64,000 nucleotides of DNA from Leptolinea sp. (GTDB lineage: Bacteria > Chloroflexota > Anaerolineae > Anaerolineales > Anaerolineaceae): assembly GCA_012798535.1 (NCBI GenBank), contig JAAZMZ010000003.1, positions 1 through 64,000 of the forward strand. Direction: 5' to 3'. Shown here one piece after another: positions 1 to 64,000 of the stretch; the first letter of the stretch is position 1; the number at the start of each line of letters is the position of its first letter. The translations under genes were made by a program, and so were the position numbers. Under the pieces are notes generated by a model, which worked only from the letters and a program-made list of their open reading frames with translations, searched no databases and was not told the DNA's origin.

Positions 1-647
1 AACACATTGTGCCCGCCGGCGGCGGCCACCTCCAGTGCGCGTTTGGCGTGTTCCTGCCCCTTGATCTCGCTGAAATCAGAGAGGATCGGATTCTCCACAT
101 CGGCCGGATCGATGGTCGGGGTGACTTGAAGGTGAATTTCTCCACGTAAATGCATCACCAGTTCGGTCAACGAATTGACCGGGATGACTTCCAGCCCGGG
201 AATGAGCGCTGCTTCAGCCGCATCGCCGGCCGGAACGAATACCCGGCTGTAATTCTGCTGGCGGGCAGTGGCGGCCATGGGCAGCACGCCGCGTACATGG
301 CGGACCGAACCATCCAGAGAGAGCTCACCGATCACCAGGCTATCTTCCAGTGAATCGGGATCAAGTTGATGAGTGGCGGTAAGAACGCCCAGGGCGATGG
401 GCAGGTCATAGGCCGGTCCTTCTTTCCGAACGGAAGCTGGTGCCAGATTGACCGTCAATGCGCGCCGGGGGTAATCAAAACCGGCATTGTGTACCGCCGA
501 ACGGACGCGTTCACGGCTCTCCTGAACCGCCGCGTCAGGCAGACCGACAATCACCATCTTTGGTAATCCAGGTCCGGTATCGACCTCTACTTCTACTATT
601 ACCCCTTCCAGGCCGATGACCGCGCAGGAAAAAATTCTTGCGAGCAT
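1..647 (-). CDS. ComM/YifB-type Mg-chelatase-like AAA protein, N-terminal part
   Basis: Partial gene. It starts at the ATG whose first base is 647 and runs off the left edge, leaving about 215 codons. The N-terminus reads MLARIFSCAVIGLEG, followed by VEVDTGPGLPKMVIVGLPDAAVQESRERV in scattered order along residues 17-50; these are hallmarks of the YifB/ComM family (N-terminal ChlI-type domain). The visible end contains a FSEIKGQEHAKRALEVAAAG stretch, the lead-in to the AAA core just before the Walker A loop. ComM is a hexameric helicase promoting branch migration during natural transformation; YifB homologues also occur in non-competent bacteria. The ATPase core lies outside the window, so function cannot be checked further. 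The family call is firm. Confidence 0.9.
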   Translation of the reverse strand, partial: MLARIFSCAVIGLEGVIVEVEVDTGPGLPKMVIVGLPDAAVQESRERVRSAVHNAGFDYPRRALTVNLAPASVRKEGPAYDLPIALGVLTATHQLDPDSLEDSLVIGELSLDGSVRHVRGVLPMAATARQQNYSRVFVPAGDAAEAALIPGLEVIPVNSLTELVMHLRGEIHLQVTPTIDPADVENPILSDFSEIKGQEHAKRALEVAAAGGHNV

Positions 648-810
648 TAGGTAAGTTTAGTTTTCTGTTTCAAAAAAGTCAACATCACCGCATTGTCTCT
701 AGCCGGTCATTCTTATTTCTGAATGCACCGTGAGAGAGATTTTCCATGTCTCAGTCAGACGTCGATCTTTCGGACTGGTTTTTCCAGAACGTTAATCATT
801 GAATCAACAA

Positions 811-892
811 CCTGACCGGTGATCTACCAATGAACTTTTTCCATTAAAGCTGCCTGCTGCGTTTTCATGGAAATCCGGACATCCCGGTCAGG
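811..892. repeat. Nested inverted repeat
   Basis: An outer 9-bp stem (811-819 with 884-892) encloses an inner 7-bp stem (838-844 with 867-873), both perfect. The two stems are coaxial in order, so one RNA or extruded DNA hairpin could contain both with internal loops. It could be a small structured RNA, a miniature repeat element or a 3' UTR structure of the DUF4332 gene. Nothing in the sequence decides between these. Confidence 0.5.
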
Positions 893-908
893 ATAGCGTG
901 TTTTTATT

Positions 909-954
909 ATGAGCGGCACGAAAAAATGCGACCTGCTGGTACCGCGCCGCTCAT
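909..954. repeat. Inverted repeat downstream of the DUF4332 gene
   Basis: ATGAGCGGC at 909-917 pairs perfectly with GCCGCTCAT at 946-954 across a 28-base loop. It begins 12 bases past the stop of the minus-strand DUF4332 gene and so would lie in its 3' UTR. There is no U-run after the stem in the gene's direction. A role in mRNA 3' end stability or weak termination is only an inference. Confidence 0.45.
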
Positions 955-965
955 TTACAGAAGAC

Positions 966-1370
966 CTAATAGGAGACTATGCGTGGTAATTTCTTGGCTT
1001 CGTTGATCCAACCCTCGACCATCTGTTGTGTGGGTACTCGGCGAACCAGTTTTTTAGCGACATTGACTTCCACCATCTTTTCCGTCAGGTTGTCTGCGCG
1101 CCGTTTCGCAAGTTCGACCACCGTATCCACACCGGCTGCTTCCAGGAGGTCAGAATATTCTGAGCCGATACCTTTGATGCGGTACAGATCAGCCCGATTC
1201 ACCCATTCAAGAACCTTATGCTCATCAATCCCGGCGGCTTTAGCTACTTCTTCCCGGCCTTTTTTGGTGGCGCCTTTTTCCAGAAGAGCCTCTACCGAAT
1301 TGATCCCGATGGCATGCAGTTTTTTTGTAAATACATCTCCAATGCCTTCAATATCTTTAATGGCGGTCAT
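966..1370 (-). CDS. DUF4332 helix-hairpin-helix protein
   Basis: A 134-residue protein, probably soluble, with two helix-hairpin-helix-like motifs: IEGIGDVFTKKLHAIGI near the start and IKGIGSEYSDLLEAAGV near residue 65. This is the pattern of DUF4332 proteins, which are predicted to contact nucleic acid and have no assigned reaction. The frame is open to 1397, but the start is placed at 1370 because AAAGGAG lies 8 bases upstream of that ATG and the extra nine residues look unlike the family start. A good promoter precedes it at 1408-1436. It is monocistronic and divergent from the RidA gene. Confidence 0.8.
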   Translation of the reverse strand: MTAIKDIEGIGDVFTKKLHAIGINSVEALLEKGATKKGREEVAKAAGIDEHKVLEWVNRADLYRIKGIGSEYSDLLEAAGVDTVVELAKRRADNLTEKMVEVNVAKKLVRRVPTQQMVEGWINEAKKLPRIVSY

Positions 1371-1407
1371 ACTGCAACTCCTTTCAGATATTTTCAATTA
1401 TGGACAA

Positions 1408-1436
1408 ATTATAGATATTCTTCTGCGAAAGCACAA
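1408..1436 (-). promoter_or_regulatory. Sigma70-type promoter for the DUF4332 gene
   Basis: Read on the minus strand, TTGTGC (1436-1431) and TATAAT (1413-1408) are separated by exactly 17 bases. The -10 matches the consensus fully, while the -35 keeps only the TTG core. It places transcription start roughly 30 bases ahead of the gene's ATG. Confidence 0.6.
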
Positions 1437-1441
1437 ATCTG

Positions 1442-1470
1442 TTGTCAACTTACCACCTTTGTCTTAAAAT
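1442..1470 (+). promoter_or_regulatory. Sigma70-type promoter for the ridA-led operon
   Basis: TTGTCA at 1442-1447 and TAAAAT at 1465-1470 have an exact 17-base spacer, and each hexamer matches the consensus at five of six positions. A ribosome site AAGGAG (1485-1490) and the ATG at 1498 follow. It is one of the clearest promoters in the window and likely drives the RidA-regulator-kinase-polysaccharide run. Confidence 0.7.
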
Positions 1471-1497
1471 TGCCTTACTTATATAAGGAGAATAACC

Positions 1498-1962
1498 ATG
1501 ACATGCTCTTGCAAAGAAAAGACCGTGATCGTTGCGCCTAAAGCTCCCAGAGCTCTCGGCCCTTATTCAGCCGCGATCAAGGTTGGTCATTTCATTTATT
1601 GTTCCGGGCAGACCGGATTGAATCCGGCGACGAATGAACTGGTGGAAGGTGGACTGGAAGCTCAGACACATCAGGTGCTGACCAATCTGAAGAATGTGCT
1701 TGAAGCTGCCGGCACCGACATGGCGCATGTGATTAAAACCACCGTATTTTTAAGAGATATGGCCGATTTTCAAAAAATGAACGCCATATACGGCGAGTAT
1801 TTCACCGATAATTGCCCGGCCCGCTCGACCATTCAGGTAGCCGGTCTTCCTAAAAATGGAATGGTGGAAATCGAACTGGTCGCCTATGATCCGGATTGCG
1901 ACTGTGACGATGATTCTTCGGAAGGAAATAATTGCGATTGCGGTTGTGGTAAAAAAGGATAA
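1498..1962 (+). CDS. RidA/YjgF-family protein with Cys-rich tail
   Basis: RidA proteins are trimeric deaminases that hydrolyse reactive 2-aminoacrylate and other imines. The core (about residues 10-131) is complete, with YCSGQTGLNP, the conserved Arg109 in CPARSTIQV and Glu125 in MVEIELVAY. The protein is 154 residues against about 125-130 for typical RidA. The extra part is MTCSC at the N-terminus and a Cys/Asp-rich C-terminal tail with five cysteines at 134, 136, 146, 148 and 150. Such a tail could bind metal, which is an inference. ATG is supported by AAGGAG seven bases upstream. It lies 11 bases before a two-component regulator, so co-transcription is likely. Confidence 0.92.
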   Translation: MTCSCKEKTVIVAPKAPRALGPYSAAIKVGHFIYCSGQTGLNPATNELVEGGLEAQTHQVLTNLKNVLEAAGTDMAHVIKTTVFLRDMADFQKMNAIYGEYFTDNCPARSTIQVAGLPKNGMVEIELVAYDPDCDCDDDSSEGNNCDCGCGKKG

Positions 1963-1973
1963 ATTTCAGGATT

Positions 1974-2657
1974 ATGGCAGATGAATTAATCCTGCTGGTG
2001 GATGACGAGCCCAATATTATTCAACTCGCACGCATGTATCTGGAGCGGGAAGGTTACCGGATCATTTCTGCGGTGGATGGGAAATCGGCGCTGGAGACTA
2101 TTCGAACGAAAAAGCCCAACCTGGTGGTGCTGGATGTGATGCTGCCGGAATTGGATGGATTGGAAGTTTGCAAGCGGCTGCGCCGTGAAAAAAATAATGT
2201 GCCGGTTATCATGCTGACCGCACGAGACGATGACATCGATAAGATACTGGGATTGGAACTGGGTGCGGATGATTACATGACAAAGCCTTTCAATCCCCGC
2301 GAGTTGACGGCGCGGGTAAAGGTGATATTACGCCGCTCTGAACGATTTGGCAAAGAGACTTCAGGAGAGATGTTGCGCGTAGGCAATTTAGTAGTTGACC
2401 CTGCCCGCCGCGAAGTGTACATGGGGGATAAACCGCTTTCTCTTAGAACCCAGGAATTCGAAGTTCTCTGGGTACTTGCCAAAAATCGCGGACTGGTCCT
2501 TTCGCGAGAAAAACTGTTGAATCTGGCCTGGGGATTTGAATACTTCGGTCAAACCCGGACTGTTGATGTGCATATCGCGCAACTTCGATCGAAGATCGAG
2601 GGCAGCGGGGTGCACATCGAGACTGTAACCGGCATCGGGTATAAGTTGACAGCCTGA
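1974..2657 (+). CDS. OmpR/PhoB-family response regulator
   Basis: A 227-residue DNA-binding response regulator. The receiver domain (1-118) has the acidic pair Asp10-Asp11, phosphoacceptor Asp54 in VVLDVMLPE, Thr82 and Lys104 in YMTKPFNPRE. A winged-helix Trans_reg_C domain fills residues about 130-227, ending in the usual VTGIGYKLTA motif. It overlaps the downstream kinase gene by one base (TGATG), so the pair is translationally coupled and presumably cognate. It sits ahead of polysaccharide genes in the same run, which suggests control of surface polymer production. The target is not shown by the sequence. Confidence 0.95.
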   Translation: MADELILLVDDEPNIIQLARMYLEREGYRIISAVDGKSALETIRTKKPNLVVLDVMLPELDGLEVCKRLRREKNNVPVIMLTARDDDIDKILGLELGADDYMTKPFNPRELTARVKVILRRSERFGKETSGEMLRVGNLVVDPARREVYMGDKPLSLRTQEFEVLWVLAKNRGLVLSREKLLNLAWGFEYFGQTRTVDVHIAQLRSKIEGSGVHIETVTGIGYKLTA

Positions 2658-4081
2658 TGCTTTCATCCATTAGATCACGCCTCTGGATCAGCTATTCCCT
2701 GGTGATCATCGCTGCCCTGATCGGCATGCTCGGGGTTGTAATCACCGCCGTAGATCGCGGTTCTCTTTTTCACCGTCAGGCAATTATGGAGCTACGCCTG
2801 GCTGAGTCGGTACTTGCCGGGAAGATCAAGATGTCGTCTCAGATGGATATGACCGCGTTGAATACCATGATCATCCAACAGGCGCGTGAAGATAGTATCC
2901 GCTATGCCATTGTGGATATTAATGGGCACGTCATTCTGGACAGCGGAAAGGGTAAGAACCCGCCGATACCCGATTTCGAAGTGCCGCTCAAAGAAACGGG
3001 TAATGATCCTATCGCGTCCAACACTTTCAAAGATATCGATCAAAAATCCTGGCTTTATGTGCTTCGCCCGATAAATGGACAAATGTCACTGCTGGCGGCA
3101 TCGCATCAACCGGTAATTGAGTTTCGTGCCATGCTGCGGGATGAAATCTTGCAGCCCATGTTTCAAGGGATCATGATAGCCCTGTTTCTGGCGTTTGCTC
3201 TGGGATTGTTCATGTCAACATGGATAAGCAGTCCATTAAAACGGCTGGCAGATGGCGCCCGGCAGATCGAAAGCGGGAGTTACCCTATATTGGAAAAAGA
3301 AGGTCCGCGTGAAATCCAGGAACTGGCCGAATCCTTCAATCAGATGAGCAAACGTGTACGACAAACTGAGGAGTCGCAAAGAGATTTCCTCGCCAATGTT
3401 TCGCACGAATTGAAGACTCCGCTTACTTCCATTCAAGGATTTGCCCAGTCCATTCAGGACGGCGCGGCAAGCACACCACACGAATTAATGCAGGCTGCCA
3501 ATGTAATCTATGATGAAGCCTCCCGAATGCACCGGTTGGTCATCGATCTTCTCACTCTTTCCCGGTTGGAAGAAGGCACCGCCAATATGCATCTTTCTCC
3601 CGTGAATTTGTCGTTGATCCTGGACCAGTTGGATGAGAAAATGCTGCCGCAAATCCAGGCGGCCGAATTGACCATTAAGAAGCAGATCAAATCCAATCTC
3701 ATGGTAATGGGCGACGGAGACCGGCTGGCTCAGGTGTTCACCAATCTGGTCGACAACGCCATCAAATTCACGAAGCCGGGCGGGCAGATCACCCTGCGCC
3801 TGGATGCCGACCAGAATTCTATTCTGGCCTCGGTGACAGATACCGGTTCAGGTATTCCCAACGATGAAGAGACTCGGATTTTTGAACGTTTCTATCAGGT
3901 GGATAAATCACGCAAGGGCGGTTCCGGCCACGGTATTGGACTGGGATTGGCCATTGCCCGCCAAATCGTGATATCGCACAATGGAGAAATCTGGGCTGCC
4001 AGCGAACCCGGCAAAGGAAGCACCTTCTATGTGCGTCTGCCTGTTTATGAAAAACCGACATCCAGAGGAAACAGACCTTGA
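2657..4081 (+). CDS. Membrane sensor histidine kinase (HAMP-HisKA-HATPase)
   Basis: A 474-residue sensor kinase. A transmembrane helix at about 10-31, an extracytoplasmic sensor of about 135 residues, a second helix at about 170-190 and a HAMP domain lead to HisKA with phospho-acceptor His250 in NVSHELKTPLTS. The ATP-binding domain is complete: the N box NLVDNAIKF, G1 DTGSGIP, the F box FERFYQVDKS and G2 GIGLGLAI. Domain order matches BaeS/PhoR-type kinases. It partners the regulator immediately upstream. The sensor part looks like a PAS-like extracellular fold (AIVDINGHVILDS), but its ligand is unknown. Confidence 0.95.
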   Translation: MLSSIRSRLWISYSLVIIAALIGMLGVVITAVDRGSLFHRQAIMELRLAESVLAGKIKMSSQMDMTALNTMIIQQAREDSIRYAIVDINGHVILDSGKGKNPPIPDFEVPLKETGNDPIASNTFKDIDQKSWLYVLRPINGQMSLLAASHQPVIEFRAMLRDEILQPMFQGIMIALFLAFALGLFMSTWISSPLKRLADGARQIESGSYPILEKEGPREIQELAESFNQMSKRVRQTEESQRDFLANVSHELKTPLTSIQGFAQSIQDGAASTPHELMQAANVIYDEASRMHRLVIDLLTLSRLEEGTANMHLSPVNLSLILDQLDEKMLPQIQAAELTIKKQIKSNLMVMGDGDRLAQVFTNLVDNAIKFTKPGGQITLRLDADQNSILASVTDTGSGIPNDEETRIFERFYQVDKSRKGGSGHGIGLGLAIARQIVISHNGEIWAASEPGKGSTFYVRLPVYEKPTSRGNRP

Positions 4082-5070
4082 AGATGAAGACAGTCTCGAT
4101 CATCATTCCCTGCCGAAATGAAGAAGACACCATCTGTTCGGTGTTGCAGGCTGTCTATGGACAACAATACCAACGAGACCTGCTGGAGGTTATCATCGCA
4201 GATGGCCTCTCAACAGACAACACCCTGGAGAAGATTGAACAATTCAAGCAAGATCACACTGATCTGACAATCCGAGTGATTTCGAACCAGAAAACTCAGA
4301 TCCCCGCCGCATTGAATCTGGCCATCAAGTCTGCCAAAAATGAAGTAATTCTGCGCATGGACGCGCATTCTATCCCGCGAGAAGATTACATCGCGCTTTG
4401 TGTGCGAGACCTGGAAGCCGGTAAGGGCGATAATGTTGGCGGCCGGTGGGAGATCATCCCCCGGATCGATTCCTGGATGGCCCGGGGAATTTCAAGAGCT
4501 GCCGCTCATCCTCTGGGTGCGGGTAATGCCCGGTACCGCACTTCCGGTGAAGAAGGCCCTGTTGACACTGTTCCTTTTGGCTGTTATCAACGCGTTCTTT
4601 TCGAAAGGATCGGCCTGTTCGATGAAACGCTTCTCACCAATGAGGATTACGAATTAAATGAGCGTATCCGCAGATCAGGTGGAGTGGTTTGGTTTGATCC
4701 TGAGATTGTCTGCCGGTATTATTCCCAGCCCACATTGAAAGGTCTGACTCAGCAATACTGGCGCTACGGATTCTGGAAAGCCCGGATGGCCCGAAAATAC
4801 CCCGCCTCCTTGAAATTACGACAATTGATGCCGCCCCTGTTCGTTATAGGACTGTTATTCCTGTTGTTTTTAAGTTTGTTTCAACCCATATTCCTTACCG
4901 GTTTTGTATCTGTTTTTCTTCTATATCTGAGTATAATCATCGGTGCGTCGTTTCCGGTGGCAATCAGACAAAATGAATTTGCTCTGATCTGCAGTGTGCC
5001 GCTGGCAATTTTGACCATGCATGTTACCTGGGGAGCCGGTTTCATGGCGGGTCTTTTGATAAATCGTTAG
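4078..5070 (+). CDS. ExoA-like GT2 glycosyltransferase
   Basis: A 330-residue family 2 glycosyltransferase. The GT-A fold starts at once (SIIIPCRNEE), followed by Asp42 in IIADGLSTDNT and the metal-site region ILRMDAHS at 91-98. The acceptor end has TNEDYELN at about 181-188. Three hydrophobic segments at the C-terminus anchor it in the membrane. This layout resembles ExoA of succinoglycan synthesis, which adds sugars to a lipid-linked oligosaccharide on the cytoplasmic face. The donor and acceptor are unknown. The TTG at 4078 overlaps the kinase stop; an in-frame ATG at 4084 is an equally reasonable start. Confidence 0.9.
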   Translation: MKMKTVSIIIPCRNEEDTICSVLQAVYGQQYQRDLLEVIIADGLSTDNTLEKIEQFKQDHTDLTIRVISNQKTQIPAALNLAIKSAKNEVILRMDAHSIPREDYIALCVRDLEAGKGDNVGGRWEIIPRIDSWMARGISRAAAHPLGAGNARYRTSGEEGPVDTVPFGCYQRVLFERIGLFDETLLTNEDYELNERIRRSGGVVWFDPEIVCRYYSQPTLKGLTQQYWRYGFWKARMARKYPASLKLRQLMPPLFVIGLLFLLFLSLFQPIFLTGFVSVFLLYLSIIIGASFPVAIRQNEFALICSVPLAILTMHVTWGAGFMAGLLINR

Positions 5071-5093
5071 GAAAGTACGCATCTGAATTACGA

Positions 5094-6518
5094 ATGAATA
5101 TTCCAAAATCCTTACGCCCGTTACGCTGGCGATTAAAAACTCCGGAACGGCGGTTGATTCTTTTCCTGGGTGATCTTTCTGTCTCCTGGATAGGGTTATT
5201 CATCTCGCTCTATTTCTGGTCTAAGAGAGATCAATGGTTCAATTTCTCGCTTGAATTCATTCTCGATCGTCCGGCTGAATGGTTCTATTTATTACCCTTT
5301 ATCTGGCTGCTATTGATCCTCGAGTTGTATGATGTTCGCCGGTCAAGCCGGATACTGGATACAATCCGAGGAGTGGCGATTGCGGCCGGCATCAGCTTCG
5401 TCATCTATTTCTTCGTTTTCTTCATCAGCGAACCAAAATCTTTGCCTCGCACCGGCGTCGCGGCTTTTATCATTGCCGTTTCAATCTTGACGATCCTGTG
5501 GCGCCTCTTATATATAAAGATTTTCACTGCTCCTCAGTTCCTTAGGCGGGTGATCATTGTTGGAGCTGGACGGGCTGGAAGCAATCTGGTCCGAGCGCTT
5601 TTCACAGTGAAACCACTGCCTTTTTTTATTGTAGGATTTGTGGATGATGATCCCGGGAAACAGGGAACCACCATCGAAAAGATCCCGGTCCTTGGCAACG
5701 GCATCGACCTTCCCCGATTGTTGGATGATGAGAACATCTCCGATGTGATTTTTTCCATCAGCGGCCAGATGAATCAAACCCTTTTACAGAATCTATTGAA
5801 AGCCGAAGAAAAAGGTATTGAGATCACCACGATGCCGATTGTCTATGAGGAAACTCTGGGGCGAGTTCCCATCCTGCTTTTGCAGTCAGACTGGATCCTG
5901 CGTTCCTTTGTCGACCAGGCGCATGCCGGCGGTTTCTACGAACTCGCAAAACGACTGATGGATATATTCGGCGGTTTGATTGGAACCCTGGCCCTCGTTT
6001 TGCTGGCGCCATTCATCTCACTGGCTATTGTTTTAGACAGCGGCAGACCTGTCTTTTTCTCCCAGGATAGACTGGGAATCAATGGGCAGATTTATCGGAT
6101 CACAAAATTCCGGACGATGTATCAGGACGCCGAAAAAGACGGTAAACCGCGTATGGCCGTTGAAAATGATCATCGGGTTACCCGTATTGGCCGATTCCTG
6201 CGAAAATCTCACCTGGATGAACTACCGCAATTCTTGAGTGTTCTGATGGGCAGTATGAGCCTGGTGGGTCCGCGCGCGGAACGCCCAGAATTGGTTGATA
6301 CACTGCAGGAGAAGATTCCCTTTTACCGGGCTCGCCTTTTTGTCAAACCAGGATTGACAGGCTGGGCGCAGGTAAACTACGGTTATGCCTCCACCATTGA
6401 GCATACCATTACCAAGCTGGAATATGATCTGTATTACATAAAACATCGCAGTCTTATTCTGGATGTTTTAATCATTCTACGCACGGCGGGAGCCGTCTTC
6501 GGATTAAAGGGTCAATGA
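5094..6518 (+). CDS. Polyprenyl glycosylphosphotransferase (WbaP/WcaJ type)
   Basis: A 474-residue membrane enzyme that moves a sugar-1-phosphate onto undecaprenyl phosphate, the committed step of a lipid-linked polysaccharide repeat. It has the usual long form: four N-terminal membrane helices, a central Rossmann-like domain (VIIVGAGRAGSNLV at about 153) and a C-terminal bacterial sugar transferase domain. The latter carries AKRLMDIFGG, the KFRTM motif, the HLDELPQF motif and SLVGPRAERPE. ATGA overlaps with the next gene couple their translation. It is probably the initiating transferase for the polymer made by this cluster. Confidence 0.94.
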   Translation: MNIPKSLRPLRWRLKTPERRLILFLGDLSVSWIGLFISLYFWSKRDQWFNFSLEFILDRPAEWFYLLPFIWLLLILELYDVRRSSRILDTIRGVAIAAGISFVIYFFVFFISEPKSLPRTGVAAFIIAVSILTILWRLLYIKIFTAPQFLRRVIIVGAGRAGSNLVRALFTVKPLPFFIVGFVDDDPGKQGTTIEKIPVLGNGIDLPRLLDDENISDVIFSISGQMNQTLLQNLLKAEEKGIEITTMPIVYEETLGRVPILLLQSDWILRSFVDQAHAGGFYELAKRLMDIFGGLIGTLALVLLAPFISLAIVLDSGRPVFFSQDRLGINGQIYRITKFRTMYQDAEKDGKPRMAVENDHRVTRIGRFLRKSHLDELPQFLSVLMGSMSLVGPRAERPELVDTLQEKIPFYRARLFVKPGLTGWAQVNYGYASTIEHTITKLEYDLYYIKHRSLILDVLIILRTAGAVFGLKGQ

Positions 6519-8410
6519 TGAAGTCGCGTCCCAATATTCGCAATCGCTACGTACTTATGATCGATATCATTCTGATCGTAATCTCCGTCATAGGGAGCTA
6601 TGTGCTGCGCCTCGAATTGGGTGCCGCCTTTACGTTTTACCTGCCGTCCGCTTACTGGATGATTGGTTCCGCGCTGGTCATAAAACCTTTGATCTATTAT
6701 TACTTTCGGCTATACCGGCGTTTATGGATCTACGCTTCGATCCAGGAACTCAAATTGATCATCGCCGCTGTCTCATCTGCTTCGGTTCTCCTTTCGGTGG
6801 TGATGGTCAGTTTTTTCAATCTGGGATTATTCACGGGATTTCCCAGATCTGTTCTAATCATTGACTGGTTGATTTCCCTGATGCTGGTTGGCGGATTGCG
6901 TTTTACAATCCGCCTGCTTTCCGAAAGTTACACCCAGCAAGTGGCAGGTTCTTACAATGGAAAGACAAAGAAAGCTCTGATCATCGGTGCGGGTGACGCA
7001 GGTGCGCTGGTGGTACGCGAACTGAAAAAAAATCCCCAGGTGAATCTGGTGCCAATCGGTTTTCTGGATGACAATCCGATCAAGTATCGGCAACAAATCC
7101 ACGGAGTTCCGGTGATTGGCTCATTGACCGATCTGGCCAAAGTGCTGGATAACCGGCGGGTGGATGAGGTGATCATCGCCATTCCAAGTGCACCCGGCAA
7201 GGTCATCCGCATGGTCACCGATGTGTGCCGCTTGAAAGCTGTACATTTCCGAACGATGCCGGGAATTTATGAATTGCTGGGCGGCAAGGTCAATGTTAAC
7301 CGTCTGCGTGAAGTGGATATTACGGACCTGCTACGGCGTGAACCCACCCGGATCATGGATGAACAGGTGGGGCGGACCATCAACAACCAGGTCGTTCTGG
7401 TTACCGGTGCCGGTGGATCTATTGGTTCGGAACTATGCCGCCAGATTGGCCGCTGGAATCCGGCGGAACTCATTTTGCTGGGACATGGTGAAAATAGCAT
7501 TTTCGAAGCCTATCTTGAATTGCAGGATCGTTTTCCATCACTAACCCTGAGACCGGTCATCGCTGATATTCGCGATAGAGACCATATCGACCGAATTTTA
7601 AACTGTTACAAACCACAGGTTGTCTTCCATGCCGCTGCCCATAAACATGTTCCGTTGATGGAAAGTAATATTGAAGAGGCTGTCACCAATAACATAGAAG
7701 GCACGCGCAATCTGGTTCTTTCTGCCGTGGATCATGATGTGGAAAGACTGGTGATGATTTCCACCGATAAGGCCATCCGTCCGGTAAATGTGATGGGTGC
7801 GACGAAACGTCTGGCCGAAATGACAGTTCTGGATGCGGCGGAAAAATACCACCGCGATTATTGTGTTGTGCGCTTTGGCAATGTTCTGGGCAGCCGGGGG
7901 AGCGTGGTCCCGCTGTTCAAACGCCAGATCGCCCGGGGTGGCCCGGTCACCATCACACACCCTGATATGAAACGTTATTTTATGACCATTCCTGAAGCGG
8001 TGAATCTCGTGCTTCAGTCAGCCTCCATGGGGCAGGGTGGAGAGACCTATGTTCTTAATATGGGTGAGCAGATCAGAATTCTTGATCTGGCGGAAGACCT
8101 GATCCGTCTTTCTGGTCTGGAACCGGGCCGTGATGTGGAGATCGTATTTACCGGCATCCGCCCGGGAGAAAAGTTGAGCGAGGATCTCTGGGACAACAGC
8201 AATGCCTTTGTCCGCACGCCACACCCTGATGTCTATAAAGTGGACGGCAGCGAGGATCTGCGTGGGGACGAATTGAAAAAAGCTATCGACGAGATCATTC
8301 AACAGGCACGTAATGGAAATGATGATGCCGTGCTGGAGATGATGGATGATCTCATTCCAGGCGCGTCTGTGCGCAGTACGCAGCCGCATGAGTTGATATC
8401 CATTGACTGA
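6515..8410 (+). CDS. CapD/FlaA1-like nucleotide-sugar epimerase/dehydratase
   Basis: A 631-residue membrane-bound member of the polysaccharide biosynthesis CapD family (long WbpM/PglF form). Four N-terminal membrane helices precede a first Rossmann-like domain (IIGAGDAGALVVREL near 156) and a second catalytic SDR domain starting VLVTGAGGSIGSE near 294. The family motif STDKAIRPVNVMGATKR holds the catalytic Lys. Relatives convert UDP-GlcNAc to 4-keto-6-deoxy sugars on the way to bacillosamine- or QuiNAc-type sugars. Being next to the initiating transferase, it probably supplies the first sugar. The exact product cannot be told from sequence. Confidence 0.93.
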   Translation: MMKSRPNIRNRYVLMIDIILIVISVIGSYVLRLELGAAFTFYLPSAYWMIGSALVIKPLIYYYFRLYRRLWIYASIQELKLIIAAVSSASVLLSVVMVSFFNLGLFTGFPRSVLIIDWLISLMLVGGLRFTIRLLSESYTQQVAGSYNGKTKKALIIGAGDAGALVVRELKKNPQVNLVPIGFLDDNPIKYRQQIHGVPVIGSLTDLAKVLDNRRVDEVIIAIPSAPGKVIRMVTDVCRLKAVHFRTMPGIYELLGGKVNVNRLREVDITDLLRREPTRIMDEQVGRTINNQVVLVTGAGGSIGSELCRQIGRWNPAELILLGHGENSIFEAYLELQDRFPSLTLRPVIADIRDRDHIDRILNCYKPQVVFHAAAHKHVPLMESNIEEAVTNNIEGTRNLVLSAVDHDVERLVMISTDKAIRPVNVMGATKRLAEMTVLDAAEKYHRDYCVVRFGNVLGSRGSVVPLFKRQIARGGPVTITHPDMKRYFMTIPEAVNLVLQSASMGQGGETYVLNMGEQIRILDLAEDLIRLSGLEPGRDVEIVFTGIRPGEKLSEDLWDNSNAFVRTPHPDVYKVDGSEDLRGDELKKAIDEIIQQARNGNDDAVLEMMDDLIPGASVRSTQPHELISID

Positions 8411-9408
8411 TGTCCATACTGACTTCTTCAGAGTGGGACAAATTTCTCGAAGAACGGCCTGACGCTCACCTCCTGCAGACTCGCATGTGGGGGGAATTCA
8501 AGAGCCATTTCAATTGGACCGCTGTCAGGTTAGCGAATGGATTGACCGGAGCGCAGATCCTTTTCAGAAGACTGCCACTCGGATTAACCATGGCGTATAT
8601 TCCCAAAGGTCCGGTTGGGGTAAATTGGAGAGAGCTTTGGCCGGAGGTCCATTCCACGTGCCGCCAAAACCATGCCATCTTCCTGCGCGTGGAACCTGAC
8701 CAGGAAGATCCCCTGAATGAAGCACAGTCGAGAGATATGGAAGGTTTTCTTCCGGTGGGTGACACCATTCAGCCGCGGCAGACCATTCTGGTTGACTTAA
8801 AAGGGGATCCGGAAGTCTGGTTGTCACATATGAAACAGAAAACGCGTTACAACACGCGGCTTGCTGAAAAGAAGGATGTTCGAGTTGTAGAAAGTCATGA
8901 TTTCGGCGCTTTCGAACGATTGATGAAGACCACTGGGACTAGGGATGGATTTGGTGTTCATCCCATCGAGTATTATCAGCAGGTGTATTCCCTGTTCTAT
9001 TCCTCCGGAGAAGTCGCATTACTTCAGGCGGAATGTGAAAACCGCCCTCTGGCCATGTTGATGGTTTTTGCCCATGGCAAAAGAGCATATTATCTGTATG
9101 GCGCATCTGACGACCGGGAACGCCATCGTATGCCAACATACCTCCTTCAATTTGAAGCTATGCGCTGGGCGGCATCAAAGAAGTGCGAGATCTATGATCT
9201 ATGGGGTATTCCAGACGCTCCGGAAGAAGAACTGGAAGCCAATTTCGAAATCCGTTCGGATGGTCTTTGGGGAGTTTATCGATTTAAACGAGGATTTGGC
9301 GGGCGGATCGTGCGATCTTGCCCGGGATATGATTTTGTATATCAGCCTTTGCTGTACCGGTTATTCCGCTGGCAAATGTCACGTAGTCGTGGAATGGCGG
9401 CAGGATGA
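8410..9408 (+). CDS. FemAB-like aminoacyltransferase, copy 1
   Basis: A 332-residue protein with the double GNAT fold of FemX/FemAB enzymes, which use aminoacyl-tRNA to add amino acids to lipid II. Visible features are the early LLQTRMWGEFK, the central helix MKQKTRYNTRLAEKK, RDGFGVHPIEYYQQV, and the C-terminal YLLQFEAMRWAASKKCEIYDLWG followed by GVYRFKRGFGG. It starts within the stop of the epimerase gene (TGATG) and its end overlaps the next gene by four bases. Its context also allows a role in decorating a polysaccharide with amino acids. The family is clear, the acceptor is not. Confidence 0.88.
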   Translation: MSILTSSEWDKFLEERPDAHLLQTRMWGEFKSHFNWTAVRLANGLTGAQILFRRLPLGLTMAYIPKGPVGVNWRELWPEVHSTCRQNHAIFLRVEPDQEDPLNEAQSRDMEGFLPVGDTIQPRQTILVDLKGDPEVWLSHMKQKTRYNTRLAEKKDVRVVESHDFGAFERLMKTTGTRDGFGVHPIEYYQQVYSLFYSSGEVALLQAECENRPLAMLMVFAHGKRAYYLYGASDDRERHRMPTYLLQFEAMRWAASKKCEIYDLWGIPDAPEEELEANFEIRSDGLWGVYRFKRGFGGRIVRSCPGYDFVYQPLLYRLFRWQMSRSRGMAAG

Positions 9409-10490
9409 ATTCCGCAGGATGGAATCAGATCATCGAAGAATTGCCAGGTGCCAGTTTCCTTCAAACCGAAGAATGGGCCAGGATCAAAGCACCAGTTGGC
9501 TGGCGGTCTGAGCAAGTCATCTGGCCTGAAAGTGCCGGAAAGATACGGGCGGCTGCCATGATGCTTTACCGCTCGCCATCTCGGCTGCCGGTTTCCATTG
9601 CCTATGTACCACGGGGGCCGTTGCTGGATTGGACAGATGCAAGTGTGTATATGTCCTTTCTATCCGAATTGATCGCAAAGGCGCGTCAGAACAGGGCGGT
9701 ATTTCTAAAGATCGATCCGAGCCTGATAATTGGAACGGGTATCCCCGGCACACAGGATGATAGACCTGATCCGATCGGGGTTGGAGTTCAGCAATACCTG
9801 AAGGATAACGGCTGGCGATTCTCCTCCGACCAGATCCAATTTCGGAATACGGTAGAAATCGACCTCACTGCTTCTGAAAATGAAATTCTCATGCGCATGC
9901 ATCCCAAGACACGATATAACATCCGGCTGGCAGAACGCAGGGGAGTGAATGTTATCGATGCCAGGCGGGAAGACTGGCCGTCGATCTATCATCTTTATAC
10001 GGAAACCGCCGACAGGGATGGTTTTATCATCCGTCCGTGGGAATACTATCAACGAGTCTGGCAGATACTATCGGATGGCCAAATGGCCACGTGTTTGAAA
10101 GCTGAAATCGATGGTGAGTTGATTGGAGCGATCTGGGTGATCGGTTTTGGGAAGAAGTCACATTATTTATACGGTATGTCAGGCTTGAAGCACCGGGAAG
10201 ATATGCCCAACCATCTGCTGCAATGGCGGGCGATTCAGATGGCTAGATCTCAGGGCAGGGAAATCTATGATATGTGGGGTGCGCCGGACGAATTCACCGG
10301 GGATGATCGATTATCCGGAGTTTATCGTTTCAAGAGGGGATTCGGCGGCGAGGTCGTTCGCACTCTGGGCGCCTGGGATTACCCGATCTGGCCGGTAACC
10401 TACCGGATGTACACCAGTCTCCTCCCTCGAATTTTGGATGTGATGCGCAGGCGCAACCGCTCGAATACGCGGCGTTACCTGGAGAGTTAA
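9405..10490 (+). CDS. FemAB-like aminoacyltransferase, copy 2
   Basis: A 361-residue paralogue of the preceding gene, overlapping it by ATGA. It keeps the same landmarks: FLQTEEWARIK, MHPKTRYNIRLAERRGV, RDGFIIRPWEYYQRV, HLLQWRAIQMARSQGREIYDMWG and GVYRFKRGFGGEVVR. Staphylococcal FemA/FemB and other family members also act as successive pairs, so the two may add consecutive residues of one bridge. This is inference. The stop codon shares TTAA with the convergent kinase gene, giving a four-base tail-to-tail overlap with no room for a separate terminator. Confidence 0.88.
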   Translation: MNSAGWNQIIEELPGASFLQTEEWARIKAPVGWRSEQVIWPESAGKIRAAAMMLYRSPSRLPVSIAYVPRGPLLDWTDASVYMSFLSELIAKARQNRAVFLKIDPSLIIGTGIPGTQDDRPDPIGVGVQQYLKDNGWRFSSDQIQFRNTVEIDLTASENEILMRMHPKTRYNIRLAERRGVNVIDARREDWPSIYHLYTETADRDGFIIRPWEYYQRVWQILSDGQMATCLKAEIDGELIGAIWVIGFGKKSHYLYGMSGLKHREDMPNHLLQWRAIQMARSQGREIYDMWGAPDEFTGDDRLSGVYRFKRGFGGEVVRTLGAWDYPIWPVTYRMYTSLLPRILDVMRRRNRSNTRRYLES

Positions 10491-12457
10491 TTTCCCGGTA
10501 AGGGCTTCCAGACAGGCTGATAAGACTTCTCATTGTCAGGCGTGAGTGGTTCCGCTCCACTCCCTTCAAGAGATATTCGATACACCTGATGGGTGCCGCC
10601 CAGATTTGAATCAAAGAGAATCCACCGGTTATCAGGCGAAATATCGGGATTGGCTGCAAAGGTGAGGCGGTTGTTGATGATCTTATCGGCCGTATTGGCG
10701 GCTCCTGCCTTTTTTATCGATAACAGCAGTGAGTTGGTTTGACTGAAGATGATCGTTTTGGCATCAGGGGACCAATCCGGTGTGAAACCCGCTCCGCTGT
10801 TCTGATTCGAGAAGACCCGGGGATTTTGCCCGTCGCTGTCCATAGTCCAAATTTGCCAGGTGCCTGTGCGCATTGAACTAAAGGCGATCTGCTTCGCATC
10901 CGGCGACCAGGCAGGTTGACGGTTTCCTGCCATGGTTTTCGTTAACTGGCTGGTTTGTTCGGATTGCAAATCGTAGAGATAAATTTGCGGTATCTTTGAA
11001 CGCAGGGAGGTAAACGCTATCTGTCGACCATCCGGAGACCAGGCTGGATCAAAATCTCCTCCCGGCAGGGATGGAATCGGAATGACCTGTTTATTCTCGA
11101 GTAAAAAGATGAATAGTCCGGCTCCAGAGTATGGATCAGTTTTTCCCACGGTCTTTGCTTTTGGAGGGCAGGGAGATATGAAAACGATCCTTTTTCCATC
11201 CGGCGACCAATCCGGCTGACAGGCGCCTTCGGAAATCTCTGTCAGTTGCTCTATCTTTGATGAATCTATTGAGCCCAGGAAGATTTGCGGAATTTCAGAT
11301 TTTTCTGCAACAAAAGCGAATACCCCGGCACCGCCACCCAGAGGCGTCGGTTTTTGTTCCACAATGAGAGCGGTTGGTGTTCCAGACATGATCCTGGGAA
11401 TTTCATGTGTTGGCTCCGGTTGTTCCGTCACACTTTCTGGCAAAGTGGAAAGAACCACAGGGATGGTCACGCTCGTCTGGATGGCGAGTGTTGGTTTGGA
11501 TGTGGGACCTGACAGACTCGTCCAAAGAAGGATGGCCGCTGCCAGGACGATTATTACTCCAAATGATATTGCGGCAATCGTCAGGATCGATTTACTGCCT
11601 GTTTCCGGTCTGGTGTAGCGCTGTTTCCTGGTTGTCAGGGTTGACACTTCCGGCTGGGTTTTGATCACCGAACCAAGTGCATCAAGAAAGGATTGGATAT
11701 TCGGATAACGGTCTTCGGGATTGATTTGAAGTGCTTTCTGCAGACAGGTGAGAATATCAAGCGGAATTCGGGCAGCCATCCTTTCAGGCAGCTGGCTGTT
11801 GCCTGAAGCGCGGTTCAATCCATCTGCAAGCACGGAACCGGTAAGGGCAAAGAACAGAGTTGCCGCCAGTCCATATTGATCTGAAGCCATATCAGCCATC
11901 CGGTTGTACTGTTCCGGGGCGGCAAAGCCCGGTGTCAATCCCTGTTCATGAGTACTCGGTCGTGTCTGATTATCCTGAACAGTCGTGATCAGATCAAAAT
12001 CTACCAGGGTGACACTTCTATCCGGTTTGATGCGAATATTCCCCGGTTTCACATCCTGATGAATGATGGGAGGAGTCTGTGAATGCAGATACTGAAGAGC
12101 TGATCCAATCGTCATGATAATGTCAACAGCTTCGCCAATCTTTAATGGTCCGCTTTTTTCCACCCTCTGCTTCAGGTCTTCACCGGGGATGTAATCCATC
12201 ACCAGTATCTGAGCGCCATCCGCCAGAGTAAATGTATCCGTGATCCGGGGGATGGCAGGATGGTGAAGACTGCCCAGCAGGGATGCATTCTTACGCATCT
12301 GCTCTCCGGTCATTCTGCCTGGAATGGATTCTTTAATAGCAACTTCCACACTCAGGCTTTCATCTCTGGCGCGATAAACAATTCCCATTCCCCCGCTGGC
12401 GAGAACCTGAACGATCCGATAACGGTCTTTTACTACTTCACCAATATGAAGAGTCAT
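10487..12457 (-). CDS. Ser/Thr kinase-like receptor with propeller, degenerate motifs
   Basis: A 656-residue protein: kinase domain (about 12-270), one membrane helix (about 285-308) and an outer TolB/PD40-type propeller with repeats such as DWSPDGKRIVF and AWSPDGRQIAF. The fold is kept, with Lys42 and Asn140. However, the glycine loop has Ala20 for its first Gly, the catalytic loop reads HQD (133-135) rather than HRD, and the DFG motif is DFD (153-155). It could be a weak or non-standard kinase, or a pseudokinase partner of its neighbour. It is second in a two-gene operon, joined by an ATGA overlap. Confidence 0.88.
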   Translation of the reverse strand: MTLHIGEVVKDRYRIVQVLASGGMGIVYRARDESLSVEVAIKESIPGRMTGEQMRKNASLLGSLHHPAIPRITDTFTLADGAQILVMDYIPGEDLKQRVEKSGPLKIGEAVDIIMTIGSALQYLHSQTPPIIHQDVKPGNIRIKPDRSVTLVDFDLITTVQDNQTRPSTHEQGLTPGFAAPEQYNRMADMASDQYGLAATLFFALTGSVLADGLNRASGNSQLPERMAARIPLDILTCLQKALQINPEDRYPNIQSFLDALGSVIKTQPEVSTLTTRKQRYTRPETGSKSILTIAAISFGVIIVLAAAILLWTSLSGPTSKPTLAIQTSVTIPVVLSTLPESVTEQPEPTHEIPRIMSGTPTALIVEQKPTPLGGGAGVFAFVAEKSEIPQIFLGSIDSSKIEQLTEISEGACQPDWSPDGKRIVFISPCPPKAKTVGKTDPYSGAGLFIFLLENKQVIPIPSLPGGDFDPAWSPDGRQIAFTSLRSKIPQIYLYDLQSEQTSQLTKTMAGNRQPAWSPDAKQIAFSSMRTGTWQIWTMDSDGQNPRVFSNQNSGAGFTPDWSPDAKTIIFSQTNSLLLSIKKAGAANTADKIINNRLTFAANPDISPDNRWILFDSNLGGTHQVYRISLEGSGAEPLTPDNEKSYQPVWKPLPGN

Positions 12458-14610
12458 GGAATTGATGTTGAGATCGGTTTCCAGACAGGGCTAAAATCGC
12501 GTTCTTTATCTGTTGTCAACCGCCGGCGGTCAGAGCCATCTATCGAGATGATATAGATATCATGGTTGGTTCCATCCGGCCAGCTTTCATATGTACCCCA
12601 TTTTCCATCGGGAGAAATAGCCAGTTCGGTGGCAGGGCCGATATCCGCCGCACCCACGGGAGGCAGGCGGAATTCCAGGCTCTTGCCACGATTCTCGTAG
12701 GACAATCCTACAAGATACGGTAAGAATGGTTCAGGGCTGGTTTGCGAGTAGAACAAAATCGAACCATCTCTGCTCCATTCCGGCCAGTAATTTTTTACGG
12801 CGCCGCTCGGACTGTACTGGAATTGCTGCTTCCCCGTCAGGTCTGTGATCCAGATTTGTGAATTGGGAAACTGGCGTACGAATGCCAGTTGCAACCCGCT
12901 GGGAGCCCAGGAGGGCTGAATATCCCCGTAGCTGGCGCTGGTTACCTGTTTCACAGAAGAATCCTCGAAAGAGAACAGGAAGATATGAGGTTTTGTGTCA
13001 GTCCGTAGCGAGGCAAAAGCGATCTTTTTGCCATCAGGCGACCATGCTGGATTGAAATCGCCGGCCGGATTCATTGGCGCGGGCATAAGGTGTACGTTCT
13101 TACCGTCAGCGTTTGACAAATATATCTGAGAACCGGCATAAATATCTTTCTTGCCGATACAAGGCGAGATAAACGCCAGTTGAGTACCGTCCGGTGACCA
13201 GGCGGGCTGGCACGCACCATCAGCCAATCCGGTCATCTGTTTCTGGGTGGATCCATCCGGGTTCATTGACCAGATCTGTGAATTTCCTGTTCGTTCTGAA
13301 GTGAATGCGATCAGATCACTTCCTCCAATAATGCTGATCAGGGGAGTCGCAGTCGGGCTGGGCGCTTCAGTGATTGTCATCGTTGGACTGTTTTCAACAG
13401 TGGGTTGTACAGCCATTTCGGTTGGCTGGATTGTTTGATTTTCTTCTGGCAGAAGAACAGGTGCAGAGGTTCGGGTCAACGATGGGATTGATGTACTGGT
13501 TTTTTGAACAACCGGGATTGGTGTAGGCCTGATAAAAGAAGGCAGGTTAGTCCATGGAACAAAGAAAGATCCCAGAACCAGCATGACAAGGACAACGGCT
13601 GAAATTAGCAGCACGCGTGATTTTGATCTGGCAGGTTTTTGTCGAGTCGATGGAGGTAATTCAATCGGAGCCGGTTCGACGACTTCCTCCTCTTCTTCGG
13701 GTGGTGTAAAGATCTCCTCGTAGTTCTGTGAAGAAGGAATGCTATCCACCGCTTCGGGTGGAGGTGCTGTGATTCTGGGTGGAGTGAGAAAACTGGTCGT
13801 CAGTTCCAGAGAATCCAACAGGGCTCTGCGAAATTCTGCCGCGGTTTGATAGCGGTCATTGGGATTGAGTTCCAAACCTTTTTCTATGACCACGGCCAGA
13901 TGCTTACTACAATTGGGTACAAATGTAGGGATCGGAGTAAGCGCCACATTATGAGTGGCCCGGGTAATGCTATCTTCCGGAATCGCACCGGTCAGGGCAG
14001 CATAGAGTGTGGCTGCCAGGGAATAAACATCAGTGCGCGCGTCTGTTCGGGCTGTGCCGTATTGCTCTGGCGGTGAATATCCGGGGGTCATAGCGCGGGC
14101 GCCGGTTGTTGTTGCCTGGTCGGCATATTCCTGTTTTACCAGACCAAAATCAACCAGGAAGACTTTTTGTGAGGGTGTGATCTTTATATTTCCGGGTTTG
14201 ATATCCCTGTGGATGACCGGCGGTATTCTGGTATGCAAATAGGTCAACGCGTCGCATACCGCTTCACCAATCAATACCACATCCCGGTCAGGAAGATGAT
14301 CCATCCGCTCAATTCGCTGGCGAAGGTCTTCTCCTTCGATGTAATCCATGACCAGATATTGCCCCTGCCGGGGGTAGGCAAAATAATCCGCGACTCTCGG
14401 CAATGCCGGATGACGAAGACTGGCCAGCGTGACAGCTTCTTTTTTAAACTGGCGCGCAAATTCATCGGCCAGATTGAGGTTCTCTTTAACGGCGACCGGA
14501 CTTCCCAGTCGTTCATCGACAGCTCGATAAACGGCCCCCATGCCACCCTGGCCGAGAACGGAGATAATTCGGTAACGATTATTTAGAATAGTGCCGGGTT
14601 CAAGAACCAT
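12454..14610 (-). CDS. Membrane Ser/Thr protein kinase with TolB-like propeller
   Basis: A 718-residue PknB-type receptor kinase. The catalytic domain (about 13-275) is canonical: GQGGMG loop at 20-25, Lys42, HRD 134-136 with Asn141, DFG 154-156 and an APE-like SPPEQYG. A disordered linker, one membrane helix (about 333-355) and a Thr/Pro-rich stalk lead to an outer six-bladed-type PD40 propeller (AWSPDGTQLAF, AWSPDGKKIAF). The propeller takes the place of PASTA repeats and may sense a wall polymer or protein. It is transcribed first and then the divergent paralogue follows with a four-base overlap. Confidence 0.93.
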   Translation of the reverse strand: MVLEPGTILNNRYRIISVLGQGGMGAVYRAVDERLGSPVAVKENLNLADEFARQFKKEAVTLASLRHPALPRVADYFAYPRQGQYLVMDYIEGEDLRQRIERMDHLPDRDVVLIGEAVCDALTYLHTRIPPVIHRDIKPGNIKITPSQKVFLVDFGLVKQEYADQATTTGARAMTPGYSPPEQYGTARTDARTDVYSLAATLYAALTGAIPEDSITRATHNVALTPIPTFVPNCSKHLAVVIEKGLELNPNDRYQTAAEFRRALLDSLELTTSFLTPPRITAPPPEAVDSIPSSQNYEEIFTPPEEEEEVVEPAPIELPPSTRQKPARSKSRVLLISAVVLVMLVLGSFFVPWTNLPSFIRPTPIPVVQKTSTSIPSLTRTSAPVLLPEENQTIQPTEMAVQPTVENSPTMTITEAPSPTATPLISIIGGSDLIAFTSERTGNSQIWSMNPDGSTQKQMTGLADGACQPAWSPDGTQLAFISPCIGKKDIYAGSQIYLSNADGKNVHLMPAPMNPAGDFNPAWSPDGKKIAFASLRTDTKPHIFLFSFEDSSVKQVTSASYGDIQPSWAPSGLQLAFVRQFPNSQIWITDLTGKQQFQYSPSGAVKNYWPEWSRDGSILFYSQTSPEPFLPYLVGLSYENRGKSLEFRLPPVGAADIGPATELAISPDGKWGTYESWPDGTNHDIYIISIDGSDRRRLTTDKERDFSPVWKPISTSIP

Positions 14611-14680
14611 TCCGATTTACTCCACACTGCTATTGATTGTACACCATGAAAGGGCATAAAATCAGGCCGGTGGATGGACG

Positions 14681-14689
14681 TGCTATAAT
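14681..14689 (+). promoter_or_regulatory. Extended -10 promoter of the Thr/Pro-rich protein gene
   Basis: TGCTATAAT is a perfect extended -10 element, 27 bases before the ATG at 14717. No convincing -35 lies at the matching distance, as is common for extended -10 promoters. The kinase operon starts in the opposite direction 71 bases away. Confidence 0.55.
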
Positions 14690-14716
14690 CAAAAATCTTT
14701 ACGATTGGTCAGTTAA

Positions 14717-15727
14717 ATGCCCAGCTCTCTTAACTTAGACATCGAAACCGCACTCCAGGTTCTTTTCTTTCTATCCGTCATTGGCGTAATTCTGGCTGGA
14801 CTTGCCGGAGCGCAATCCATACGTGCCGGTTTACGTTTAATGTTCTTCCGCAAACGGCAGGAAATGATCATGCGTGGTTGGCGGAACATTATACTGGCCA
14901 TCATCCTGGCGGGAGTGGCGTTTTCTCTGAATCAATATGCCAGACCGGCCATATACAGGGTATTTCCCCCGTCGCCAACGATCACCCTGACTCCAACCAT
15001 GACTTTGACCCCGTCAATCACCCTGACGCCAACCATCACCATGACACCCACCATTACCGAGACCCCGCTGTTTTCTCCCACGCCGGTTATTCCCACACAA
15101 ATGTTAACGAAGTTCCTGGGGCAGGTCACTCCCAATCCGGATGCCGTCTTCAGCAGCCTGCAATTCAGCCGCAAGATCGAAGGTAATCTGCCAGTCGAAC
15201 CGCTTGTTGAGTTCGCCAATCCCGTGAATCATCTTTATGGCACTTTCAGTTATGACAAGATGCTGGATGGTTCACAGTGGACGGCCATCTGGCTGCAAGG
15301 GACGGAGATTGTCTGTCAGGAAACAAAACCCTGGGATGGCGGTTCCGGAGGATACGGGTACACAGACTGTTTGCTGCCGGGGGAGAAGTGGTTGCCGGGA
15401 GAGTATGAAGTCCAGATATTCCTGGGCAGGCAATATATCACCGGTGGAAAATTCAAGGTGACCGGAGACGCACCAACGCCGACGCGTACACCAATTCCAA
15501 CCAGAACAACCGCACCGACCAGCACGCGCCGGCCGACGGCGACTCAGATACCGAGCATAACGCAAACCAGCCGCACTATCGCTCCAACCGCGACCATGCG
15601 GTCGACCATCACAGCCAGAGCCACCCTGATTACCAGTCAGCCCACAGCCACACAGCAAAGCACAGTCGCACCGGACGTCCGGGTGGTTACCTCAACCGGA
15701 ACACCGGGTTCAGGATATATTCCGTAA
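14717..15727 (+). CDS. Membrane protein with Thr/Pro-rich linkers, unknown function
   Basis: Not recognised. The 336-residue protein has two hydrophobic helices near the N-terminus (about 10-35 and 52-72), then a Thr/Pro-rich linker built of T-P-T-x-T-x units (about 85-130). A compact domain follows (about 133-250) with WLQGTEIVCQE, a DGGSGGYGYTDC turn and LPGEYEVQIFLG, looking like an all-beta extracellular module with two cysteines. The C-terminal 85 residues are again Thr/Pro/Arg-rich and disordered. It is probably surface exposed. It stands head to head with the two receptor kinases, which makes a shared sensory or wall role possible, as an inference. Confidence 0.7.
   Translation: MPSSLNLDIETALQVLFFLSVIGVILAGLAGAQSIRAGLRLMFFRKRQEMIMRGWRNIILAIILAGVAFSLNQYARPAIYRVFPPSPTITLTPTMTLTPSITLTPTITMTPTITETPLFSPTPVIPTQMLTKFLGQVTPNPDAVFSSLQFSRKIEGNLPVEPLVEFANPVNHLYGTFSYDKMLDGSQWTAIWLQGTEIVCQETKPWDGGSGGYGYTDCLLPGEKWLPGEYEVQIFLGRQYITGGKFKVTGDAPTPTRTPIPTRTTAPTSTRRPTATQIPSITQTSRTIAPTATMRSTITARATLITSQPTATQQSTVAPDVRVVTSTGTPGSGYIP
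14970..15090 (+). repeat. Degenerate tandem coding repeat (Thr-Pro units)
   Basis: Short units of the form ACC-CTG-ACN-CCN repeat in frame, for example accctgactccaaccatg then actttgaccccgtcaatc and accctgacgccaaccatc. The unit is about 18 bases and encodes a six-residue T-L-T-P-T-x motif. The copies differ mostly at third positions, suggesting an old, selected repeat. It could change length by slippage. Confidence 0.6.
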
Positions 15728-15794
15728 TCACCTTCTTCTCTCTTTCGATTTCTTCAATCTGAGGGAAGAAAGTCGATGCCTACCCTGATTTTGA

Positions 15795-16724
15795 TCAGAT
15801 AGTCGGTTTCACTTCCGGGAAGAGGGCGCAGGCGATTTTCGCGGCGATTGTGGCGTTATTCCGCAGCAGAGCCAGATTGGTCTTCAAGGTTGCACCGCCA
15901 GAGATCTCACCGAGGCAGGTGAGCAAATAGGGGGTCAATGCGTTTCCGTGTATTCCGGATATCTGCGCGTCTTTTTCCGCGCGGATGATCCAGGCTTCCA
16001 CGATCTGTGGAGGAATGGCATCTGCCGGAGGCGGAGGGCAAACCACCAGAATAGCAGACCGCAATCCGGTTTGCCAGTGGGCTCTGGCCACTTCCGCCAC
16101 TTCTTCAGGTGTATCCACCCGGCATTCCAGGCGTAATCCGCTGGACGTGGAATAGAAAGCCGGGAACTCGTTCACGCCATACCCGATCACTGGAACACCC
16201 TGGGTTTCCAGGACCTCTAGAGTGGAAGGAAGATCCAGGATGGATTTCGCCCCGGTACAAACTACGACCACCGGGCTGCGTCCCAATTCGATCAGGTCGG
16301 CAGATACGTCGAAATTCGAACCGCGATGTACGCCGCCGATGCCGCCTGTGGCAAACACCCGGATACCGGCGTGGCGGGCTACGATCAACGTGGCGGCCAC
16401 GGTTGTACCTCCATCCCAGCGGTGCGCCGCCGCCGGACCGAAATCACGCGCACTGATCTTGTGAGTACCGGAGGATTTTGACAGGTCTTCCAGCTCACCG
16501 GATTCTAGTCCGATATGAACTTGCCCTCCCAGAACCGCAATGGTCGCCGGGGTGGCATTTCCACCCGTGACGATCTCCTCCATACTGCGTGCCAGCTCAA
16601 GATTGACTGGCACGGGCAATCCGTGGGTGATGACGGTCGACTCAAGAGCAACGACCGGACGCCGGTTGCGCAGAGCGGCGCTTACAGCCGGGGTGATATG
16701 AAATGAACTGATCTGGGATTCCAT
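15795..16724 (-). CDS. psuG: Pseudouridine-5'-phosphate glycosidase
   Basis: A 309-residue cytoplasmic enzyme that reversibly cleaves pseudouridine 5'-phosphate to uracil and ribose 5-phosphate. Length and motifs match PsuG: VALESTVITHGLPVPVNLE near the start, GGNATPATIAVLGG, a GGTTVAATL segment, TGGIGGVHRG, and CTGAKSILDLP with the Lys expected to form the Schiff base. GYGVNEFPAFY completes the active site. The ATG is preceded by AGGAG. A pseudouridine kinase usually accompanies psuG but none is adjacent here. The promoter lies in the shared divergent region with the PHP gene. Confidence 0.95.
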   Translation of the reverse strand: MESQISSFHITPAVSAALRNRRPVVALESTVITHGLPVPVNLELARSMEEIVTGGNATPATIAVLGGQVHIGLESGELEDLSKSSGTHKISARDFGPAAAHRWDGGTTVAATLIVARHAGIRVFATGGIGGVHRGSNFDVSADLIELGRSPVVVVCTGAKSILDLPSTLEVLETQGVPVIGYGVNEFPAFYSTSSGLRLECRVDTPEEVAEVARAHWQTGLRSAILVVCPPPPADAIPPQIVEAWIIRAEKDAQISGIHGNALTPYLLTCLGEISGGATLKTNLALLRNNATIAAKIACALFPEVKPTI

Positions 16725-16779
16725 TGTCCTTGCTCCTGTTCAGGTGTTTTGATTAAAAATCGATCTCAACCATTGACCA

Positions 16780-16806
16780 ATTCTAACACGCGGTCATATC
16801 GTTCAA
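16780..16806 (-). promoter_or_regulatory. Promoter of psuG
   Basis: On the minus strand, TTGAAC (16806-16801) is followed after 15 bases by TAGAAT (16785-16780), which carries an upstream TGT, giving an extended -10. The spacer is short, but the extended element makes up for it. It faces a plus-strand -10 (TATAAT at 16822-16827) serving the PHP gene. Confidence 0.5.
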
Positions 16807-16821
16807 CCGACTGCCTGGGAG

Positions 16822-16827
16822 TATAAT
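16822..16827 (+). promoter_or_regulatory. -10 element upstream of the PHP-domain gene
   Basis: A perfect TATAAT in GAGTATAATC, 60 bases before the ATG at 16888. No good -35 is seen at 16-18 bases. It is the only consensus -10 in the 163-base divergent region on this strand. Confidence 0.4.
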
Positions 16828-16887
16828 CTTTGCCTGTCTGCATGACCGGCATACCTTAATGTTACTTCTACTGAATGGATTATTACC

Positions 16888-17556
16888 ATGGACGAATCGT
16901 TGCTAAAAGTTGATTTTCACTGTCATTGTGATGCCTCACCGGATAGCCTTGTCCGGCCGGCTGAACTGGTCACCGCTGCCCGCCAGCGGGGTTTGGACCG
17001 GCTGGTGGTGACGGATCACAATACCATCCGCGGCGCCATGCGCTGCCGGGAATTGGATCCTGAGTTAATCATCGTGGGGGAAGAAGTTCAAACCACTTCC
17101 AGCGAACTGCTGGCCGCATTCGTCACCGAGGAGGTGCCCCGGGATCTGGAACCGAAAGAGGCCATCAAACGGCTGCGCGATCAGGGAGCATTCATCAGCA
17201 TCTCGCACCCGTTCGACCCGCACCGCGGCTGGCCGCTGGCAGACCTGCTGGAGATCATCGATCTGGTGGATGCCGTGGAAGTGTTCAACGCGCGCTGCTA
17301 CCGGCCGGAATGGAACGCGCAGGCTTTTGATTTTGCCGGGGAGCACGGGAAACCCGGTACGGTCGGCTCCGATTCGCATTCGTTGTATGAAGTCGGCGGC
17401 GCGACGATTCTGTTGCCGGCTTTTACAACCGCTGAGGACCTGCGCGCGGTGATCGGCCAGGGCACCGTGGAGGCTGAGCTGGCTTCACCTCTGGTGCGCC
17501 TGGGATCGCGCTACGCCAAGTGGGTCAAGACTTTTCTGCCCGCGCAGGAGAGCTGA
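16888..17556 (+). CDS. PHP-domain metal-dependent phosphoesterase
   Basis: A 222-residue stand-alone PHP protein. The metal-site motifs are in order: DFHCHCDAS (HxH, residues 10-18), VVTDHNTIRG, the GEEVQT segment, SISHPFDPHRG and VGSDSHSLYEVGGA. Family members are phosphoesterases, including nucleoside 3',5'-bisphosphate phosphatases (YciV/RnaAM type). At about 220 residues it is shorter than YciV and closer to the PHP_C-less group. No partner gene is adjacent. There is no strong ribosome site before the ATG. Confidence 0.85.
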   Translation: MDESLLKVDFHCHCDASPDSLVRPAELVTAARQRGLDRLVVTDHNTIRGAMRCRELDPELIIVGEEVQTTSSELLAAFVTEEVPRDLEPKEAIKRLRDQGAFISISHPFDPHRGWPLADLLEIIDLVDAVEVFNARCYRPEWNAQAFDFAGEHGKPGTVGSDSHSLYEVGGATILLPAFTTAEDLRAVIGQGTVEAELASPLVRLGSRYAKWVKTFLPAQES

Positions 17557-17572
17557 ACGGCTTCTAACTCTC

Positions 17573-17600
17573 TTGACGGAGGGAATGAATAGGGTAGAAT
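17573..17600 (+). promoter_or_regulatory. Promoter of tRNA-Leu
   Basis: TTGACG at 17573-17578, a 16-base spacer and TAGAAT at 17595-17600. Both hexamers match consensus at five of six positions. The mature tRNA begins 13 bases after the -10, leaving a short leader of about six bases. Confidence 0.7.
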
Positions 17601-17613
17601 AGAAAAACCCCAC

Positions 17614-17697
17614 GGGGCGATGGCGGAATCGGCAGACGCAACGGACTTAAAATCCGTCGATGGTGACATCGTGAGGGTTCGACCCCCTCTCGCCCCA
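17614..17697 (+). tRNA. tRNA-Leu (anticodon UAA)
   Basis: A class II tRNA of 84 bases. Acceptor GGGGCGA (17614-17620) pairs with TCGCCCC (17690-17696), and A17697 is the discriminator. The anticodon stem ACGGA/TCCGT encloses CTTAAAA, with anticodon TAA at 17648-17650. A long variable arm (GATG with CATC) marks it as Leu rather than a class I tRNA. The T arm is GAGGG, TTCGACC, CCCTC. CCA is not encoded: the next bases are CTA. Confidence 0.96.
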
Positions 17698-17826
17698 CTA
17701 GACAATATATGGCGGGTATCAGGTTGGTAAAGACTGTATATCTGGAGGATCGATTGTTTTCGATTCGAAATGAGTCTCTCGATTTTTAAACAATCCGTTG
17801 CGTGTCGATTAGAGAAAAATTGTCTT

Positions 17827-17858
17827 ATAGGGTGCGCTCGATTTCGAGCGCACCCTAT
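17827..17858. terminator. Perfect 14-bp hairpin, probable terminator of the acyltransferase gene
   Basis: ATAGGGTGCGCTCG (17827-17840) pairs perfectly with CGAGCGCACCCTAT (17845-17858) over an ATTT loop. It lies between the plus-strand tRNA and the end of the minus-strand acyltransferase. On the minus strand the stem is followed within about ten bases by a TTTTT run, so it may end the acyltransferase transcript. There is no T-run on the plus side. The GC-rich arms stand out in AT-rich surroundings. Confidence 0.55.
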
Positions 17859-17897
17859 GATTGCATCACTTTTCGAGAATACATCCGTGAGAATATC

Positions 17898-18992
17898 TTA
17901 ATTTACTTTTGTCGCAGGGATTATCCAATCGCGTATTTTAAGGAAGGGTTTCTCAATATAAAGTGCCATAAAGATGCCCAGAAGTATACTTCCCGACAGG
18001 TATGCGAAGAAATGTGAATCACTTGATAGAGTTGGGAGCAGACCAGCCTCTACTAAAAAAGGAATTGCGAAGAAATTGAAAGATCCATGCCAGAGATAAA
18101 TTGAATAAGATTGGAATCCAATGTACGCCATTATTCTTGTGAAAAAATTCGGGGGTATCCTATTCACAAGTAATGCGGTCAATAGCATTCCCGCACCTAA
18201 ATAATTCGTTGTGTAGCCAACAGTATATATAAATGGAAAATTTCGAATAGGAGTGAGAAAAAATGGTGGCAACAACGCCAATATACCACCACCTAGAAGC
18301 AGCCATTTGAATCTTGATGCAACGGAAATCAGTTTTGAGTTGGAAAAATGAAAGTAATAGGCAATCAAAAGGCCAAAAGCCAGACTATCAATTCGCAGGT
18401 GGGTTGGTGAACTGTGGGTAATCCATCCATAGGGTATTACTATTGCCGTAATTATCCGCATAATAAGACATATAACAGAAGTAAAGGCAACAATCCTTGG
18501 AATTGAATGGATTGATCTCTTTTTTACCAGGAATAATATAAGAAAAGCGAGTAACCAGTAAAAATGTTCTTCAACACTCAATGACCAACTATGTCCATGA
18601 ATGCCGGGGCAATAACTCTGCAAATAGAATAGATCACATACAAGTCCCATACTGGTGGGAGGATTATATGAAATCGGAAGTGCAAAACTGACAGCAGTAA
18701 AAAAAAGAAAAGCCGGGTATATCTTGAATCCCCGACGGATGAGAAATCGAAGAATATCTACTTTGCCAGTATCTTTCACCTCTTTGAATAAGAGACCCCC
18801 GACGAGAAATCCAGATAAGACAAAGAAAATATCAACCCCAACCCAGCCGCCTCCAAAAAGGAAGTTCACAACTTTTTCTAGAATCTGGAAACCTCCAGCT
18901 CCTGCAGGTCGCGGTGATGTATGGCAGATAATGACTAATAATATTGCGATACCTCGCAATACATCGAGTTCGATCTGTCTTTTATTTGACAT
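17898..18992 (-). CDS. Acyltransferase 3 family membrane protein (OafA-like)
   Basis: A 364-residue polytopic protein with about ten hydrophobic segments. The family signature is clear: LDVLRGIAILLVIICHTSP with Arg13 and catalytic His24, then FFVLSGFLVGGLLFKE, and HSWSLSVEEHFYW in the middle. Family members O-acetylate or otherwise acylate extracellular polysaccharides and lipids from a cytoplasmic acyl donor. It stands alone between tRNA-Leu and a pentapeptide protein. Codon use is more AT-rich than in neighbouring genes, which hints at acquisition from elsewhere. The substrate is unknown. Confidence 0.9.
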   Translation of the reverse strand: MSNKRQIELDVLRGIAILLVIICHTSPRPAGAGGFQILEKVVNFLFGGGWVGVDIFFVLSGFLVGGLLFKEVKDTGKVDILRFLIRRGFKIYPAFLFFTAVSFALPISYNPPTSMGLVCDLFYLQSYCPGIHGHSWSLSVEEHFYWLLAFLILFLVKKRSIHSIPRIVAFTSVICLIMRIITAIVIPYGWITHSSPTHLRIDSLAFGLLIAYYFHFSNSKLISVASRFKWLLLGGGILALLPPFFLTPIRNFPFIYTVGYTTNYLGAGMLLTALLVNRIPPNFFTRIMAYIGFQSYSIYLWHGSFNFFAIPFLVEAGLLPTLSSDSHFFAYLSGSILLGIFMALYIEKPFLKIRDWIIPATKVN

Positions 18993-19274
18993 GAATGTTC
19001 ATCATCTTCTTCTTCATACACAAATTCCCCTCTGAAAGGTTTTTATAATTGAAAGGATTTTATTATTTGGAATTTTGAAATTTGCAGGTCCGGACGCAAA
19101 GTTTTATTTTAGTACATAATTATTTGAATAATGATCTGAGGTTCTATAAAATGTGTAAATTTTATATTTGACCCATAATTTGCTTTTTTTTTCCTAGATT
19201 TACTTTACGTTTAGAATGGATGTGGGTATTATTCAATTCATAAACTTACGATAGATATTGCTATTGAGGTTCGC
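18993..19274. other. AT-rich intergenic region
   Basis: The 282 bases are strongly AT-rich, with runs such as TTTATATTTG and CTTTTTTTTTCC. No coding frame, tRNA or clear hairpin was found. It must hold the promoters of two divergent genes, but no consensus pair stands out. Confidence 0.5.
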
Positions 19275-20024
19275 ATGCAATTTTCCGCGCAGCAAATCCT
19301 TGATCTACTCAACCAGCCGGGGATTCCGCAGCTGGCCGGCCTGGACCTGGAAAGCGCGGAGCTGAGCGGCCTCAACCTGAAAGGCGCAGTGATGCGCGAC
19401 GCGCGCATGGCTGGCGTTAATTTAAGCCAGGCCATCTTGAGCGACGCGGATCTGCGGAACGCCAACCTGGTGGGCGCCAATATCAAAAGCGCGATTTTGC
19501 AGAATGCCAACCTGACGGAAGCCCTGCTGGTGGGAGCTTCTTTGAAAAACGCGTTTCTGTGGCGGGCTAACATGCAGGGAACCAACCTGGAAAACGCCGA
19601 CCTGGAAGGTGTTCAGGCTGATGAGGCCAATCTGGAGATCGCCCGGATGAGCACTTGCAATCTGATCAACGCCAGCCTCAAAAATGCCAATCTGTGGGGG
19701 GTGATCCTGCAATACGCCTATATGGAAAATGTGAATTTGCAGGGAGCCAATCTGCAGGCCACCAATCTGCGCGGGACATTCCTGAAGGCGGCCGTGTTGA
19801 AAGACGCGGTTTTAAAGAGCGCCCGGCTGGTGGACGCGAACCTTGAAGACGCCGACCTGACCGGCGCCAATTTGAAGGGCGCCCACCTGCAGGGAGCCAA
19901 CCTGACCGGCGCAAAATTGAAAAGCGCGAGCCTTGACGGCGCGGAACTGGACGGCGCCACCCTGCCCAACGGGAGCCTGTATGAGGCGGCGCATCCGGAA
20001 GCCCTGAAACCTTTCATGTTATAA
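19275..20024 (+). CDS. Pentapeptide-repeat protein
   Basis: A 249-residue protein made almost wholly of A(D/N)LXX-type pentapeptides from about residue 18 to 240, forming a right-handed quadrilateral beta helix. Examples are ADLRNANLVGANIKSAIL and ANLTGAKLKSASLDGAEL. There is no signal peptide or membrane helix. Some members mimic DNA and protect gyrase, but the class as a whole has no single function and none can be assigned here. The gene is GC-rich right next to the AT-rich gap. Its last codons overlap the yebC promoter. Confidence 0.92.
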   Translation: MQFSAQQILDLLNQPGIPQLAGLDLESAELSGLNLKGAVMRDARMAGVNLSQAILSDADLRNANLVGANIKSAILQNANLTEALLVGASLKNAFLWRANMQGTNLENADLEGVQADEANLEIARMSTCNLINASLKNANLWGVILQYAYMENVNLQGANLQATNLRGTFLKAAVLKDAVLKSARLVDANLEDADLTGANLKGAHLQGANLTGAKLKSASLDGAELDGATLPNGSLYEAAHPEALKPFML

Positions 20025-20025
20025 T
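20017..20025 (+). promoter_or_regulatory. Extended -10 promoter upstream of yebC-ruvCA
   Basis: TGTTATAAT at 20017-20025 is an extended -10 with a perfect TATAAT hexamer, overlapping the stop of the pentapeptide gene. The ATG of yebC is 54 bases further on, with GTAGGAG as ribosome site. It likely drives yebC, ruvC, the methyltransferase and ruvA. Confidence 0.55.
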
Positions 20026-20079
20026 TTCTCTCCGTTCTTTTGAACTACATATTCCGTCTACCTGTAGGAGTCAGAACCT

Positions 20080-20835
20080 ATGTCCGGTCATTCTAAATGG
20101 GCAACGATCAAGAGGAAAAAAGGGGCTGCAGACGCGAAACGCGGTCAGGTGTTTACCCGTCTCACCCGTGAAATCGTCATGGCAGCGCGCGATGGCGGCG
20201 GTGACGTCGATTCGAATTTTAGACTGCGGCTAGCGGTGGAAAAAGCCCGCGCCCAGAACATGCCGAAAGACAACATAGACCGGGCGATCAAACGCGGCAC
20301 GGGAGAATCCAAAGAAGGCAACGCCTTTGAACAGATCACCTACGAAGGTTATGCTGGCCACGGTGTGGCCTGCATGATCGAAGTGGTCACCGATAACCGC
20401 AACCGTTCTGTGGCGGAGATCCGCCACGCACTCACCCGGGCGGGCGGTAACCTCGGCGAGACTGGCTCGGTTGGCTGGCAGTTCAAACGGATCGCGTATT
20501 TTTCCATTCCGGCGGCCGGTAATGATTTCGATAAGATCTTCGAACTGGCCGTGGACGGCGGCGCGGATGATGTGACCAGTGACGAGGAATCCATTGAGAT
20601 TTTCGCTCCAGTAGAAGCTTTCAAGTCGATCAGCGACCGGCTGCGCTCTGCGAATATCACCATCGAAGAAGCCGAACTGCGCATGATCCCCACCCAGGAA
20701 ATTGACCTGGACGTGGAAAAGACCCTGGCCGTGATGAAGACCCTGGATGCCCTGGAAGAGCTGGATGATGTGCAGTCGCTTTCTTCCAACCTGCACATTT
20801 CTGAGGAGGCCATGGCGGCTCTGGAGAACGAATAG
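20080..20835 (+). CDS. yebC: YebC/PmpR-family protein
   Basis: A 251-residue protein with the unmistakable start MSGHSKWATIKRKKGAADAKRG and the later NMPKDNIDRAIKRGTGE and YEGYAGHGVACMIEVVTDN. Family members act as DNA-binding regulators (PmpR), and recent work on other bacteria ties some to translation of proline-rich stretches. Full length. It is followed six bases later by ruvC, the common yebC-ruvC-ruvA order, so it heads this operon. Confidence 0.96.
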   Translation: MSGHSKWATIKRKKGAADAKRGQVFTRLTREIVMAARDGGGDVDSNFRLRLAVEKARAQNMPKDNIDRAIKRGTGESKEGNAFEQITYEGYAGHGVACMIEVVTDNRNRSVAEIRHALTRAGGNLGETGSVGWQFKRIAYFSIPAAGNDFDKIFELAVDGGADDVTSDEESIEIFAPVEAFKSISDRLRSANITIEEAELRMIPTQEIDLDVEKTLAVMKTLDALEELDDVQSLSSNLHISEEAMAALENE

Positions 20836-20841
20836 ACTGCG

Positions 20842-21342
20842 ATGTTGGTTCTGGGTATTGATCCCGGCACGGCAACCACCGGCTACGGACTGATCCGCAG
20901 TGACTCTAACGGTGACCTGGTTACGGTGGCCTACGGAGTGATCTCGACCCCCAGAAATACCTCGCCGGAAAGTCGGCTTCTGTCTATCTATAATGAATTA
21001 ACTGACCTGATTGCTCTCCACAGTCCCGAAACAGCGGCTGTGGAGAAGCTTTATTTCCAGCGCAATGTCACCACCGCGCTGGCGGTCGGGCAGGCCAGGG
21101 GTGTGGTGCTGCTGACGCTGGCGCAGAAGAACATCGAGTTGGTGGAATATACCCCCATGGAGATCAAACAGGCCGTCACCGGTTACGGTGGAGCCGATAA
21201 AACCCAGGTGCAGGCTATGGTCAAAGCCATTTTGAACCTGAACGAGATCCCCCGGCCGGATGACGCGGCTGATGCGCTGGCGGTGGCCATCTGTCACTGC
21301 CATGCCTATCGATTCAAACAACTGGAAGCCTCTCAACGATGA
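20842..21342 (+). CDS. ruvC: Holliday junction endonuclease RuvC
   Basis: A 166-residue crossover junction endonuclease that nicks Holliday junctions symmetrically with RuvAB. The RNase H-like active site is complete: Asp7 in GIDPGTATTGYG, Glu68 in AAVEKLYFQRN, and Asp141/Asp144 in RPDDAADALAVAICH. Length is typical. Its stop overlaps the next start by ATGA, coupling it to the methyltransferase gene. Confidence 0.97.
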   Translation: MLVLGIDPGTATTGYGLIRSDSNGDLVTVAYGVISTPRNTSPESRLLSIYNELTDLIALHSPETAAVEKLYFQRNVTTALAVGQARGVVLLTLAQKNIELVEYTPMEIKQAVTGYGGADKTQVQAMVKAILNLNEIPRPDDAADALAVAICHCHAYRFKQLEASQR

Positions 21343-22166
21343 CACTGATCACCAGCCCGGCCAATCCACGGTTGAAAGAGATCCGCAAACTGCATGACCG
21401 GAAGCACCGGGCGGAGACCGGTCTGGCCTGGGTGGAAGGGTTGCGTGCCTGCGGCGACGCTTTTTCCCACCCGGAGAATATCCGGCAGGTGATCGTGTGC
21501 CCTGACAACCTGCACAGCTCTTTTGCGGATGAACTGCTGGAGAAAGCCGTATCTCACAGTATCGAAATCCTAGAAGTCAGCCGGGAAGCTTATGCTACGC
21601 TGTCCGGCAAGGAAAATCCACAGGGGATGGGCGTGGTGATCCGGCAGTCCTGGTGTGAGCTGGCCGATATTCGCCCGGCGGGAAATGACCTGTATGTTGC
21701 ATTGGACCGCGTGGCTGATCCCGGCAACCTGGGAACCATCCTGCGTACGCTGGATGCCTGCGGCGGCAGGGGAGTGATCCTGCTGGATCAATGCACAGAT
21801 CCGTATGATCCCACCGCCATTCGGGCTTCTACGGGCGCGGTCTTTCACCTGGAACTGGTCCATACCGATACGGATCATTTTTCTGTCTGGAAGAAGGATA
21901 CAAAGGGAATCCTATTGGGCGCGGTTGCCGTTCCAGGTGCGAAGGATTATCATTCCTATCGATATACCAGTCCGTTGATCCTGATGATGGGCAGCGAACG
22001 CGAGGGATTGACGCCGGCTTTGACCGGCCTGTGCGACGGACTGGTCTCAATTCCCATGATCGGGCATGTTGATTCGCTCAATCTGGCAGAAGCCACGGCC
22101 GTTATGCTGTACGAAATTTTCAACCAACGCCGTGAAAACCGGCATACAAAGGGAGACGCTTTATGA
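21339..22166 (+). CDS. TrmH/SpoU-family RNA 2'-O-methyltransferase
   Basis: A 275-residue SPOUT enzyme that transfers methyl from SAM to a ribose 2'-OH in rRNA or tRNA. An N-terminal substrate-binding domain (NPRLKEIRKLHDRKHR) precedes the knotted catalytic domain. Motif 1 is DRVADPGNLGTILRTLDA, motif 2 LMMGSEREGL and motif 3 IPMIGHVDSLNLAEATAV. It resembles RlmB-like and TsnR-like members, but the target nucleotide cannot be read from sequence. It is embedded between ruvC and ruvA with ATGA overlaps on both sides. Confidence 0.93.
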   Translation: MTLITSPANPRLKEIRKLHDRKHRAETGLAWVEGLRACGDAFSHPENIRQVIVCPDNLHSSFADELLEKAVSHSIEILEVSREAYATLSGKENPQGMGVVIRQSWCELADIRPAGNDLYVALDRVADPGNLGTILRTLDACGGRGVILLDQCTDPYDPTAIRASTGAVFHLELVHTDTDHFSVWKKDTKGILLGAVAVPGAKDYHSYRYTSPLILMMGSEREGLTPALTGLCDGLVSIPMIGHVDSLNLAEATAVMLYEIFNQRRENRHTKGDAL

Positions 22167-22741
22167 TCGCTGCGATCCGGGGAGAAGTGATCGGCCGTGG
22201 GGAAGACCACCTGGTGGTCGAAACCGGTGGGATCGGTTTTAAAGTTTTCACGACGCAGGAGATGACCGTCAGAATCGTGGTGGGCGATCCGGTATTTCTC
22301 TTCACCCACCTGGTTGTCAGAGAAGATGCGCTTTCTTTGTATGGTTTTGAGACCGAAGAAATCCGCGATCTGTTCGTTCTATTGCTGGGAGTGAATGGAG
22401 TCGGCCCGCGGATCGCGCTGGCCATTCTTTCCTGTATGTCTCCCGATGCCATCCGCCGCTCGGTGATCTCCGAGCAACCCGATCTGTTCGCGCGCGTCTC
22501 CGGAGTTGGTAAGAAAACTGCACAGAAGATCATACTCTATCTGCAGGGCAAGGTTAGTGGTGAACTGACCGTCAGCGCCGAGCCGGGTACAATTGAGGTC
22601 GATGCCCAGGTGCTGGACGCGTTGACCGGACTCGGTTATTCGATCGTGGAAGCGCAGGCGGCCATTCAATCCATTCCGCGTGGTTCGGCTTCAGATGTCG
22701 AAACCCGTCTTCGCCTGGCGCTCCAGTATTTTTCCAATTAG
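22163..22741 (+). CDS. ruvA: Holliday junction DNA helicase subunit RuvA
   Basis: A 192-residue RuvA. Domain I is an OB fold (MIAAIRGEVIGRGEDHLVVETGGIGF). Domain II has two helix-hairpin-helix motifs, LLGVNGVGPRIALAIL and VSGVGKKTAQKIILYL, that grip the junction. The small domain III (LDALTGLGYSIVEAQAAI) contacts RuvB. ruvB is not in the window. It is the last gene of the yebC operon, 33 bases before the dehydrogenase gene. Confidence 0.97.
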   Translation: MIAAIRGEVIGRGEDHLVVETGGIGFKVFTTQEMTVRIVVGDPVFLFTHLVVREDALSLYGFETEEIRDLFVLLLGVNGVGPRIALAILSCMSPDAIRRSVISEQPDLFARVSGVGKKTAQKIILYLQGKVSGELTVSAEPGTIEVDAQVLDALTGLGYSIVEAQAAIQSIPRGSASDVETRLRLALQYFSN

Positions 22742-22774
22742 TTTTCACCAGACTCAATAGATTCGGATGGTCTT

Positions 22775-24913
22775 ATGAAACAGGTTATACAATCCATGCG
22801 GGGTGGAAAGACGGGTGTCGAAGAAGTGCCTGATCCGCAGGTCAGGCCGGGAACGGCGCTGGTGCGGACGGCATTTTCCCTGGTTTCAGCCGGAACAGAA
22901 CGCATGGTGGTGGAATTCGGGGAAAAGAATCTGCTGGATAAAGTCCGTTCGCGCCCCGATCTGGCCAAACAGGTCATCGATAAGGCGCTCAAGGAAGGTC
23001 CTTTGACGGCGCTGGATGCCGCATTTACCCGGCTTGACCAGCCCATGGCACTGGGTTATTCCTCCAGCGGGGTGATCGAAGCGGTTGGGACTGGATTGAC
23101 CGGTTTTTCTGCCGGTGACCGGGTGGCCTGCGCCGGTGGTGGATATGCCGTTCATGCCGAATTGGAAGTCGTTCCGCAAAATTTACTCGCCAGGGTTCCT
23201 GACGGTGTGGAACTGGATGAGGCGGCATTCGCCACACTGGGAGCCATTGCCATGCACGGTTTTAGGCTGGCGCAGCCTCAGATCGGGGAAAGTGTGGCCG
23301 TCATAGGCCTGGGATTGCTGGGATTGCTGGCGGTGCAGATCGCCCGCGCGGCCGGCTGCAGGGTTATTGGAGTTGATACCAATCCGCAGCGCGTGCAACT
23401 GGCTGAATCCATGGGATGCCGGGCGGTCGAACGCACTCAGGCGGAAAGCGCCTGCCTGGCTTTCACCGGGGGGAAGGGTGCAGATATCGTCCTGATTTGT
23501 GCGGATACAGCCTCAGATGATCCGGTGGAACTGGCCGCCCGGATAGCCCGCGACCGGGCGGTGGTGGTGGCTGTGGGCGCCGTCGGTCTCAAGCTGCAGC
23601 GCAAGTTGTATTATGACAAGGAACTGGATTTCCGAGTATCCCGGTCTTACGGACCGGGCCGGTACGATCCCGAGTACGAAGAACGCGGAAAAGATTACCC
23701 GGCCGGCTATGTACGCTGGACGGAAGGACGCAATATTCAGGCTTTCGTCGATCTGTTGGCTGAAAAGCGGATCGATATCCGGCCGCTGATCACCCATCGT
23801 TTCCCCATCGAGCAGGCGGAATCCGCCTATGAACTGATTACCGGCAAAAAGACGGAGCCATTCCTGGGTGTGCTGTTATCCTACCCTCCAGTTTCACAAC
23901 CGGTTGAATACCGGCGAAAAATCACATTTACGCCAGCCTCAGAAAACCGGGAAACCGTATCAGTGCGCGTAGGAGTACTCGGTGCCGGCAATTTTGCCAG
24001 TGCCGTCCTGCTGCCGGCCGTCCGGAAAGCCGGAGAAGCTGAGCTGATCGGTATCGTTTCTGCCGGTGGAGTGACTGCTCAAGCAGCCGCCAGAAAATTC
24101 GGCTTCCATTTTGCTTCTTCTGACGAAGCAGACATTTTCAACAATCCGGAGATCAATACCGTTCTGGTGCTCACCCGGCATCAGCATCACACCCGTCAGG
24201 TATTGGCCGCACTGCAGGCCGGCAAGAATGTCTATTGCGAGAAACCTCTGGCCTTGAACACGGCGGATCTCGATGCTATCTTTGACCAACTTAAAAAATC
24301 CGAAAGCCCGTTACTTTCAGTGGGGTTCAACCGCCGATTCGCACCGTTATCGTTGCGTCTTAAAGATTTCCTGAAGGCCGGGAACGAACCGTTCATGGCG
24401 ACCTACCGGGTAAATGCGGGGTATCTTCCACTGACTCACTGGACGCAGGATCCTGTCCAGGGCGGGGGACGCATCATTGGCGAAGGCTGTCATTTTATCG
24501 ATTATCTGGTATTTCTGGCCGGCGAAGCGCCGGTGAAGGTCGAAGCGCAAGCTCTGCCGGATGCCGGCCGGTATCGCCGGGATAATGTGCAGATCACCCT
24601 GACCTTTCCCAATGGCTCCATCGGGCAGGTTCTGTATCTGGCCAATGGAGATAAAGGCTTGCCCAAAGAACGCATGGAAGTCCACTGCGCAGGAAGGAGT
24701 GCCGTGCTCGATGATTACCGGGAATTGCAGCTCTGGTCAGCCGGTAATCGCAAAACGTACCGCTCTTTATTACGGCAGGATAAGGGACATCTGGCGGCCT
24801 GGCAGGCTTTCGTGCAGGCGGTGAAATTGGGCGGAAATCCATCCATTCCGTATGATCAACTCTACGCTTCCAGCCTGGCCAGCATTCAGGCTGCCGAACA
24901 GATTTCCCACTAA
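22775..24913 (+). CDS. Two-domain dehydrogenase (MDR fused to Gfo/Idh/MocA)
   Basis: A 712-residue fusion. Residues 1 to about 370 form a medium-chain dehydrogenase with ALGYSSSGVIEAVG, GFSAGDRVACAGGGYA and the cofactor loop VAVIGLGLLGLLAVQIA. From about 393 a second Rossmann domain begins (VRVGVLGAGNFASAVLL), with the CEKPLAL motif typical of Gfo/Idh/MocA sugar oxidoreductases. Such bi-domain proteins occur next to heparinase-like and glycosyltransferase genes in polysaccharide clusters, as here. It probably oxidises a sugar or sugar nucleotide. The substrate is unknown. Confidence 0.92.
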   Translation: MKQVIQSMRGGKTGVEEVPDPQVRPGTALVRTAFSLVSAGTERMVVEFGEKNLLDKVRSRPDLAKQVIDKALKEGPLTALDAAFTRLDQPMALGYSSSGVIEAVGTGLTGFSAGDRVACAGGGYAVHAELEVVPQNLLARVPDGVELDEAAFATLGAIAMHGFRLAQPQIGESVAVIGLGLLGLLAVQIARAAGCRVIGVDTNPQRVQLAESMGCRAVERTQAESACLAFTGGKGADIVLICADTASDDPVELAARIARDRAVVVAVGAVGLKLQRKLYYDKELDFRVSRSYGPGRYDPEYEERGKDYPAGYVRWTEGRNIQAFVDLLAEKRIDIRPLITHRFPIEQAESAYELITGKKTEPFLGVLLSYPPVSQPVEYRRKITFTPASENRETVSVRVGVLGAGNFASAVLLPAVRKAGEAELIGIVSAGGVTAQAAARKFGFHFASSDEADIFNNPEINTVLVLTRHQHHTRQVLAALQAGKNVYCEKPLALNTADLDAIFDQLKKSESPLLSVGFNRRFAPLSLRLKDFLKAGNEPFMATYRVNAGYLPLTHWTQDPVQGGGRIIGEGCHFIDYLVFLAGEAPVKVEAQALPDAGRYRRDNVQITLTFPNGSIGQVLYLANGDKGLPKERMEVHCAGRSAVLDDYRELQLWSAGNRKTYRSLLRQDKGHLAAWQAFVQAVKLGGNPSIPYDQLYASSLASIQAAEQISH

Positions 24914-24925
24914 TTCAGGCTCGAC

Positions 24926-26896
24926 GTGAATCCATTCGTCCGGGGATTTAAAACGATCCAGCAGACAGGGCTTACACCGGTTCTTCAGCTCGCGTTATAC
25001 CGGTTTGGCCTGATCACCGGGCATTACAAACGGTTGACTCCGGCTGGTGGACGGCGGAACGAAGGAATCGAACCTGTCTGGTCGGATAAACGGTCCGCGT
25101 TTTCCGATTCGGCGCTGACTGATTTTTTCAGAAAGCACCCGGAGACGGCGGAACAATGCCGCGTTGAAGCTGAAACAATCCTCTCCGGCAAATGCCGGGT
25201 CTATGGCAATCGGTGGGTGGATATCTTTCGCGATGATGTGGATTTTACCCGGCACTGGACGGATTACGAAAAAGGCAAAGTTTCGCTTCTTGAAAAGGAT
25301 ATAAAAGACATCTGGGAACCGGCCCGCCTTGGCTGGGTGTTCACGCTGGCGCGGGCAAAAGCTGCCGGCCATGACCTTACCCTTGGTCAAAGGTCGTGGT
25401 CATTGCTGGAAAAATTCTTAAACCAAAATCCGGTGAACTGCGGGCCAAACTGGATGAACGGGCAGGAAGTGGCGATACGTATCCTTGCCCTGGTCTTCTT
25501 TTATGAGGTGTTTCAGGAGGATCCCGGTATGCCCGGCGGCTGGGAACAGACTCTGGCGCAGGCGGTGGTAGACCACGCCCGGCGGATTCCTCCCACACTG
25601 GTATATGCTTATAGCCAGCAAAACAACCACCTTTTGGTAGAAGCGGCCGGATTGTACACAGCCGGGGTATTCCTTCCGGATTTTTCAGAAGCGGCGGGGT
25701 GGCGGAATTCCGGTTGGGATACGTTTCACACCGCGTTGAGTGCCCAGATTCAGGAAGATGGCACCTATGCCCAGTTTTCGACCAATTACCACCGGTTGAT
25801 GCTACAAACCGCCCTGTGGATGAAAGCTCTCAGCCTGCGGGCGGGGGATGATTTTCCCGCGAGCAGCATGGAGAAACTGGCGGCTGCTACCCGCTGGCTG
25901 GCAGATCTGACCGACTCGGCAACCGGCCGGGTGCCGAATTATGGACACAATGACGGCGCGTATATCCTGCCGCTGACTGGAAAGGAATTTACCGATTATC
26001 GGCCGGTGGTTCAAACAGCCCTGTACTTTTTCGAACCAGATCAGGCTGTGGAGGCCGGTGATGAAATGCCCCTTTGGTTCGAGTGGCTGGCTGGCCGGCG
26101 GCCTAATCAGGTCGTTACCCGGGAGAAGAACACACCCCGGCAGTGCTACCGGAAGCTCGAAAACGGAGATACCAGCGCGATCCTGTTCTCGCCACGATTC
26201 GACCGGCGACCGGGGCAGGCGGATTTACTGCATCTCGAATTCTGGCGTAATGGCCAGGCACTACTTCTGGATGCTGGAACATACCGCTATAACGCTGATC
26301 CCCCCTGGCAAAATGCCCTGGCGCGTACCGGCGTGCATAACACGTTGACCGTCAATTTGGTCGACCAGATGCACAAAGCCGGCCGTTTTCTTTGGTTGGA
26401 TTGGCCTGTGTCCTGCTGGGTTGATGATCCTGTTCCAGGTGGTAGGATGACCGCCCGCCATAACGGCTACCAGCGCTTTGGTGTTACCCATGATAGAACT
26501 GTGCGGAAGCTCGAACATGGTCATTGGACAGTGGTGGATCGGTTACTTCCGGTCAGGAAGGCCGGGAAACCATTGGTGAACGTTTGCCTGCAATGGCTGA
26601 TGTCGGTGAAAGAATGGCATATCAGCCCGGAAGGACTGTTGACGGTCGCGGATGGTCTCGTGATCAAACCGGGTCAGGCGCCTGGTGATGATGGCAGACC
26701 GATGATACCTGAATATCAGTTGATCATAGCCGGTGAAGCTGTTTGTTCGAGCCACGGCTGGCCTGTGCAGGATGATCTTTCCACGCTGGGCTGGTACTCG
26801 CCGACCTACGGAACGAAGGTCCCGGCGCTGTCTTTTCGCATACACTACCGCGGAAACGCTCCTCTTTCCATTCTGACGGATTTCATAGTCTGTTAG
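24926..26896 (+). CDS. Heparinase II/III-family protein
   Basis: A 656-residue protein with GTG start. The N-terminal alpha/alpha toroid contains NWMNGQEVAIRILAL, the QQNNHLLVEAAGLY active-site segment and YAQFSTNYHRLMLQTALW with a candidate catalytic Tyr. A C-terminal beta-sandwich (from about 420) has LHLEFWRNGQALLLDAGTY and GVHNTLTVN. Family enzymes cleave uronic-acid polysaccharides by beta-elimination. In biosynthetic clusters they may trim or modify the product, like alginate lyase in alginate loci. No signal peptide is visible, so its site of action is uncertain. Confidence 0.88.
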   Translation: MNPFVRGFKTIQQTGLTPVLQLALYRFGLITGHYKRLTPAGGRRNEGIEPVWSDKRSAFSDSALTDFFRKHPETAEQCRVEAETILSGKCRVYGNRWVDIFRDDVDFTRHWTDYEKGKVSLLEKDIKDIWEPARLGWVFTLARAKAAGHDLTLGQRSWSLLEKFLNQNPVNCGPNWMNGQEVAIRILALVFFYEVFQEDPGMPGGWEQTLAQAVVDHARRIPPTLVYAYSQQNNHLLVEAAGLYTAGVFLPDFSEAAGWRNSGWDTFHTALSAQIQEDGTYAQFSTNYHRLMLQTALWMKALSLRAGDDFPASSMEKLAAATRWLADLTDSATGRVPNYGHNDGAYILPLTGKEFTDYRPVVQTALYFFEPDQAVEAGDEMPLWFEWLAGRRPNQVVTREKNTPRQCYRKLENGDTSAILFSPRFDRRPGQADLLHLEFWRNGQALLLDAGTYRYNADPPWQNALARTGVHNTLTVNLVDQMHKAGRFLWLDWPVSCWVDDPVPGGRMTARHNGYQRFGVTHDRTVRKLEHGHWTVVDRLLPVRKAGKPLVNVCLQWLMSVKEWHISPEGLLTVADGLVIKPGQAPGDDGRPMIPEYQLIIAGEAVCSSHGWPVQDDLSTLGWYSPTYGTKVPALSFRIHYRGNAPLSILTDFIVC

Positions 26897-26899
26897 AAT
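26891..26899 (+). promoter_or_regulatory. Extended -10 element just before the GT4 gene
   Basis: TGTTAGAAT ends only six bases before the GTG start at 26906. Transcription from it would begin at or next to the start codon, giving a leaderless mRNA. It overlaps the stop of the heparinase-family gene. A partial -35 (CTGACG, 26873-26878) lies 15 bases upstream. Confidence 0.4.
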
Positions 26900-26905
26900 A
26901 ATCCC

Positions 26906-28147
26906 GTGCATATTCTTATTATTCACCAGGCTTTTTCCTCCCTGAACAACCCGGGTGGAACGCGGCATTATGAAATGGCCTGCTACCTTCGTGAAAAGGG
27001 ACACCAGGTGACGGTGATCGCCAGTCCGGTCAACTATTTAACCGGCAAGTTCGACGGCCGCATGAAATGGCTCGACCGGCAGACAGATGATAACGGGATT
27101 GAGATTATCCGCGCGTTCACATATGCCGCCTGGCACCGCAGTTTTCTTCACCGGATCATCACCTTTTTTAGTTTCATGATCTCATCCTTCTTTGCCGCCC
27201 TTTCAGTAGAGAAGGTCGATATTATCTGGGGCACATCTCCGCCGATCTTTCAGGGGGTGACAGCCTGGCTGGCGGCACGCCTGAAAGGCGCCGTTTTTCT
27301 TTTTGAAGTGCGTGATCTGTGGCCGGAGTTTGCCATCGCGATGGGTGTGATCAAGAGCCCGGTCATCATCTGGCTTTCCCGCAGGCTGGAAAGATTTCTG
27401 TATACACACGCCGATCAGGTGATCGTCAACTCGCCCGGATTCATAAGACCGGTGATGGACAGAGGTTCGAAGAATGTCCGCCTGATCCCCAATGGAGCCG
27501 ATCTTTCCATGTTCGTGTCGGACCGGGGAGAGGATCAGAAAGCAGCCTGGGGATTAGCCGGCAAGACAATCATCCTTTATGCCGGAGCGCACGGAATTTC
27601 GAACGATCTTGCCACGGTTTTGCAGGCCGCGAATCTCATCCGAGAACGCCGGGATATCGCTTTTGTCTTTATCGGAGATGGAAAAGAGAAAGCCAACCTT
27701 TTGGAACGGGCCCGTACACTCGACCTCCCCAATGTTAAATTCCTGCCATCTGTAACAAAGCAGGAGATCGCCGGAGTCTATGCTGCCGCGGATATTTGCC
27801 TGGCTATTCTCAAACCACTAGAATGGTATAAAACCACCTACCCGAACAAGGTCTTTGATTCCATGGCGGCGGGAAAACCCGTACTGTTGTGCATCGATGG
27901 AGTGATCCGTGATCTGGTGGAAAAAGCGGATGCGGGTGTTTTTGTCCAACCCGGTGACCCGGCTGGATTGGCAGCCGCGGCAGTCAAACTGGCGGATGAT
28001 CCAGCCTGCCGGGCAAGAATGGGGCAGAATGGAAAAAGAATGATCGAACAGGAATTTTCACGAAAAGGGATCACTGATTCGTTTTTGGATCTGCTGGAAG
28101 AGCTCAGGAGGGAACATGGAAGAAAAAATACTGGTGGTCGAAGATGA
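26906..28147 (+). CDS. GT4 glycosyltransferase (WbuB-like)
   Basis: A 413-residue GT-B enzyme starting at GTG. The N-terminal half has [23 protein letters not shown], and [15 protein letters not shown] with EVRDLWPE at about 127-138, landmarks of the WbuB group that transfers N-acetyl-fucosamine-type sugars. The C-terminal donor domain shows [25 protein letters not shown] and the [15 protein letters not shown] segment containing the E/S-type nucleotide contact. It follows the heparinase-family gene by nine bases. Its last 32 bases also encode the start of the response regulator gene. The specific donor sugar is uncertain. Confidence 0.92.
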
Positions 28148-28832
28148 AATATCACTGCAGGAAACCCTGGCCTATAACCTGAAAAAGCAGGGTTACGCCG
28201 TTTACACGGCCTCCACCGGCGGACAGGCGCTTAAATCGGCCAGAGAGCTTAAGCCTGATCTGATTCTTCTGGATATCATGCTGCCTGAAATGGACGGTTT
28301 TGAAGTTTGCCGGACTCTGCGGCAGGAAATGAATACCCCGGTGTTGATGCTTACCGCGCGGGATGATGAGATCGATCGGGTCGTTGGTTTGGAAGTGGGT
28401 GCGGATGATTATCTGACAAAGCCGTTCAGTATGCGTGAATTGCTGGCACGGGTAAAAGCCATGCTGCGGCGGGTGCGATTGATCCGTGAAGATGCGGAGG
28501 CAAAGTCTACCGCCCAGGATTCGCATAGTGGAGGAATACTCACTTTCGGAAATCTGGAAATCAACCCGACGAGACGGGAAATCCTCTTTGACAGCAAGCC
28601 ACTCGCGTTGAAGCCCAAAGAATACGAATTACTGCAATACCTGGCTGTGCACCGCGGTCAGGCTTTAACCCGGGATACCATTCTTGAAAAAGTCTGGGGT
28701 TGGGATTTCATCGGCGACAGCCGGACAGTGGACGTGCATATCCGCTGGCTGCGAGAGAAAATCGAAAAAGACCCGGCCAAACCGCAACGCATTGTAACGG
28801 TTCGGGGTGCCGGTTACCGTTTTGAAGGATGA
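28116..28832 (+). CDS. phoB: PhoB/PhoP-like response regulator
   Basis: A 238-residue OmpR-family regulator. Receiver residues: Glu9-Asp10-Glu11, phosphoacceptor Asp53 in [12 protein letters not shown], Thr80 and Lys102 in [11 protein letters not shown]. The winged-helix domain ends in [13 protein letters not shown]. The ATG is backed by CAGGAGGGAAC, a strong ribosome site lying inside the end of the GT4 gene. It is followed by a PhoR-like kinase and then by pst genes, so control of the phosphate response is very likely. Confidence 0.9.
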
Positions 28833-28835
28833 TCT

Positions 28836-30593
28836 ATGCGTTATTCGTTGATCACACGTTTTGCTTTACCTTATATCGCCCTGATCCTGGCTGTGATGGG
28901 CGGTTTGAGCCTGGTCGTCTCTTATTCACTCCGGAATTCCTACACGGATAATTTGAAAACCCGCCTTCTGGCTGAGACGCGCGGATTGGCCGAAGATATT
29001 GCCAACCATCTCGAAGCCGGGTTGCCGGAGGAAAAGCTGGAAGATATCGCCACCACGAATGCGCAACTCCTGGACTCGCGGGTCACTATTATTAAGTCTG
29101 ACGGTACCGTGGTGGGTGAATCTCAGACTACTCCAGCCGAAATGGAGAATCACCTGCAGCGGGCAGAGGTGCAATCCGCATTAAAAGGTACAGAGGCTAC
29201 CGCTACACGAATTTCCAGTACACTGGGAAAGCAATATCTGTATGCTGCTGTTCCGGTCAATGTCAATGGCCAGGTTGTCGTCGTGGCTCGACTGGCGATT
29301 CCCCTGACCGAAGTGGAATCCAGTGTATGGACGTTGAACAGGGCGTTTCTCATTGCCGCGGGGCTTGTTACCGGACTTGCCATCCTGTTGACCGTGATCA
29401 TCTCAAATTGGACCACCCGTCCGGTACGGCGGCTATCCAGCCAAATATTGAATTTGAAGCGAACACCCATTCAGGACAGCTCCCTGTTTGAAGAAAAAGA
29501 CGAGATTCACCGCCTGAACCAGGCGTTCAACAGTATGAGCCTGCAATTGCAGTCGCAGATCGATGAACTTACCGGCGAGCGGACGAAACTGGCGGCTGTA
29601 TTGAACAATATGGCCGATGGGATTCTGATCGCGGGTGAGGATGGCATTGTGCAATTGATAAACCCGGCGGCAGAGCGGATGTTCAAAACCACTGCCAATG
29701 AATCTCTGGGAAAGACTCTTGTGGAAGTAGTCCGGCATCACCAGCTTGTCGAATTATGGCAGCGCTGCAAAGAGACAGGGGAACCACAGACGGCCAGTTA
29801 TGAAATCAGCCTAGAGAAAATATTCGTGCAAGCCGGGGCCACACCCATGGATTCGGGTATGCCCGGAGCCGTGCTCTTGATTCTGCAAGATTTAACGCGC
29901 ATCCGCAAACTGGAATCGCTGCGTCGGGAATTTGTTTCCAATGTGTCGCATGAACTGCGAACCCCGCTGGCTTCCATGAAAGCCCTGACGGAGACCTTGC
30001 GGGAAGGTGCCATCGATGATCCGCCAGCCGCGCAACGTTTTCTGGGGCGGATGGATATTGAGATCGATACATTGACTCAGATGGTGGAGGAGCTTCTTGA
30101 ACTCTCCCGCATCGAATCAGGGCGTGTTCCTCTGGAACATCGACTGGTTCTTCCAGGAGAAATGGTCGACAAGGCTGTAGATCGGATGGTGCTGCAAGCG
30201 CAGCGCGCTGGTTTGACAATTGAAAAAAGCCTGGAAGAGGATGTACCCAGAGTATCAGTGGATTTCAACCGTATGGTGCAGGTCATCGTGAATCTGTTAC
30301 ACAATGCCATCAAATTTACTCTGCCCGGCGGGGTGATCACCTGCGGCGCCTATAAATCACCGGAAGGAGTGGTCTTTTTTGTTAAAGATACCGGTGTGGG
30401 TATCGATCCCGAATCGCTGCCGCGGATTTTCGAGCGTTTCTACAAGGCGGATAAAGCCCGGTCCGGCGGAGGAACAGGATTGGGACTCTCCATCGCACGA
30501 CATTTAGTAGAGGCGCATGGTGGCCGTATCTGGGCGGAAAGCCAGATCAATGAGGGGACAACCGTATCCTTTATTCTGCCACCAGCCGGATAG
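28836..30593 (+). CDS. phoR: PhoR-like sensor histidine kinase
   Basis: A 585-residue kinase: membrane helix at about 10-32, an extracytoplasmic region of about 130 residues, a second helix at about 170-190, HAMP, a PAS domain (about 250-355, NNMADGILIAGEDG) and HisKA with His372 in NVSHELRTPLAS. The ATPase part has NLLHNAIKFT, DTGVGIDP, FERFYKADK and GTGLGLSIA. This PAS-containing, two-helix layout matches the Gram-positive type PhoR more than the short E. coli form. Three bases separate it from phoB. In known systems PhoR reads phosphate status through PstSCAB-PhoU, all encoded directly downstream. Confidence 0.9.
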   Translation: MRYSLITRFALPYIALILAVMGGLSLVVSYSLRNSYTDNLKTRLLAETRGLAEDIANHLEAGLPEEKLEDIATTNAQLLDSRVTIIKSDGTVVGESQTTPAEMENHLQRAEVQSALKGTEATATRISSTLGKQYLYAAVPVNVNGQVVVVARLAIPLTEVESSVWTLNRAFLIAAGLVTGLAILLTVIISNWTTRPVRRLSSQILNLKRTPIQDSSLFEEKDEIHRLNQAFNSMSLQLQSQIDELTGERTKLAAVLNNMADGILIAGEDGIVQLINPAAERMFKTTANESLGKTLVEVVRHHQLVELWQRCKETGEPQTASYEISLEKIFVQAGATPMDSGMPGAVLLILQDLTRIRKLESLRREFVSNVSHELRTPLASMKALTETLREGAIDDPPAAQRFLGRMDIEIDTLTQMVEELLELSRIESGRVPLEHRLVLPGEMVDKAVDRMVLQAQRAGLTIEKSLEEDVPRVSVDFNRMVQVIVNLLHNAIKFTLPGGVITCGAYKSPEGVVFFVKDTGVGIDPESLPRIFERFYKADKARSGGGTGLGLSIARHLVEAHGGRIWAESQINEGTTVSFILPPAG

Positions 30594-30667
30594 GATTTTT
30601 TTCGAGATGCAGATTGGTCAGGAGGATTGGCTTAATCCCTGGTCTTTTATTGCATCCTAATCACTTC

Positions 30668-30706
30668 TTATTCATTTGTTAACATAGTCTTTCTTCCTCC
30701 TTAAAC
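30668..30706 (+). promoter_or_regulatory. Candidate PHO-box-like direct repeats upstream of pstS
   Basis: Four T-rich hexamers start exactly 11 bases apart: TTATTC at 30668, TTAACA at 30679, TTTCTT at 30690 and TTAAAC at 30701. Direct repeats with 11-base period are how PhoB and PhoP sites are built, and TTAACA is the known Bacillus PhoP repeat. Only one copy matches that motif exactly, so this is a candidate and not a firm call. It lies about 50 bases before the pstS start, after the phoR gene. Confidence 0.4.
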
Positions 30707-30755
30707 TTCTCAAGTTACGATAGGAGCAATAATAAAACTTCTAAGGAGTGAAGAA

Positions 30756-31796
30756 ATGCGTTCAAAAATCATGGTTGTTCTCTCTATTCTGGTGATTTCC
30801 AGTCTGTTTATGACCGGTTTCACCACCGCCGCCCCTGATGGTATGGCCGCGGCTGCCGTAACACCGACTGCAGTTCCGGCGAACTCAGACGTAAAAGAAA
30901 TCGAATTGCCCGATGTCGATCCATCCGCATTAAAAGGTGATATCTATTCAGCCGGTTCTTCAACCGTCGGTCCTCTATCTGAAGCTATCCAGGAACTATT
31001 TGTTCAGGACGGATTTTCCGGTGAAATTAAGAATGACATCATCGGAAGTGGTGGTGGATTCGAACGTTTCTGCAAGACGGGCGAGACAGACGTTGCTAAT
31101 GCCAGCCGAAAGATCAAAGATGAAGAGATTGCCAATTGTGCCAAGTTGAATCCGGCTCGCAAACCAATTGCTTTCCGTGTGGGAACTGATGCCATTACTA
31201 TCGTTGTCAATAAGAAAAATGAATTTCTGAAGAATGTCACCACCGAAGAACTTGGTAAGATCTTTTCTACAGCTGAAAAGTGGTCGGATGTCAATTCCAA
31301 GTGGCCTGCCCAGCCGATCAAGCGTTTCACTCCCGGCACTGACAGCGGCACCTTTGATTTCTTTGCCGAAATTGTCATCCAGAAACCGCAGAAACTCGAA
31401 AAATTGGATGATGCCAAGAAATTACTGCTGAATGCCAAGAATAACCAGGCTTCTGAAGATGATAACGTTTTGGTACAGGGTGTGGAAGGTGATCCATATG
31501 CCATTGGCTACTTCGGTTTCGCCTACTACCAGCAACAGAAAGACCGCTTGAATGCAGTTTCGGTCAACGAAATTGCTCCCAGTTTCGAGACGGCTGAATC
31601 TGGCAAGTATCTGCTTTCCCGCCCGCTGTTCATCTACTCAGACGCGGCTATCATGAAGGCCAAACCCCAGGTCGCCGGTTTCATCAACTACTATCTGACC
31701 AATGTTGACAAAGTCATCGACAAAGTTGGATATTTCCCGGCCAGCACCGAAGCTCTAAATCAAGCCAAACAGGCTTTCCTAGATGCCACAAAATAA
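30756..31796 (+). CDS. pstS: Phosphate ABC transporter substrate-binding protein PstS
   Basis: A 346-residue phosphate-binding protein. A signal peptide (about 1-26, MVVLSILVISSLFMTG core) is followed by a Thr/Pro/Ala spacer without lipobox, so it is probably secreted rather than a typical lipoprotein. The binding loops are visible: SAGSSTVGPLSEA (phosphate P-loop-like), GSGGGFERFCKTGETDVANASR, and PGTDSGTFDFFAE. A good ribosome site (AAGGAG) precedes the ATG. A stable hairpin follows the gene. It delivers phosphate to PstCA. Confidence 0.95.
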   Translation: MRSKIMVVLSILVISSLFMTGFTTAAPDGMAAAAVTPTAVPANSDVKEIELPDVDPSALKGDIYSAGSSTVGPLSEAIQELFVQDGFSGEIKNDIIGSGGGFERFCKTGETDVANASRKIKDEEIANCAKLNPARKPIAFRVGTDAITIVVNKKNEFLKNVTTEELGKIFSTAEKWSDVNSKWPAQPIKRFTPGTDSGTFDFFAEIVIQKPQKLEKLDDAKKLLLNAKNNQASEDDNVLVQGVEGDPYAIGYFGFAYYQQQKDRLNAVSVNEIAPSFETAESGKYLLSRPLFIYSDAAIMKAKPQVAGFINYYLTNVDKVIDKVGYFPASTEALNQAKQAFLDATK

Positions 31797-31829
31797 CATT
31801 TGACACCTGAAAAGGTTAGCTCATATCCA

Positions 31830-31861
31830 TTGACTGGTCTGTGGAAACACAGACCAGTCAA
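31830..31861 (+). other. Perfect 14-bp hairpin between pstS and pstC
   Basis: TTGACTGGTCTGTG (31830-31843) pairs perfectly with CACAGACCAGTCAA (31848-31861) around a GAAA tetraloop. No U-run follows, so it is not a normal terminator. Placed after the highly expressed binding-protein gene and before the permease gene, it most likely protects the 3' end of pstS mRNA or causes partial termination, giving more PstS than PstCAB. The role is inferred from known binding-protein operons. Confidence 0.7.
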
Positions 31862-31883
31862 ATCTGTAAGTACGGATTTGACA

Positions 31884-32849
31884 ATGCGCGAACAGACCAT
31901 GAATCGATCGCTTGTATCCATAAAAATGGACAAAGTACTCATCGTGCCAGATTTTCTGAAGAAAAAGAAACGCTGGAATGAAACCATTATCCAGAGCTTT
32001 CTGTTTTTCTGCGGATTTGTTTCCATTCTGACAACAATTGGGATTGTTTTCGAACTCGGAAAAGAATCCCTTTTATTTTTCTCTAACCCGGATGTGAACC
32101 TATTCGAGTTTTTCACCAATACCCGCTGGCAGCCTTCTATCGGTGAATTTGGCATACTGCCGCTGGCTACCTCAACGATATTGACTACACTCATCGCCAT
32201 GCTGGTCGCCTTGCCGGTAGGGTTATCGGCAGCGATTTTTTTAAGTGAATATGCCACGCCCCGAGCACGCAGCACGTTAAAACCAATTCTTGAAATTTTG
32301 GCTGGTGTGCCAACAGTAGTATACGGGTATTTCGCTCTGACCTTTATGACACCGGTATTGCGCGGTTTGTTTGGTGAGCAGAATGTGGAAATCTATAATA
32401 CACTTTCTGCCGGGCTGGTCATGGGGATCATGATCCTGCCTCTGGTCAGCTCGATGAGTGAAGACGCCCTGACAGCCGTTCCGCGGTCATTACGCGAAGC
32501 CGCCTACGGGCTGGGAAGCACCCGGCTGGAGACGGCCGTGCAGATCGTGGTCCCGGCCGCACTCTCCGGGATCATTGCCGCCTTCATCATCGCCATATCC
32601 CGGGCCATAGGTGAAACCATGATCGTAGCTATAGCGGCAGGTTCAGGGTCCAACTTCACATTCAATCCCTTTAAAGCCGCCGAAACCATGACGGGTTATA
32701 TCGCCCGCATCAGCGGTGGAGACGTGGGCTACGATACCCCTGATTACAACAGTATCTTTGCTATCGGTTTGGTGCTTTTCCTGGTGACGCTTGGTTTAAA
32801 TATCCTCAGCCGAAGGTTATCCGCCCGCTATCGCGAGGTGTATGAATGA
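31884..32849 (+). CDS. pstC: Phosphate ABC transporter permease PstC
   Basis: A permease of about 321 residues with six membrane helices and the ABC-permease EAA loop near [27 protein letters not shown]. Motifs such as [17 protein letters not shown] and [14 protein letters not shown] identify PstC. The frame stays open to a TTG at 31800, but that would put the pstS-pstC hairpin inside the gene, so the ATG at 31884 is chosen; ATGs at 31899 and 31926 are also possible. It overlaps pstA by ATGA. Confidence 0.93.
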
Positions 32850-34078
32850 GTCCTCGATCAATCTCTGAATGTGATCAAAATGCGCATCTTCAAAAGCGCC
32901 ATCGTGATAGCAAGATCTGGCGCAGCATCTTCTTCCTTTCCACAGCCACCGCTCTCGTAGCTCTGGTTATTCTCATCTTGAGTATCGTCAATCAAGCTTT
33001 TGGTCTGGTTGTGGTGCAGGATTCAGTGCCACCTGAAAAACTGGCGTCCGTTCCACTGGAACAGGTGGAAAACACCGAATTGATCAAAATCTTGAAAAAG
33101 AACCTGACTAAAAACAGGTATAAGACAATTGACAGGGAACTGCCATTTACCGCCCGAACGCATACCGATCTTGTTGATCTGGTTATCGCCGAGATCATCA
33201 AACCGGTTGTCGTAGAAAGCTATCACCTGGATCGATCAATCATACAGCGGGAAAAAATATTGAAAGACGTCGCCGAGAAATACCCGAACGGCCGGGTGGA
33301 ATTCCACGCCTGGTTGAATCCGGAATTTATCACTCGCAGTATGTCCAGCACGCCTGAACTGGCGGGAGTGCGTACCGCGATCTTTGGTTCTCTCTGGATC
33401 ATTCTGATCACAATCATCGTGGCTTTTCCAACCGGTGTAGGAGCAGCGATTTATCTGGAAGAATATGCCACAGCGAACCGGATAAACCGGATCATCCAGA
33501 CTAATATTGACAACCTGGCCGGAGTGCCTTCGATTATCTACGGTATTTTGGGACTGGCTATTTTTGTTCGCGGACTCGGATTCTTTACCGGTGGTGGTTT
33601 TCTTGGGAATGGAGAATCTGGTGGCCGTACAATACTCTCCGCCGGATTGACGATGGCTTTATTGATCCTGCCCATCTTGATTATTAATGCGCAGGAAGCC
33701 ATCCGGGCTGTACCCAAATCTCTAAGAGAAGCCAGTTATGGCCTGGGCGCGACCAAATGGCAGACCATCTGGCATCATGTTCTACCCTCAGCGCTTCCCG
33801 GTATACTGACCGGGACCATTCTGGCCATTTCTCGCGCCATTGGCGAAACTGCTCCTTTGATCCTGGTGGGAGCGTCTTCCTTCATTAACAAGGATCCGAG
33901 CAGCGTTTTTTCGCGGTTCACGGCATTGCCCATCCAAATCTATAATTGGACGACCAGACCCCAGGACGAATTCAGGAATATCGCGGCGGCAGCCATTCTG
34001 GTATTATTAGTCCTATTACTATCTCTAAATGCGTTTGCCATTTTGATGCGCAACCGCTTTACCAGGCGGATCACATGA
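32846..34078 (+). CDS. pstA: Phosphate ABC transporter permease PstA, long form
   Basis: A 410-residue permease against about 280-300 for standard PstA. The C-terminal 260 residues are typical: [29 protein letters not shown], and the EAA loop [23 protein letters not shown], then [13 protein letters not shown]. The extra length is a soluble insert (about 50-175) between the first helix and the permease core, charged and without obvious motif. It probably lies outside the membrane. Long PstA forms are known in other bacteria. ATGA overlaps join it to pstC and pstB. Confidence 0.93.
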
Positions 34079-34857
34079 CAGAACACCAGAATGTTGAAGC
34101 GATTATCAATACGGATGATTTGAGCATTTTTTACGGCAATTTTCGCGCAGTGAAAAATGTCGATCTGCAAATTCCTCCCAATAAAATCACTGCCATTATC
34201 GGGCCTTCGGGTTGTGGAAAAAGCACGGTTTTACGTGCGTTTAATCGGATGAATGACTTCATCCCTTCCTGCCGGGTCGAAGGAAAGATCACCTTTCAGG
34301 GATATAACATTTATGCGGAAGATGTGGATCCTGTCCAGGTCAGACAGAGAATTGGAATGGTTTTTCAAAAACCCAATCCCTTTCCCAAATCCATTTTTGA
34401 CAATGTCGCCTGGGGATTAAAGATCAACGGAATGAGGGGTGACCTGAGTGAACCGGTGGAGCAGGCCTTGAAACAGGCCGCACTCTGGGATGAAGTAAAA
34501 GATCATCTGAAGAAATCAGGATTATCGCTTTCTGGAGGCCAACAACAACGGCTTTGTATCGCACGCGCCCTGGCAGTAAAACCGGATATCATCCTGATGG
34601 ATGAACCCTGTTCGGCACTTGATCCCATTGCCACACTGAAAATCGAAGATCTGATGCGTGACCTGTCGCATAACTATACAATTATCATCGTCACCCACAA
34701 CATGCAGCAAGCAGCACGCGCGTCAGATTTTACGGCCTTCTTTACCATGGATCCTGACCGTGCAGGGGTCATGGTAGAATACGGTGAAACCAGTCACATC
34801 TTCACGAATCCGAAAGACAAACGGACAGAAGATTACATCACCGGGCGGTACGGGTAA
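34075..34857 (+). CDS. pstB: Phosphate ABC transporter ATPase PstB
   Basis: A 260-residue ATPase energising phosphate import. Walker A is GPSGCGKST, followed by the Q loop [15 protein letters not shown], the signature [17 protein letters not shown], Walker [14 protein letters not shown] and the H loop IIVTHNM. All are intact. The frame extends upstream into pstA, but the ATG at 34075, which overlaps the pstA stop by ATGA, gives the normal PstB length and start. Family identity is certain. Confidence 0.96.
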
Positions 34858-34887
34858 AGTTCGGGTGACAGAGAGCCAGGTGAATCT

Positions 34888-35565
34888 ATGACGCGAGAAT
34901 TATTGAACCGCCAGATCAAACAACTGCTGGATCAAGTTCTACTTCTGGGCAGTATGGTTGAACAGGCGACTTACAATGCCATAAATACGCTGAAGACCAG
35001 GGATGTCAAATCCGCCCGCCAGGTTTTTGATGATGACATGTCGATCAATGAGAAACGGTATGCCATTGAGAATGCCATCATTATTACCATTGCTACGCAG
35101 CAACCCATGGCGCATGACCTGCGCACGCTGGCCGCCATCATGGAGATCATTACCGAACTTGAACGGATGGGAGATTATGCCAAAGGCATCGCCAAGGTTA
35201 CCATGCGCCTGGGCGATGCGGATCTAGTTATTCCCATTCGTGAGATTGAACAAATGAGTGAGCTGGGTGTTGGCATGCTGCACAGAGCATTAAGCGCTTT
35301 TGTGAATGAAGATGCCAAGACGGCCAGTAAAATCCCTGCTGAAGATGATGCTGTAGACGCTCTTTTTAATGAGACGTATGGTATTCTGGTCAGCCAGATG
35401 ATCGCCGATCCACATACCATCGAATCCACCAACCTGTTATTATGGGTCATTCATAACCTTGAACGTCTGGCGGATCGGGTGACCAATATCTGTGAACGCA
35501 CCGTTTTCATTGCCACCGGTGAATTGATGGATATGGATCCATCTGACGAAGAAGATAACGAATAA
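34888..35565 (+). CDS. phoU: PhoU phosphate signalling protein
   Basis: A 225-residue protein of two three-helix PhoU repeats. The metal-binding signatures are visible as MEIITELERMGDYAKGIAK (about 85-103) and VIHNLERLADRVTNICER (about 187-204). PhoU links the Pst transporter to PhoR so that PhoR stays in phosphatase mode when phosphate is plentiful, and its loss in other bacteria causes polyphosphate build-up. It follows pstB by 30 bases. Confidence 0.95.
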   Translation: MTRELLNRQIKQLLDQVLLLGSMVEQATYNAINTLKTRDVKSARQVFDDDMSINEKRYAIENAIIITIATQQPMAHDLRTLAAIMEIITELERMGDYAKGIAKVTMRLGDADLVIPIREIEQMSELGVGMLHRALSAFVNEDAKTASKIPAEDDAVDALFNETYGILVSQMIADPHTIESTNLLLWVIHNLERLADRVTNICERTVFIATGELMDMDPSDEEDNE

Positions 35566-35577
35566 TTCTCATTGCAC

Positions 35578-35583
35578 TATAAT
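35578..35583 (+). promoter_or_regulatory. -10 element before the kinase-like pair
   Basis: A perfect TATAAT 38 bases before the ATG at 35621, in the 55-base gap after phoU. No clear -35 sits at the right distance. It might give the downstream genes an extra start independent of the pst promoter. Confidence 0.35.
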
Positions 35584-35620
35584 GATAGAAATATCTTCTT
35601 TTCATTCATAAGGCAGGAGA

Positions 35621-36334
35621 ATGATGTTATCCAGCGGGAACTATCGAGGAAAATTGATTGTCGTCGAAGGCATCGATGGCAGTGGAAAATCAACGCAGAT
35701 CGATCTGCTGCATAAATGGCTGCTTTCCAAAGGCCACTCGGTGTATTTTAGTGAGTGGAATAGCTCCGAGCTTGTCAAATCTACATCGCGCATGGCGAAA
35801 GACAAAAAAATGTTCACACCGACGACATTCAGCCTGATGACAGCCACCGATTTCGCAGATCGATGGGAGCGTTATATCTTCCCTCTATTAAAAGCCGGAG
35901 GGATTGTACTAGCCGATCGTTATGCATTTACGGCCTTTGCAAGGGATGTCGCCCGTGGAGTAGATCCGCAGTGGGTACGCAGTATGTATTCCTTCGCGCC
36001 CATGCCAGATCTCACCCTGTACTTCCGGGTACCTCTGGATGTGGCCGTTGACAGGATCCTTTCCAGCCGGGCAAAGATCAAATACTACGAAGCAGGTATG
36101 GATCTCGGCCTGTCCGATAATAAAGTGACCAGTTTCCGCCTTTTCCAGCAGCGTGTGATCGATGAATACGAGAAGATGGTGGATGAGTTTGGAATGACGG
36201 TGGTTGACGGTACGGAATCGGTTCAAAGAGAACAGAAAATTGTCCGTCAGTTAGTCTCACGAATTCTTCGTGGTTGGGAGGGACTTCCCAATCCAATTCC
36301 GCGCGCACAACGCCGGGCGAGCATTTCTGCATAA
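35621..36334 (+). CDS. Thymidylate-kinase-like P-loop protein, copy 1
   Basis: A 237-residue P-loop kinase of the dTMP-kinase family. Walker A is VVEGIDGSGKSTQ with Lys23. LADRYAFTAFARD is the DRY segment, and PDLTLYFRVPLDVAVDRIL matches the region before the lid. Typical Tmk is about 210 residues and has its own context near DNA polymerase genes. Here it is paired with a paralogue between phoU and a CHAD gene. PPK2 polyphosphate kinases share this fold, so a phosphate-transfer role linked to polyphosphate is possible. Ordinary dTMP kinase remains an alternative. Confidence 0.82.
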   Translation: MMLSSGNYRGKLIVVEGIDGSGKSTQIDLLHKWLLSKGHSVYFSEWNSSELVKSTSRMAKDKKMFTPTTFSLMTATDFADRWERYIFPLLKAGGIVLADRYAFTAFARDVARGVDPQWVRSMYSFAPMPDLTLYFRVPLDVAVDRILSSRAKIKYYEAGMDLGLSDNKVTSFRLFQQRVIDEYEKMVDEFGMTVVDGTESVQREQKIVRQLVSRILRGWEGLPNPIPRAQRRASISA

Positions 36335-36344
36335 GGGAGGCACT

Positions 36345-37040
36345 ATGCATTCAGTTGAATTTTATGGAGCCGGTTTCCCTTATAGCCCGGTGAAGGAACT
36401 GGAAGGGAAACTGATTGTATTAGAAGGTACGGATGGCGTGGGTCGTTCCACGCAGATTCAATTGTTACGACGCTGGTTGGAAGATGAGGGGTATGCCGTC
36501 AGTGATACTGGCTTGCATCGTTCTCCTCTCACTCAAGCAGGGTTGGAATCGGCAAAGAACGGGCATACGTTAAGTCCGTTAACGATGAGTCTTTTCTATG
36601 CGACCGATTTTGCCGACCGTCTGGAGAATCAGATCATCCCCGCATTAAAAGCCGGTTTTATTGTGCTTTCTGACCGTTATTTCTTTTCGATCATCGCCCG
36701 CGATATCGTACGTGGCGCTGATCCATTCAGAGCACGATTGATCTATGGCTTCGCGTTGAAACCGGACCTGGTTATTTATATGCGATCGGATATTGATTCT
36801 CTGGTGGCCCGGTTGGTTCACGGCCGTGGATTCGATTACTGGGAATCGGGGATGGATATTCGTTGTGCCGATAATATCTATGACAGTTTTGTGACCTATC
36901 AGGGAAAGTTGATCGACCAGTTTGACAGGATGTCAGAAGAATTTGGTTTTGTCAGTGTGGATGCCACTAGACCAGTCCAGGCAGTGTTCAATGACCTGAA
37001 AACGCAGATAAAAGGATTACTGGAGCGTTTGCCTGACTAA
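36345..37040 (+). CDS. Thymidylate-kinase-like P-loop protein, copy 2, Walker A Lys replaced
   Basis: A 231-residue paralogue of the preceding gene, ten bases after it. The ATG at 36345 is chosen because AAGGGAGG lies just before it. The P-loop reads GTDGVGRST, so the catalytic Lys of Walker A is Arg34. The DRY segment is LSDRYFFSIIARDIVRG, and PDLVIYMRSDIDSLVARLV follows. Arg in this position usually hurts ATP hydrolysis, so this may be a regulatory or structural partner of copy 1. Both keep an unusual ARD-x-x-RG element, implying a shared substrate. Function unknown. Confidence 0.8.
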   Translation: MHSVEFYGAGFPYSPVKELEGKLIVLEGTDGVGRSTQIQLLRRWLEDEGYAVSDTGLHRSPLTQAGLESAKNGHTLSPLTMSLFYATDFADRLENQIIPALKAGFIVLSDRYFFSIIARDIVRGADPFRARLIYGFALKPDLVIYMRSDIDSLVARLVHGRGFDYWESGMDIRCADNIYDSFVTYQGKLIDQFDRMSEEFGFVSVDATRPVQAVFNDLKTQIKGLLERLPD

Positions 37041-37088
37041 ACATAGTGATTAATTGAACAACAGGTGGCCAGTGGTTAGGAGAATCTG

Positions 37089-38105
37089 GTGAAACAGAAG
37101 CCGGAAGAGAGTATCCGCATATTTGCTGCCGGTCTGGTTCTAAAACAACTGGACGTTCTTAATGTTGAAATCCCGCGGGTTCGAATAGCAAGGGATATCG
37201 AAGCGGTGCATCGCATGCGGGTATCTAGCCGCAGAATGCGGGCGGTTCTGGACATTTTTCAAGATTGCCTTCCGGCTAAACGCGGACCAATCTGGCAGCA
37301 GACCATCCGCAAGCTTACCGGCGCCCTGGGTGCGGCCAGAGACACCGATGTGCAAATAGTTTCGGTTGCCGATACGATAAGAATGCTGCCTGATCCGTTG
37401 CTGAAACCCGGCCTCCGTCGTTTGTTATTGCGATTAAAACAAAGACGAGCAAAACTGCAATCCCGTCTGTTAACCCGCCTGGAGGATTTTGAAACCTCAG
37501 GCCATGTGGAAGAGATGAAAGCGGCTTTCGGCGAAATTTCCGCCCGAAACCTTGAAGTATATCTGTATACGCCGGAATTATACCGGCGATCGTTTAACAA
37601 AATCCACGCCGCTTACCAGGTATTCTCCTCCTACGAAGAAAAGGTCAGAGATCCCTCCAATGTAAGTGACTTACACGCCATGCGTATAGCCGGAAAGAAC
37701 CTCCGGTATGTAATGGAGTGTTTTGCTACTCTTTATTCCAATGAATTAAAACAGCCTCTGGGCGTCATGCGGTCAGCCCAGGACCTGCTGGGTGCCATTC
37801 ATGATTGTGACGTCTGGACTATGGAACTCCCCGGTTTTCTTGACAGAGAACGTGAAAGAACTATAGCATATTTTGGACGTGAACGTAACAGCGGTCGGTT
37901 TGAACCGGGAATCCGCTACTTTCTTGAGTTAAAAACCCATAACCGGGAAGAGTATTATCAGTCCTTCATTACCAGATGGGATGAATGGAAAACCGAAGGA
38001 ATCTGGGACAGCCTGTTCCAGGTATTGCAGGTTCCATTCTTTAATGAAAAAGATGTTATGCCAAGGTCTATGATTGACCAGATCAGAATTGGAGGAAACC
38101 AATGA
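37089..38105 (+). CDS. CHAD-domain protein
   Basis: A 338-residue all-helical CHAD protein starting at GTG. The two half-domain signatures are clear: AVHRMRVSSRRMRAVLDIF at about 39-57 and DLHAMRIAGKNLRYVMECF at about 198-216, each rich in His/Arg/Lys lining a basic pore. CHAD domains bind inorganic polyphosphate and localise to polyphosphate granules in studied bacteria. No CYTH triphosphatase domain is fused. Its position in a pst-phoU run supports a polyphosphate role. It overlaps the next gene by ATGA. Confidence 0.93.
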   Translation: MKQKPEESIRIFAAGLVLKQLDVLNVEIPRVRIARDIEAVHRMRVSSRRMRAVLDIFQDCLPAKRGPIWQQTIRKLTGALGAARDTDVQIVSVADTIRMLPDPLLKPGLRRLLLRLKQRRAKLQSRLLTRLEDFETSGHVEEMKAAFGEISARNLEVYLYTPELYRRSFNKIHAAYQVFSSYEEKVRDPSNVSDLHAMRIAGKNLRYVMECFATLYSNELKQPLGVMRSAQDLLGAIHDCDVWTMELPGFLDRERERTIAYFGRERNSGRFEPGIRYFLELKTHNREEYYQSFITRWDEWKTEGIWDSLFQVLQVPFFNEKDVMPRSMIDQIRIGGNQ

Positions 38106-39010
38106 AGGTCGCGCTGCTCTCGGATGTTCATGGAAATCTTCAGGCTCTGGAAGCTGTTCTATCACATGCCGGTGAAATGAAAATTAAACAGATCTGGAAT
38201 CTGGGAGATTTCACCGGCTTTGGCGCCTGCCCTGAACAGGTTATCCAGGTATTGAAAAAAAGAAAAGCGGTCAGCATAATCGGGAATTATGATCAAAAAG
38301 TGCTGAAGATTCCCCGGAAAATGGACGAATGGAAAGAGACGAAAATTCCCGAGAAATGGTTCGCCTTCCACTGGTCTTATCAACAATTATCAAAAAAAAG
38401 CATAGACTACCTGAAGTCACTTCCGGAAACATATAAAGAGAACGTCAAACACTGGAAAGTATTATTCACACATGGGAGTCCTGAGTCGAACGAAGAAGCA
38501 TTGAATGATGAAACACCGCAGGAACGATTACGGGATCTGGCTCATAGAGCACATGCCAACATTATCCTATGCGGCCATTCACACAAACCCTTTATGCGAT
38601 TTGCAGGAGGCTCGATCTTCATTAATCCGGGAAGCGTAGGACGTCCGTTTGATGGAGATCCGCGAGCTTCATATGCCGTGCTTTCGATCAAGAAGCAAAA
38701 GGTGGAAGTGGACTTCTTCCGTATCGAGTATGACGTGGAAAAAGCCGCTGGCCTGCAAATTGAGGCGGGTTTACCGCCGGAATTTGCTGAAATGACCCGG
38801 CGGGGAATCAGCCTTGATGATCTTGCCCGAGAGAAATCCCTTTCACAGAGCAAACCAGAAGACAATGATAGTGCGAAATCGGTACATTCTGGGAAGAAGG
38901 TGGAAGCGCCTGATGAAAGTGTCGAAGTGACCCGTGAAGTTGTTCAAACGGATGAACCAGAGAAAAAAAACACCAGACGCCGGAAACCGGCGGCAAATGA
39001 TCCGGCTTGA
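38102..39010 (+). CDS. Calcineurin-like metallophosphoesterase
   Basis: A 302-residue cytoplasmic phosphoesterase. Metal ligands appear in order: LLSDVHGNLQALEAV, WNLGDFTGFG, IIGNYDQK (Tyr in place of the usual His), LFTHGSPES and ILCGHSHKPFM with NPGSVGRPFDG. This is the YfcE/MPE subgroup, which acts on phosphodiesters or phosphomonoesters. The last 60 residues form a charged, Glu/Lys-rich tail. It overlaps both neighbours (ATGA and TTGA), so it is part of the polyphosphate-linked run. The substrate is not known. Confidence 0.9.
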   Translation: MKVALLSDVHGNLQALEAVLSHAGEMKIKQIWNLGDFTGFGACPEQVIQVLKKRKAVSIIGNYDQKVLKIPRKMDEWKETKIPEKWFAFHWSYQQLSKKSIDYLKSLPETYKENVKHWKVLFTHGSPESNEEALNDETPQERLRDLAHRAHANIILCGHSHKPFMRFAGGSIFINPGSVGRPFDGDPRASYAVLSIKKQKVEVDFFRIEYDVEKAAGLQIEAGLPPEFAEMTRRGISLDDLAREKSLSQSKPEDNDSAKSVHSGKKVEAPDESVEVTREVVQTDEPEKKNTRRRKPAANDPA

Positions 39011-39624
39011 CCGCTCAGAATATGGATGAATCTGCTGACCCTTCCACTCTTAATGCCGTTATCGCGCTCGCGAAGACATGCGAATCGGAATATGAGCATG
39101 TCACCCATGTCGCTAGTCTTACCCTGCGGCTATTCGATGACTTGAAAGATCTGCATGGTATGGGTGAGGAGGATCGCTTTCTGTTACGCTGTGCCGCCAT
39201 TCTGCATGATATCGGCTGGGTGGAAGGATGGCAAAACCATCACAAGACTGCTCTGCGCATTATTCTGGAAACACCGCTGCTTCCTTTTAACCACAGGGAA
39301 CGACTCATCATTGGTTCCATTGCGCGGTATCACAGAAAAGCCCTACCCAGCATGGTGCACGATCATTTTGCGTCATTATCCCCGGAAGACCGAAAAAGGG
39401 TGCAGATGTTATCCTCTTTTTTACGATTGGCCGATGGATTGGACCGAACACATCAGGGAAAAATCCGAGATCTGAGCTGCAAACTCCAGAAAACCAAAAT
39501 CAAAATATTGTGCGCGTCTGACTCTGCTGCTATTGAAGAATGGAAGGGTGGTTATCACAAACTGGATTTGTTATCATTAATGACCAATAAGGAAATCCAA
39601 ATCAAGATTGTTCCCCTGGTGTGA
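39007..39624 (+). CDS. HD-domain protein, Ppx/GppA C-terminal-like
   Basis: A protein of about 205 residues with metal-binding HD motif AAILHDIGWVEGWQNHH and a later LRLADGLDRTHQGKI. The latter closely recalls the C-terminal HD domain of Ppx/GppA exopolyphosphatases, present here without the N-terminal actin-like catalytic domain. As a free HD protein it could be a phosphohydrolase or a polyphosphate-binding accessory. The start is a TTG overlapping the previous stop, or the in-frame ATG at 39022. The similarity is judged by eye only. Confidence 0.78.
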   Translation: MTAQNMDESADPSTLNAVIALAKTCESEYEHVTHVASLTLRLFDDLKDLHGMGEEDRFLLRCAAILHDIGWVEGWQNHHKTALRIILETPLLPFNHRERLIIGSIARYHRKALPSMVHDHFASLSPEDRKRVQMLSSFLRLADGLDRTHQGKIRDLSCKLQKTKIKILCASDSAAIEEWKGGYHKLDLLSLMTNKEIQIKIVPLV

Positions 39625-40433
39625 CAATGGCCCAATATCCGATCATCACGCTTTTGACTGATTTTGGAATAAGTGATCCCTATGTGGGAATAATGAAAGG
39701 GATCATTGAGGATATTTCACCGAATTCTCGAATTATCGATCTTACACATTTGATCCCTCCACAGAACGTTCGCGCCGGTGCTCTGGCACTGGAAAGATCT
39801 TATAAATATTTCCCGGCAGGTACCATTCATCTGGCGGTAATCGATTCGGGAGTGGGATCCAACCGGCACGCGCTTGTCATGCGGGCAGAGCATTATCTGT
39901 TTGTTGGACCGGATAACGGTTTGTTCTCATTTGTTATCCAGCGTGCGAAAGAAAAAGATAAAAAATTTAAAGTTTACAAACTAGAAAATCCTCGATATCG
40001 GTTGGAACCGGTAAGCCCCATTTTCCATGGGCGGGAGCTGTTCGCACCGGCGGCCGCCTATCTGGCGGCCGGCGCAGCGGTCGAAGAATTTGGTGAAGTG
40101 ATTCCCAATCCGGTGATTCTGGGTATGCCTGTCCCGGAACCATCCAGCGGCGGGTGGATGGGTGAGGTCTGGGCAATCGATCATTTTGGAAGTCTGGAGA
40201 CGAATCTGGACAGCAAGCTGCTCTTTGGATGCAATCCCAAGATGATCAAAATCCGTATTAAAGGGAAGATTATTGATCACTGGGTTAGTACTTTCTCTGA
40301 AGGAAATCCCGGAGAACTGGTGGCGCTGGTGAATAGTGCCGACCGGCTGACAATTTGCATGGTCAACGGCAATGCCGCCAGTGTTCTGGGCGCCGGGATG
40401 GGTACTCCGGTGGAATTAATCCTGAACGGATAA
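39621..40433 (+). CDS. DUF62 SAM hydroxide adenosyltransferase
   Basis: A 270-residue enzyme of the SAM chlorinase/fluorinase superfamily. The start shows ITLLTDFGISDPYVGIMKG, then IDLTHLIPPQNVRAGALAL, FVGPDNGLFS and FHGRELFAPAAAYLA, the standard DUF62 set. Most bacterial members hydrolyse SAM to adenosine and methionine; the halogenase loop of FlA/SalL is not apparent. The start is GTG at 39621 or ATG at 39627. It closes the phosphate-linked gene run. Its tie to phosphate is not obvious, and it may only share the transcript. Confidence 0.9.
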   Translation: MTMAQYPIITLLTDFGISDPYVGIMKGIIEDISPNSRIIDLTHLIPPQNVRAGALALERSYKYFPAGTIHLAVIDSGVGSNRHALVMRAEHYLFVGPDNGLFSFVIQRAKEKDKKFKVYKLENPRYRLEPVSPIFHGRELFAPAAAYLAAGAAVEEFGEVIPNPVILGMPVPEPSSGGWMGEVWAIDHFGSLETNLDSKLLFGCNPKMIKIRIKGKIIDHWVSTFSEGNPGELVALVNSADRLTICMVNGNAASVLGAGMGTPVELILNG

Positions 40434-40592
40434 GATATCCATTCCTTTTGTAGTTATCCCATATACAGGGGCATTTTCAGGTTTAGATTTGCATTAATCT
40501 TCTATTAATGTTTCACACATTCGGTGTATACTACTGAGTAACTTTTAAAATCCAACTGGGTTAACAACAAAAACAGAATACGGTGAGGAAAA

Positions 40593-41720
40593 ATGATCAC
40601 AGTAGAACAGATTGATCTTGCAAATAAGCATCAGGTAGACGAATTTGTCATGCTGCCATTCCGTCTATATAAAAATCATCCTCAATGGGTACCTCCATTC
40701 ATCAATGATATTAAGTTGATGTTGAACAAGAAGAAGCATCCGTTCTATGAATTGAATGATGCCGATTTCTTCGCTGTCTATCGAGATGGTCAAATGGTAG
40801 GTCGGATTGCTGCCATGGAGAACCGGTCATTCAACGAGTATCACAAAACAAAAAAAGCCCAGTTTTACCTGTTTGATATCGAGAATGATCAGGAAGCCGC
40901 CAATGCGCTTTTCGCGCGTACTTTCGACTGGGCGCGGGCTCGCGGGTTGGACACTCTGGTAGGCCCGAAAGGTTTTTCCGCGTTCGACGGCTACGGTATT
41001 CTGGTGGAAGGTTTTGAAGAGCGCCAGATGATGATCATGATGAACTATAACTATGATTACTATCCTAAACTGGTCGAGGCGATCGGATTTGAAAAGGAAG
41101 TTGATTTTGTCTCCTGTTATCTATCTCGCGAAAACTTCCGACTTCCCGAGAAGGCGCAGGAGATCGCCCGCCGGGTACGCGAACGTGGCTCATTCAAAGT
41201 GATTGATTTCAAGAACAAACGCCAGATCGTTAAAATGGCCGATGAGATCGGCCATGCCTATAACGATACGTTTGTCAACAACTGGGAATATTATCCTTTG
41301 ACACAGGGAGAAATCGACCTGCTAGTGCAGAATCTGTTGTCTGTGATTGATCATCGACTGGTCAAGATCATTACCTACAACGACAAGATCGTCGGATTCC
41401 TACTGGCTTTCCCGGATATTTCCGCAGCGTTGCAGCGGCACGGTGGAAAAATAACCATCTGGGGGATCATAGATATGATGATGGAAATGAAAAAGGCAAA
41501 AGTGGTTTCATTGAATGGAGCCGGCGTTCTGCCTGAATATCACGGACGCGGTGGGGCGGCCCTGCTTTATTCAGAAATGCAACATTCTATCGAAGCTTTT
41601 AATTATGAACATGGAGAATTGACCCAGGTGGCCGAAACGGCCGTTCAGATGCGCAAGGACCTGATCAATGTTGGCGGCAGGCCATACAAGAACCACCGGG
41701 TTTACCGGATCAAGTTATAA
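40593..41720 (+). CDS. YghO-like GNAT acetyltransferase family protein
   Basis: A 375-residue protein like YghO of E. coli. The start has FVMLPFRLYKNHPQWVPPF, then HPFYELNDADFFAVYRDGQMVGRIAAM, and GPKGFSAFDGYGILVEGFEE near 124. A GNAT acyl-CoA loop is suggested near the C-terminus by LPEYHGRGGAALLYSEM. The donor and target are not known. The gene is single, ends at a probable terminator shared with a convergent gene, and is preceded by a 159-base AT-rich gap that must hold its promoter. Confidence 0.82.
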   Translation: MITVEQIDLANKHQVDEFVMLPFRLYKNHPQWVPPFINDIKLMLNKKKHPFYELNDADFFAVYRDGQMVGRIAAMENRSFNEYHKTKKAQFYLFDIENDQEAANALFARTFDWARARGLDTLVGPKGFSAFDGYGILVEGFEERQMMIMMNYNYDYYPKLVEAIGFEKEVDFVSCYLSRENFRLPEKAQEIARRVRERGSFKVIDFKNKRQIVKMADEIGHAYNDTFVNNWEYYPLTQGEIDLLVQNLLSVIDHRLVKIITYNDKIVGFLLAFPDISAALQRHGGKITIWGIIDMMMEMKKAKVVSLNGAGVLPEYHGRGGAALLYSEMQHSIEAFNYEHGELTQVAETAVQMRKDLINVGGRPYKNHRVYRIKL

Positions 41721-41729
41721 AAACCCAGG

Positions 41730-41757
41730 GCTGCCTCAACCGGCAGCTTATTTTTAT
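41730..41757 (+). terminator. Terminator of the YghO-like gene
   Basis: GCTGCC (41730-41735) pairs with GGCAGC (41742-41747) over a six-base loop, followed by TTATTTTTAT. The stem is short but GC-rich and the T-run is good. It overlaps the end of the convergent GT-C gene. Confidence 0.6.
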
Positions 41758-43001
41758 CGGGTGGTTTTAAGCGCGACCCATACGGCGTCGATTGCGGCTG
41801 CCTGAGAAATCGAAAATAATGGGATCAGAAATATGTAGTATCTCTGAAAGGGTGCAGCGGTTAAACCCATCAGACTAAATAGACAAACCACGGTTATCAT
41901 CAGGAATAGTAAGCGGGGACTCTTCTTCGGCGGCTGGTCTGTTTTTATCTGTCTGCATATCACAATCCAACCGAGAATGGTCAGTATCAACAGAACACCG
42001 CCGCCGAAAAAACCACGGGCCAGATTATTCTGCGGCTGTGCAACGTACGCTTCTTCGACCGCCCGGGTTTCCTCTTTGTAGTTGAGAACGTCAGCTATTG
42101 CCGGCGGTTGTATGAACACCTGGGCGATCAGAATGACGGATCGCTCCAGTGGATTGGGGGACAGATGATAATCTACCTCCATACGCGAAGATAGATCGGA
42201 GCGCAGCGCTATCCCCCGGTCAATAGCCTGCAGGGGATATTTCCAGAATACCGGATTGACCAGAATAGTTATGACCGAAATTCCCACTAGGTATTCCAAA
42301 CAGCGCAGAATGCGTTTGCGCCAGGTGTCTTCGTGTGGCAGAAACACCAGTTCAAGTACACCCATTCCGGCCAGCGGGATGGCCGTTTGTTTGGTATTGA
42401 CAGCCAATCCGGCGGCCAGCGCTGCAAACCAGGCGCTTTTCTTCAGATCGATCAGAAGCCAGGCAAGAGCACAAAATACGCATAGAGCCGCGCTTTCCGC
42501 CATAGCCCGCCGGGTATGGATTAGTATCAGAGCGTTGGATGAAAACAGGAAAAATGCGAGAATCGCCGTCTGCCGGTTGGTGACTCTTTTGGCCAGCAGG
42601 AAAAAGAAAAGGCAGGTGAGGGGGAATAACCAGGCAACCGACCACCTGGCCGCCAGCAGCGAAGCATTGGAGGGCAGAGCACCGGCCGTGGCGTTTTCAT
42701 GCCAGCTGGCAGACCAGTTCCAGTCCGCCGTTACCGGCGGCTGGCCCAGAAGGTGCATCCCCCAGCCGATCAACATGCGGGTGATCGGAGAATCGATCAG
42801 CCGGTAACGCATTCGCAGGTCTACGGCCGCCAGCGGAGTAAATGCCAGATCGACTGGTTGCCGCAGGGCATCTGCACTCATAAAGATCTGAGTAGTTTCA
42901 TCCGGGTGAAAAGGGACGGCTCCCAAACCGGAGAAGTAGTTCCAGAAGATTAGAAGCAGCAGAAGTATCAGGATGGTTCTAGACCACGGGAAGGTTTTCA
43001 T
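41754..43001 (-). CDS. GT-C (ArnT/PMT-like) membrane glycosyltransferase
   Basis: A 415-residue polytopic protein with about ten membrane helices. The first outside loop has PFHPDETTQIFMSADALRQ, the acidic DE motif of the GT39/ArnT superfamily. Such enzymes use polyprenyl-phosphate sugars and work on the outer face of the membrane. It is transcribed away from the long run of similar plus-strand genes, with only 19 bases between the two start codons. The acceptor is unknown. Confidence 0.85.
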   Translation of the reverse strand: MKTFPWSRTILILLLLLIFWNYFSGLGAVPFHPDETTQIFMSADALRQPVDLAFTPLAAVDLRMRYRLIDSPITRMLIGWGMHLLGQPPVTADWNWSASWHENATAGALPSNASLLAARWSVAWLFPLTCLFFFLLAKRVTNRQTAILAFFLFSSNALILIHTRRAMAESAALCVFCALAWLLIDLKKSAWFAALAAGLAVNTKQTAIPLAGMGVLELVFLPHEDTWRKRILRCLEYLVGISVITILVNPVFWKYPLQAIDRGIALRSDLSSRMEVDYHLSPNPLERSVILIAQVFIQPPAIADVLNYKEETRAVEEAYVAQPQNNLARGFFGGGVLLILTILGWIVICRQIKTDQPPKKSPRLLFLMITVVCLFSLMGLTAAPFQRYYIFLIPLFSISQAAAIDAVWVALKTTR

Positions 43002-43008
43002 TTTGCGC

Positions 43009-43014
43009 TACAAT
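43009..43014 (+). promoter_or_regulatory. -10 element just before a GT-C gene
   Basis: TACAAT ends six bases before the ATG at 43021, so an RNA starting from it would be leaderless or nearly so. No -35 is evident. There is no Shine-Dalgarno sequence before this ATG, which fits a leaderless start. Confidence 0.35.
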
Positions 43015-43020
43015 ATTTTG

Positions 43021-44691
43021 ATGAAGAATGGTCCCCGTATTGAGGGAGAGAATGGGTTTCTCGGAAAAATCCCGGTTTCTGGTTGGATATTCCTTATTGT
43101 TCTCCTTGGTATAACCTGGAAAATCCTGTGGTTGGTGCTGAATACCTTTCCCTTCAATGCGGATGAGGCCATCACAGGATTGATGGCGCGGCATATCTTG
43201 CAGGGTGAACGCCCGATTTTTTTCTACGGGCAGGCGTACATGGGAAGCCTGGACGCGTTTCTGACAGCCGGCCTTTTCCGCCTGCTGGGTGAAGGTATCC
43301 TTCCGATCCGGATTGTTCAGATGATTCTCTACACCTGTACTATTATAACGACAGCCTGCCTGGGGCAAAAGTTGACCGGTACATGGAAAGCCGGGTTGAT
43401 CGCCGCTTTGCTAATGGCTATTCCGGCGGTCAATGTTACCCTGTACACGACCGTCAGCCTGGGTGGATACGGAGAAGCACTGTTGATTTCCAATGGCGCT
43501 TTCTTATGCGTCATGAATCTTTCACCCTCAGATTCGACAACCCGAAAATCTTTGCTGATTGGGCTGCTTGGGTTGCTGGCTGGATTGGGTTTCTGGGTAT
43601 TCGGCCTGACCCTCGTTGCCACTCTTCCAGCAATGGCGTTCTGTCTTGCTTTTCTGTGGCGGCAGCGGGAAATATCCGGAGGTTCTTTTTTCCCTGGTGC
43701 TTTAATACTGTTAGCCGGGTTTCTGATCGGTTCCATCCCCTGGTGGCAGGCTGGTTTGCAATCTGGCTTGCTACGACAAATGAGCGAGCTGTTCGGTTCG
43801 GCCGTCGCCATTGAAAAAGGGAACTGGTTCATCCGAACGGGAAATCACCTGTTCTATTTCCTGTTCTTCGGATTGCCGGCTGTTTTTAGCTTCCGGCCTC
43901 CCTGGGAAATACGCTTGCTGGGACTGCCACTTCTACCATTTGTTCTGACCGGCTGGGGGATGGCTATCTGGCGGTTCCCCTTATTGTTAAAGAAGACAGC
44001 TTTGCCATACAGATGGAACTGGTATATGTTGATTGCATCGGCAGGCGCGCTGGTTGCCGGTTTTCTCTTCACATCATTCGGGCTCGATCCGTCCGGCCGT
44101 TACTTTTTACCGCTGGCAGCGCCTTTATATTTGATGATTGCTTCCGTGATCCTATCCTCCAAATTGGACTGGAAATGGCAGTCTGCTCTCATCGCTCTAC
44201 TGGTGGTATATCATGCCGCAGGGACCTTCCAATCTGCCACAAAGAATCCACCCGGCATTACCACGCAATTCGACAGCGTCTCATGGATCGATCACCGCTA
44301 TGACGAACCACTGATGGAATTTCTCCGGAATCAGGGTGAAACACGCGGCTATACAAATTACTGGGTGGCCTATCCGCTGGCATTTAAAAGCAATGAGCAG
44401 ATTATCTTTTCTCCGCGGTTACCTTACCATGCCGATCTTCGATACACTGCGCGCGATGACCGTATTCCTTCATATACCCGCCAGGTGGAAGAATCTGCCC
44501 ATACTGCCTATATCACCACCTTCAATCCGGAACTGGATCAGGCGCTGCGAAAGGGATTTCGGCGTCTCGGGGTAACCTGGGAGGAAAAAACCATCGGCGA
44601 TTATCATATTTATTTTCGCTTAAACAGGGCAGTCTACATCACAGAAATTGCCGACGAATTGATGCCCATCCTGAAAGAGGATAATCCATGA
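43021..44691 (+). CDS. GT-C membrane glycosyltransferase
   Basis: A 556-residue polytopic protein. After the first membrane helix (about 15-40) comes FPFNADEAITGLMARHIL with the acidic pair of the GT-C active site, and YGQAYMGSLDAFLTAG. About ten helices and a C-terminal outside domain of about 120 residues follow. The frame extends back to 42973, but this would overlap the divergent gene, so the ATG at 43021 is used. It is the first of six co-directional GT-C-type genes and overlaps the next by ATGA. Confidence 0.85.
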   Translation: MKNGPRIEGENGFLGKIPVSGWIFLIVLLGITWKILWLVLNTFPFNADEAITGLMARHILQGERPIFFYGQAYMGSLDAFLTAGLFRLLGEGILPIRIVQMILYTCTIITTACLGQKLTGTWKAGLIAALLMAIPAVNVTLYTTVSLGGYGEALLISNGAFLCVMNLSPSDSTTRKSLLIGLLGLLAGLGFWVFGLTLVATLPAMAFCLAFLWRQREISGGSFFPGALILLAGFLIGSIPWWQAGLQSGLLRQMSELFGSAVAIEKGNWFIRTGNHLFYFLFFGLPAVFSFRPPWEIRLLGLPLLPFVLTGWGMAIWRFPLLLKKTALPYRWNWYMLIASAGALVAGFLFTSFGLDPSGRYFLPLAAPLYLMIASVILSSKLDWKWQSALIALLVVYHAAGTFQSATKNPPGITTQFDSVSWIDHRYDEPLMEFLRNQGETRGYTNYWVAYPLAFKSNEQIIFSPRLPYHADLRYTARDDRIPSYTRQVEESAHTAYITTFNPELDQALRKGFRRLGVTWEEKTIGDYHIYFRLNRAVYITEIADELMPILKEDNP

Positions 44692-46235
44692 TGAATTCAG
44701 ATAATCCTCAACCTGAGTCTCAGACCGATCAAGGGTTCGATAATCTGATTCTGGTGATCCTGTTGCTGCTTGTTTTTATGATGGCGTCGCGCACCCCTTT
44801 GGATTCGGACCTGTGGTGGCATTTGCGAAGCGGGCAGGTGATGGCAGAAACAGGCAAACCCCTGTTGACCGACATTTTCTCCTATACCCGTTACGGGCAG
44901 CCCTGGGTGAACCATTCCTGGCTGGGCGAGGTGGTCATTTATGGCATCTACCGCCTGGCCGGGTGGACAGGCATATCTGTATGGATGGGATTGATGGCCG
45001 GCCTTATCGCCGGTATTTTTTGGGTACTACTTCCCGGCGGAAAATTTACCCGGGCGGCTTTCATACTGCTGGCTTCCGTGGCCTGCGGCCCGCTCTTCAC
45101 TCCGCGGCCGCAATTGTTTTCACTGGTGCTGGTGGTTCTGTTGATCTGGCTGGTTACCGGCTGGATGCGGGAGAGCGATCGGCGATTGTGGTTGATTCTG
45201 CCGTTGTTTGCACTCTGGTCTAATTTGCACGGCGGATACATGTTGGGAGTTCTCTATTTGCTGGGTTGCGCGGCGGGCTGTGCAATGGACGGCGTGGAAC
45301 AGAGCGGACCGGAAAGGATTCTAAACCTGCGCCGGAGCGCTTGGCTGCTGGCTGCGTCAGCCGGGGGGTATCTCTCGGCAGTGGTAAATCCGAACGGTGT
45401 TCAGATGTGGCTTATTCCTTTTCAAACAGTCGGGGTTGATATCCTCCGTCAGTTCATTCAGGAATGGGCGTCACCGGATTTCCATTCCATTGAAACCTGG
45501 GCTTACGCGCTGTATCTGCTGACACTTCTCTTCACGCTATTCCGAAAAACTGTTAAGACGGCATTCTCGCAATCCATACCAGCCTGTCTGTTTATTTTGC
45601 TCTCATTGTACGCACGGCGTAATATTGCGGTGGCTGTTGTGGTTGCGCTTCCCCCGCTGGTCGGATCCTTTATTCAGATGGATGTGTCAGCCTTTATCAA
45701 CCGGCTCATACCGGCATCATGGCACGAATTCTGGCGGCGTTACCGATCCTCACCGGGGAAAGAACTATCCCGCTCGCAGCGCCGGATCTTCAACCTGCTT
45801 TTTGCCGGGTTGCTGAGTGTTTTTTGCTTTGTGAAGCTGGCGGCTGTAACCCATCCTGTGCTGATGGGATCGTTTGAGAGCAAAGGATTTCCCCGTGAAG
45901 CCGTCGATTATCTGATTTCTCACTCCGCATCGAAGGATATCCGGCTGTTCAACACCTATAACTGGGGTGGATACCTGATCTGGAAAATGCCGGACACGCG
46001 GATATTCATAGATGGACGCACAGACCTTTTTGGAGATGAAATCCTGAGTCAGTGGCTGACCATCACACAGGCATCGGATGGATGGCAGACTTTAGTGAAC
46101 AAATGGAAGATTGATCGAGTGATTACGGAGCCAGATCGGCCGCTTGTTTCGCGGTTATTGTCCTCCGGATGGGTGGAAGTCTATCGGGACAGACAGGCTG
46201 TCATTCTCGATAAGTCTCCCGGTGTGGAGGATTGA
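44688..46235 (+). CDS. Polytopic membrane protein, GT-C-like
   Basis: A 515-residue protein with about ten membrane helices. The first outside loop reads LDSDLWWHLRSGQVMAETG, an acidic DSD motif where GT-C enzymes have their catalytic acid, followed by TRYGQPWVNHSWLGEV. The C-terminal outside domain includes YNWGGYLIWKMPDTRIFIDGR. This domain pair recurs in Chloroflexota-type proteins of unknown function. A lipid-linked-sugar transferase role is likely but unproven. Confidence 0.75.
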   Translation: MMNSDNPQPESQTDQGFDNLILVILLLLVFMMASRTPLDSDLWWHLRSGQVMAETGKPLLTDIFSYTRYGQPWVNHSWLGEVVIYGIYRLAGWTGISVWMGLMAGLIAGIFWVLLPGGKFTRAAFILLASVACGPLFTPRPQLFSLVLVVLLIWLVTGWMRESDRRLWLILPLFALWSNLHGGYMLGVLYLLGCAAGCAMDGVEQSGPERILNLRRSAWLLAASAGGYLSAVVNPNGVQMWLIPFQTVGVDILRQFIQEWASPDFHSIETWAYALYLLTLLFTLFRKTVKTAFSQSIPACLFILLSLYARRNIAVAVVVALPPLVGSFIQMDVSAFINRLIPASWHEFWRRYRSSPGKELSRSQRRIFNLLFAGLLSVFCFVKLAAVTHPVLMGSFESKGFPREAVDYLISHSASKDIRLFNTYNWGGYLIWKMPDTRIFIDGRTDLFGDEILSQWLTITQASDGWQTLVNKWKIDRVITEPDRPLVSRLLSSGWVEVYRDRQAVILDKSPGVED

Positions 46236-46277
46236 TTCTCAGGTATTCCAACTAAGAGAACCCAAAAAGCGATGAAT

Positions 46278-46283
46278 TATAAT
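46278..46283 (+). promoter_or_regulatory. -10 element before the DUF2029-type gene
   Basis: A perfect TATAAT lies 29 bases before the TTG start at 46313, within the 77-base gap that interrupts the GT-C gene run. No -35 at consensus spacing was found. Confidence 0.35.
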
Positions 46284-46312
46284 GTGCCCAACCATTTGAA
46301 CGGGAGTCCACT

Positions 46313-47560
46313 TTGAGAAGTCAACGAGAGTTGCGTAACTGGCTGGTAGCGGCATTGGGATTGGTGATCTTTCTCGTGGCGTTGACCTATGCCAACCATT
46401 ATTACGCCGTACGCAGCCCCGGCGGTAATGACTTTCTCGTTCACTGGATGGGCACCCGTGCCCTGGTCGTCGATGGCATCAGCCCTTACAGCGATGAAGT
46501 GGCTGGCAGGATTCAGACCATGGTGTACGGCCGGCTGGCGCAAGCCGGAGAACACCAGTTACGTGTGGCCTATCCTTTATACAGTGTCTCCCTGTTCCTG
46601 CCTTTCGCCCTGATATCTGACTTTGCACTGGCTCGCGCCATCTGGATGACTGTTCTGGAATTGGCTCTGGTAGGCCTCGCCATCTTTTCCATGCGGTTAG
46701 CAGACTGGCGCCCCGGACTGGGTATGAGTACGGCCTTTATCCTTTTCGCCATTTTCTGGTATCACGGCCTGCGCCCCCTGATCAACGGTAATGCTGTCAT
46801 TCTTGTGGCATTTTTCGCCGTGGCCGGTTTGAATGCCATTCGCGGCCGGGCGGAGGAGCTGGCCGGTGTGTTGTTCGCCTTTATGACGATCAAGCCGCAG
46901 ATTGCCCTGGTATTTTTGATCTACATCACCTTCTGGGGAATTTCCAATCAACGCTGGCGGCTGCTGGGCTGGCTTTTTGGCACTGTTGCCGTTCTAACTT
47001 TTGTATCCACCCTGCTGATCCCCGACTGGTTGATCCAGAACCTGAGGGAGGTGGTGCTTTACCCGAAATACAATCCACCCGGCACACCGGCCGCCATTTT
47101 CACCGAATGGCTTCCTGCCACCGGCCAGAAGATCGGCATGGGATTGACGGTGATTTTTTGCATTCTGCTGCTGGTTGAGTGGTTCCTGAGTAGAAGGTAC
47201 GAATTTCGGGGATTCATGTGGGTTTGCTGCCTGACGCTGACTGTTTCACAATGGATCGGCATTCAGACCGATCCGGGGAATTTCATCATTCTTCTGCCGG
47301 TTCTGGCCTTGCTATTTTCCATCATCGATGAACGTTACCGTCACTATGGGAAATACTTCATCGGATTTCTCATGCTGGCATTGGGTATCGGATTGTGGTG
47401 GCTGTTCCTTGGAACTGTCACGTATGACTATCAGCCCATACAGAGTTCGGTTATGTTCTTTCCGCTGGTCGGTCTATGCCTGCTGCTGCTATTCTGGGTG
47501 CGCTGGTGGGCGATTCATCCAACAGAGCTATGGTTTGATCAGATTTCCAGGGGGGGATAG
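46313..47560 (+). CDS. GT87/DUF2029-family membrane glycosyltransferase
   Basis: A 415-residue polytopic protein. The pattern GGNDFLVHWMGTRALVVDGISPYSDEV in the first outside loop, with an Asp after a helix and the G-x-x-PY element, is characteristic of GT87 (DUF2029) mannosyltransferase-type enzymes. Further on, IKPQIALVFLIY matches the family KPQ motif. The start is TTG at 46313 with GGGAG about eight bases upstream. Actinobacterial relatives extend lipomannan; the substrate here is unknown. Confidence 0.85.
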   Translation: MRSQRELRNWLVAALGLVIFLVALTYANHYYAVRSPGGNDFLVHWMGTRALVVDGISPYSDEVAGRIQTMVYGRLAQAGEHQLRVAYPLYSVSLFLPFALISDFALARAIWMTVLELALVGLAIFSMRLADWRPGLGMSTAFILFAIFWYHGLRPLINGNAVILVAFFAVAGLNAIRGRAEELAGVLFAFMTIKPQIALVFLIYITFWGISNQRWRLLGWLFGTVAVLTFVSTLLIPDWLIQNLREVVLYPKYNPPGTPAAIFTEWLPATGQKIGMGLTVIFCILLLVEWFLSRRYEFRGFMWVCCLTLTVSQWIGIQTDPGNFIILLPVLALLFSIIDERYRHYGKYFIGFLMLALGIGLWWLFLGTVTYDYQPIQSSVMFFPLVGLCLLLLFWVRWWAIHPTELWFDQISRGG

Positions 47561-47561
47561 T

Positions 47562-49046
47562 CTGCGCAAGATCATCGGACACCCTCTTTTCGGTGTGATG
47601 ACCGGAGCGGCTGCCATCCGGTTGATTGGTGTAACCACACGGGGAATCCAGTACGATGACGCGTTCAGTATCCTGCTATCCGCCCGATCTTTTTCCGAGA
47701 TCATTCAGGGTACGGCCGCGGATACCATGCCACCTCTGTACTATTTCATTCTGCACCTGTGGCAGAAAGCCGGAACAACCGTGGCTTTTCTCAGGCTGCC
47801 GGGGATTCTATTCAGCCTGGGGATCATACTTCTGGCTTACCTGCTGGTAAAGCGGCTGGCTAATCCATCCGCCGCCGTTTGGACGGCCGCCATATTGGCC
47901 ATTTCTCCACTGCAAAATTATCACGCACAAGACCTGCGCATGTACAGTCTGGCGACACTGCTCATTCTGGGTTGGGATCTGGCGGCCATTGAAATATCTA
48001 CGCAAAATCAAATGCAGTATGTTTCATTATGGAAATGGCTGCTGCTCGTCCTGTGTGGAACAGGCGCGTTGTATAGCCACGCGCTGGCAGGCTTTGGTCT
48101 GCTGGCTCCGTATGCTTACTACTTATGGAAGCGCGATTGGAAGAAAACCGGCAGGCTGGCTCTCGCGGGCGCAGCTTCTATTGTTCTTTATCTTCCCTGG
48201 CTGGTCTTTGTTCCCGGGCAGATTGCCAAAGTGCAGCAGGCATTCTGGACACCACGTCCCGGTGTGGTGGAGATTTTGCAGTCGATCATCATGATTCTGG
48301 GAGATATTCCCACTCCACCGTTCATCTTAGGCGGGGTGCTTTTTTGCTGTTTGTGTGTAGGAATACTGGGCGTGATCGAATGCGTGCGCCATAGGGCTGG
48401 CAATTCCCGGTTGACTTTCTTTTTGTGGATGACACTTATCCCGCCTCTTTGTCTGTTCCTTCTTTCCTATATCATGCGCCCTATGTTCGTCCCGCGGGGA
48501 TTTCTGAGCGCTTATATCGGGGTAGCTGCCATTATGGGCATCCTGATCGAACGCGCCAAACTGATTGAAAAATACCTGATGGGCGGATTGATCCTGGTGG
48601 CTGCCATCCTGACGCTGCCCAACCAGATCTCATTCAGCCGCTTTCCGCGTTCACCGTTCCAACCCGCCGCACGATATATCCAGAGTGTGGCACGCGATGG
48701 CGATCTGGTTTTGCATGACAATAAACTTAGCTATTTTCCATTTCGTGTCTACGAACCCGACTTGAACAGCCGTTTTCTGGCCGACGCACCCGGATCGGAG
48801 AATGACACACTGGCAGAAGAGACTATGGCAGCCCTGCACATCACCGCAGATACGGATGTGATGAAAGCCGTGGATGGTTCGGAGCAGGTGTATTTTGTGG
48901 TTTTCCAGGAGACCATCTCTGAGTATTCTGCCGCGGGCGGGCATCCAGTTACTCAACAATTGGATCATCTGGCCGGTGAACCTGTTGAGCATGCCTTCGG
49001 TGACCTGCTGGTTCTGGAATACTCAATGGCGGGGAAAAAGCCATGA
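47562..49046 (+). CDS. GT39/PMT-type membrane glycosyltransferase
   Basis: About 494 residues, polytopic. The first outside loop has GIQYDDAFSILLSARSF and then ADTMPPLYYFILHLW, the DD and PPLY marks of the PMT_2 group. The start is uncertain: no ATG occurs before residue 13 of this model. CTG at 47562 with AGGGGGG just upstream fits a full first membrane helix; GTG at 47595 and ATG at 47598 would cut it. The earlier in-frame ATG at 47328 lies inside the upstream gene. It overlaps the next gene by ATGA. Confidence 0.82.
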   Translation: MRKIIGHPLFGVMTGAAAIRLIGVTTRGIQYDDAFSILLSARSFSEIIQGTAADTMPPLYYFILHLWQKAGTTVAFLRLPGILFSLGIILLAYLLVKRLANPSAAVWTAAILAISPLQNYHAQDLRMYSLATLLILGWDLAAIEISTQNQMQYVSLWKWLLLVLCGTGALYSHALAGFGLLAPYAYYLWKRDWKKTGRLALAGAASIVLYLPWLVFVPGQIAKVQQAFWTPRPGVVEILQSIIMILGDIPTPPFILGGVLFCCLCVGILGVIECVRHRAGNSRLTFFLWMTLIPPLCLFLLSYIMRPMFVPRGFLSAYIGVAAIMGILIERAKLIEKYLMGGLILVAAILTLPNQISFSRFPRSPFQPAARYIQSVARDGDLVLHDNKLSYFPFRVYEPDLNSRFLADAPGSENDTLAEETMAALHITADTDVMKAVDGSEQVYFVVFQETISEYSAAGGHPVTQQLDHLAGEPVEHAFGDLLVLEYSMAGKKP

Positions 49047-50638
49047 CCCGTAAAGATGCCCTTCTTCAATATCTGGCAGCGCTAGTGGTATTTCTGGTGC
49101 TCTCTCTATGGATTAGGGAACCGGGCTATATGGACGCGGAATATTACACCCTGTCTGCCGTTCAACTGGCTGAAGGAAAAGGGTTGACCCAACCGATCCT
49201 GTGGAATTATCTGGATGATCCAACCGGCATACCTCACCCCTCCCACACTTACTGGATGCCCGCGCCATCTCTGCTGGCGGCCGCGTCCATGTCTCTATTC
49301 GGCCGGCAGGATTTTGTTACAGGCCGTCTGCCATTTATCTTTATAGCCGCACTGGCTGCGCCGGCTGCCGGATGGATGGGTTACTGTTTCAGCCGCAGGC
49401 GTCACATCGCATGGCTGGCGGCCGGATTCGCCGCCTTCTCCGGGTACTATGTACCCTACGCGGCGACCACTGACAGCTTTTTTCTTGTAATGGCCGGAGC
49501 CTGGCTGATCTTCTTTTGTGTAGACAGGATTTTGCAGAAGAAAGAAAACTCTTCCCTCTTTTACTGGCTGACAGCGGGAGTTGCCTGCGGATGGATGCAT
49601 CTCAACAGGGCGGATGGATTTCTATGGCTCGGTCCGGTCATCCTCGTCTGGGTGATCCTGCGGATTCGCTTCCTGCGCGACTTGCGATCGTGGAGGGAAT
49701 TGTTACTTATCGCAGCCGGTTATGCCCTGATCACTGGTTTCTGGTACGCACGTAACCTGGCTGTTTATGGAAGCCTTTCAATTCCCAATTCATCCCGGTC
49801 ATTGTGGATGACCGGTTATGACGAATTGTTCACCTTTCCACCCGATTTACTGACATACCAACACTGGTCCCAATCCGGATGGGTTGCGATCATACAGGAT
49901 CGGTTGGGCGCGCTCGGGCGAAATTTGACCTCAATGGCTGCCGTTCAGGGACTGGTATTACTGTTTCCTCTGTGGATCGTCTCTTTGTGGAAACGGCGAG
50001 ATGATCCACTGGTGCGTATTTCACTGGGAATGGAACTGCTTATTCTGCTGGTTATGTCTTTCATCTTTCCGTATTCCGGAATGCGAGGCGGCTTTTTGCA
50101 CTCCTCCGCTGCACTGCAGCCGGTCATCTGGGGATTGAGTGCGGTCGGCTTTGTTGATGTAATCGAATGGGTTTCGAAGAAACGGCGCTGGAATCCTGAC
50201 CGGGCACTGAAATTATTCACCCCGGCTCTGGTTGTGTTGTGCGGGCTGGCCACGTTTTTTGTGGTGCAGCAGATGGTGATCGGTGATGATCCACAGCAGC
50301 CTGCCTGGGAAGTAAGCTACAGGCACGCTCAACAGGCAGCAGAACTGATGCAGGTCAACCGTATCCCTGAAACGGCGCGAATCATGATCAATAATCCCGT
50401 TGGATTCAGTCTGCTTACGAATCGTGAAGCGCTGGTCATTCCGTTTGGCACACCCGAGGAAACCCTGGCTGCCGCCAGAAAATTTGAAGCCGGTTATGTG
50501 ATTCTGGATAAGAACCTGGTGGAAGGAATGATCCCGCTGTATACGCATCACGAACAATACTCGAAATTCACCCTGATCGAAAAGCAGGGTGATATGTTGT
50601 TGCTTCGGATCAACGCGGATCAAGGTGAAGATCAATGA
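49043..50638 (+). CDS. GT-C membrane glycosyltransferase
   Basis: A 531-residue polytopic protein. The first loop reads EPGYMDAEYYTLSAVQLAEG with Asp/Glu in the GT-C position, and PHPSHTYWMPAPSLLAAAS follows. About eleven helices and an outside C-terminal domain of about 120 residues with MINNPVGFSLLTNREALVIP are seen. Overlaps of ATGA on both sides show translational coupling with its neighbours. Confidence 0.82.
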   Translation: MTRKDALLQYLAALVVFLVLSLWIREPGYMDAEYYTLSAVQLAEGKGLTQPILWNYLDDPTGIPHPSHTYWMPAPSLLAAASMSLFGRQDFVTGRLPFIFIAALAAPAAGWMGYCFSRRRHIAWLAAGFAAFSGYYVPYAATTDSFFLVMAGAWLIFFCVDRILQKKENSSLFYWLTAGVACGWMHLNRADGFLWLGPVILVWVILRIRFLRDLRSWRELLLIAAGYALITGFWYARNLAVYGSLSIPNSSRSLWMTGYDELFTFPPDLLTYQHWSQSGWVAIIQDRLGALGRNLTSMAAVQGLVLLFPLWIVSLWKRRDDPLVRISLGMELLILLVMSFIFPYSGMRGGFLHSSAALQPVIWGLSAVGFVDVIEWVSKKRRWNPDRALKLFTPALVVLCGLATFFVVQQMVIGDDPQQPAWEVSYRHAQQAAELMQVNRIPETARIMINNPVGFSLLTNREALVIPFGTPEETLAAARKFEAGYVILDKNLVEGMIPLYTHHEQYSKFTLIEKQGDMLLLRINADQGEDQ

Positions 50639-52113
50639 GTTCCTTCTTGAAACATAACGGACGTTGGCTGGCTCTTCTGGCGGCCGCCACTCTGATCATC
50701 GATGGATGTTACCTGGGGTTCACGGCCTTCAGTGGCTTTCATGGATTTCCACTGGATGATGCCTGGATTCACCAGGTTTACGCACGCAATCTGGCGCAGC
50801 GGGGAGAATGGGCGTTCAATCCCGGCCAGCCCTCGGGAGGATCGACCGCGCCTTTGTGGTCTGTTCTTCTGGCCGGAGCTTATGTTTTGAACATCGACCC
50901 GGTCATCTGGTCAGCATTACTGGGCAGTCTGGCCTTGCTGATCACTGCCGTTCTGGCTGAATTACTGATACGCGAATGGATTGAAGGGTATCGGCCATCG
51001 GTACCCTGGGCTGGCCTGTTTTTAGTGTGCGAGTGGCATCTGGTGTGGGCTTCCGTCTCCGGCATGGAAACATCCCTGTTTATCTGTCTGTTTTTCTTAA
51101 TGATGTACTTTCTGAAAGTTGATACAGAAAGATTTTGGATTGCCGGATTGCTTATCGGTCTGGCCACCTGGGTGCGGCCTGATGGCATCACCTTCCTGGG
51201 ACCGGCGATTTTTCTTTTGATTTTCAGTTCCGGGTCTGGATCGAGAAAGGCCAGGCAGCTTGCAGGTCTCCTGGGCGGATTCCTGCTGGTGTTCGTTCCT
51301 TACCTGTTCTTCAATTTGCGTCTGGCGGGCAGCATCTGGCCTTCGACATTTTCTGCCAAACAGGCGGAATATCAGACTTCCACCTCTCTCCCATTCCTTT
51401 CGCGGGTGGGATCGCTTTTTCTGCCATTCCTGGCCGGCGGTGGCGTGATCTTGCTGCCCGCCGCGGCGGCTGCCATCGTTTTTGCCTGGCGGAAAAAGAA
51501 CCTGCGGATCATGGCCATTCTCCTCTGGTTCTGCGGTTACCTGCTCGTATATGCCATCCGGCTGCCGGTTTATTATCAGCACGGCCGGTACATGATGCCG
51601 GCTATGGCCGGTTTCTTCTTGGTGGGACTATGGGGTCTCTTTCAATGGACGGGCACCCCTGATGCGGGAAAGCGGCAGGTTTTGGTGAAGAAATTCAACC
51701 AGGCCTGTCTGGCTGCCGTAACGCTGTCATTTTTATGGTTGGGTGGAATGACCTATCAGAATGATGTGGCGATCATCACCACCGAAATGGTGGATACGGC
51801 TGAATGGATCAAGGAAAACATCTCACCGCAGGATAAGATTGCCGCACATGATATTGGTGCCATGGGGTATTTTTCTGATCACGAGATCATCGATTTGGCC
51901 GGTTTGGTCAATCCTGAGGTGATCCCTATCATTCGTGACGAAGAACGACTGGCTGATTATCTGAACAACCGGCAGGTGGATTTTCTGGTCACGTTTCCGG
52001 AATGGTATCCACAACTGACCGGTTCAAAGGAGCCGGTTTATAAGAGCCGGGGAATATTTTCCCCTCGTTCGGGGGGTGAGAGTATGGCAGTGTACCGCTG
52101 GGGGCCCAATTAG
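50635..52113 (+). CDS. GT-C membrane glycosyltransferase
   Basis: A 492-residue polytopic protein, last of the GT-C run. GFHGFPLDDAWIHQVYARNLAQ has the acidic pair and PSGGSTAPLWSVLLAGAY the following loop. The C-terminal domain includes AAHDIGAMGYFSDHEIIDLAGL, a stretch common in this group of bacterial membrane transferases. The substrate is unknown. The gene ends 90 bases before the next start, beyond which a new promoter element appears. Confidence 0.82.
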   Translation: MSSFLKHNGRWLALLAAATLIIDGCYLGFTAFSGFHGFPLDDAWIHQVYARNLAQRGEWAFNPGQPSGGSTAPLWSVLLAGAYVLNIDPVIWSALLGSLALLITAVLAELLIREWIEGYRPSVPWAGLFLVCEWHLVWASVSGMETSLFICLFFLMMYFLKVDTERFWIAGLLIGLATWVRPDGITFLGPAIFLLIFSSGSGSRKARQLAGLLGGFLLVFVPYLFFNLRLAGSIWPSTFSAKQAEYQTSTSLPFLSRVGSLFLPFLAGGGVILLPAAAAAIVFAWRKKNLRIMAILLWFCGYLLVYAIRLPVYYQHGRYMMPAMAGFFLVGLWGLFQWTGTPDAGKRQVLVKKFNQACLAAVTLSFLWLGGMTYQNDVAIITTEMVDTAEWIKENISPQDKIAAHDIGAMGYFSDHEIIDLAGLVNPEVIPIIRDEERLADYLNNRQVDFLVTFPEWYPQLTGSKEPVYKSRGIFSPRSGGESMAVYRWGPN

Positions 52114-52126
52114 CGTGCTTCTATTG

Positions 52127-52132
52127 TATAAT
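52127..52132 (+). promoter_or_regulatory. -10 element before the SRPBCC-like gene
   Basis: A perfect TATAAT (CTATTGTATAATTC) 72 bases upstream of the ATG at 52204. No consensus -35 is at the right distance. Confidence 0.35.
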
Positions 52133-52203
52133 TCCCGAAATTTTTTTGAAATCGAAGTTGATCGCTTTTACAACTCATCGAACTCAAGGTCGGGAAGATA
52201 TAG

Positions 52204-53097
52204 ATGCAGATATTTGACAAGAAATGGTTCCGGTTTTTTACCGGAGCATTGCTGGTGATGATCATCCTGAGTCTTACATTCATGCTTCTGCCGAAGTGGA
52301 TCGAGACATACGGAGCAACTCAGGGTGAGGTGAATGAAGCATATCCGGGTGATGAAATTCTGCCGTCGCCTGTCATTCAATGGACGCATGCCATCACCGT
52401 TAAAGCGCCGATCGAGAAAACCTGGCCATGGATTGCCCAGATTGGACAATCTCGTGGTGGTTTTTATTCCTACACATTTATCGAAAATCTGATTTCCAGA
52501 GACAATTCGTTTATCAATGCCGAACGGATCCTGCCTGAATTTCAGGAACCCCAACCGGGTGAAGAGATCATCCGTGATATGTTACCGGTAAAGGAAGTCG
52601 CCAGCGGTACATATTTACTGACAGCCACAGAAGATTTTTTTGGACTGGGATGGACATGGCTCTGGTATCTCAAACCGTTAGATGCTGCGAATACACGATT
52701 GATCATTCGTATGAAGATCCAGACTTCAGGTGAAACAGTAATTCCGCTGGCTTCTGCCTTCCTGAACGCGGGTGGTTTTGTGATGGAAAAATGTATGCTG
52801 CGTGGAATTCAAGACCGGGCGGAAGGTCAATCTTCCACCAGCCCCAATGAACCTCTCGAAATTATTGCCTGGGTGGGCATGCTCTTTGTCGGAATTGCAT
52901 CCATCTGGCTGGTGTTGAAGAGGAAAAAATGGCTCCTCCCTTTGATTATGGGAGTATTCAGTGTTGTTGGACTGCTGATTTTCACGTTTGTCCAACCGCC
53001 AGTTTTCTGGCGTCTGGCCGGCGTAATCCTTTTGGGCGGCTGGTTAGTATTTATTGGCATAGGTAATGATTTTCCGGGAACAAATGAACAAATGTAA
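52204..53097 (+). CDS. SRPBCC-like domain protein with membrane helices
   Basis: A 297-residue protein with an N-terminal membrane helix (about 13-30), a soluble SRPBCC/polyketide-cyclase-like domain (about 55-205) and three hydrophobic segments at the C-terminus (about 216-292). The soluble part begins with AITVKAPIEKTWPWIAQIGQSRGGFYSY, the classic first strand and helix of such ligand-binding folds. Similar Chloroflexota and actinobacterial proteins have no established role. It is probably a single gene. Confidence 0.75.
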   Translation: MQIFDKKWFRFFTGALLVMIILSLTFMLLPKWIETYGATQGEVNEAYPGDEILPSPVIQWTHAITVKAPIEKTWPWIAQIGQSRGGFYSYTFIENLISRDNSFINAERILPEFQEPQPGEEIIRDMLPVKEVASGTYLLTATEDFFGLGWTWLWYLKPLDAANTRLIIRMKIQTSGETVIPLASAFLNAGGFVMEKCMLRGIQDRAEGQSSTSPNEPLEIIAWVGMLFVGIASIWLVLKRKKWLLPLIMGVFSVVGLLIFTFVQPPVFWRLAGVILLGGWLVFIGIGNDFPGTNEQM

Positions 53098-53117
53098 TCA
53101 AAATATTGGGAAGGTTA

Positions 53118-53126
53118 TGCTATACT
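53118..53126 (+). promoter_or_regulatory. Extended -10 promoter of the DegS-like kinase gene
   Basis: TGCTATACT is an extended -10 element with one mismatch in the hexamer, 62 bases before the ATG at 53189. A ribosome site, AGCAGGAG, is present close to the ATG. Confidence 0.5.
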
Positions 53127-53188
53127 ATCCATTTGTGCCTAGATTATCCTAAAATCCACAGACGTATTGCTGAAGCAGGAGATTCAGG

Positions 53189-54283
53189 ATGACGATCAAA
53201 CGGGCCGAAGGCAGCGACCCCTGGCTGGAATTCCAACAAGAAGTCAATAACGAACTCGAACAATCCCGGCGGAGCATGTCGGAGATCCGGATGATGCTCG
53301 AGCAAAGTCAGACCGAATTGACCCGGCTGACCCAACGCAACGCGTCCATTACGGGAAAAATGCAGCAGGTCCAAAGCAACTTTGAAACTCTGCCTCGTGA
53401 AGAACTGAGACTGACGTTTAATGAAGCCCTTGACGCCCAGCAGCGTTTACTGGTGATGCGCGGTCAAATGGATAAACTGCAATCTGATCAGGCGCATCTG
53501 CAGAGATATATTGCCTACCTGGAAAAAGTACAGCTTTTCGTCTTCAATGAAAAAGCGATATCCACCGATGTCAGGCAGCAGCCGGCAACTGGCGCGGAAA
53601 CTCTGTCGCTGATGATGGATGCCATTGAAAACGATCGTGTGAAGATCTCCCACGAAATGCATGATGGACCGGCACAGGTACTCTCCAACTTCATCATCCA
53701 GGTGGATATTGCCAATCACCTTATCGATGCCGATCCGGCTAAAGCCAAAATCGAACTGGAAAATCTTAAAGCGGCTGCCGCAGCGACGTTCAAAAAAATC
53801 AGGGCGTATATTTATGAACTTCGTCCTATGACGCTGGATGACCTTGGTTTGCTGCCCACTCTAAAGCGATTCTTCGAGAGTTTCGCCGAACAGAATAGCG
53901 TTGAATACAAATTCGAATATAAAGGCGCGGAACGCCGGCTGGTCAGCTATCTGGATGTCCTTCTTTTCAGAGCGGTCCAGGAATTGTTGACCAATGCCGT
54001 GGAACACAACAAGGATTACCCCGTTAAGTTGCAACTGTATGTTCAGGTCATCTATGAAGATACTCATGTGAAAGTCATTGTTCGGGATAACGGTAAAGGC
54101 TTTGATTCGACACAACTACCCCAGTCTACCGGACGCGGCCTTCAGACTTTACAACAGCGAATTCAACTGGCCGGCGGTGAAATTGAAATTGAATCTCAGC
54201 CGGGAAAAGGCTGTACCGTATCCTTCCAAATCCCTGCCATCGAACCGGGAGGCCCGACTTCAGAGGTGTCCCAGGTTAAATGA
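53189..54283 (+). CDS. DegS-like cytoplasmic sensor histidine kinase
   Basis: A 364-residue soluble kinase. A long coiled coil (about 12-115) replaces membrane sensors. The HisKA_3 domain carries the phosphoacceptor His158 in SHEMHDGPAQVLSNF, almost the DegS sequence. The ATPase part has ELLTNAVEHNKDYP, VRDNGKGFD and GRGLQTLQQRIQLAGG. DegS-type kinases pass phosphate to LuxR-type regulators such as DegU, but none is adjacent. It lies just before the phosphofructokinase gene, 31 bases apart, so it may be co-transcribed with glycolysis genes. Confidence 0.92.
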   Translation: MTIKRAEGSDPWLEFQQEVNNELEQSRRSMSEIRMMLEQSQTELTRLTQRNASITGKMQQVQSNFETLPREELRLTFNEALDAQQRLLVMRGQMDKLQSDQAHLQRYIAYLEKVQLFVFNEKAISTDVRQQPATGAETLSLMMDAIENDRVKISHEMHDGPAQVLSNFIIQVDIANHLIDADPAKAKIELENLKAAAAATFKKIRAYIYELRPMTLDDLGLLPTLKRFFESFAEQNSVEYKFEYKGAERRLVSYLDVLLFRAVQELLTNAVEHNKDYPVKLQLYVQVIYEDTHVKVIVRDNGKGFDSTQLPQSTGRGLQTLQQRIQLAGGEIEIESQPGKGCTVSFQIPAIEPGGPTSEVSQVK

Positions 54284-54314
54284 AGTTTTAATTATCCATC
54301 ATTAGGAGGAAGTA

Positions 54315-55484
54315 ATGTCGAAGACCATCGGAATTTTAACAGGCGGTGGTGATGTTCCAGGGCTAAACCCGTGTATGAAAGCCGTGGTAATTGGCGCTTT
54401 GGAAATGGGATATCGTGTTCTGGGTATTCGCCGGGGGTGGGCCGGGTTGTTGAATTACAACCTGAACGAGCCTTCGACCCATGACTACTATGTCCGTGAA
54501 TTGCATAAAGAAGATGTGCGGACGATTGATCGGACCGGCGGTACGTTCCTGCACACTTCAAGAACCAACCCTCAAAAAGTAACCGAGAATAGAATCCCGG
54601 ATTTTTTGAAAACCTCCTCCTATGGAGTCAAAGTAGGTGATACCGACATTATGGATTACACGGACTATGTAATGAAAGTGCTGGATCACCTGACCATCGA
54701 TACGCTGGTGACCATCGGCGGTGATGATACCCTGAGTTACTCGGCGCGTTTACACAAAGAGGGATACCCCTGTGTTGCCATTCCCAAGACCATGGATAAT
54801 GATGTCTTTGGAACAGATTACTGCATCGGTTTCTCGACAGCCGTAACCCGCAGTGTGGATATGATCACCAATATGCGCACGTCGGTCGGTTCACATGAAC
54901 GCATCGGTGTGGTCGAACTGTTCGGCCGCAATTCCGGTGAGACCAGCCTGATTGCTGCCTACCTGGCCTATGTCGACCGCGCCCTGATCCCGGAAGTTCC
55001 TTTTGATATCAACAAATTATGCGAATTCTTGATCGAAGATAAACGCAACAATCCTTCCAACTATGCCATGATCACCGTATCAGAAGGCGCGATCATGGAA
55101 GGTGGTGAGATCATCGAGAAGGGCGAAGCGGATGCCTACGGCCACCGGAAGCTGGGCGGCATTGGTGAGATCGTTTCTGCTGAAATTAAAGCCCGCACAG
55201 GCCAGGATATCATGTACCAGCAACTGGCCTATATGATGCGCTCCGGCGCTCCCGATTCATTGGACCGCATGGTGGCCATGTCCTTTGGGAACCTGGCTGT
55301 CCAATTAATCAAACGCAACGAAACTGGCAAGATGACCGCCCTGCACGGCGGCAAGTACACCACTGTGCCGATCGATATGATCATGGCTGGAAAAAAGCGT
55401 GTGGATGTACCGGCATTCTATGATATTGAGACTTACCGCCCGAGAGTTAAAGACTTTATGGGCGTCCCGATGTTCCTGAGCTGA
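54315..55484 (+). CDS. 6-phosphofructokinase, PPi-type signature
   Basis: A 389-residue phosphofructokinase. The phosphoryl-donor site reads [10 protein letters not shown], with Asp where ATP enzymes have Gly (E. coli Gly104). PKTMDND has Lys at the position of Gly124. These two residues mark pyrophosphate-dependent PFKs, which work reversibly in glycolysis and gluconeogenesis. [26 protein letters not shown] and [14 protein letters not shown] are also present. AGGAGG precedes the ATG. The next gene is an aldolase, so the two steps around fructose 1,6-bisphosphate are made together. Confidence 0.93.
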
Positions 55485-55524
55485 GTTCGGGAAACATCGA
55501 ATTATTCTGGAGGATAGAAAGAAA

Positions 55525-56943
55525 ATGAAAGAAGCACTGGCAAAAGAATTTGTCACACTATTAGAGAATAGCATCGAGATAACCGGCGATAAAGTAAAAG
55601 TTCTCAAGCCGGAAATTATTAAAAAATATGCGCGCAAACTGGCAGAGATCTCTGCACTTGAAAAAGGCCCCCGGGCTGGCGCTGCACGTTACATCACCCG
55701 CTGTATTGCCCAGCAGATGGGGATCGTTCCAGCCTCTATTCATGAACTCTACATGGCACGCGGAACTGGCCAGTTGAAACCCACATTCACGGTACCGGCA
55801 ATAAACCTTCGAGTTCAGACATTTGATTGCGCTACCGCAATTTTCCGCGCCGCTAATAAACTGAATGCGGGTGCCATGCTGTTCGAAATTGCCCGTAGCG
55901 AGATGGTCTATACTGATCAACGGCCTTCCGAATACACCACCTCCGTCCTGGCAGCGGCTATCGCTGAAGATTTCCGCGGTCCGGTGTTCATTCAGGGCGA
56001 TCATTTCCAGGTAAAACCCAAAGCCTATTTGACGGACCCTGGAAAAGAAATCGAATCGCTGAAAACCCTCATGAAGGAAGCTATTGCCGCCGGCTGGTTT
56101 AACATTGATGTGGATACCTCTACTCTGGTCGATCTCGAAAAGAAAACCATCCCCGAACAACAGGCGGTTAATGTTGGCCTATCCTCCATGTTCACCAAAT
56201 TCCTACGGGATGCCCAACCGGCGGGTGTTACCATCTCGGTGGGCGGTGAAATTGGCGAGGTCGGCGGTCACAATTCCACTGTGCCCGAATTACGCGGATA
56301 TCTGGATGGATTTAAGACCGAACTGGCGAAATTGGATCCTAAAGCGGTTGGCTTGAGCAAGATCAGCATCCAGACCGGAACTTCTCATGGCGGTGTGGTC
56401 CTGCCAGATGGCAGCATTGCCAAGGTCAATGTGGATTTCAACTGCCTGAAAGAGCTCGGTACAGTAGCCCGCGAATATGGTCTGGGTGGCGCCGTGCAGC
56501 ACGGGGCATCCACGCTGCCGGAAGAAGCTTTCGGCCATTTTGTTCAATACGAAGGCCTGGAAATCCACCTGGCCACCAATTTCATGAACATGTGGTACGA
56601 GCATATTCCCGCCAGCCTGAAAGATGAAATGTACAAATGGCTGCGCGAGAATTCCGCCTCTGAACGCAAACCTGATATGACCGATGAACAGTTCTATTAC
56701 AAAACCCGCAAGAATGCTGTCGGCCCGTTCAAGAAACAGAGTTGGAATCTGCCGGAAAAGACACGCGTGGAAATCGTCAAAGCCTGGGAAGAACAATTCA
56801 CCAAGTTATTTACTGTGCTGGGACTTAAAGACACTGCCAGACTTGTTGCCCAGACAGTGCATGCTAAAGTGATTGAACCCATGGAGAAGGATTACTTCGT
56901 GGGTGAAGCTGCCGCTGAAGATGTGAGTGGAATGGCTGACTAG
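55525..56943 (+). CDS. Class II fructose-bisphosphate aldolase-like protein, long form
   Basis: A 472-residue zinc-dependent aldolase-family protein, longer than the usual 280-360. Zinc and phosphate-site motifs are visible: FIQGDHFQVKP, NIDVDTSTLVD, VGGEIGEVGGHNSTVPE, IQTGTSHGGVVLPDG and VDFNCLKELGT. The extra length lies at both ends, including a helical C-terminal region (about 375-472). It follows the PPi-type PFK by 40 bases, so it probably cleaves fructose 1,6-bisphosphate, although tagatose-bisphosphate activity cannot be excluded. A strong terminator follows. Confidence 0.9.
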   Translation: MKEALAKEFVTLLENSIEITGDKVKVLKPEIIKKYARKLAEISALEKGPRAGAARYITRCIAQQMGIVPASIHELYMARGTGQLKPTFTVPAINLRVQTFDCATAIFRAANKLNAGAMLFEIARSEMVYTDQRPSEYTTSVLAAAIAEDFRGPVFIQGDHFQVKPKAYLTDPGKEIESLKTLMKEAIAAGWFNIDVDTSTLVDLEKKTIPEQQAVNVGLSSMFTKFLRDAQPAGVTISVGGEIGEVGGHNSTVPELRGYLDGFKTELAKLDPKAVGLSKISIQTGTSHGGVVLPDGSIAKVNVDFNCLKELGTVAREYGLGGAVQHGASTLPEEAFGHFVQYEGLEIHLATNFMNMWYEHIPASLKDEMYKWLRENSASERKPDMTDEQFYYKTRKNAVGPFKKQSWNLPEKTRVEIVKAWEEQFTKLFTVLGLKDTARLVAQTVHAKVIEPMEKDYFVGEAAAEDVSGMAD

Positions 56944-56963
56944 GTTTCTGGAAAAGTAATAAC

Positions 56964-57000
56964 AACAGGGCAGGTTTTCAGACCTGCCCTGTTTCTTTCT
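56964..57000 (+). terminator. Rho-independent terminator after pfk-aldolase
   Basis: AACAGGGCAGGT (56964-56975) pairs perfectly with ACCTGCCCTGTT (56982-56993) over a six-base loop and is followed by a T-rich tract, TTTCTTTCT. It is the strongest intrinsic terminator in the window and closes the glycolytic unit. Confidence 0.9.
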
Positions 57001-57037
57001 GAATGGTTGCCGGATTGTTGGAACATTTCGAGGGATT

Positions 57038-57568
57038 ATGCCAGCCGCAGATCAGGGTGTTGGACAGAAGCGTTATCAGCTCATTCCCAGAGTGTTGATT
57101 TTCCTAACACGTGGGAGGGAAATCCTGATGATTAAAGGAGCCCCAACAAAACGGTTGTGGGCGGATAAATATAATGGCATAGGCGGTCATGTGGAGCAGG
57201 GGGAGAGTGTGATATCTGCCGCTTACCGAGAATTACAGGAAGAAACCGGCATCACCGGTGTTGATCTGGAATTGACCGCGATCATCACCATAGATACAGG
57301 ATTGAAATCCGGAATCGGCATGTTCGTGTTTCGCGGCGATCTGGAAGAGGACTCAATGGTGGATTTTTATCCTTCGCAGGAGGGTATACTGGAATGGGTA
57401 CACCAGTTCGATATGGTCTCCCTTCCGCTGGTTGAAGATCTGCCGGTTCTCATTCCAAGGGTGCTGGCACACAAGACCGGCGAACCGCCATTTTATGCCG
57501 TGTATTCGTATTCATCAGACGACAGGCTACAGATACAATTCGTCAAATCGCGGAAATTGAATAAATAA
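57038..57568 (+). CDS. NUDIX hydrolase
   Basis: A 176-residue NUDIX protein. The Nudix box is complete: GHVEQGESVISAAYRELQEETGI, held between residues about 52 and 74, with the Glu pair that binds metal. It resembles MutT-like members acting on nucleoside triphosphates (KLWADKYNGIGGHVEQGE context), where 8-oxo-dGTP is one common substrate. The specificity cannot be read. It ends 12 bases from the convergent rsmD gene. Confidence 0.92.
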   Translation: MPAADQGVGQKRYQLIPRVLIFLTRGREILMIKGAPTKRLWADKYNGIGGHVEQGESVISAAYRELQEETGITGVDLELTAIITIDTGLKSGIGMFVFRGDLEEDSMVDFYPSQEGILEWVHQFDMVSLPLVEDLPVLIPRVLAHKTGEPPFYAVYSYSSDDRLQIQFVKSRKLNK

Positions 57569-57580
57569 CTAAGACGAAAA

Positions 57581-58147
57581 TCAATCAGACTCTTTAAGTT
57601 GATAGAACAGCAGTAATGTACTGCCGTATTTCCGGCGGTCGAATTCTTCCAGATGAGTAAAAGACATCTCCGCGAATTCCACCGGATGGATCTGTACTAT
57701 CACCCAGCCATCTTCACTAAGCCAACCCGGGTTTTCATCCAGCATCTGCAGGGCTTCGCTCCACATGGATTTATATTGTGGGGGAGCAATGTAAATATAA
57801 TCAAAAGCACGGTCAGGAGTTCCCCTTAACAGTGTGAAAGCATCACCCTGGGTGACTTTACCATCCTTTTTCAGGCGGGTGATCTCGAGATTGGTATTTA
57901 TCGTTTGGATGGCCAGCCGATTCATCTCGTTAAAACGCACAAATTGCGCTCCCCGGCTGAGGGCTTCTATGCCAATGCTTCCAGTTCCAGCGAATAAATC
58001 CAACCAGGTGGAATTCCTGACGTCGCTTGAAAGGATGTTGAAGAGCGATTCTTTCACCCGGTCGGTAACCGGCCGGGTGGTATCGCCGGGAACGGCCTGA
58101 ATCCGCATCCCCTTCGCGGAACCACTGATGATTCTTAACCCGGACAT
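57581..58147 (-). CDS. rsmD: RsmD-type 16S rRNA guanine-N2 methyltransferase
   Basis: A 188-residue SAM methyltransferase. The start LRIISGSAKGMRIQ and TRPVTDRVKESLFNIL are typical of RsmD, which methylates G966 of 16S rRNA. Motif I is LDLFAGTGSIGIEALSRGA. The catalytic motif IV reads IYIAPPQYKSMW, with Ala replacing the leading Asp/Asn of DPPY. The minus-strand gene comes 43 bases after the GtrA gene. The family call is firm; activity with the altered motif is less certain. Confidence 0.88.
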   Translation of the reverse strand: MSGLRIISGSAKGMRIQAVPGDTTRPVTDRVKESLFNILSSDVRNSTWLDLFAGTGSIGIEALSRGAQFVRFNEMNRLAIQTINTNLEITRLKKDGKVTQGDAFTLLRGTPDRAFDYIYIAPPQYKSMWSEALQMLDENPGWLSEDGWVIVQIHPVEFAEMSFTHLEEFDRRKYGSTLLLFYQLKESD

Positions 58148-58190
58148 CAGAATTGTTCCTCACAAACCTGATAGACTGCGAGAGTCTTCT

Positions 58191-58643
58191 TCAAAGGACG
58201 TCGTTGTACGTCCAGTAGCGGTTGGCGATGAAGTTCCACATCATCACCACCAGAATGGCAAACGCCAGAGTCACATTGTGACCGATGAAGGTTGGGGTTA
58301 CACCAATGTCCGGCAGGAGATTTCCTGCCAGAGTGATCAGAGGATTTTCCAATAACGCGAATAGGATCAAACGAATGCCCATTCCCACAAGGCTGATCAA
58401 CAGGAATTGAACAGCCTGCCGGGCAAGTGATTTGCTACGTGAATCGGGGTAAGTCCAGTAACGATTAAAAATGAAATTACTGGCAACAGCCAGGATGAAC
58501 GAAAGACTGCTGGAGAGAATCGCCGGTATTCCAAACAGGCTGATGAACAGATTGAAGAAGCCAAAATCGATGACAGCTCCAAATGCGCCAACGGCGGCGA
58601 ATTTAAAAAAGCGAGTTCTTTCTTGAGGATTGGATAGAATCAT
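58191..58643 (-). CDS. GtrA-family membrane protein
   Basis: A 150-residue protein with four membrane helices and the GtrA pattern [22 protein letters not shown] at the start, then [15 protein letters not shown] and [14 protein letters not shown] near helices 2 and 4. GtrA-like proteins probably flip polyprenyl-linked sugars or help glycosyltransferases. Translation is coupled to the upstream epimerase gene through an ATGA overlap, which fits a shared role in sugar-lipid work. Confidence 0.9.
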
Positions 58644-59599
58644 GAAAAACCTAACTTCTCCTTGAAATACGGAATGGTCTTTTTGATCCCCTCTTCCAGG
58701 GGAGTGACGGGTTCCCAGTGTAATATTGACCGGGCGCGGGTAATATCCGGCTGGCGCTTCTGCGGATCATCGCCCAGGCGCAGATCCATCTTGATCTGAA
58801 TACCGGCAGGGTTGTCAGTGATGCGGTTGATGGTATCCGCGAATTGACGGATGGTTGTTTCGGAGGGATTACCGATATTGACCGGATAATGTTCATCGGA
58901 CATCAACAGGCGGTAAATCCCTTCGACCAGGTCATCCACGTAACAAAAACTTCTGGTCTGCATACCGTCGCCGTATATGGTCAACGGTTCTTTCCGTAGA
59001 GCCTGCTGGATAAAATTGGGTACGACGCGCCCATCGTCCAGGCGCATTCTCGGGCCGTAGGTGTTAAAAATCCGCACGATGCGGGTATCGATGCCGTGTG
59101 CCCCGTGGTAGGCCATGGTCAAGGCTTCGGCAAAGCGCTTAGCTTCATCGTAAACCGATCGCACACCGATTGGATCGCAATGCCCCCAGTAGGTTTCTTT
59201 TTGTGGATGTTCCAGCGGATCGCCGTAGATCTCGCTGGTGGATGCCAGTAGAAAGCGCGCCTGATGTGCACGGGCAACACCCAGTGTGTTGTGAGTTCCC
59301 AGTGCACCGGCTTTCATGGTTTGGATTGGTAAATTCGTATAGCCGTAAGGAGATGAGGGATTTGGGCTGGCCGGAGAAGCGAAATGCATGACGGCGTCGA
59401 CTTTGCCCGGAACGAAAATGAAATTTGCCACATCATGTCGAATGAACTTAAATTTCGGATGTCCGGCAAGATGTGCCAGGTTTTCCTGATTCCCCGTGAT
59501 GAAGTTATCCATTCCGATAACTTCGTGCCCTTCCAGAAGCAAACGGTCGCATAAATGTGAACCCAAAAAACCTGCGGCACCAGTGATCAAGATTCTCAT
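58640..59599 (-). CDS. UDP-glucuronate decarboxylase-like NAD-dependent epimerase
   Basis: A 319-residue extended SDR. The NAD-binding motif [15 protein letters not shown] is at the start. The catalytic motif [13 protein letters not shown] is close to that of UDP-xylose synthases (UXS), and [15 protein letters not shown] and [24 protein letters not shown] match the same group. It would make UDP-xylose from UDP-glucuronate, although a related 4,6-dehydratase or epimerase is possible. Only 30 bases separate it from the upstream lipoprotein gene. Confidence 0.88.
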
Positions 59600-59629
59600 A
59601 ATTCCTCTTCTTCTTTTCGGTGTTCGATT

Positions 59630-61147
59630 TTATCGCCAGGCAAGCATACTGACCAGACCATCACCGGTGATCTGCTGGGATGTTCCGGAAAATGGATCAA
59701 CAAACCAGATGTTTCCCTGATATAGAAAAGCTACCCGTTGTGGAATATTATCTTCCGCAGGCGGAGACCAAATAATTTGTTGAGGCTCCATTGGCTGCGA
59801 ACCTTCAGGTGGAAAGACCTGTCGGCGATTCGAACCATCTCTGTCCATGATCATCAGGTGTGTTCGACTGGTTTCACTCTGGTCTGGAAAAGCTGCCTGA
59901 AGATACGCCACAAAATAATTGGCTTCATCTAGCCAGGGTGATGGTACCGGGTAGGCGAACATGCCGGTCTCCGGTATTATTTCCAGCGCAAGCCCCTGCC
60001 GTGGCACCAGAGCGGAGATATTAAAGCGTTGTGATTGCTCTGGAGTCGACGCCGCCGGATCCTGGTTATGATTGGTGAAGAATATAGTGCGGTGATCCGG
60101 AGACCAACCTATCGCCGGTACCCAGGCCCAGTCTCCACGGGTTTGCAGGGGGGTGATGCGCATCAACTCGGTCATTTCACCGTTGTCTGTGTCCACCAGC
60201 CCGATCGAGTCGGGACGGGCATAAGCCAACCGTTCTCCATCCTGCGACCAGACATAACGCGTACCCCACCAGCCGAATACACCCCCGGAATTGACCGGGA
60301 CTAATTCCTTCCCGCCGATGATCTGGCCGCCTTCGTCGATGCGCAGTAATTGCAGGTCATTATTCGACTGCCATCCGGGTGCGGCCGTTCTGGCTTCGAC
60401 TGTCGAATAGGTAAAGGTGACGTCTTTACCCGGGATGAAACCGGCAGCCTGAATCACATTGTTGACATGCAGATTGATCAAAGTCTCTGTGTTCGCATCG
60501 GTGCGTGCCAACCATAATGAATTGATTATGTTCGGTTCACTGTCTTTGATCTTGCGGGTGAACAATACCCACTTCCCGTTGGCTGAAAGACTGAGAACAT
60601 GCCCGTCCGTGTCAGCGGTGGTCACCACCAACCGACGGTTGCCGGTCGCACCTTCCATCATCCAGATATTGCCTGATGACAGATACACAATATGTCCCTG
60701 AATGGATACGGAACTGAAAGGTGCCCTCACGCCGATCATTACGATCTCCGGCCGGGCTTCCTTTATGATCTGAGACTTGAACAACGTTTCAGAAGTTTGT
60801 AGATCATCTTCATAAACCCTGCGATAAGTATCCTGACGTTGTCCGTTTTCTCCCGGTTGGATTAACATGGTCTGACCTTCTGGCAGGGCTTCATTACGGA
60901 CAGTCTGGTGTTCAAATGGAATAACGATTTCCCGGGTTTCGAATTCTTCACGTACACGGGTAACGGTGATCAGGGTAACATCCCCGATGGCAGTTCCGGC
61001 GGAAGGATTGACTTTATCAAGCGCGTCCAATGTTATCCCCGCGGTATCCAGAGCGGTCTGAACACTGGAGCCGGGAAGGACATCCACCGTGATTTCTTTG
61101 CCGTCCGCTTTAATCACCACCGGGATGACGGTAGACCGGGTTGGCAC
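59630..61147 (-). CDS. G5/DUF348-like and propeller-domain probable lipoprotein
   Basis: At least 505 residues. An N-terminal DUF348/G5-like region (about 8-95; [24 protein letters not shown]) precedes a WD40/PD40-like propeller with blades such as GIQ-type [10 protein letters not shown] and [13 protein letters not shown]. The conservative start is GTG at 61147. In-frame codons upstream encode a good lipoprotein signal, ERRLRFSAEFFSVLLAIFTL then LLGGC, but no ATG, GTG or TTG lies ahead of it. The only candidate is ATC near 61228-61231. The mature protein is probably a lipid-anchored surface protein. Function unknown. Confidence 0.78.
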
Positions 61148-61244
61148 AACAGTACATCCTCCCAGCAGAGTGAAAATCGCGAGAAGAACGGAGAAGAATT
61201 CAGCGGAAAACCGTAGACGGCGCTCGATGATGTCTTTTCCCCAG

Positions 61245-61808
61245 TCAGTTCTTCTTAGCTGTGATGATCAGTTTGTGATCCATTATGGCCAGGGATAAAA
61301 TCTCCACATTCTGACCGGCCTGATTTTGAAGCCCCTGGTTGATCGATGTGGTTACAGAAGACAGGAGGCTATCTGGAATGGGAAAGCTGCCGAAAGTGGC
61401 GCTCACGACAGACATCTGCGGTTTTCCCTGCGCATCGGCAGATACAGCCAGCACAATTTTCGCGTTACCCGATATCCCTGAGGTGGAAATATCTGCGGTA
61501 ATTTGAGCCTGGTTGTTATCCAGCGTGACCTGAATATTGCTGGCCTGAGCGTCTTTGATGGAGGGTGATTGTCCGTTTATCAACCCGGTCAACTGGCTTT
61601 CTGTCAATTCAATGGTAAATGTCGATCCACTGGCAACAGAGTTGATTTGATCGATAATTTGATTCTGTAACTCCTGCTGTTCAGCTGGGGGCATTGTAGG
61701 CATGGGTGTTGGATTTGCTTTCATAACAGCAGACTGAAGATTACAGCTTATCGCTGACAGGATCAGTGTTGAAAGAATTATGAATATCTGATGGTTTCTC
61801 GTAAACAT
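61245..61808 (-). CDS. Small lipoprotein of unknown function
   Basis: A 187-residue protein with lipoprotein signal (FIILSTLILSAISC, Cys as lipidation site), a short Pro/Thr-rich linker, then a domain with SGSTFTIELTESQLTGLING and repeated beta-rich stretches (NIQVTLDNNQAQITADIST). The shape is like LmeA/YpmS-type lipid- or polymer-binding folds, although this is a weak match by eye. The start at 61808 is preferred over 61838 because AAAGGCG precedes it and the signal peptide starts properly. The stop is close to the next lipoprotein gene. Confidence 0.75.
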   Translation of the reverse strand: MFTRNHQIFIILSTLILSAISCNLQSAVMKANPTPMPTMPPAEQQELQNQIIDQINSVASGSTFTIELTESQLTGLINGQSPSIKDAQASNIQVTLDNNQAQITADISTSGISGNAKIVLAVSADAQGKPQMSVVSATFGSFPIPDSLLSSVTTSINQGLQNQAGQNVEILSLAIMDHKLIITAKKN

Positions 61809-61860
61809 GGTTTCGCCTTTATAATAGGTAGAATACACCTAAAATCGCGGCAATTATAGC

Positions 61861-62433
61861 ATGAGTGAAGAGATCAAAGATTTAGCGGAAATAAATGTTC
61901 AGGCTGTCCTGGAAGCGCTGTTGTTCATCGCACCCGGACCGGTAACCCCCGCTCAACTGGCAGAAGTCATGGAGATTCCTGTTGAACAGGTGGACAGGGA
62001 ATTGCATGCGCTTGGCGATTCGTACTACCAAAACCGGGGTTTACGGTTACAGTTTCATGGCGGACGGGTACAATTGACCACGGCGCCCGAATTGGCTCCC
62101 CTGGCTGAAAAATTCCTGGGGCTGGATGTAACGGCTCGCTTGAGCCGGGCTGCGTTGGAAGCTTTATCCATAATTGCCTACCGTCAACCGGTCACCCGGC
62201 CGGAAATCGATTCCGTGCGCGGGGTGAATTCGGATGGCGTTTTAAAAAGCCTGCTGAATAAAGGTTTAGTTCAGGAAGTGGGCCGTGCCGAAGCTCCCGG
62301 GCGTCCAATCCTTTATGGAACGACTACGGAATTCTTACAGCATTTTGGATTGGATTCGCTGCAGAAGCTGCCGCCTTTGTCTCTAGAGGAATCAACAGAA
62401 TCGGGTGAGACTCCCGGTTTATTAAAGGATTAA
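61861..62433 (+). CDS. scpB: Segregation and condensation protein ScpB
   Basis: A 190-residue ScpB, the dimeric kleisin-interacting subunit of the SMC-ScpAB condensin. Two winged helices are visible, with VQAVLEALLFIAPGPVTPAQLAEVM at the start, LRLQFHGGRVQLTTAPELAPL and ALSIIAYRQPVTRPEIDSVRGV in the second. scpA is not in the window. The gene is divergent from a lipoprotein gene and is followed seven bases later by a pseudouridine synthase, a common scpB-rluB order. Confidence 0.95.
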   Translation: MSEEIKDLAEINVQAVLEALLFIAPGPVTPAQLAEVMEIPVEQVDRELHALGDSYYQNRGLRLQFHGGRVQLTTAPELAPLAEKFLGLDVTARLSRAALEALSIIAYRQPVTRPEIDSVRGVNSDGVLKSLLNKGLVQEVGRAEAPGRPILYGTTTEFLQHFGLDSLQKLPPLSLEESTESGETPGLLKD

Positions 62434-62439
62434 TCAGTA

Positions 62440-63489
62440 ATGGAAGAACGTATTCAAAAGATCATGTCACGCAGCGGATTAGGTTCGAGGCGTGATTGTG
62501 AGGAATTGATTGCTGCCGGTCGGGTAAAAGTCAATGGTGAAAAAGCCATTCTGGGAACGAAAGCTGATGCCGCCGTCGATACGATCACCGTGGATGGCAG
62601 GGCACTTTCGAAGGATGAACCGGAGAGAATTTATATTGCGTTGAACAAACCACGCAACGTTCTTTCAGACAGTGATCCGGATGATCCGAGACAGTGTGTA
62701 CGAGATTTGATCTCTGTGCCGGGGCATCTCTTCACAGTCGGCCGCCTGGACTTCGAGAGTGAAGGTCTGGTCCTGATGACCAATGATGGTGAACTGGCCA
62801 ACCGCCTGACCCATCCACGCTATGGTCACGAGAAGGAGTATCGGGTTTTACTGGCGGCTACACCGGATGAAGAGCAGTTATCTACCTGGCGCCGTGGTGT
62901 TGTGATGGAAGATGGCGATCGAACTCTTCCCGCCGATGTGCAGATCGAATCTAAGCTGGGCAAAGGCGCCTGGGTGCGGGTGATTATGCGGGAAGGACGA
63001 AAACGCCAGATTCGCGAGGTGGGCAAGCGCATCGGCCTGCCGGTGGTGCGTATCCTGCGTGTCCGCATCGGCACCCTTCGGCTGGGAACGTTGAAACCCG
63101 GTGAATGGCGTCATTTGACGAAAGAAGAAGTCAATACCCTGCGCAGTTTACAGACAGATAGTGAACATCGAACTAACCCGGAAGCACGGAAACGGATTGA
63201 ACGCAAAACGGATCGATTTGCGCAAAGAACCAGGCACCCGGCTTCCGGAAGACCAAAATCAACCGGTGAGAGAAAACCCGGTTCCTATCGTACAGGCCGG
63301 CCTGCCAGAGACGGGATCGCGAACCGCAGTGAAAACAAGGAAAGCGGGCATGCAAATCCAAACAGGAAAACCTGGCAGAAGCCTGCGAATTCCGGTGGGC
63401 GAAGACCAAAAGGAAACCCCGGTAGACCTGACCGTGATCGTCCGGTCGAAACCCCGGCCAGGCGGCCAACCGGAAAAACGGAAGAATAA
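62440..63489 (+). CDS. RluB-type 23S rRNA pseudouridine synthase with basic tail
   Basis: A 349-residue pseudouridine synthase of the RsuA/RluB group. The N-terminal S4 domain (ERIQKIMSRSGLGSRRDCEELI) is followed by the catalytic domain with VGRLDFESEGLVLMTNDGELANRL, holding the catalytic Asp, and the later KRQIREVGKRIGLPVVRILRVRIG. A C-terminal Arg/Lys/Gly/Pro-rich tail of about 100 residues (from about 245) looks disordered and may bind rRNA. It follows scpB closely and ends at a hairpin terminator. Confidence 0.92.
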   Translation: MEERIQKIMSRSGLGSRRDCEELIAAGRVKVNGEKAILGTKADAAVDTITVDGRALSKDEPERIYIALNKPRNVLSDSDPDDPRQCVRDLISVPGHLFTVGRLDFESEGLVLMTNDGELANRLTHPRYGHEKEYRVLLAATPDEEQLSTWRRGVVMEDGDRTLPADVQIESKLGKGAWVRVIMREGRKRQIREVGKRIGLPVVRILRVRIGTLRLGTLKPGEWRHLTKEEVNTLRSLQTDSEHRTNPEARKRIERKTDRFAQRTRHPASGRPKSTGERKPGSYRTGRPARDGIANRSENKESGHANPNRKTWQKPANSGGRRPKGNPGRPDRDRPVETPARRPTGKTEE

Positions 63490-63491
63490 CA

Positions 63492-63518
63492 AAAAGAGCC
63501 TGAAATCCAGGCTCTTTT
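63492..63518. terminator. Bidirectional intrinsic terminator
   Basis: AAAAGAGCCTG (63492-63502) pairs perfectly with CAGGCTCTTTT (63508-63518) over a five-base loop. T runs occur on both strands, so it can stop both the plus-strand rluB-type gene and the minus-strand NERD-like gene. Confidence 0.8.
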
Positions 63519-63538
63519 ACTCGAAGGAAAATCATTGA

Positions 63539-64000
63539 TTATTCTTTGGATGTCTCAACCGGCGCATCTGCCGGCATGATCACGGCATTTATCTGTTCCA
63601 CCTTTTCAAGGGGGAAGGCGTTATCTTTGGCTCTCTTCCTAAGAAAATCTTTAACTTTTTCTGATTCAACCGTGGCAAAAGGAGCATCCTGAACTTTCAC
63701 TGATGCTTTGGAATTGGTGAAAAGCAACAGTGGATTGACTGTGGGAACTGCATCTCCCTCCATCTGGCGGGAAAAGAACTTATTGATATCTTCCAGCACA
63801 TACTGGGCTTCCTTGTCTGGCCGGCCGAGACCTTCTTGTGCGAAAATTTTCATATACCAGTTACCCCCCTTTTGACGGTATTTCCCCTTTTCGTAGGTGA
63901 TGGTACCCGGCTGATTATATGGAAGGATCGCCCACACTCCTGATGGTCCAACCAGCAGGTGCGAAGCGGCCGTGGCATAGTGGTACAACGAATAGCGGTC
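63539..64000 (-). CDS. NERD-like domain protein, C-terminal part
   Basis: Partial gene running off the right edge; the frame is open to 64000 and no reliable start is seen. The visible 154 codons include AASHLLVGPSGVWAILPYNQPG, which recalls the first strands of a nuclease-related (NERD) domain, and a GRPDKEAQYVLEDINKFF segment. NERD proteins are nuclease-fold proteins of largely unknown function. With only this part visible the call is tentative. Confidence 0.5.
   Translation of the reverse strand, partial: DRYSLYHYATAASHLLVGPSGVWAILPYNQPGTITYEKGKYRQKGGNWYMKIFAQEGLGRPDKEAQYVLEDINKFFSRQMEGDAVPTVNPLLLFTNSKASVKVQDAPFATVESEKVKDFLRKRAKDNAFPLEKVEQINAVIMPADAPVETSKE

Follow-up and report, generated by a model that had tools for sequence, protein, structure and literature searches.

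The window analysed here, a stretch of 64,000 nucleotides from a 3.5-Mb draft genome of Leptolinea sp., contains two adjoining genes for receptor kinase-like proteins, K1 and K2, both on the reverse strand. The features of the locus to which the following analysis refers are listed below, with the evidence for each in brackets.

8410..10490, forward strand: two FemAB-family genes (8410-9408 and 9405-10490), convergent with K2 (open reading frames and Pfam)
10487..12457, reverse strand: K2, a receptor kinase-like gene of 656 aa, with a kinase domain at about aa 13-265, a hydrophobic helix at about 289-315, a low-complexity linker and a TolB-like propeller at about 378-652 (open reading frame, Pfam and AF2 model)
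11936..11989, reverse strand: activation segment of K2, aa 157-174, with the TTTGA(R/Q)A motif broken (alignment; pLDDT below 50 at 158-171)
11990..12001, reverse strand: DFDL in K2 (D153 F154 D155 L156), replacing DFGL (alignment and pattern search)
12038-12061, reverse strand: HQDVKPGN of K2, the span of the pattern match
12050..12061, reverse strand: HQDV in the catalytic loop of K2 (H133 Q134 D135 V136) (alignment and pattern search)
12287..12289, reverse strand: Asn57 codon of K2, where the alphaC Glu is replaced by Asn (arithmetic from the start at 12457)
12454..14610, reverse strand: K1, the canonical paralogue of 718 aa, with an architecture like that of K2 (open reading frame and Pfam)
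14717..15727, forward strand: Thr/Pro-rich protein, divergently transcribed (open reading frame)

The stop codon of K1 and the start codon of K2 share the sequence ATGA, an overlap of 4 bp. Both proteins have Pkinase and PD40 domains above the Pfam cut-offs, and K2, with a PF00069 score of 99.4 bits (curated cut-off 31.7), has the Hanks-type Ser/Thr kinase fold. The motifs of K1 read LGQGGMG...VAVK...HRDIKPGN...DFGL...PPE, and those of K2 LASGGMG...VAIK...HQDVKPGN...DFDL...APE. The best sequence matches of the two proteins among solved structures are PknB/Stk1-type Hanks kinases (PknB for K1, Stk1 and StkP for K2); unlike these, K1 and K2 carry a TolB-like propeller and not PASTA, with NF033483 (PknB/Stk1 PASTA kinase) scoring K2 at 147.9 bits, far below its cut-off of 450, and with no PASTA among the Pfam matches of K2. 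For K2 the AF2 model has a mean pLDDT of 79.5 and contains a kinase fold with alphaC at residues 51-62, a linker that is disordered, and a propeller that begins near residue 378; Foldseek gave TolB as the match for the propeller, and Stk1 and PknA as matches for the kinase domain. In the model the hydrophobic helix at 289-315 is read as a putative membrane anchor. The models of K1 and K2 are nearly alike, with alphaC at 49-63 in K1 and a longer low-confidence loop in K2, and nothing firm is drawn from the differences between them.

Around the kinase genes 39 regions were searched; 21 contained a relative of the Thr/Pro-rich protein, for which no Pfam or NCBIfam match was found, and 25 contained FemAB relatives. 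The spacing of K1 and K2 is -4, +2, -4 and -4 bases in the four Leptolinea genomes, the value of +2 depending on a non-ATG start being right, and 7 to 54 bases in the 11 pairs outside the genus. Within the family 29 regions were read, and 10 or more of them have a K1-type kinase but no K2; one draft genome (L047) has a canonical K2 without K1 within 9 kb. Searches of the open-licence PMC literature listed no paper on the K1/K2 pair.

Substitutions in the kinase domain of Leptolinea K2

Kinase domains from 40 regions, from the window and from the other kinases of the genus were aligned. Residues 57 in alphaC, 134 in the HRD motif and 155 in the DFG motif are Asn, Gln and Asp in K2 of all four Leptolinea genomes, in distinction to the Glu, Arg and Gly found in all 14 K2 orthologues of other genera, whose gene place, architecture and clade are those of the Leptolinea protein. 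The same Glu, Arg and Gly are found in 40 of 40 K1-type rows, a number that includes the duplicate pairs L050 and L076 from genera outside Leptolinea, and becomes 38 without the L076 pair. The whole K2 proteins of the three other Leptolinea are 53, 56 and 59% identical to that of the window, and at this level of identity the recurrence of Gln134 and Asp155 in all four genomes is not chance. Four other near-invariant sites have been replaced and fixed in Leptolinea K2 (L69I, P180A, G185N and I239L), so that seven near-invariant positions of the kinase in all carry fixed changes. In one of the 14 K2 proteins from other genera (L045) Pro replaces the His of HRD, and the K2 group outside Leptolinea is thus not flawless throughout.

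The HQD and DFD motifs from which the initial annotation started are real and recur in all four Leptolinea genomes, as do the residues that it described as kept, the ATP-binding beta3 Lys (K42), the catalytic Asp (D135) and the Asn (N140); the metal Asp (D153), the APE Glu, the DxY Asp and the C-lobe Arg are kept in all four as well. The upstream gene is canonical, as it stated, and K2 has a propeller of its own. The term pseudokinase, which it also used, does not apply in the strict sense, in which the beta3 Lys, the HRD Asp or the DFG Asp is lost according to the rule as given in PMC12599244, K42, D135 and D153 being kept in four of four genomes. With K42, D135, N140 and D153 all present, K2 may be active.

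An altered glycine loop, taken in the initial annotation as part of the same divergence, is present in that the first Gly has become Ala, but it is ancestral and not a degeneration, since none of the 14 K2 proteins of other genera has Gly there (12 Ala, 1 Ser and 1 Thr) and one of the four Leptolinea K2 proteins does. As Ala is the common residue at this place in K2 outside Leptolinea, the change is no sign of decay, and the glycine loop was ruled out as the mark of a dead kinase.

By the residue preceding its catalytic Asp (HQD in all four Leptolinea) K2 is a non-RD kinase. The HRD Arg normally holds a phosphorylated residue of the activation loop. In K1 and the other K2 proteins shown, this loop reads TTTGA(R/Q)A or near it, and in the four Leptolinea K2 proteins TRPSTHEQG, GKTTNDQG, TRPPISDLG and TQPPISVQG, so that the TTTGA(R/Q) motif is broken in every one of them, with two adjacent Thr remaining in one. 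Given what the HRD Arg normally holds, its loss jointly with the loop motif is coherent, and argues against activation-loop phosphorylation of K2, including by K1 if K2 were the putative receiver that the initial annotation offered as its other reading. E57N in alphaC and the broken activation-loop motif had both been missed by the initial annotation.

HQD, DFD and the alphaC glutamate in related kinases

Genomes were scanned with patterns that detect only those kinases in which KP(G/A)N in the loop is followed, at a set spacing, by DF; the class scans for HQD, for DFD and for D, E, N, K, T or A at the Gly place used the same 396 genomes, with which the phylum set of 400 overlaps. HQD-x-KP(G/A)N was found in 26 of the 396 class genomes and in 8 of 147 family genomes, 4 of these being Leptolinea. 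All 29 HQD kinases from outside Leptolinea have DFG, and the 28 that include an N-lobe keep the alphaC Glu; HQD alone therefore says little, as its bearers are otherwise canonical at the sites checked, and it too was rejected as a sign of a dead kinase. DFD within a kinase was found in 3 of the 396 class genomes and in 4 of the 147 family genomes, all Leptolinea, and one further DFD kinase was found among the 400 phylum genomes. These figures count the DFD matches that fell in kinases (3 of 19 in the class, 4 of 8 in the family and 2 of 4 in the phylum), the remainder having been dropped for want of a kinase frame by text pattern or profile; in the scan of the six residues at the Gly place, 6 of 12 matches fell in kinases and the rest were dropped. 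As to whether HQD and DFD are common in this clade, which the initial annotation had named as a point against its own reading, HQD proved fairly common and DFD in a kinase rare. The combination of HQD with DFD occurred only in Leptolinea K2 among the genomes scanned and, as far as these motifs can tell, the altered K2 is confined to the genus Leptolinea among the genomes searched.

At the alphaC site the DFD kinases have Asn (Leptolinea K2), Lys (L213), Gly (L243) or Glu (L210). L213 and L243 keep HRD; L210 keeps the alphaC Glu but has HKN for HRD, so that the HRD Asp is lost. The alphaC Glu is present in all 181 DFG rows with a residue there, taken from a set of 196 distinct rows with L076 (GIG, alphaC Leu) outside the DFG count and 7 gapped rows uncounted, and it is present in all three DFN kinases. 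Loss of the Glu in 3 of 4 DFD kinases versus 0 of 181 DFG rows gives a Fisher p of 3.9e-6 when the rows, the four DFD kinases among them, are taken as independent, the tree of DFD kinases calling for three origins or more, of which L210 and L243 possibly have one in common, and some rows being possibly partial copies of one gene; the comparison of DFD with DFN is not significant (p = 0.14). Given the kinship among the rows and the convenience sampling of the 181 with DFG, the covariation is taken as a strong hint that loss of the alphaC Glu tracks gain of DFD.

Descent and rates of change

A full-length tree that took other family kinases as its root and included 13 of the 18 K2 rows grouped all 13 together (SH-aLRT 96.5), with Leptolinea nested inside. 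An unrooted propeller tree split 22 K1 from 18 K2 at 100/99, and a first kinase-domain tree, in which the bootstrap had not settled, grouped the 18 K2 at 82/98. A quicker kinase-domain tree with distant rows placed Leptolinea K2 outside K1 and the other K2 (SH-aLRT 88), which is put down to probable long-branch pull. Three of the four trees, together with the gene's place, trace Leptolinea K2 back to a K2 that had the usual residues. The two genes form an ancient tandem pair encoding membrane receptor Ser/Thr kinases, each joining a PknB-like kinase to a TolB-like propeller, and the view in the initial annotation of K2 as the diverged partner of a canonical kinase is upheld by the Asn, Gln and Asp fixed in Leptolinea against the Glu, Arg and Gly of every orthologue from another genus.

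The kinase tree gives the stem leading to Leptolinea K2 a length of 1.95 changes per site and the propeller tree one of 0.89; for the stem leading to Leptolinea K1 the lengths are 0.58 and 0.68, the two trees having been built from separate alignments with different rows. Within the genus, the kinase domains of K2 are 59-65% identical and the propellers 53-63%, about equal, and for K1 the corresponding values are 87-92% and 68-79%. Going by the uneven stems and these identities, one domain of one copy, the K2 kinase, changed fast and was then constrained. At the level of sequence, these comparisons show that the kinase domain of K2 has been rewired in Leptolinea, with K1 canonical throughout.

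Possible roles of K2 beside K1

The best reading of these findings, which we would place just short of probable, is that K2, its kinase domain rewired, binds ATP-Mg with weak catalysis or none, and that its role is that of an allosteric partner of K1. To judge by the substitutions, the latch between the beta3 Lys and the alphaC Glu may have given way, with E57N and G155D, to one between Lys42 and Asp155, and G155D may add a metal-binding acid; R134Q and the broken Thr motif of the loop would abolish control by activation-loop phosphorylation. K2 would still bind ATP-Mg, with little or no phosphotransfer, and would tune K1 through a presumed contact of the kinase domains, the direction of the effect being likewise presumed, with each partner reading the signal of its own propeller on what would be the far side of the membrane. 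R10, L33 and D76 of the N-lobe, which we take to be the back-to-back interface residues of PknB, are conserved in K1 and for the most part in K2, where one Leptolinea protein has Glu for D76; since the majority of 9 further kinases from the genus conserve them too, they are no indicator of K1:K2 pairing.

Several described kinases resemble K2 in part. The DYD kinases, reported from actinobacteria and firmicutes, have Arg for the beta3 Lys, and their second Asp is modelled as bridging this Arg where the alphaC Glu has been lost (PMC12599244). Like them, as that account describes the family, K2 is a membrane kinase with the alphaC Glu absent (Asn57 in all four genomes) and with Asp at the DFG-Gly place; unlike them, it keeps the beta3 Lys (four of four) and has Phe in the middle, DFD and not Asp-Tyr-Asp. 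Membership in the family was ruled out by the beta3 Lys, by the DFD motif and by the nesting of K2 inside a Chloroflexota paralogue clade, and because of this nesting the likeness is taken as convergence. We think that K2 works like strict pseudokinases and DYD kinases though it is a member of neither. The pseudokinase domain of RNase L likewise joins DFD to retained ATP-binding residues (PMC4718504, PMC6442604), the DFD Asp505 contacting metal and the domain being described as binding ATP with no kinase activity (PMC4718504); it differs in being eukaryotic and fused to an RNase, and Gly-to-Asp is described as its one uncommon substitution at the nucleotide site, whereas K2 also lacks the alphaC Glu.

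For a receptor of weak or dispensable activity beside an active receptor kinase, analogies may be drawn with HER3 and HER2/EGFR and with EFR and BAK1. HER3, described as having no alphaC Glu, binding ATP and showing weak activity only (PMC4718504), activates HER2 (PMC8141879). EFR, an active kinase of the non-RD kind, is reported still to activate its partner BAK1 when made kinase-dead (PMC11259431), and on that report a non-RD receptor can work allosterically without catalysis of its own. These are animal and plant receptor kinases, and the allostery between K1 and K2 is by comparison putative.

The main rival to the allosteric-partner reading, one that we consider somewhat unlikely, is that K2 is an active, atypical non-RD kinase in which the link between Lys42 and Asp155 replaces the latch, and which is constitutive or otherwise controlled and has targets of its own. 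The Lys, Asp, Asn and Asp kept in all four Leptolinea K2 proteins would suit such a kinase, as would the HQD kinases from outside the genus, which have DFG and keep the alphaC Glu where readable, and the kinases L213 and L243, where HRD is retained with DFD and without the alphaC Glu. WNG1 of Toxoplasma is described as an active kinase that needs the acidic residue at its DFG-Gly place (PMC6442604), and this counts against reading K2 as inactive. An active K2 is harder to reconcile with the long kinase stem relative to the propeller and with a kinase domain that now evolves at the propeller's pace, both unlike K1, with the loss of the HRD Asp in L210, another DFD kinase, and with the loss in K2 of the loop Thr motif and of P180.

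That K2 is instead a non-catalytic sensor or scaffold, titrating or inhibiting K1 by dominant-negative dimerisation, or that it recruits effectors as a K1 substrate, seems to us quite doubtful. The overlapping genes, the separate propeller and the predicted complete kinase fold all accord with it; however, the retention of residues that bind ATP and metal points to something beyond a scaffold, no common phospho-Thr motif is left in the K2 loop, and inhibition and activation are indistinguishable by the present evidence. It is very improbable that K2 is a redundant duplicate decaying under relaxed selection and heading for loss, even though it evolves faster than K1 and the family includes the regions noted above with a K1-type kinase and no K2, because decay would not fix identical residues: the open frame is intact in all four Leptolinea, N57, Q134, D155 and the Lys, Asp, Asn and Asp are invariant, and the K2 kinase domains have kept the within-genus identity given above.

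The allosteric-partner reading may be carried further, to a version that is unlikely as a whole, in which K1 and K2 of Leptolinea would be a bacterial pair of the HER2/HER3 type that arose in one genus. In this version K2 would have re-invented a DYD/POMK-like Lys-to-acid latch and become an allosteric activator, ATP-locked and independent of phosphorylation in the loop, two different propeller signals would be combined on one active kinase, and the covariation of the alphaC Glu with DFD would be a general rule for the switch of kinases from catalysis to ATP sensing.

That the alphaC Glu is lost where the DFD Asp is gained offers a testable rule by which ATP-binding, catalytically changed kinases may be predicted from their sequences, with support from 3 of the 4 DFD kinases considered here and from the DYD family as described. 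With a usual-residue orthologue in sister genera, an active twin adjoining and only seven fixed changes, Leptolinea K2 provides a clean test case of how a receptor kinase turns into something else.

Altered kinases in other genomes

Motif reading in the alignment revealed that the usual kinase motifs are replaced by TSDTTG, VIRE, HGDVQPAN and GIG in one gene from another genome of the Anaerolineaceae, the third member of a tandem triple:

L076:9688-11319 (+), kinase-like gene (G020:C40)

Judged by its sequence, the product is clearly a degraded pseudokinase, and it is a case separate from K2, the Leptolinea receptor kinase with HQD and DFD. Loci with DFD, in which Asp replaces the Gly of DFG, and frames with two kinase-like domains were as follows:

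L210:1027-2988 (+), receptor-like kinase (G298:C280)
L213:1012-1893 (+), DFD kinase
L243:789-2222 (-), DFD kinase
L248 and L249 (G245, G420), two kinase-like domains within open frames that are 1018 residues or more in length

The L210 kinase combines DFD with HKN in place of HRD, and has a Thr/Pro-rich linker and a C-terminus that, by eye, appears propeller-like. HRD is retained in the L213 and L243 kinases, where the alphaC Glu position is Lys or Gly; these two fall on separate branches of the tree of DFD kinases. In the double-kinase frames, domain 1 has changed motifs (RPEN, MNFD) and domain 2 carries DFN.

A Thr/Pro-rich gene divergent from K1

Divergent from K1, the canonical paralogue of K2, lies:

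Window 14717-15727 (+), Thr/Pro-rich protein gene

At L047 (G008:C136, a draft genome), a K2 with the usual residues immediately adjoins a Thr/Pro-rich gene, and K1 is absent from the 9 kb examined. The window protein, probably exported, has no match in Pfam or NCBIfam. Relatives occur in 21 of the 39 regions searched, not always with an adjacent kinase gene, and the protein is a candidate partner of the receptor kinases.
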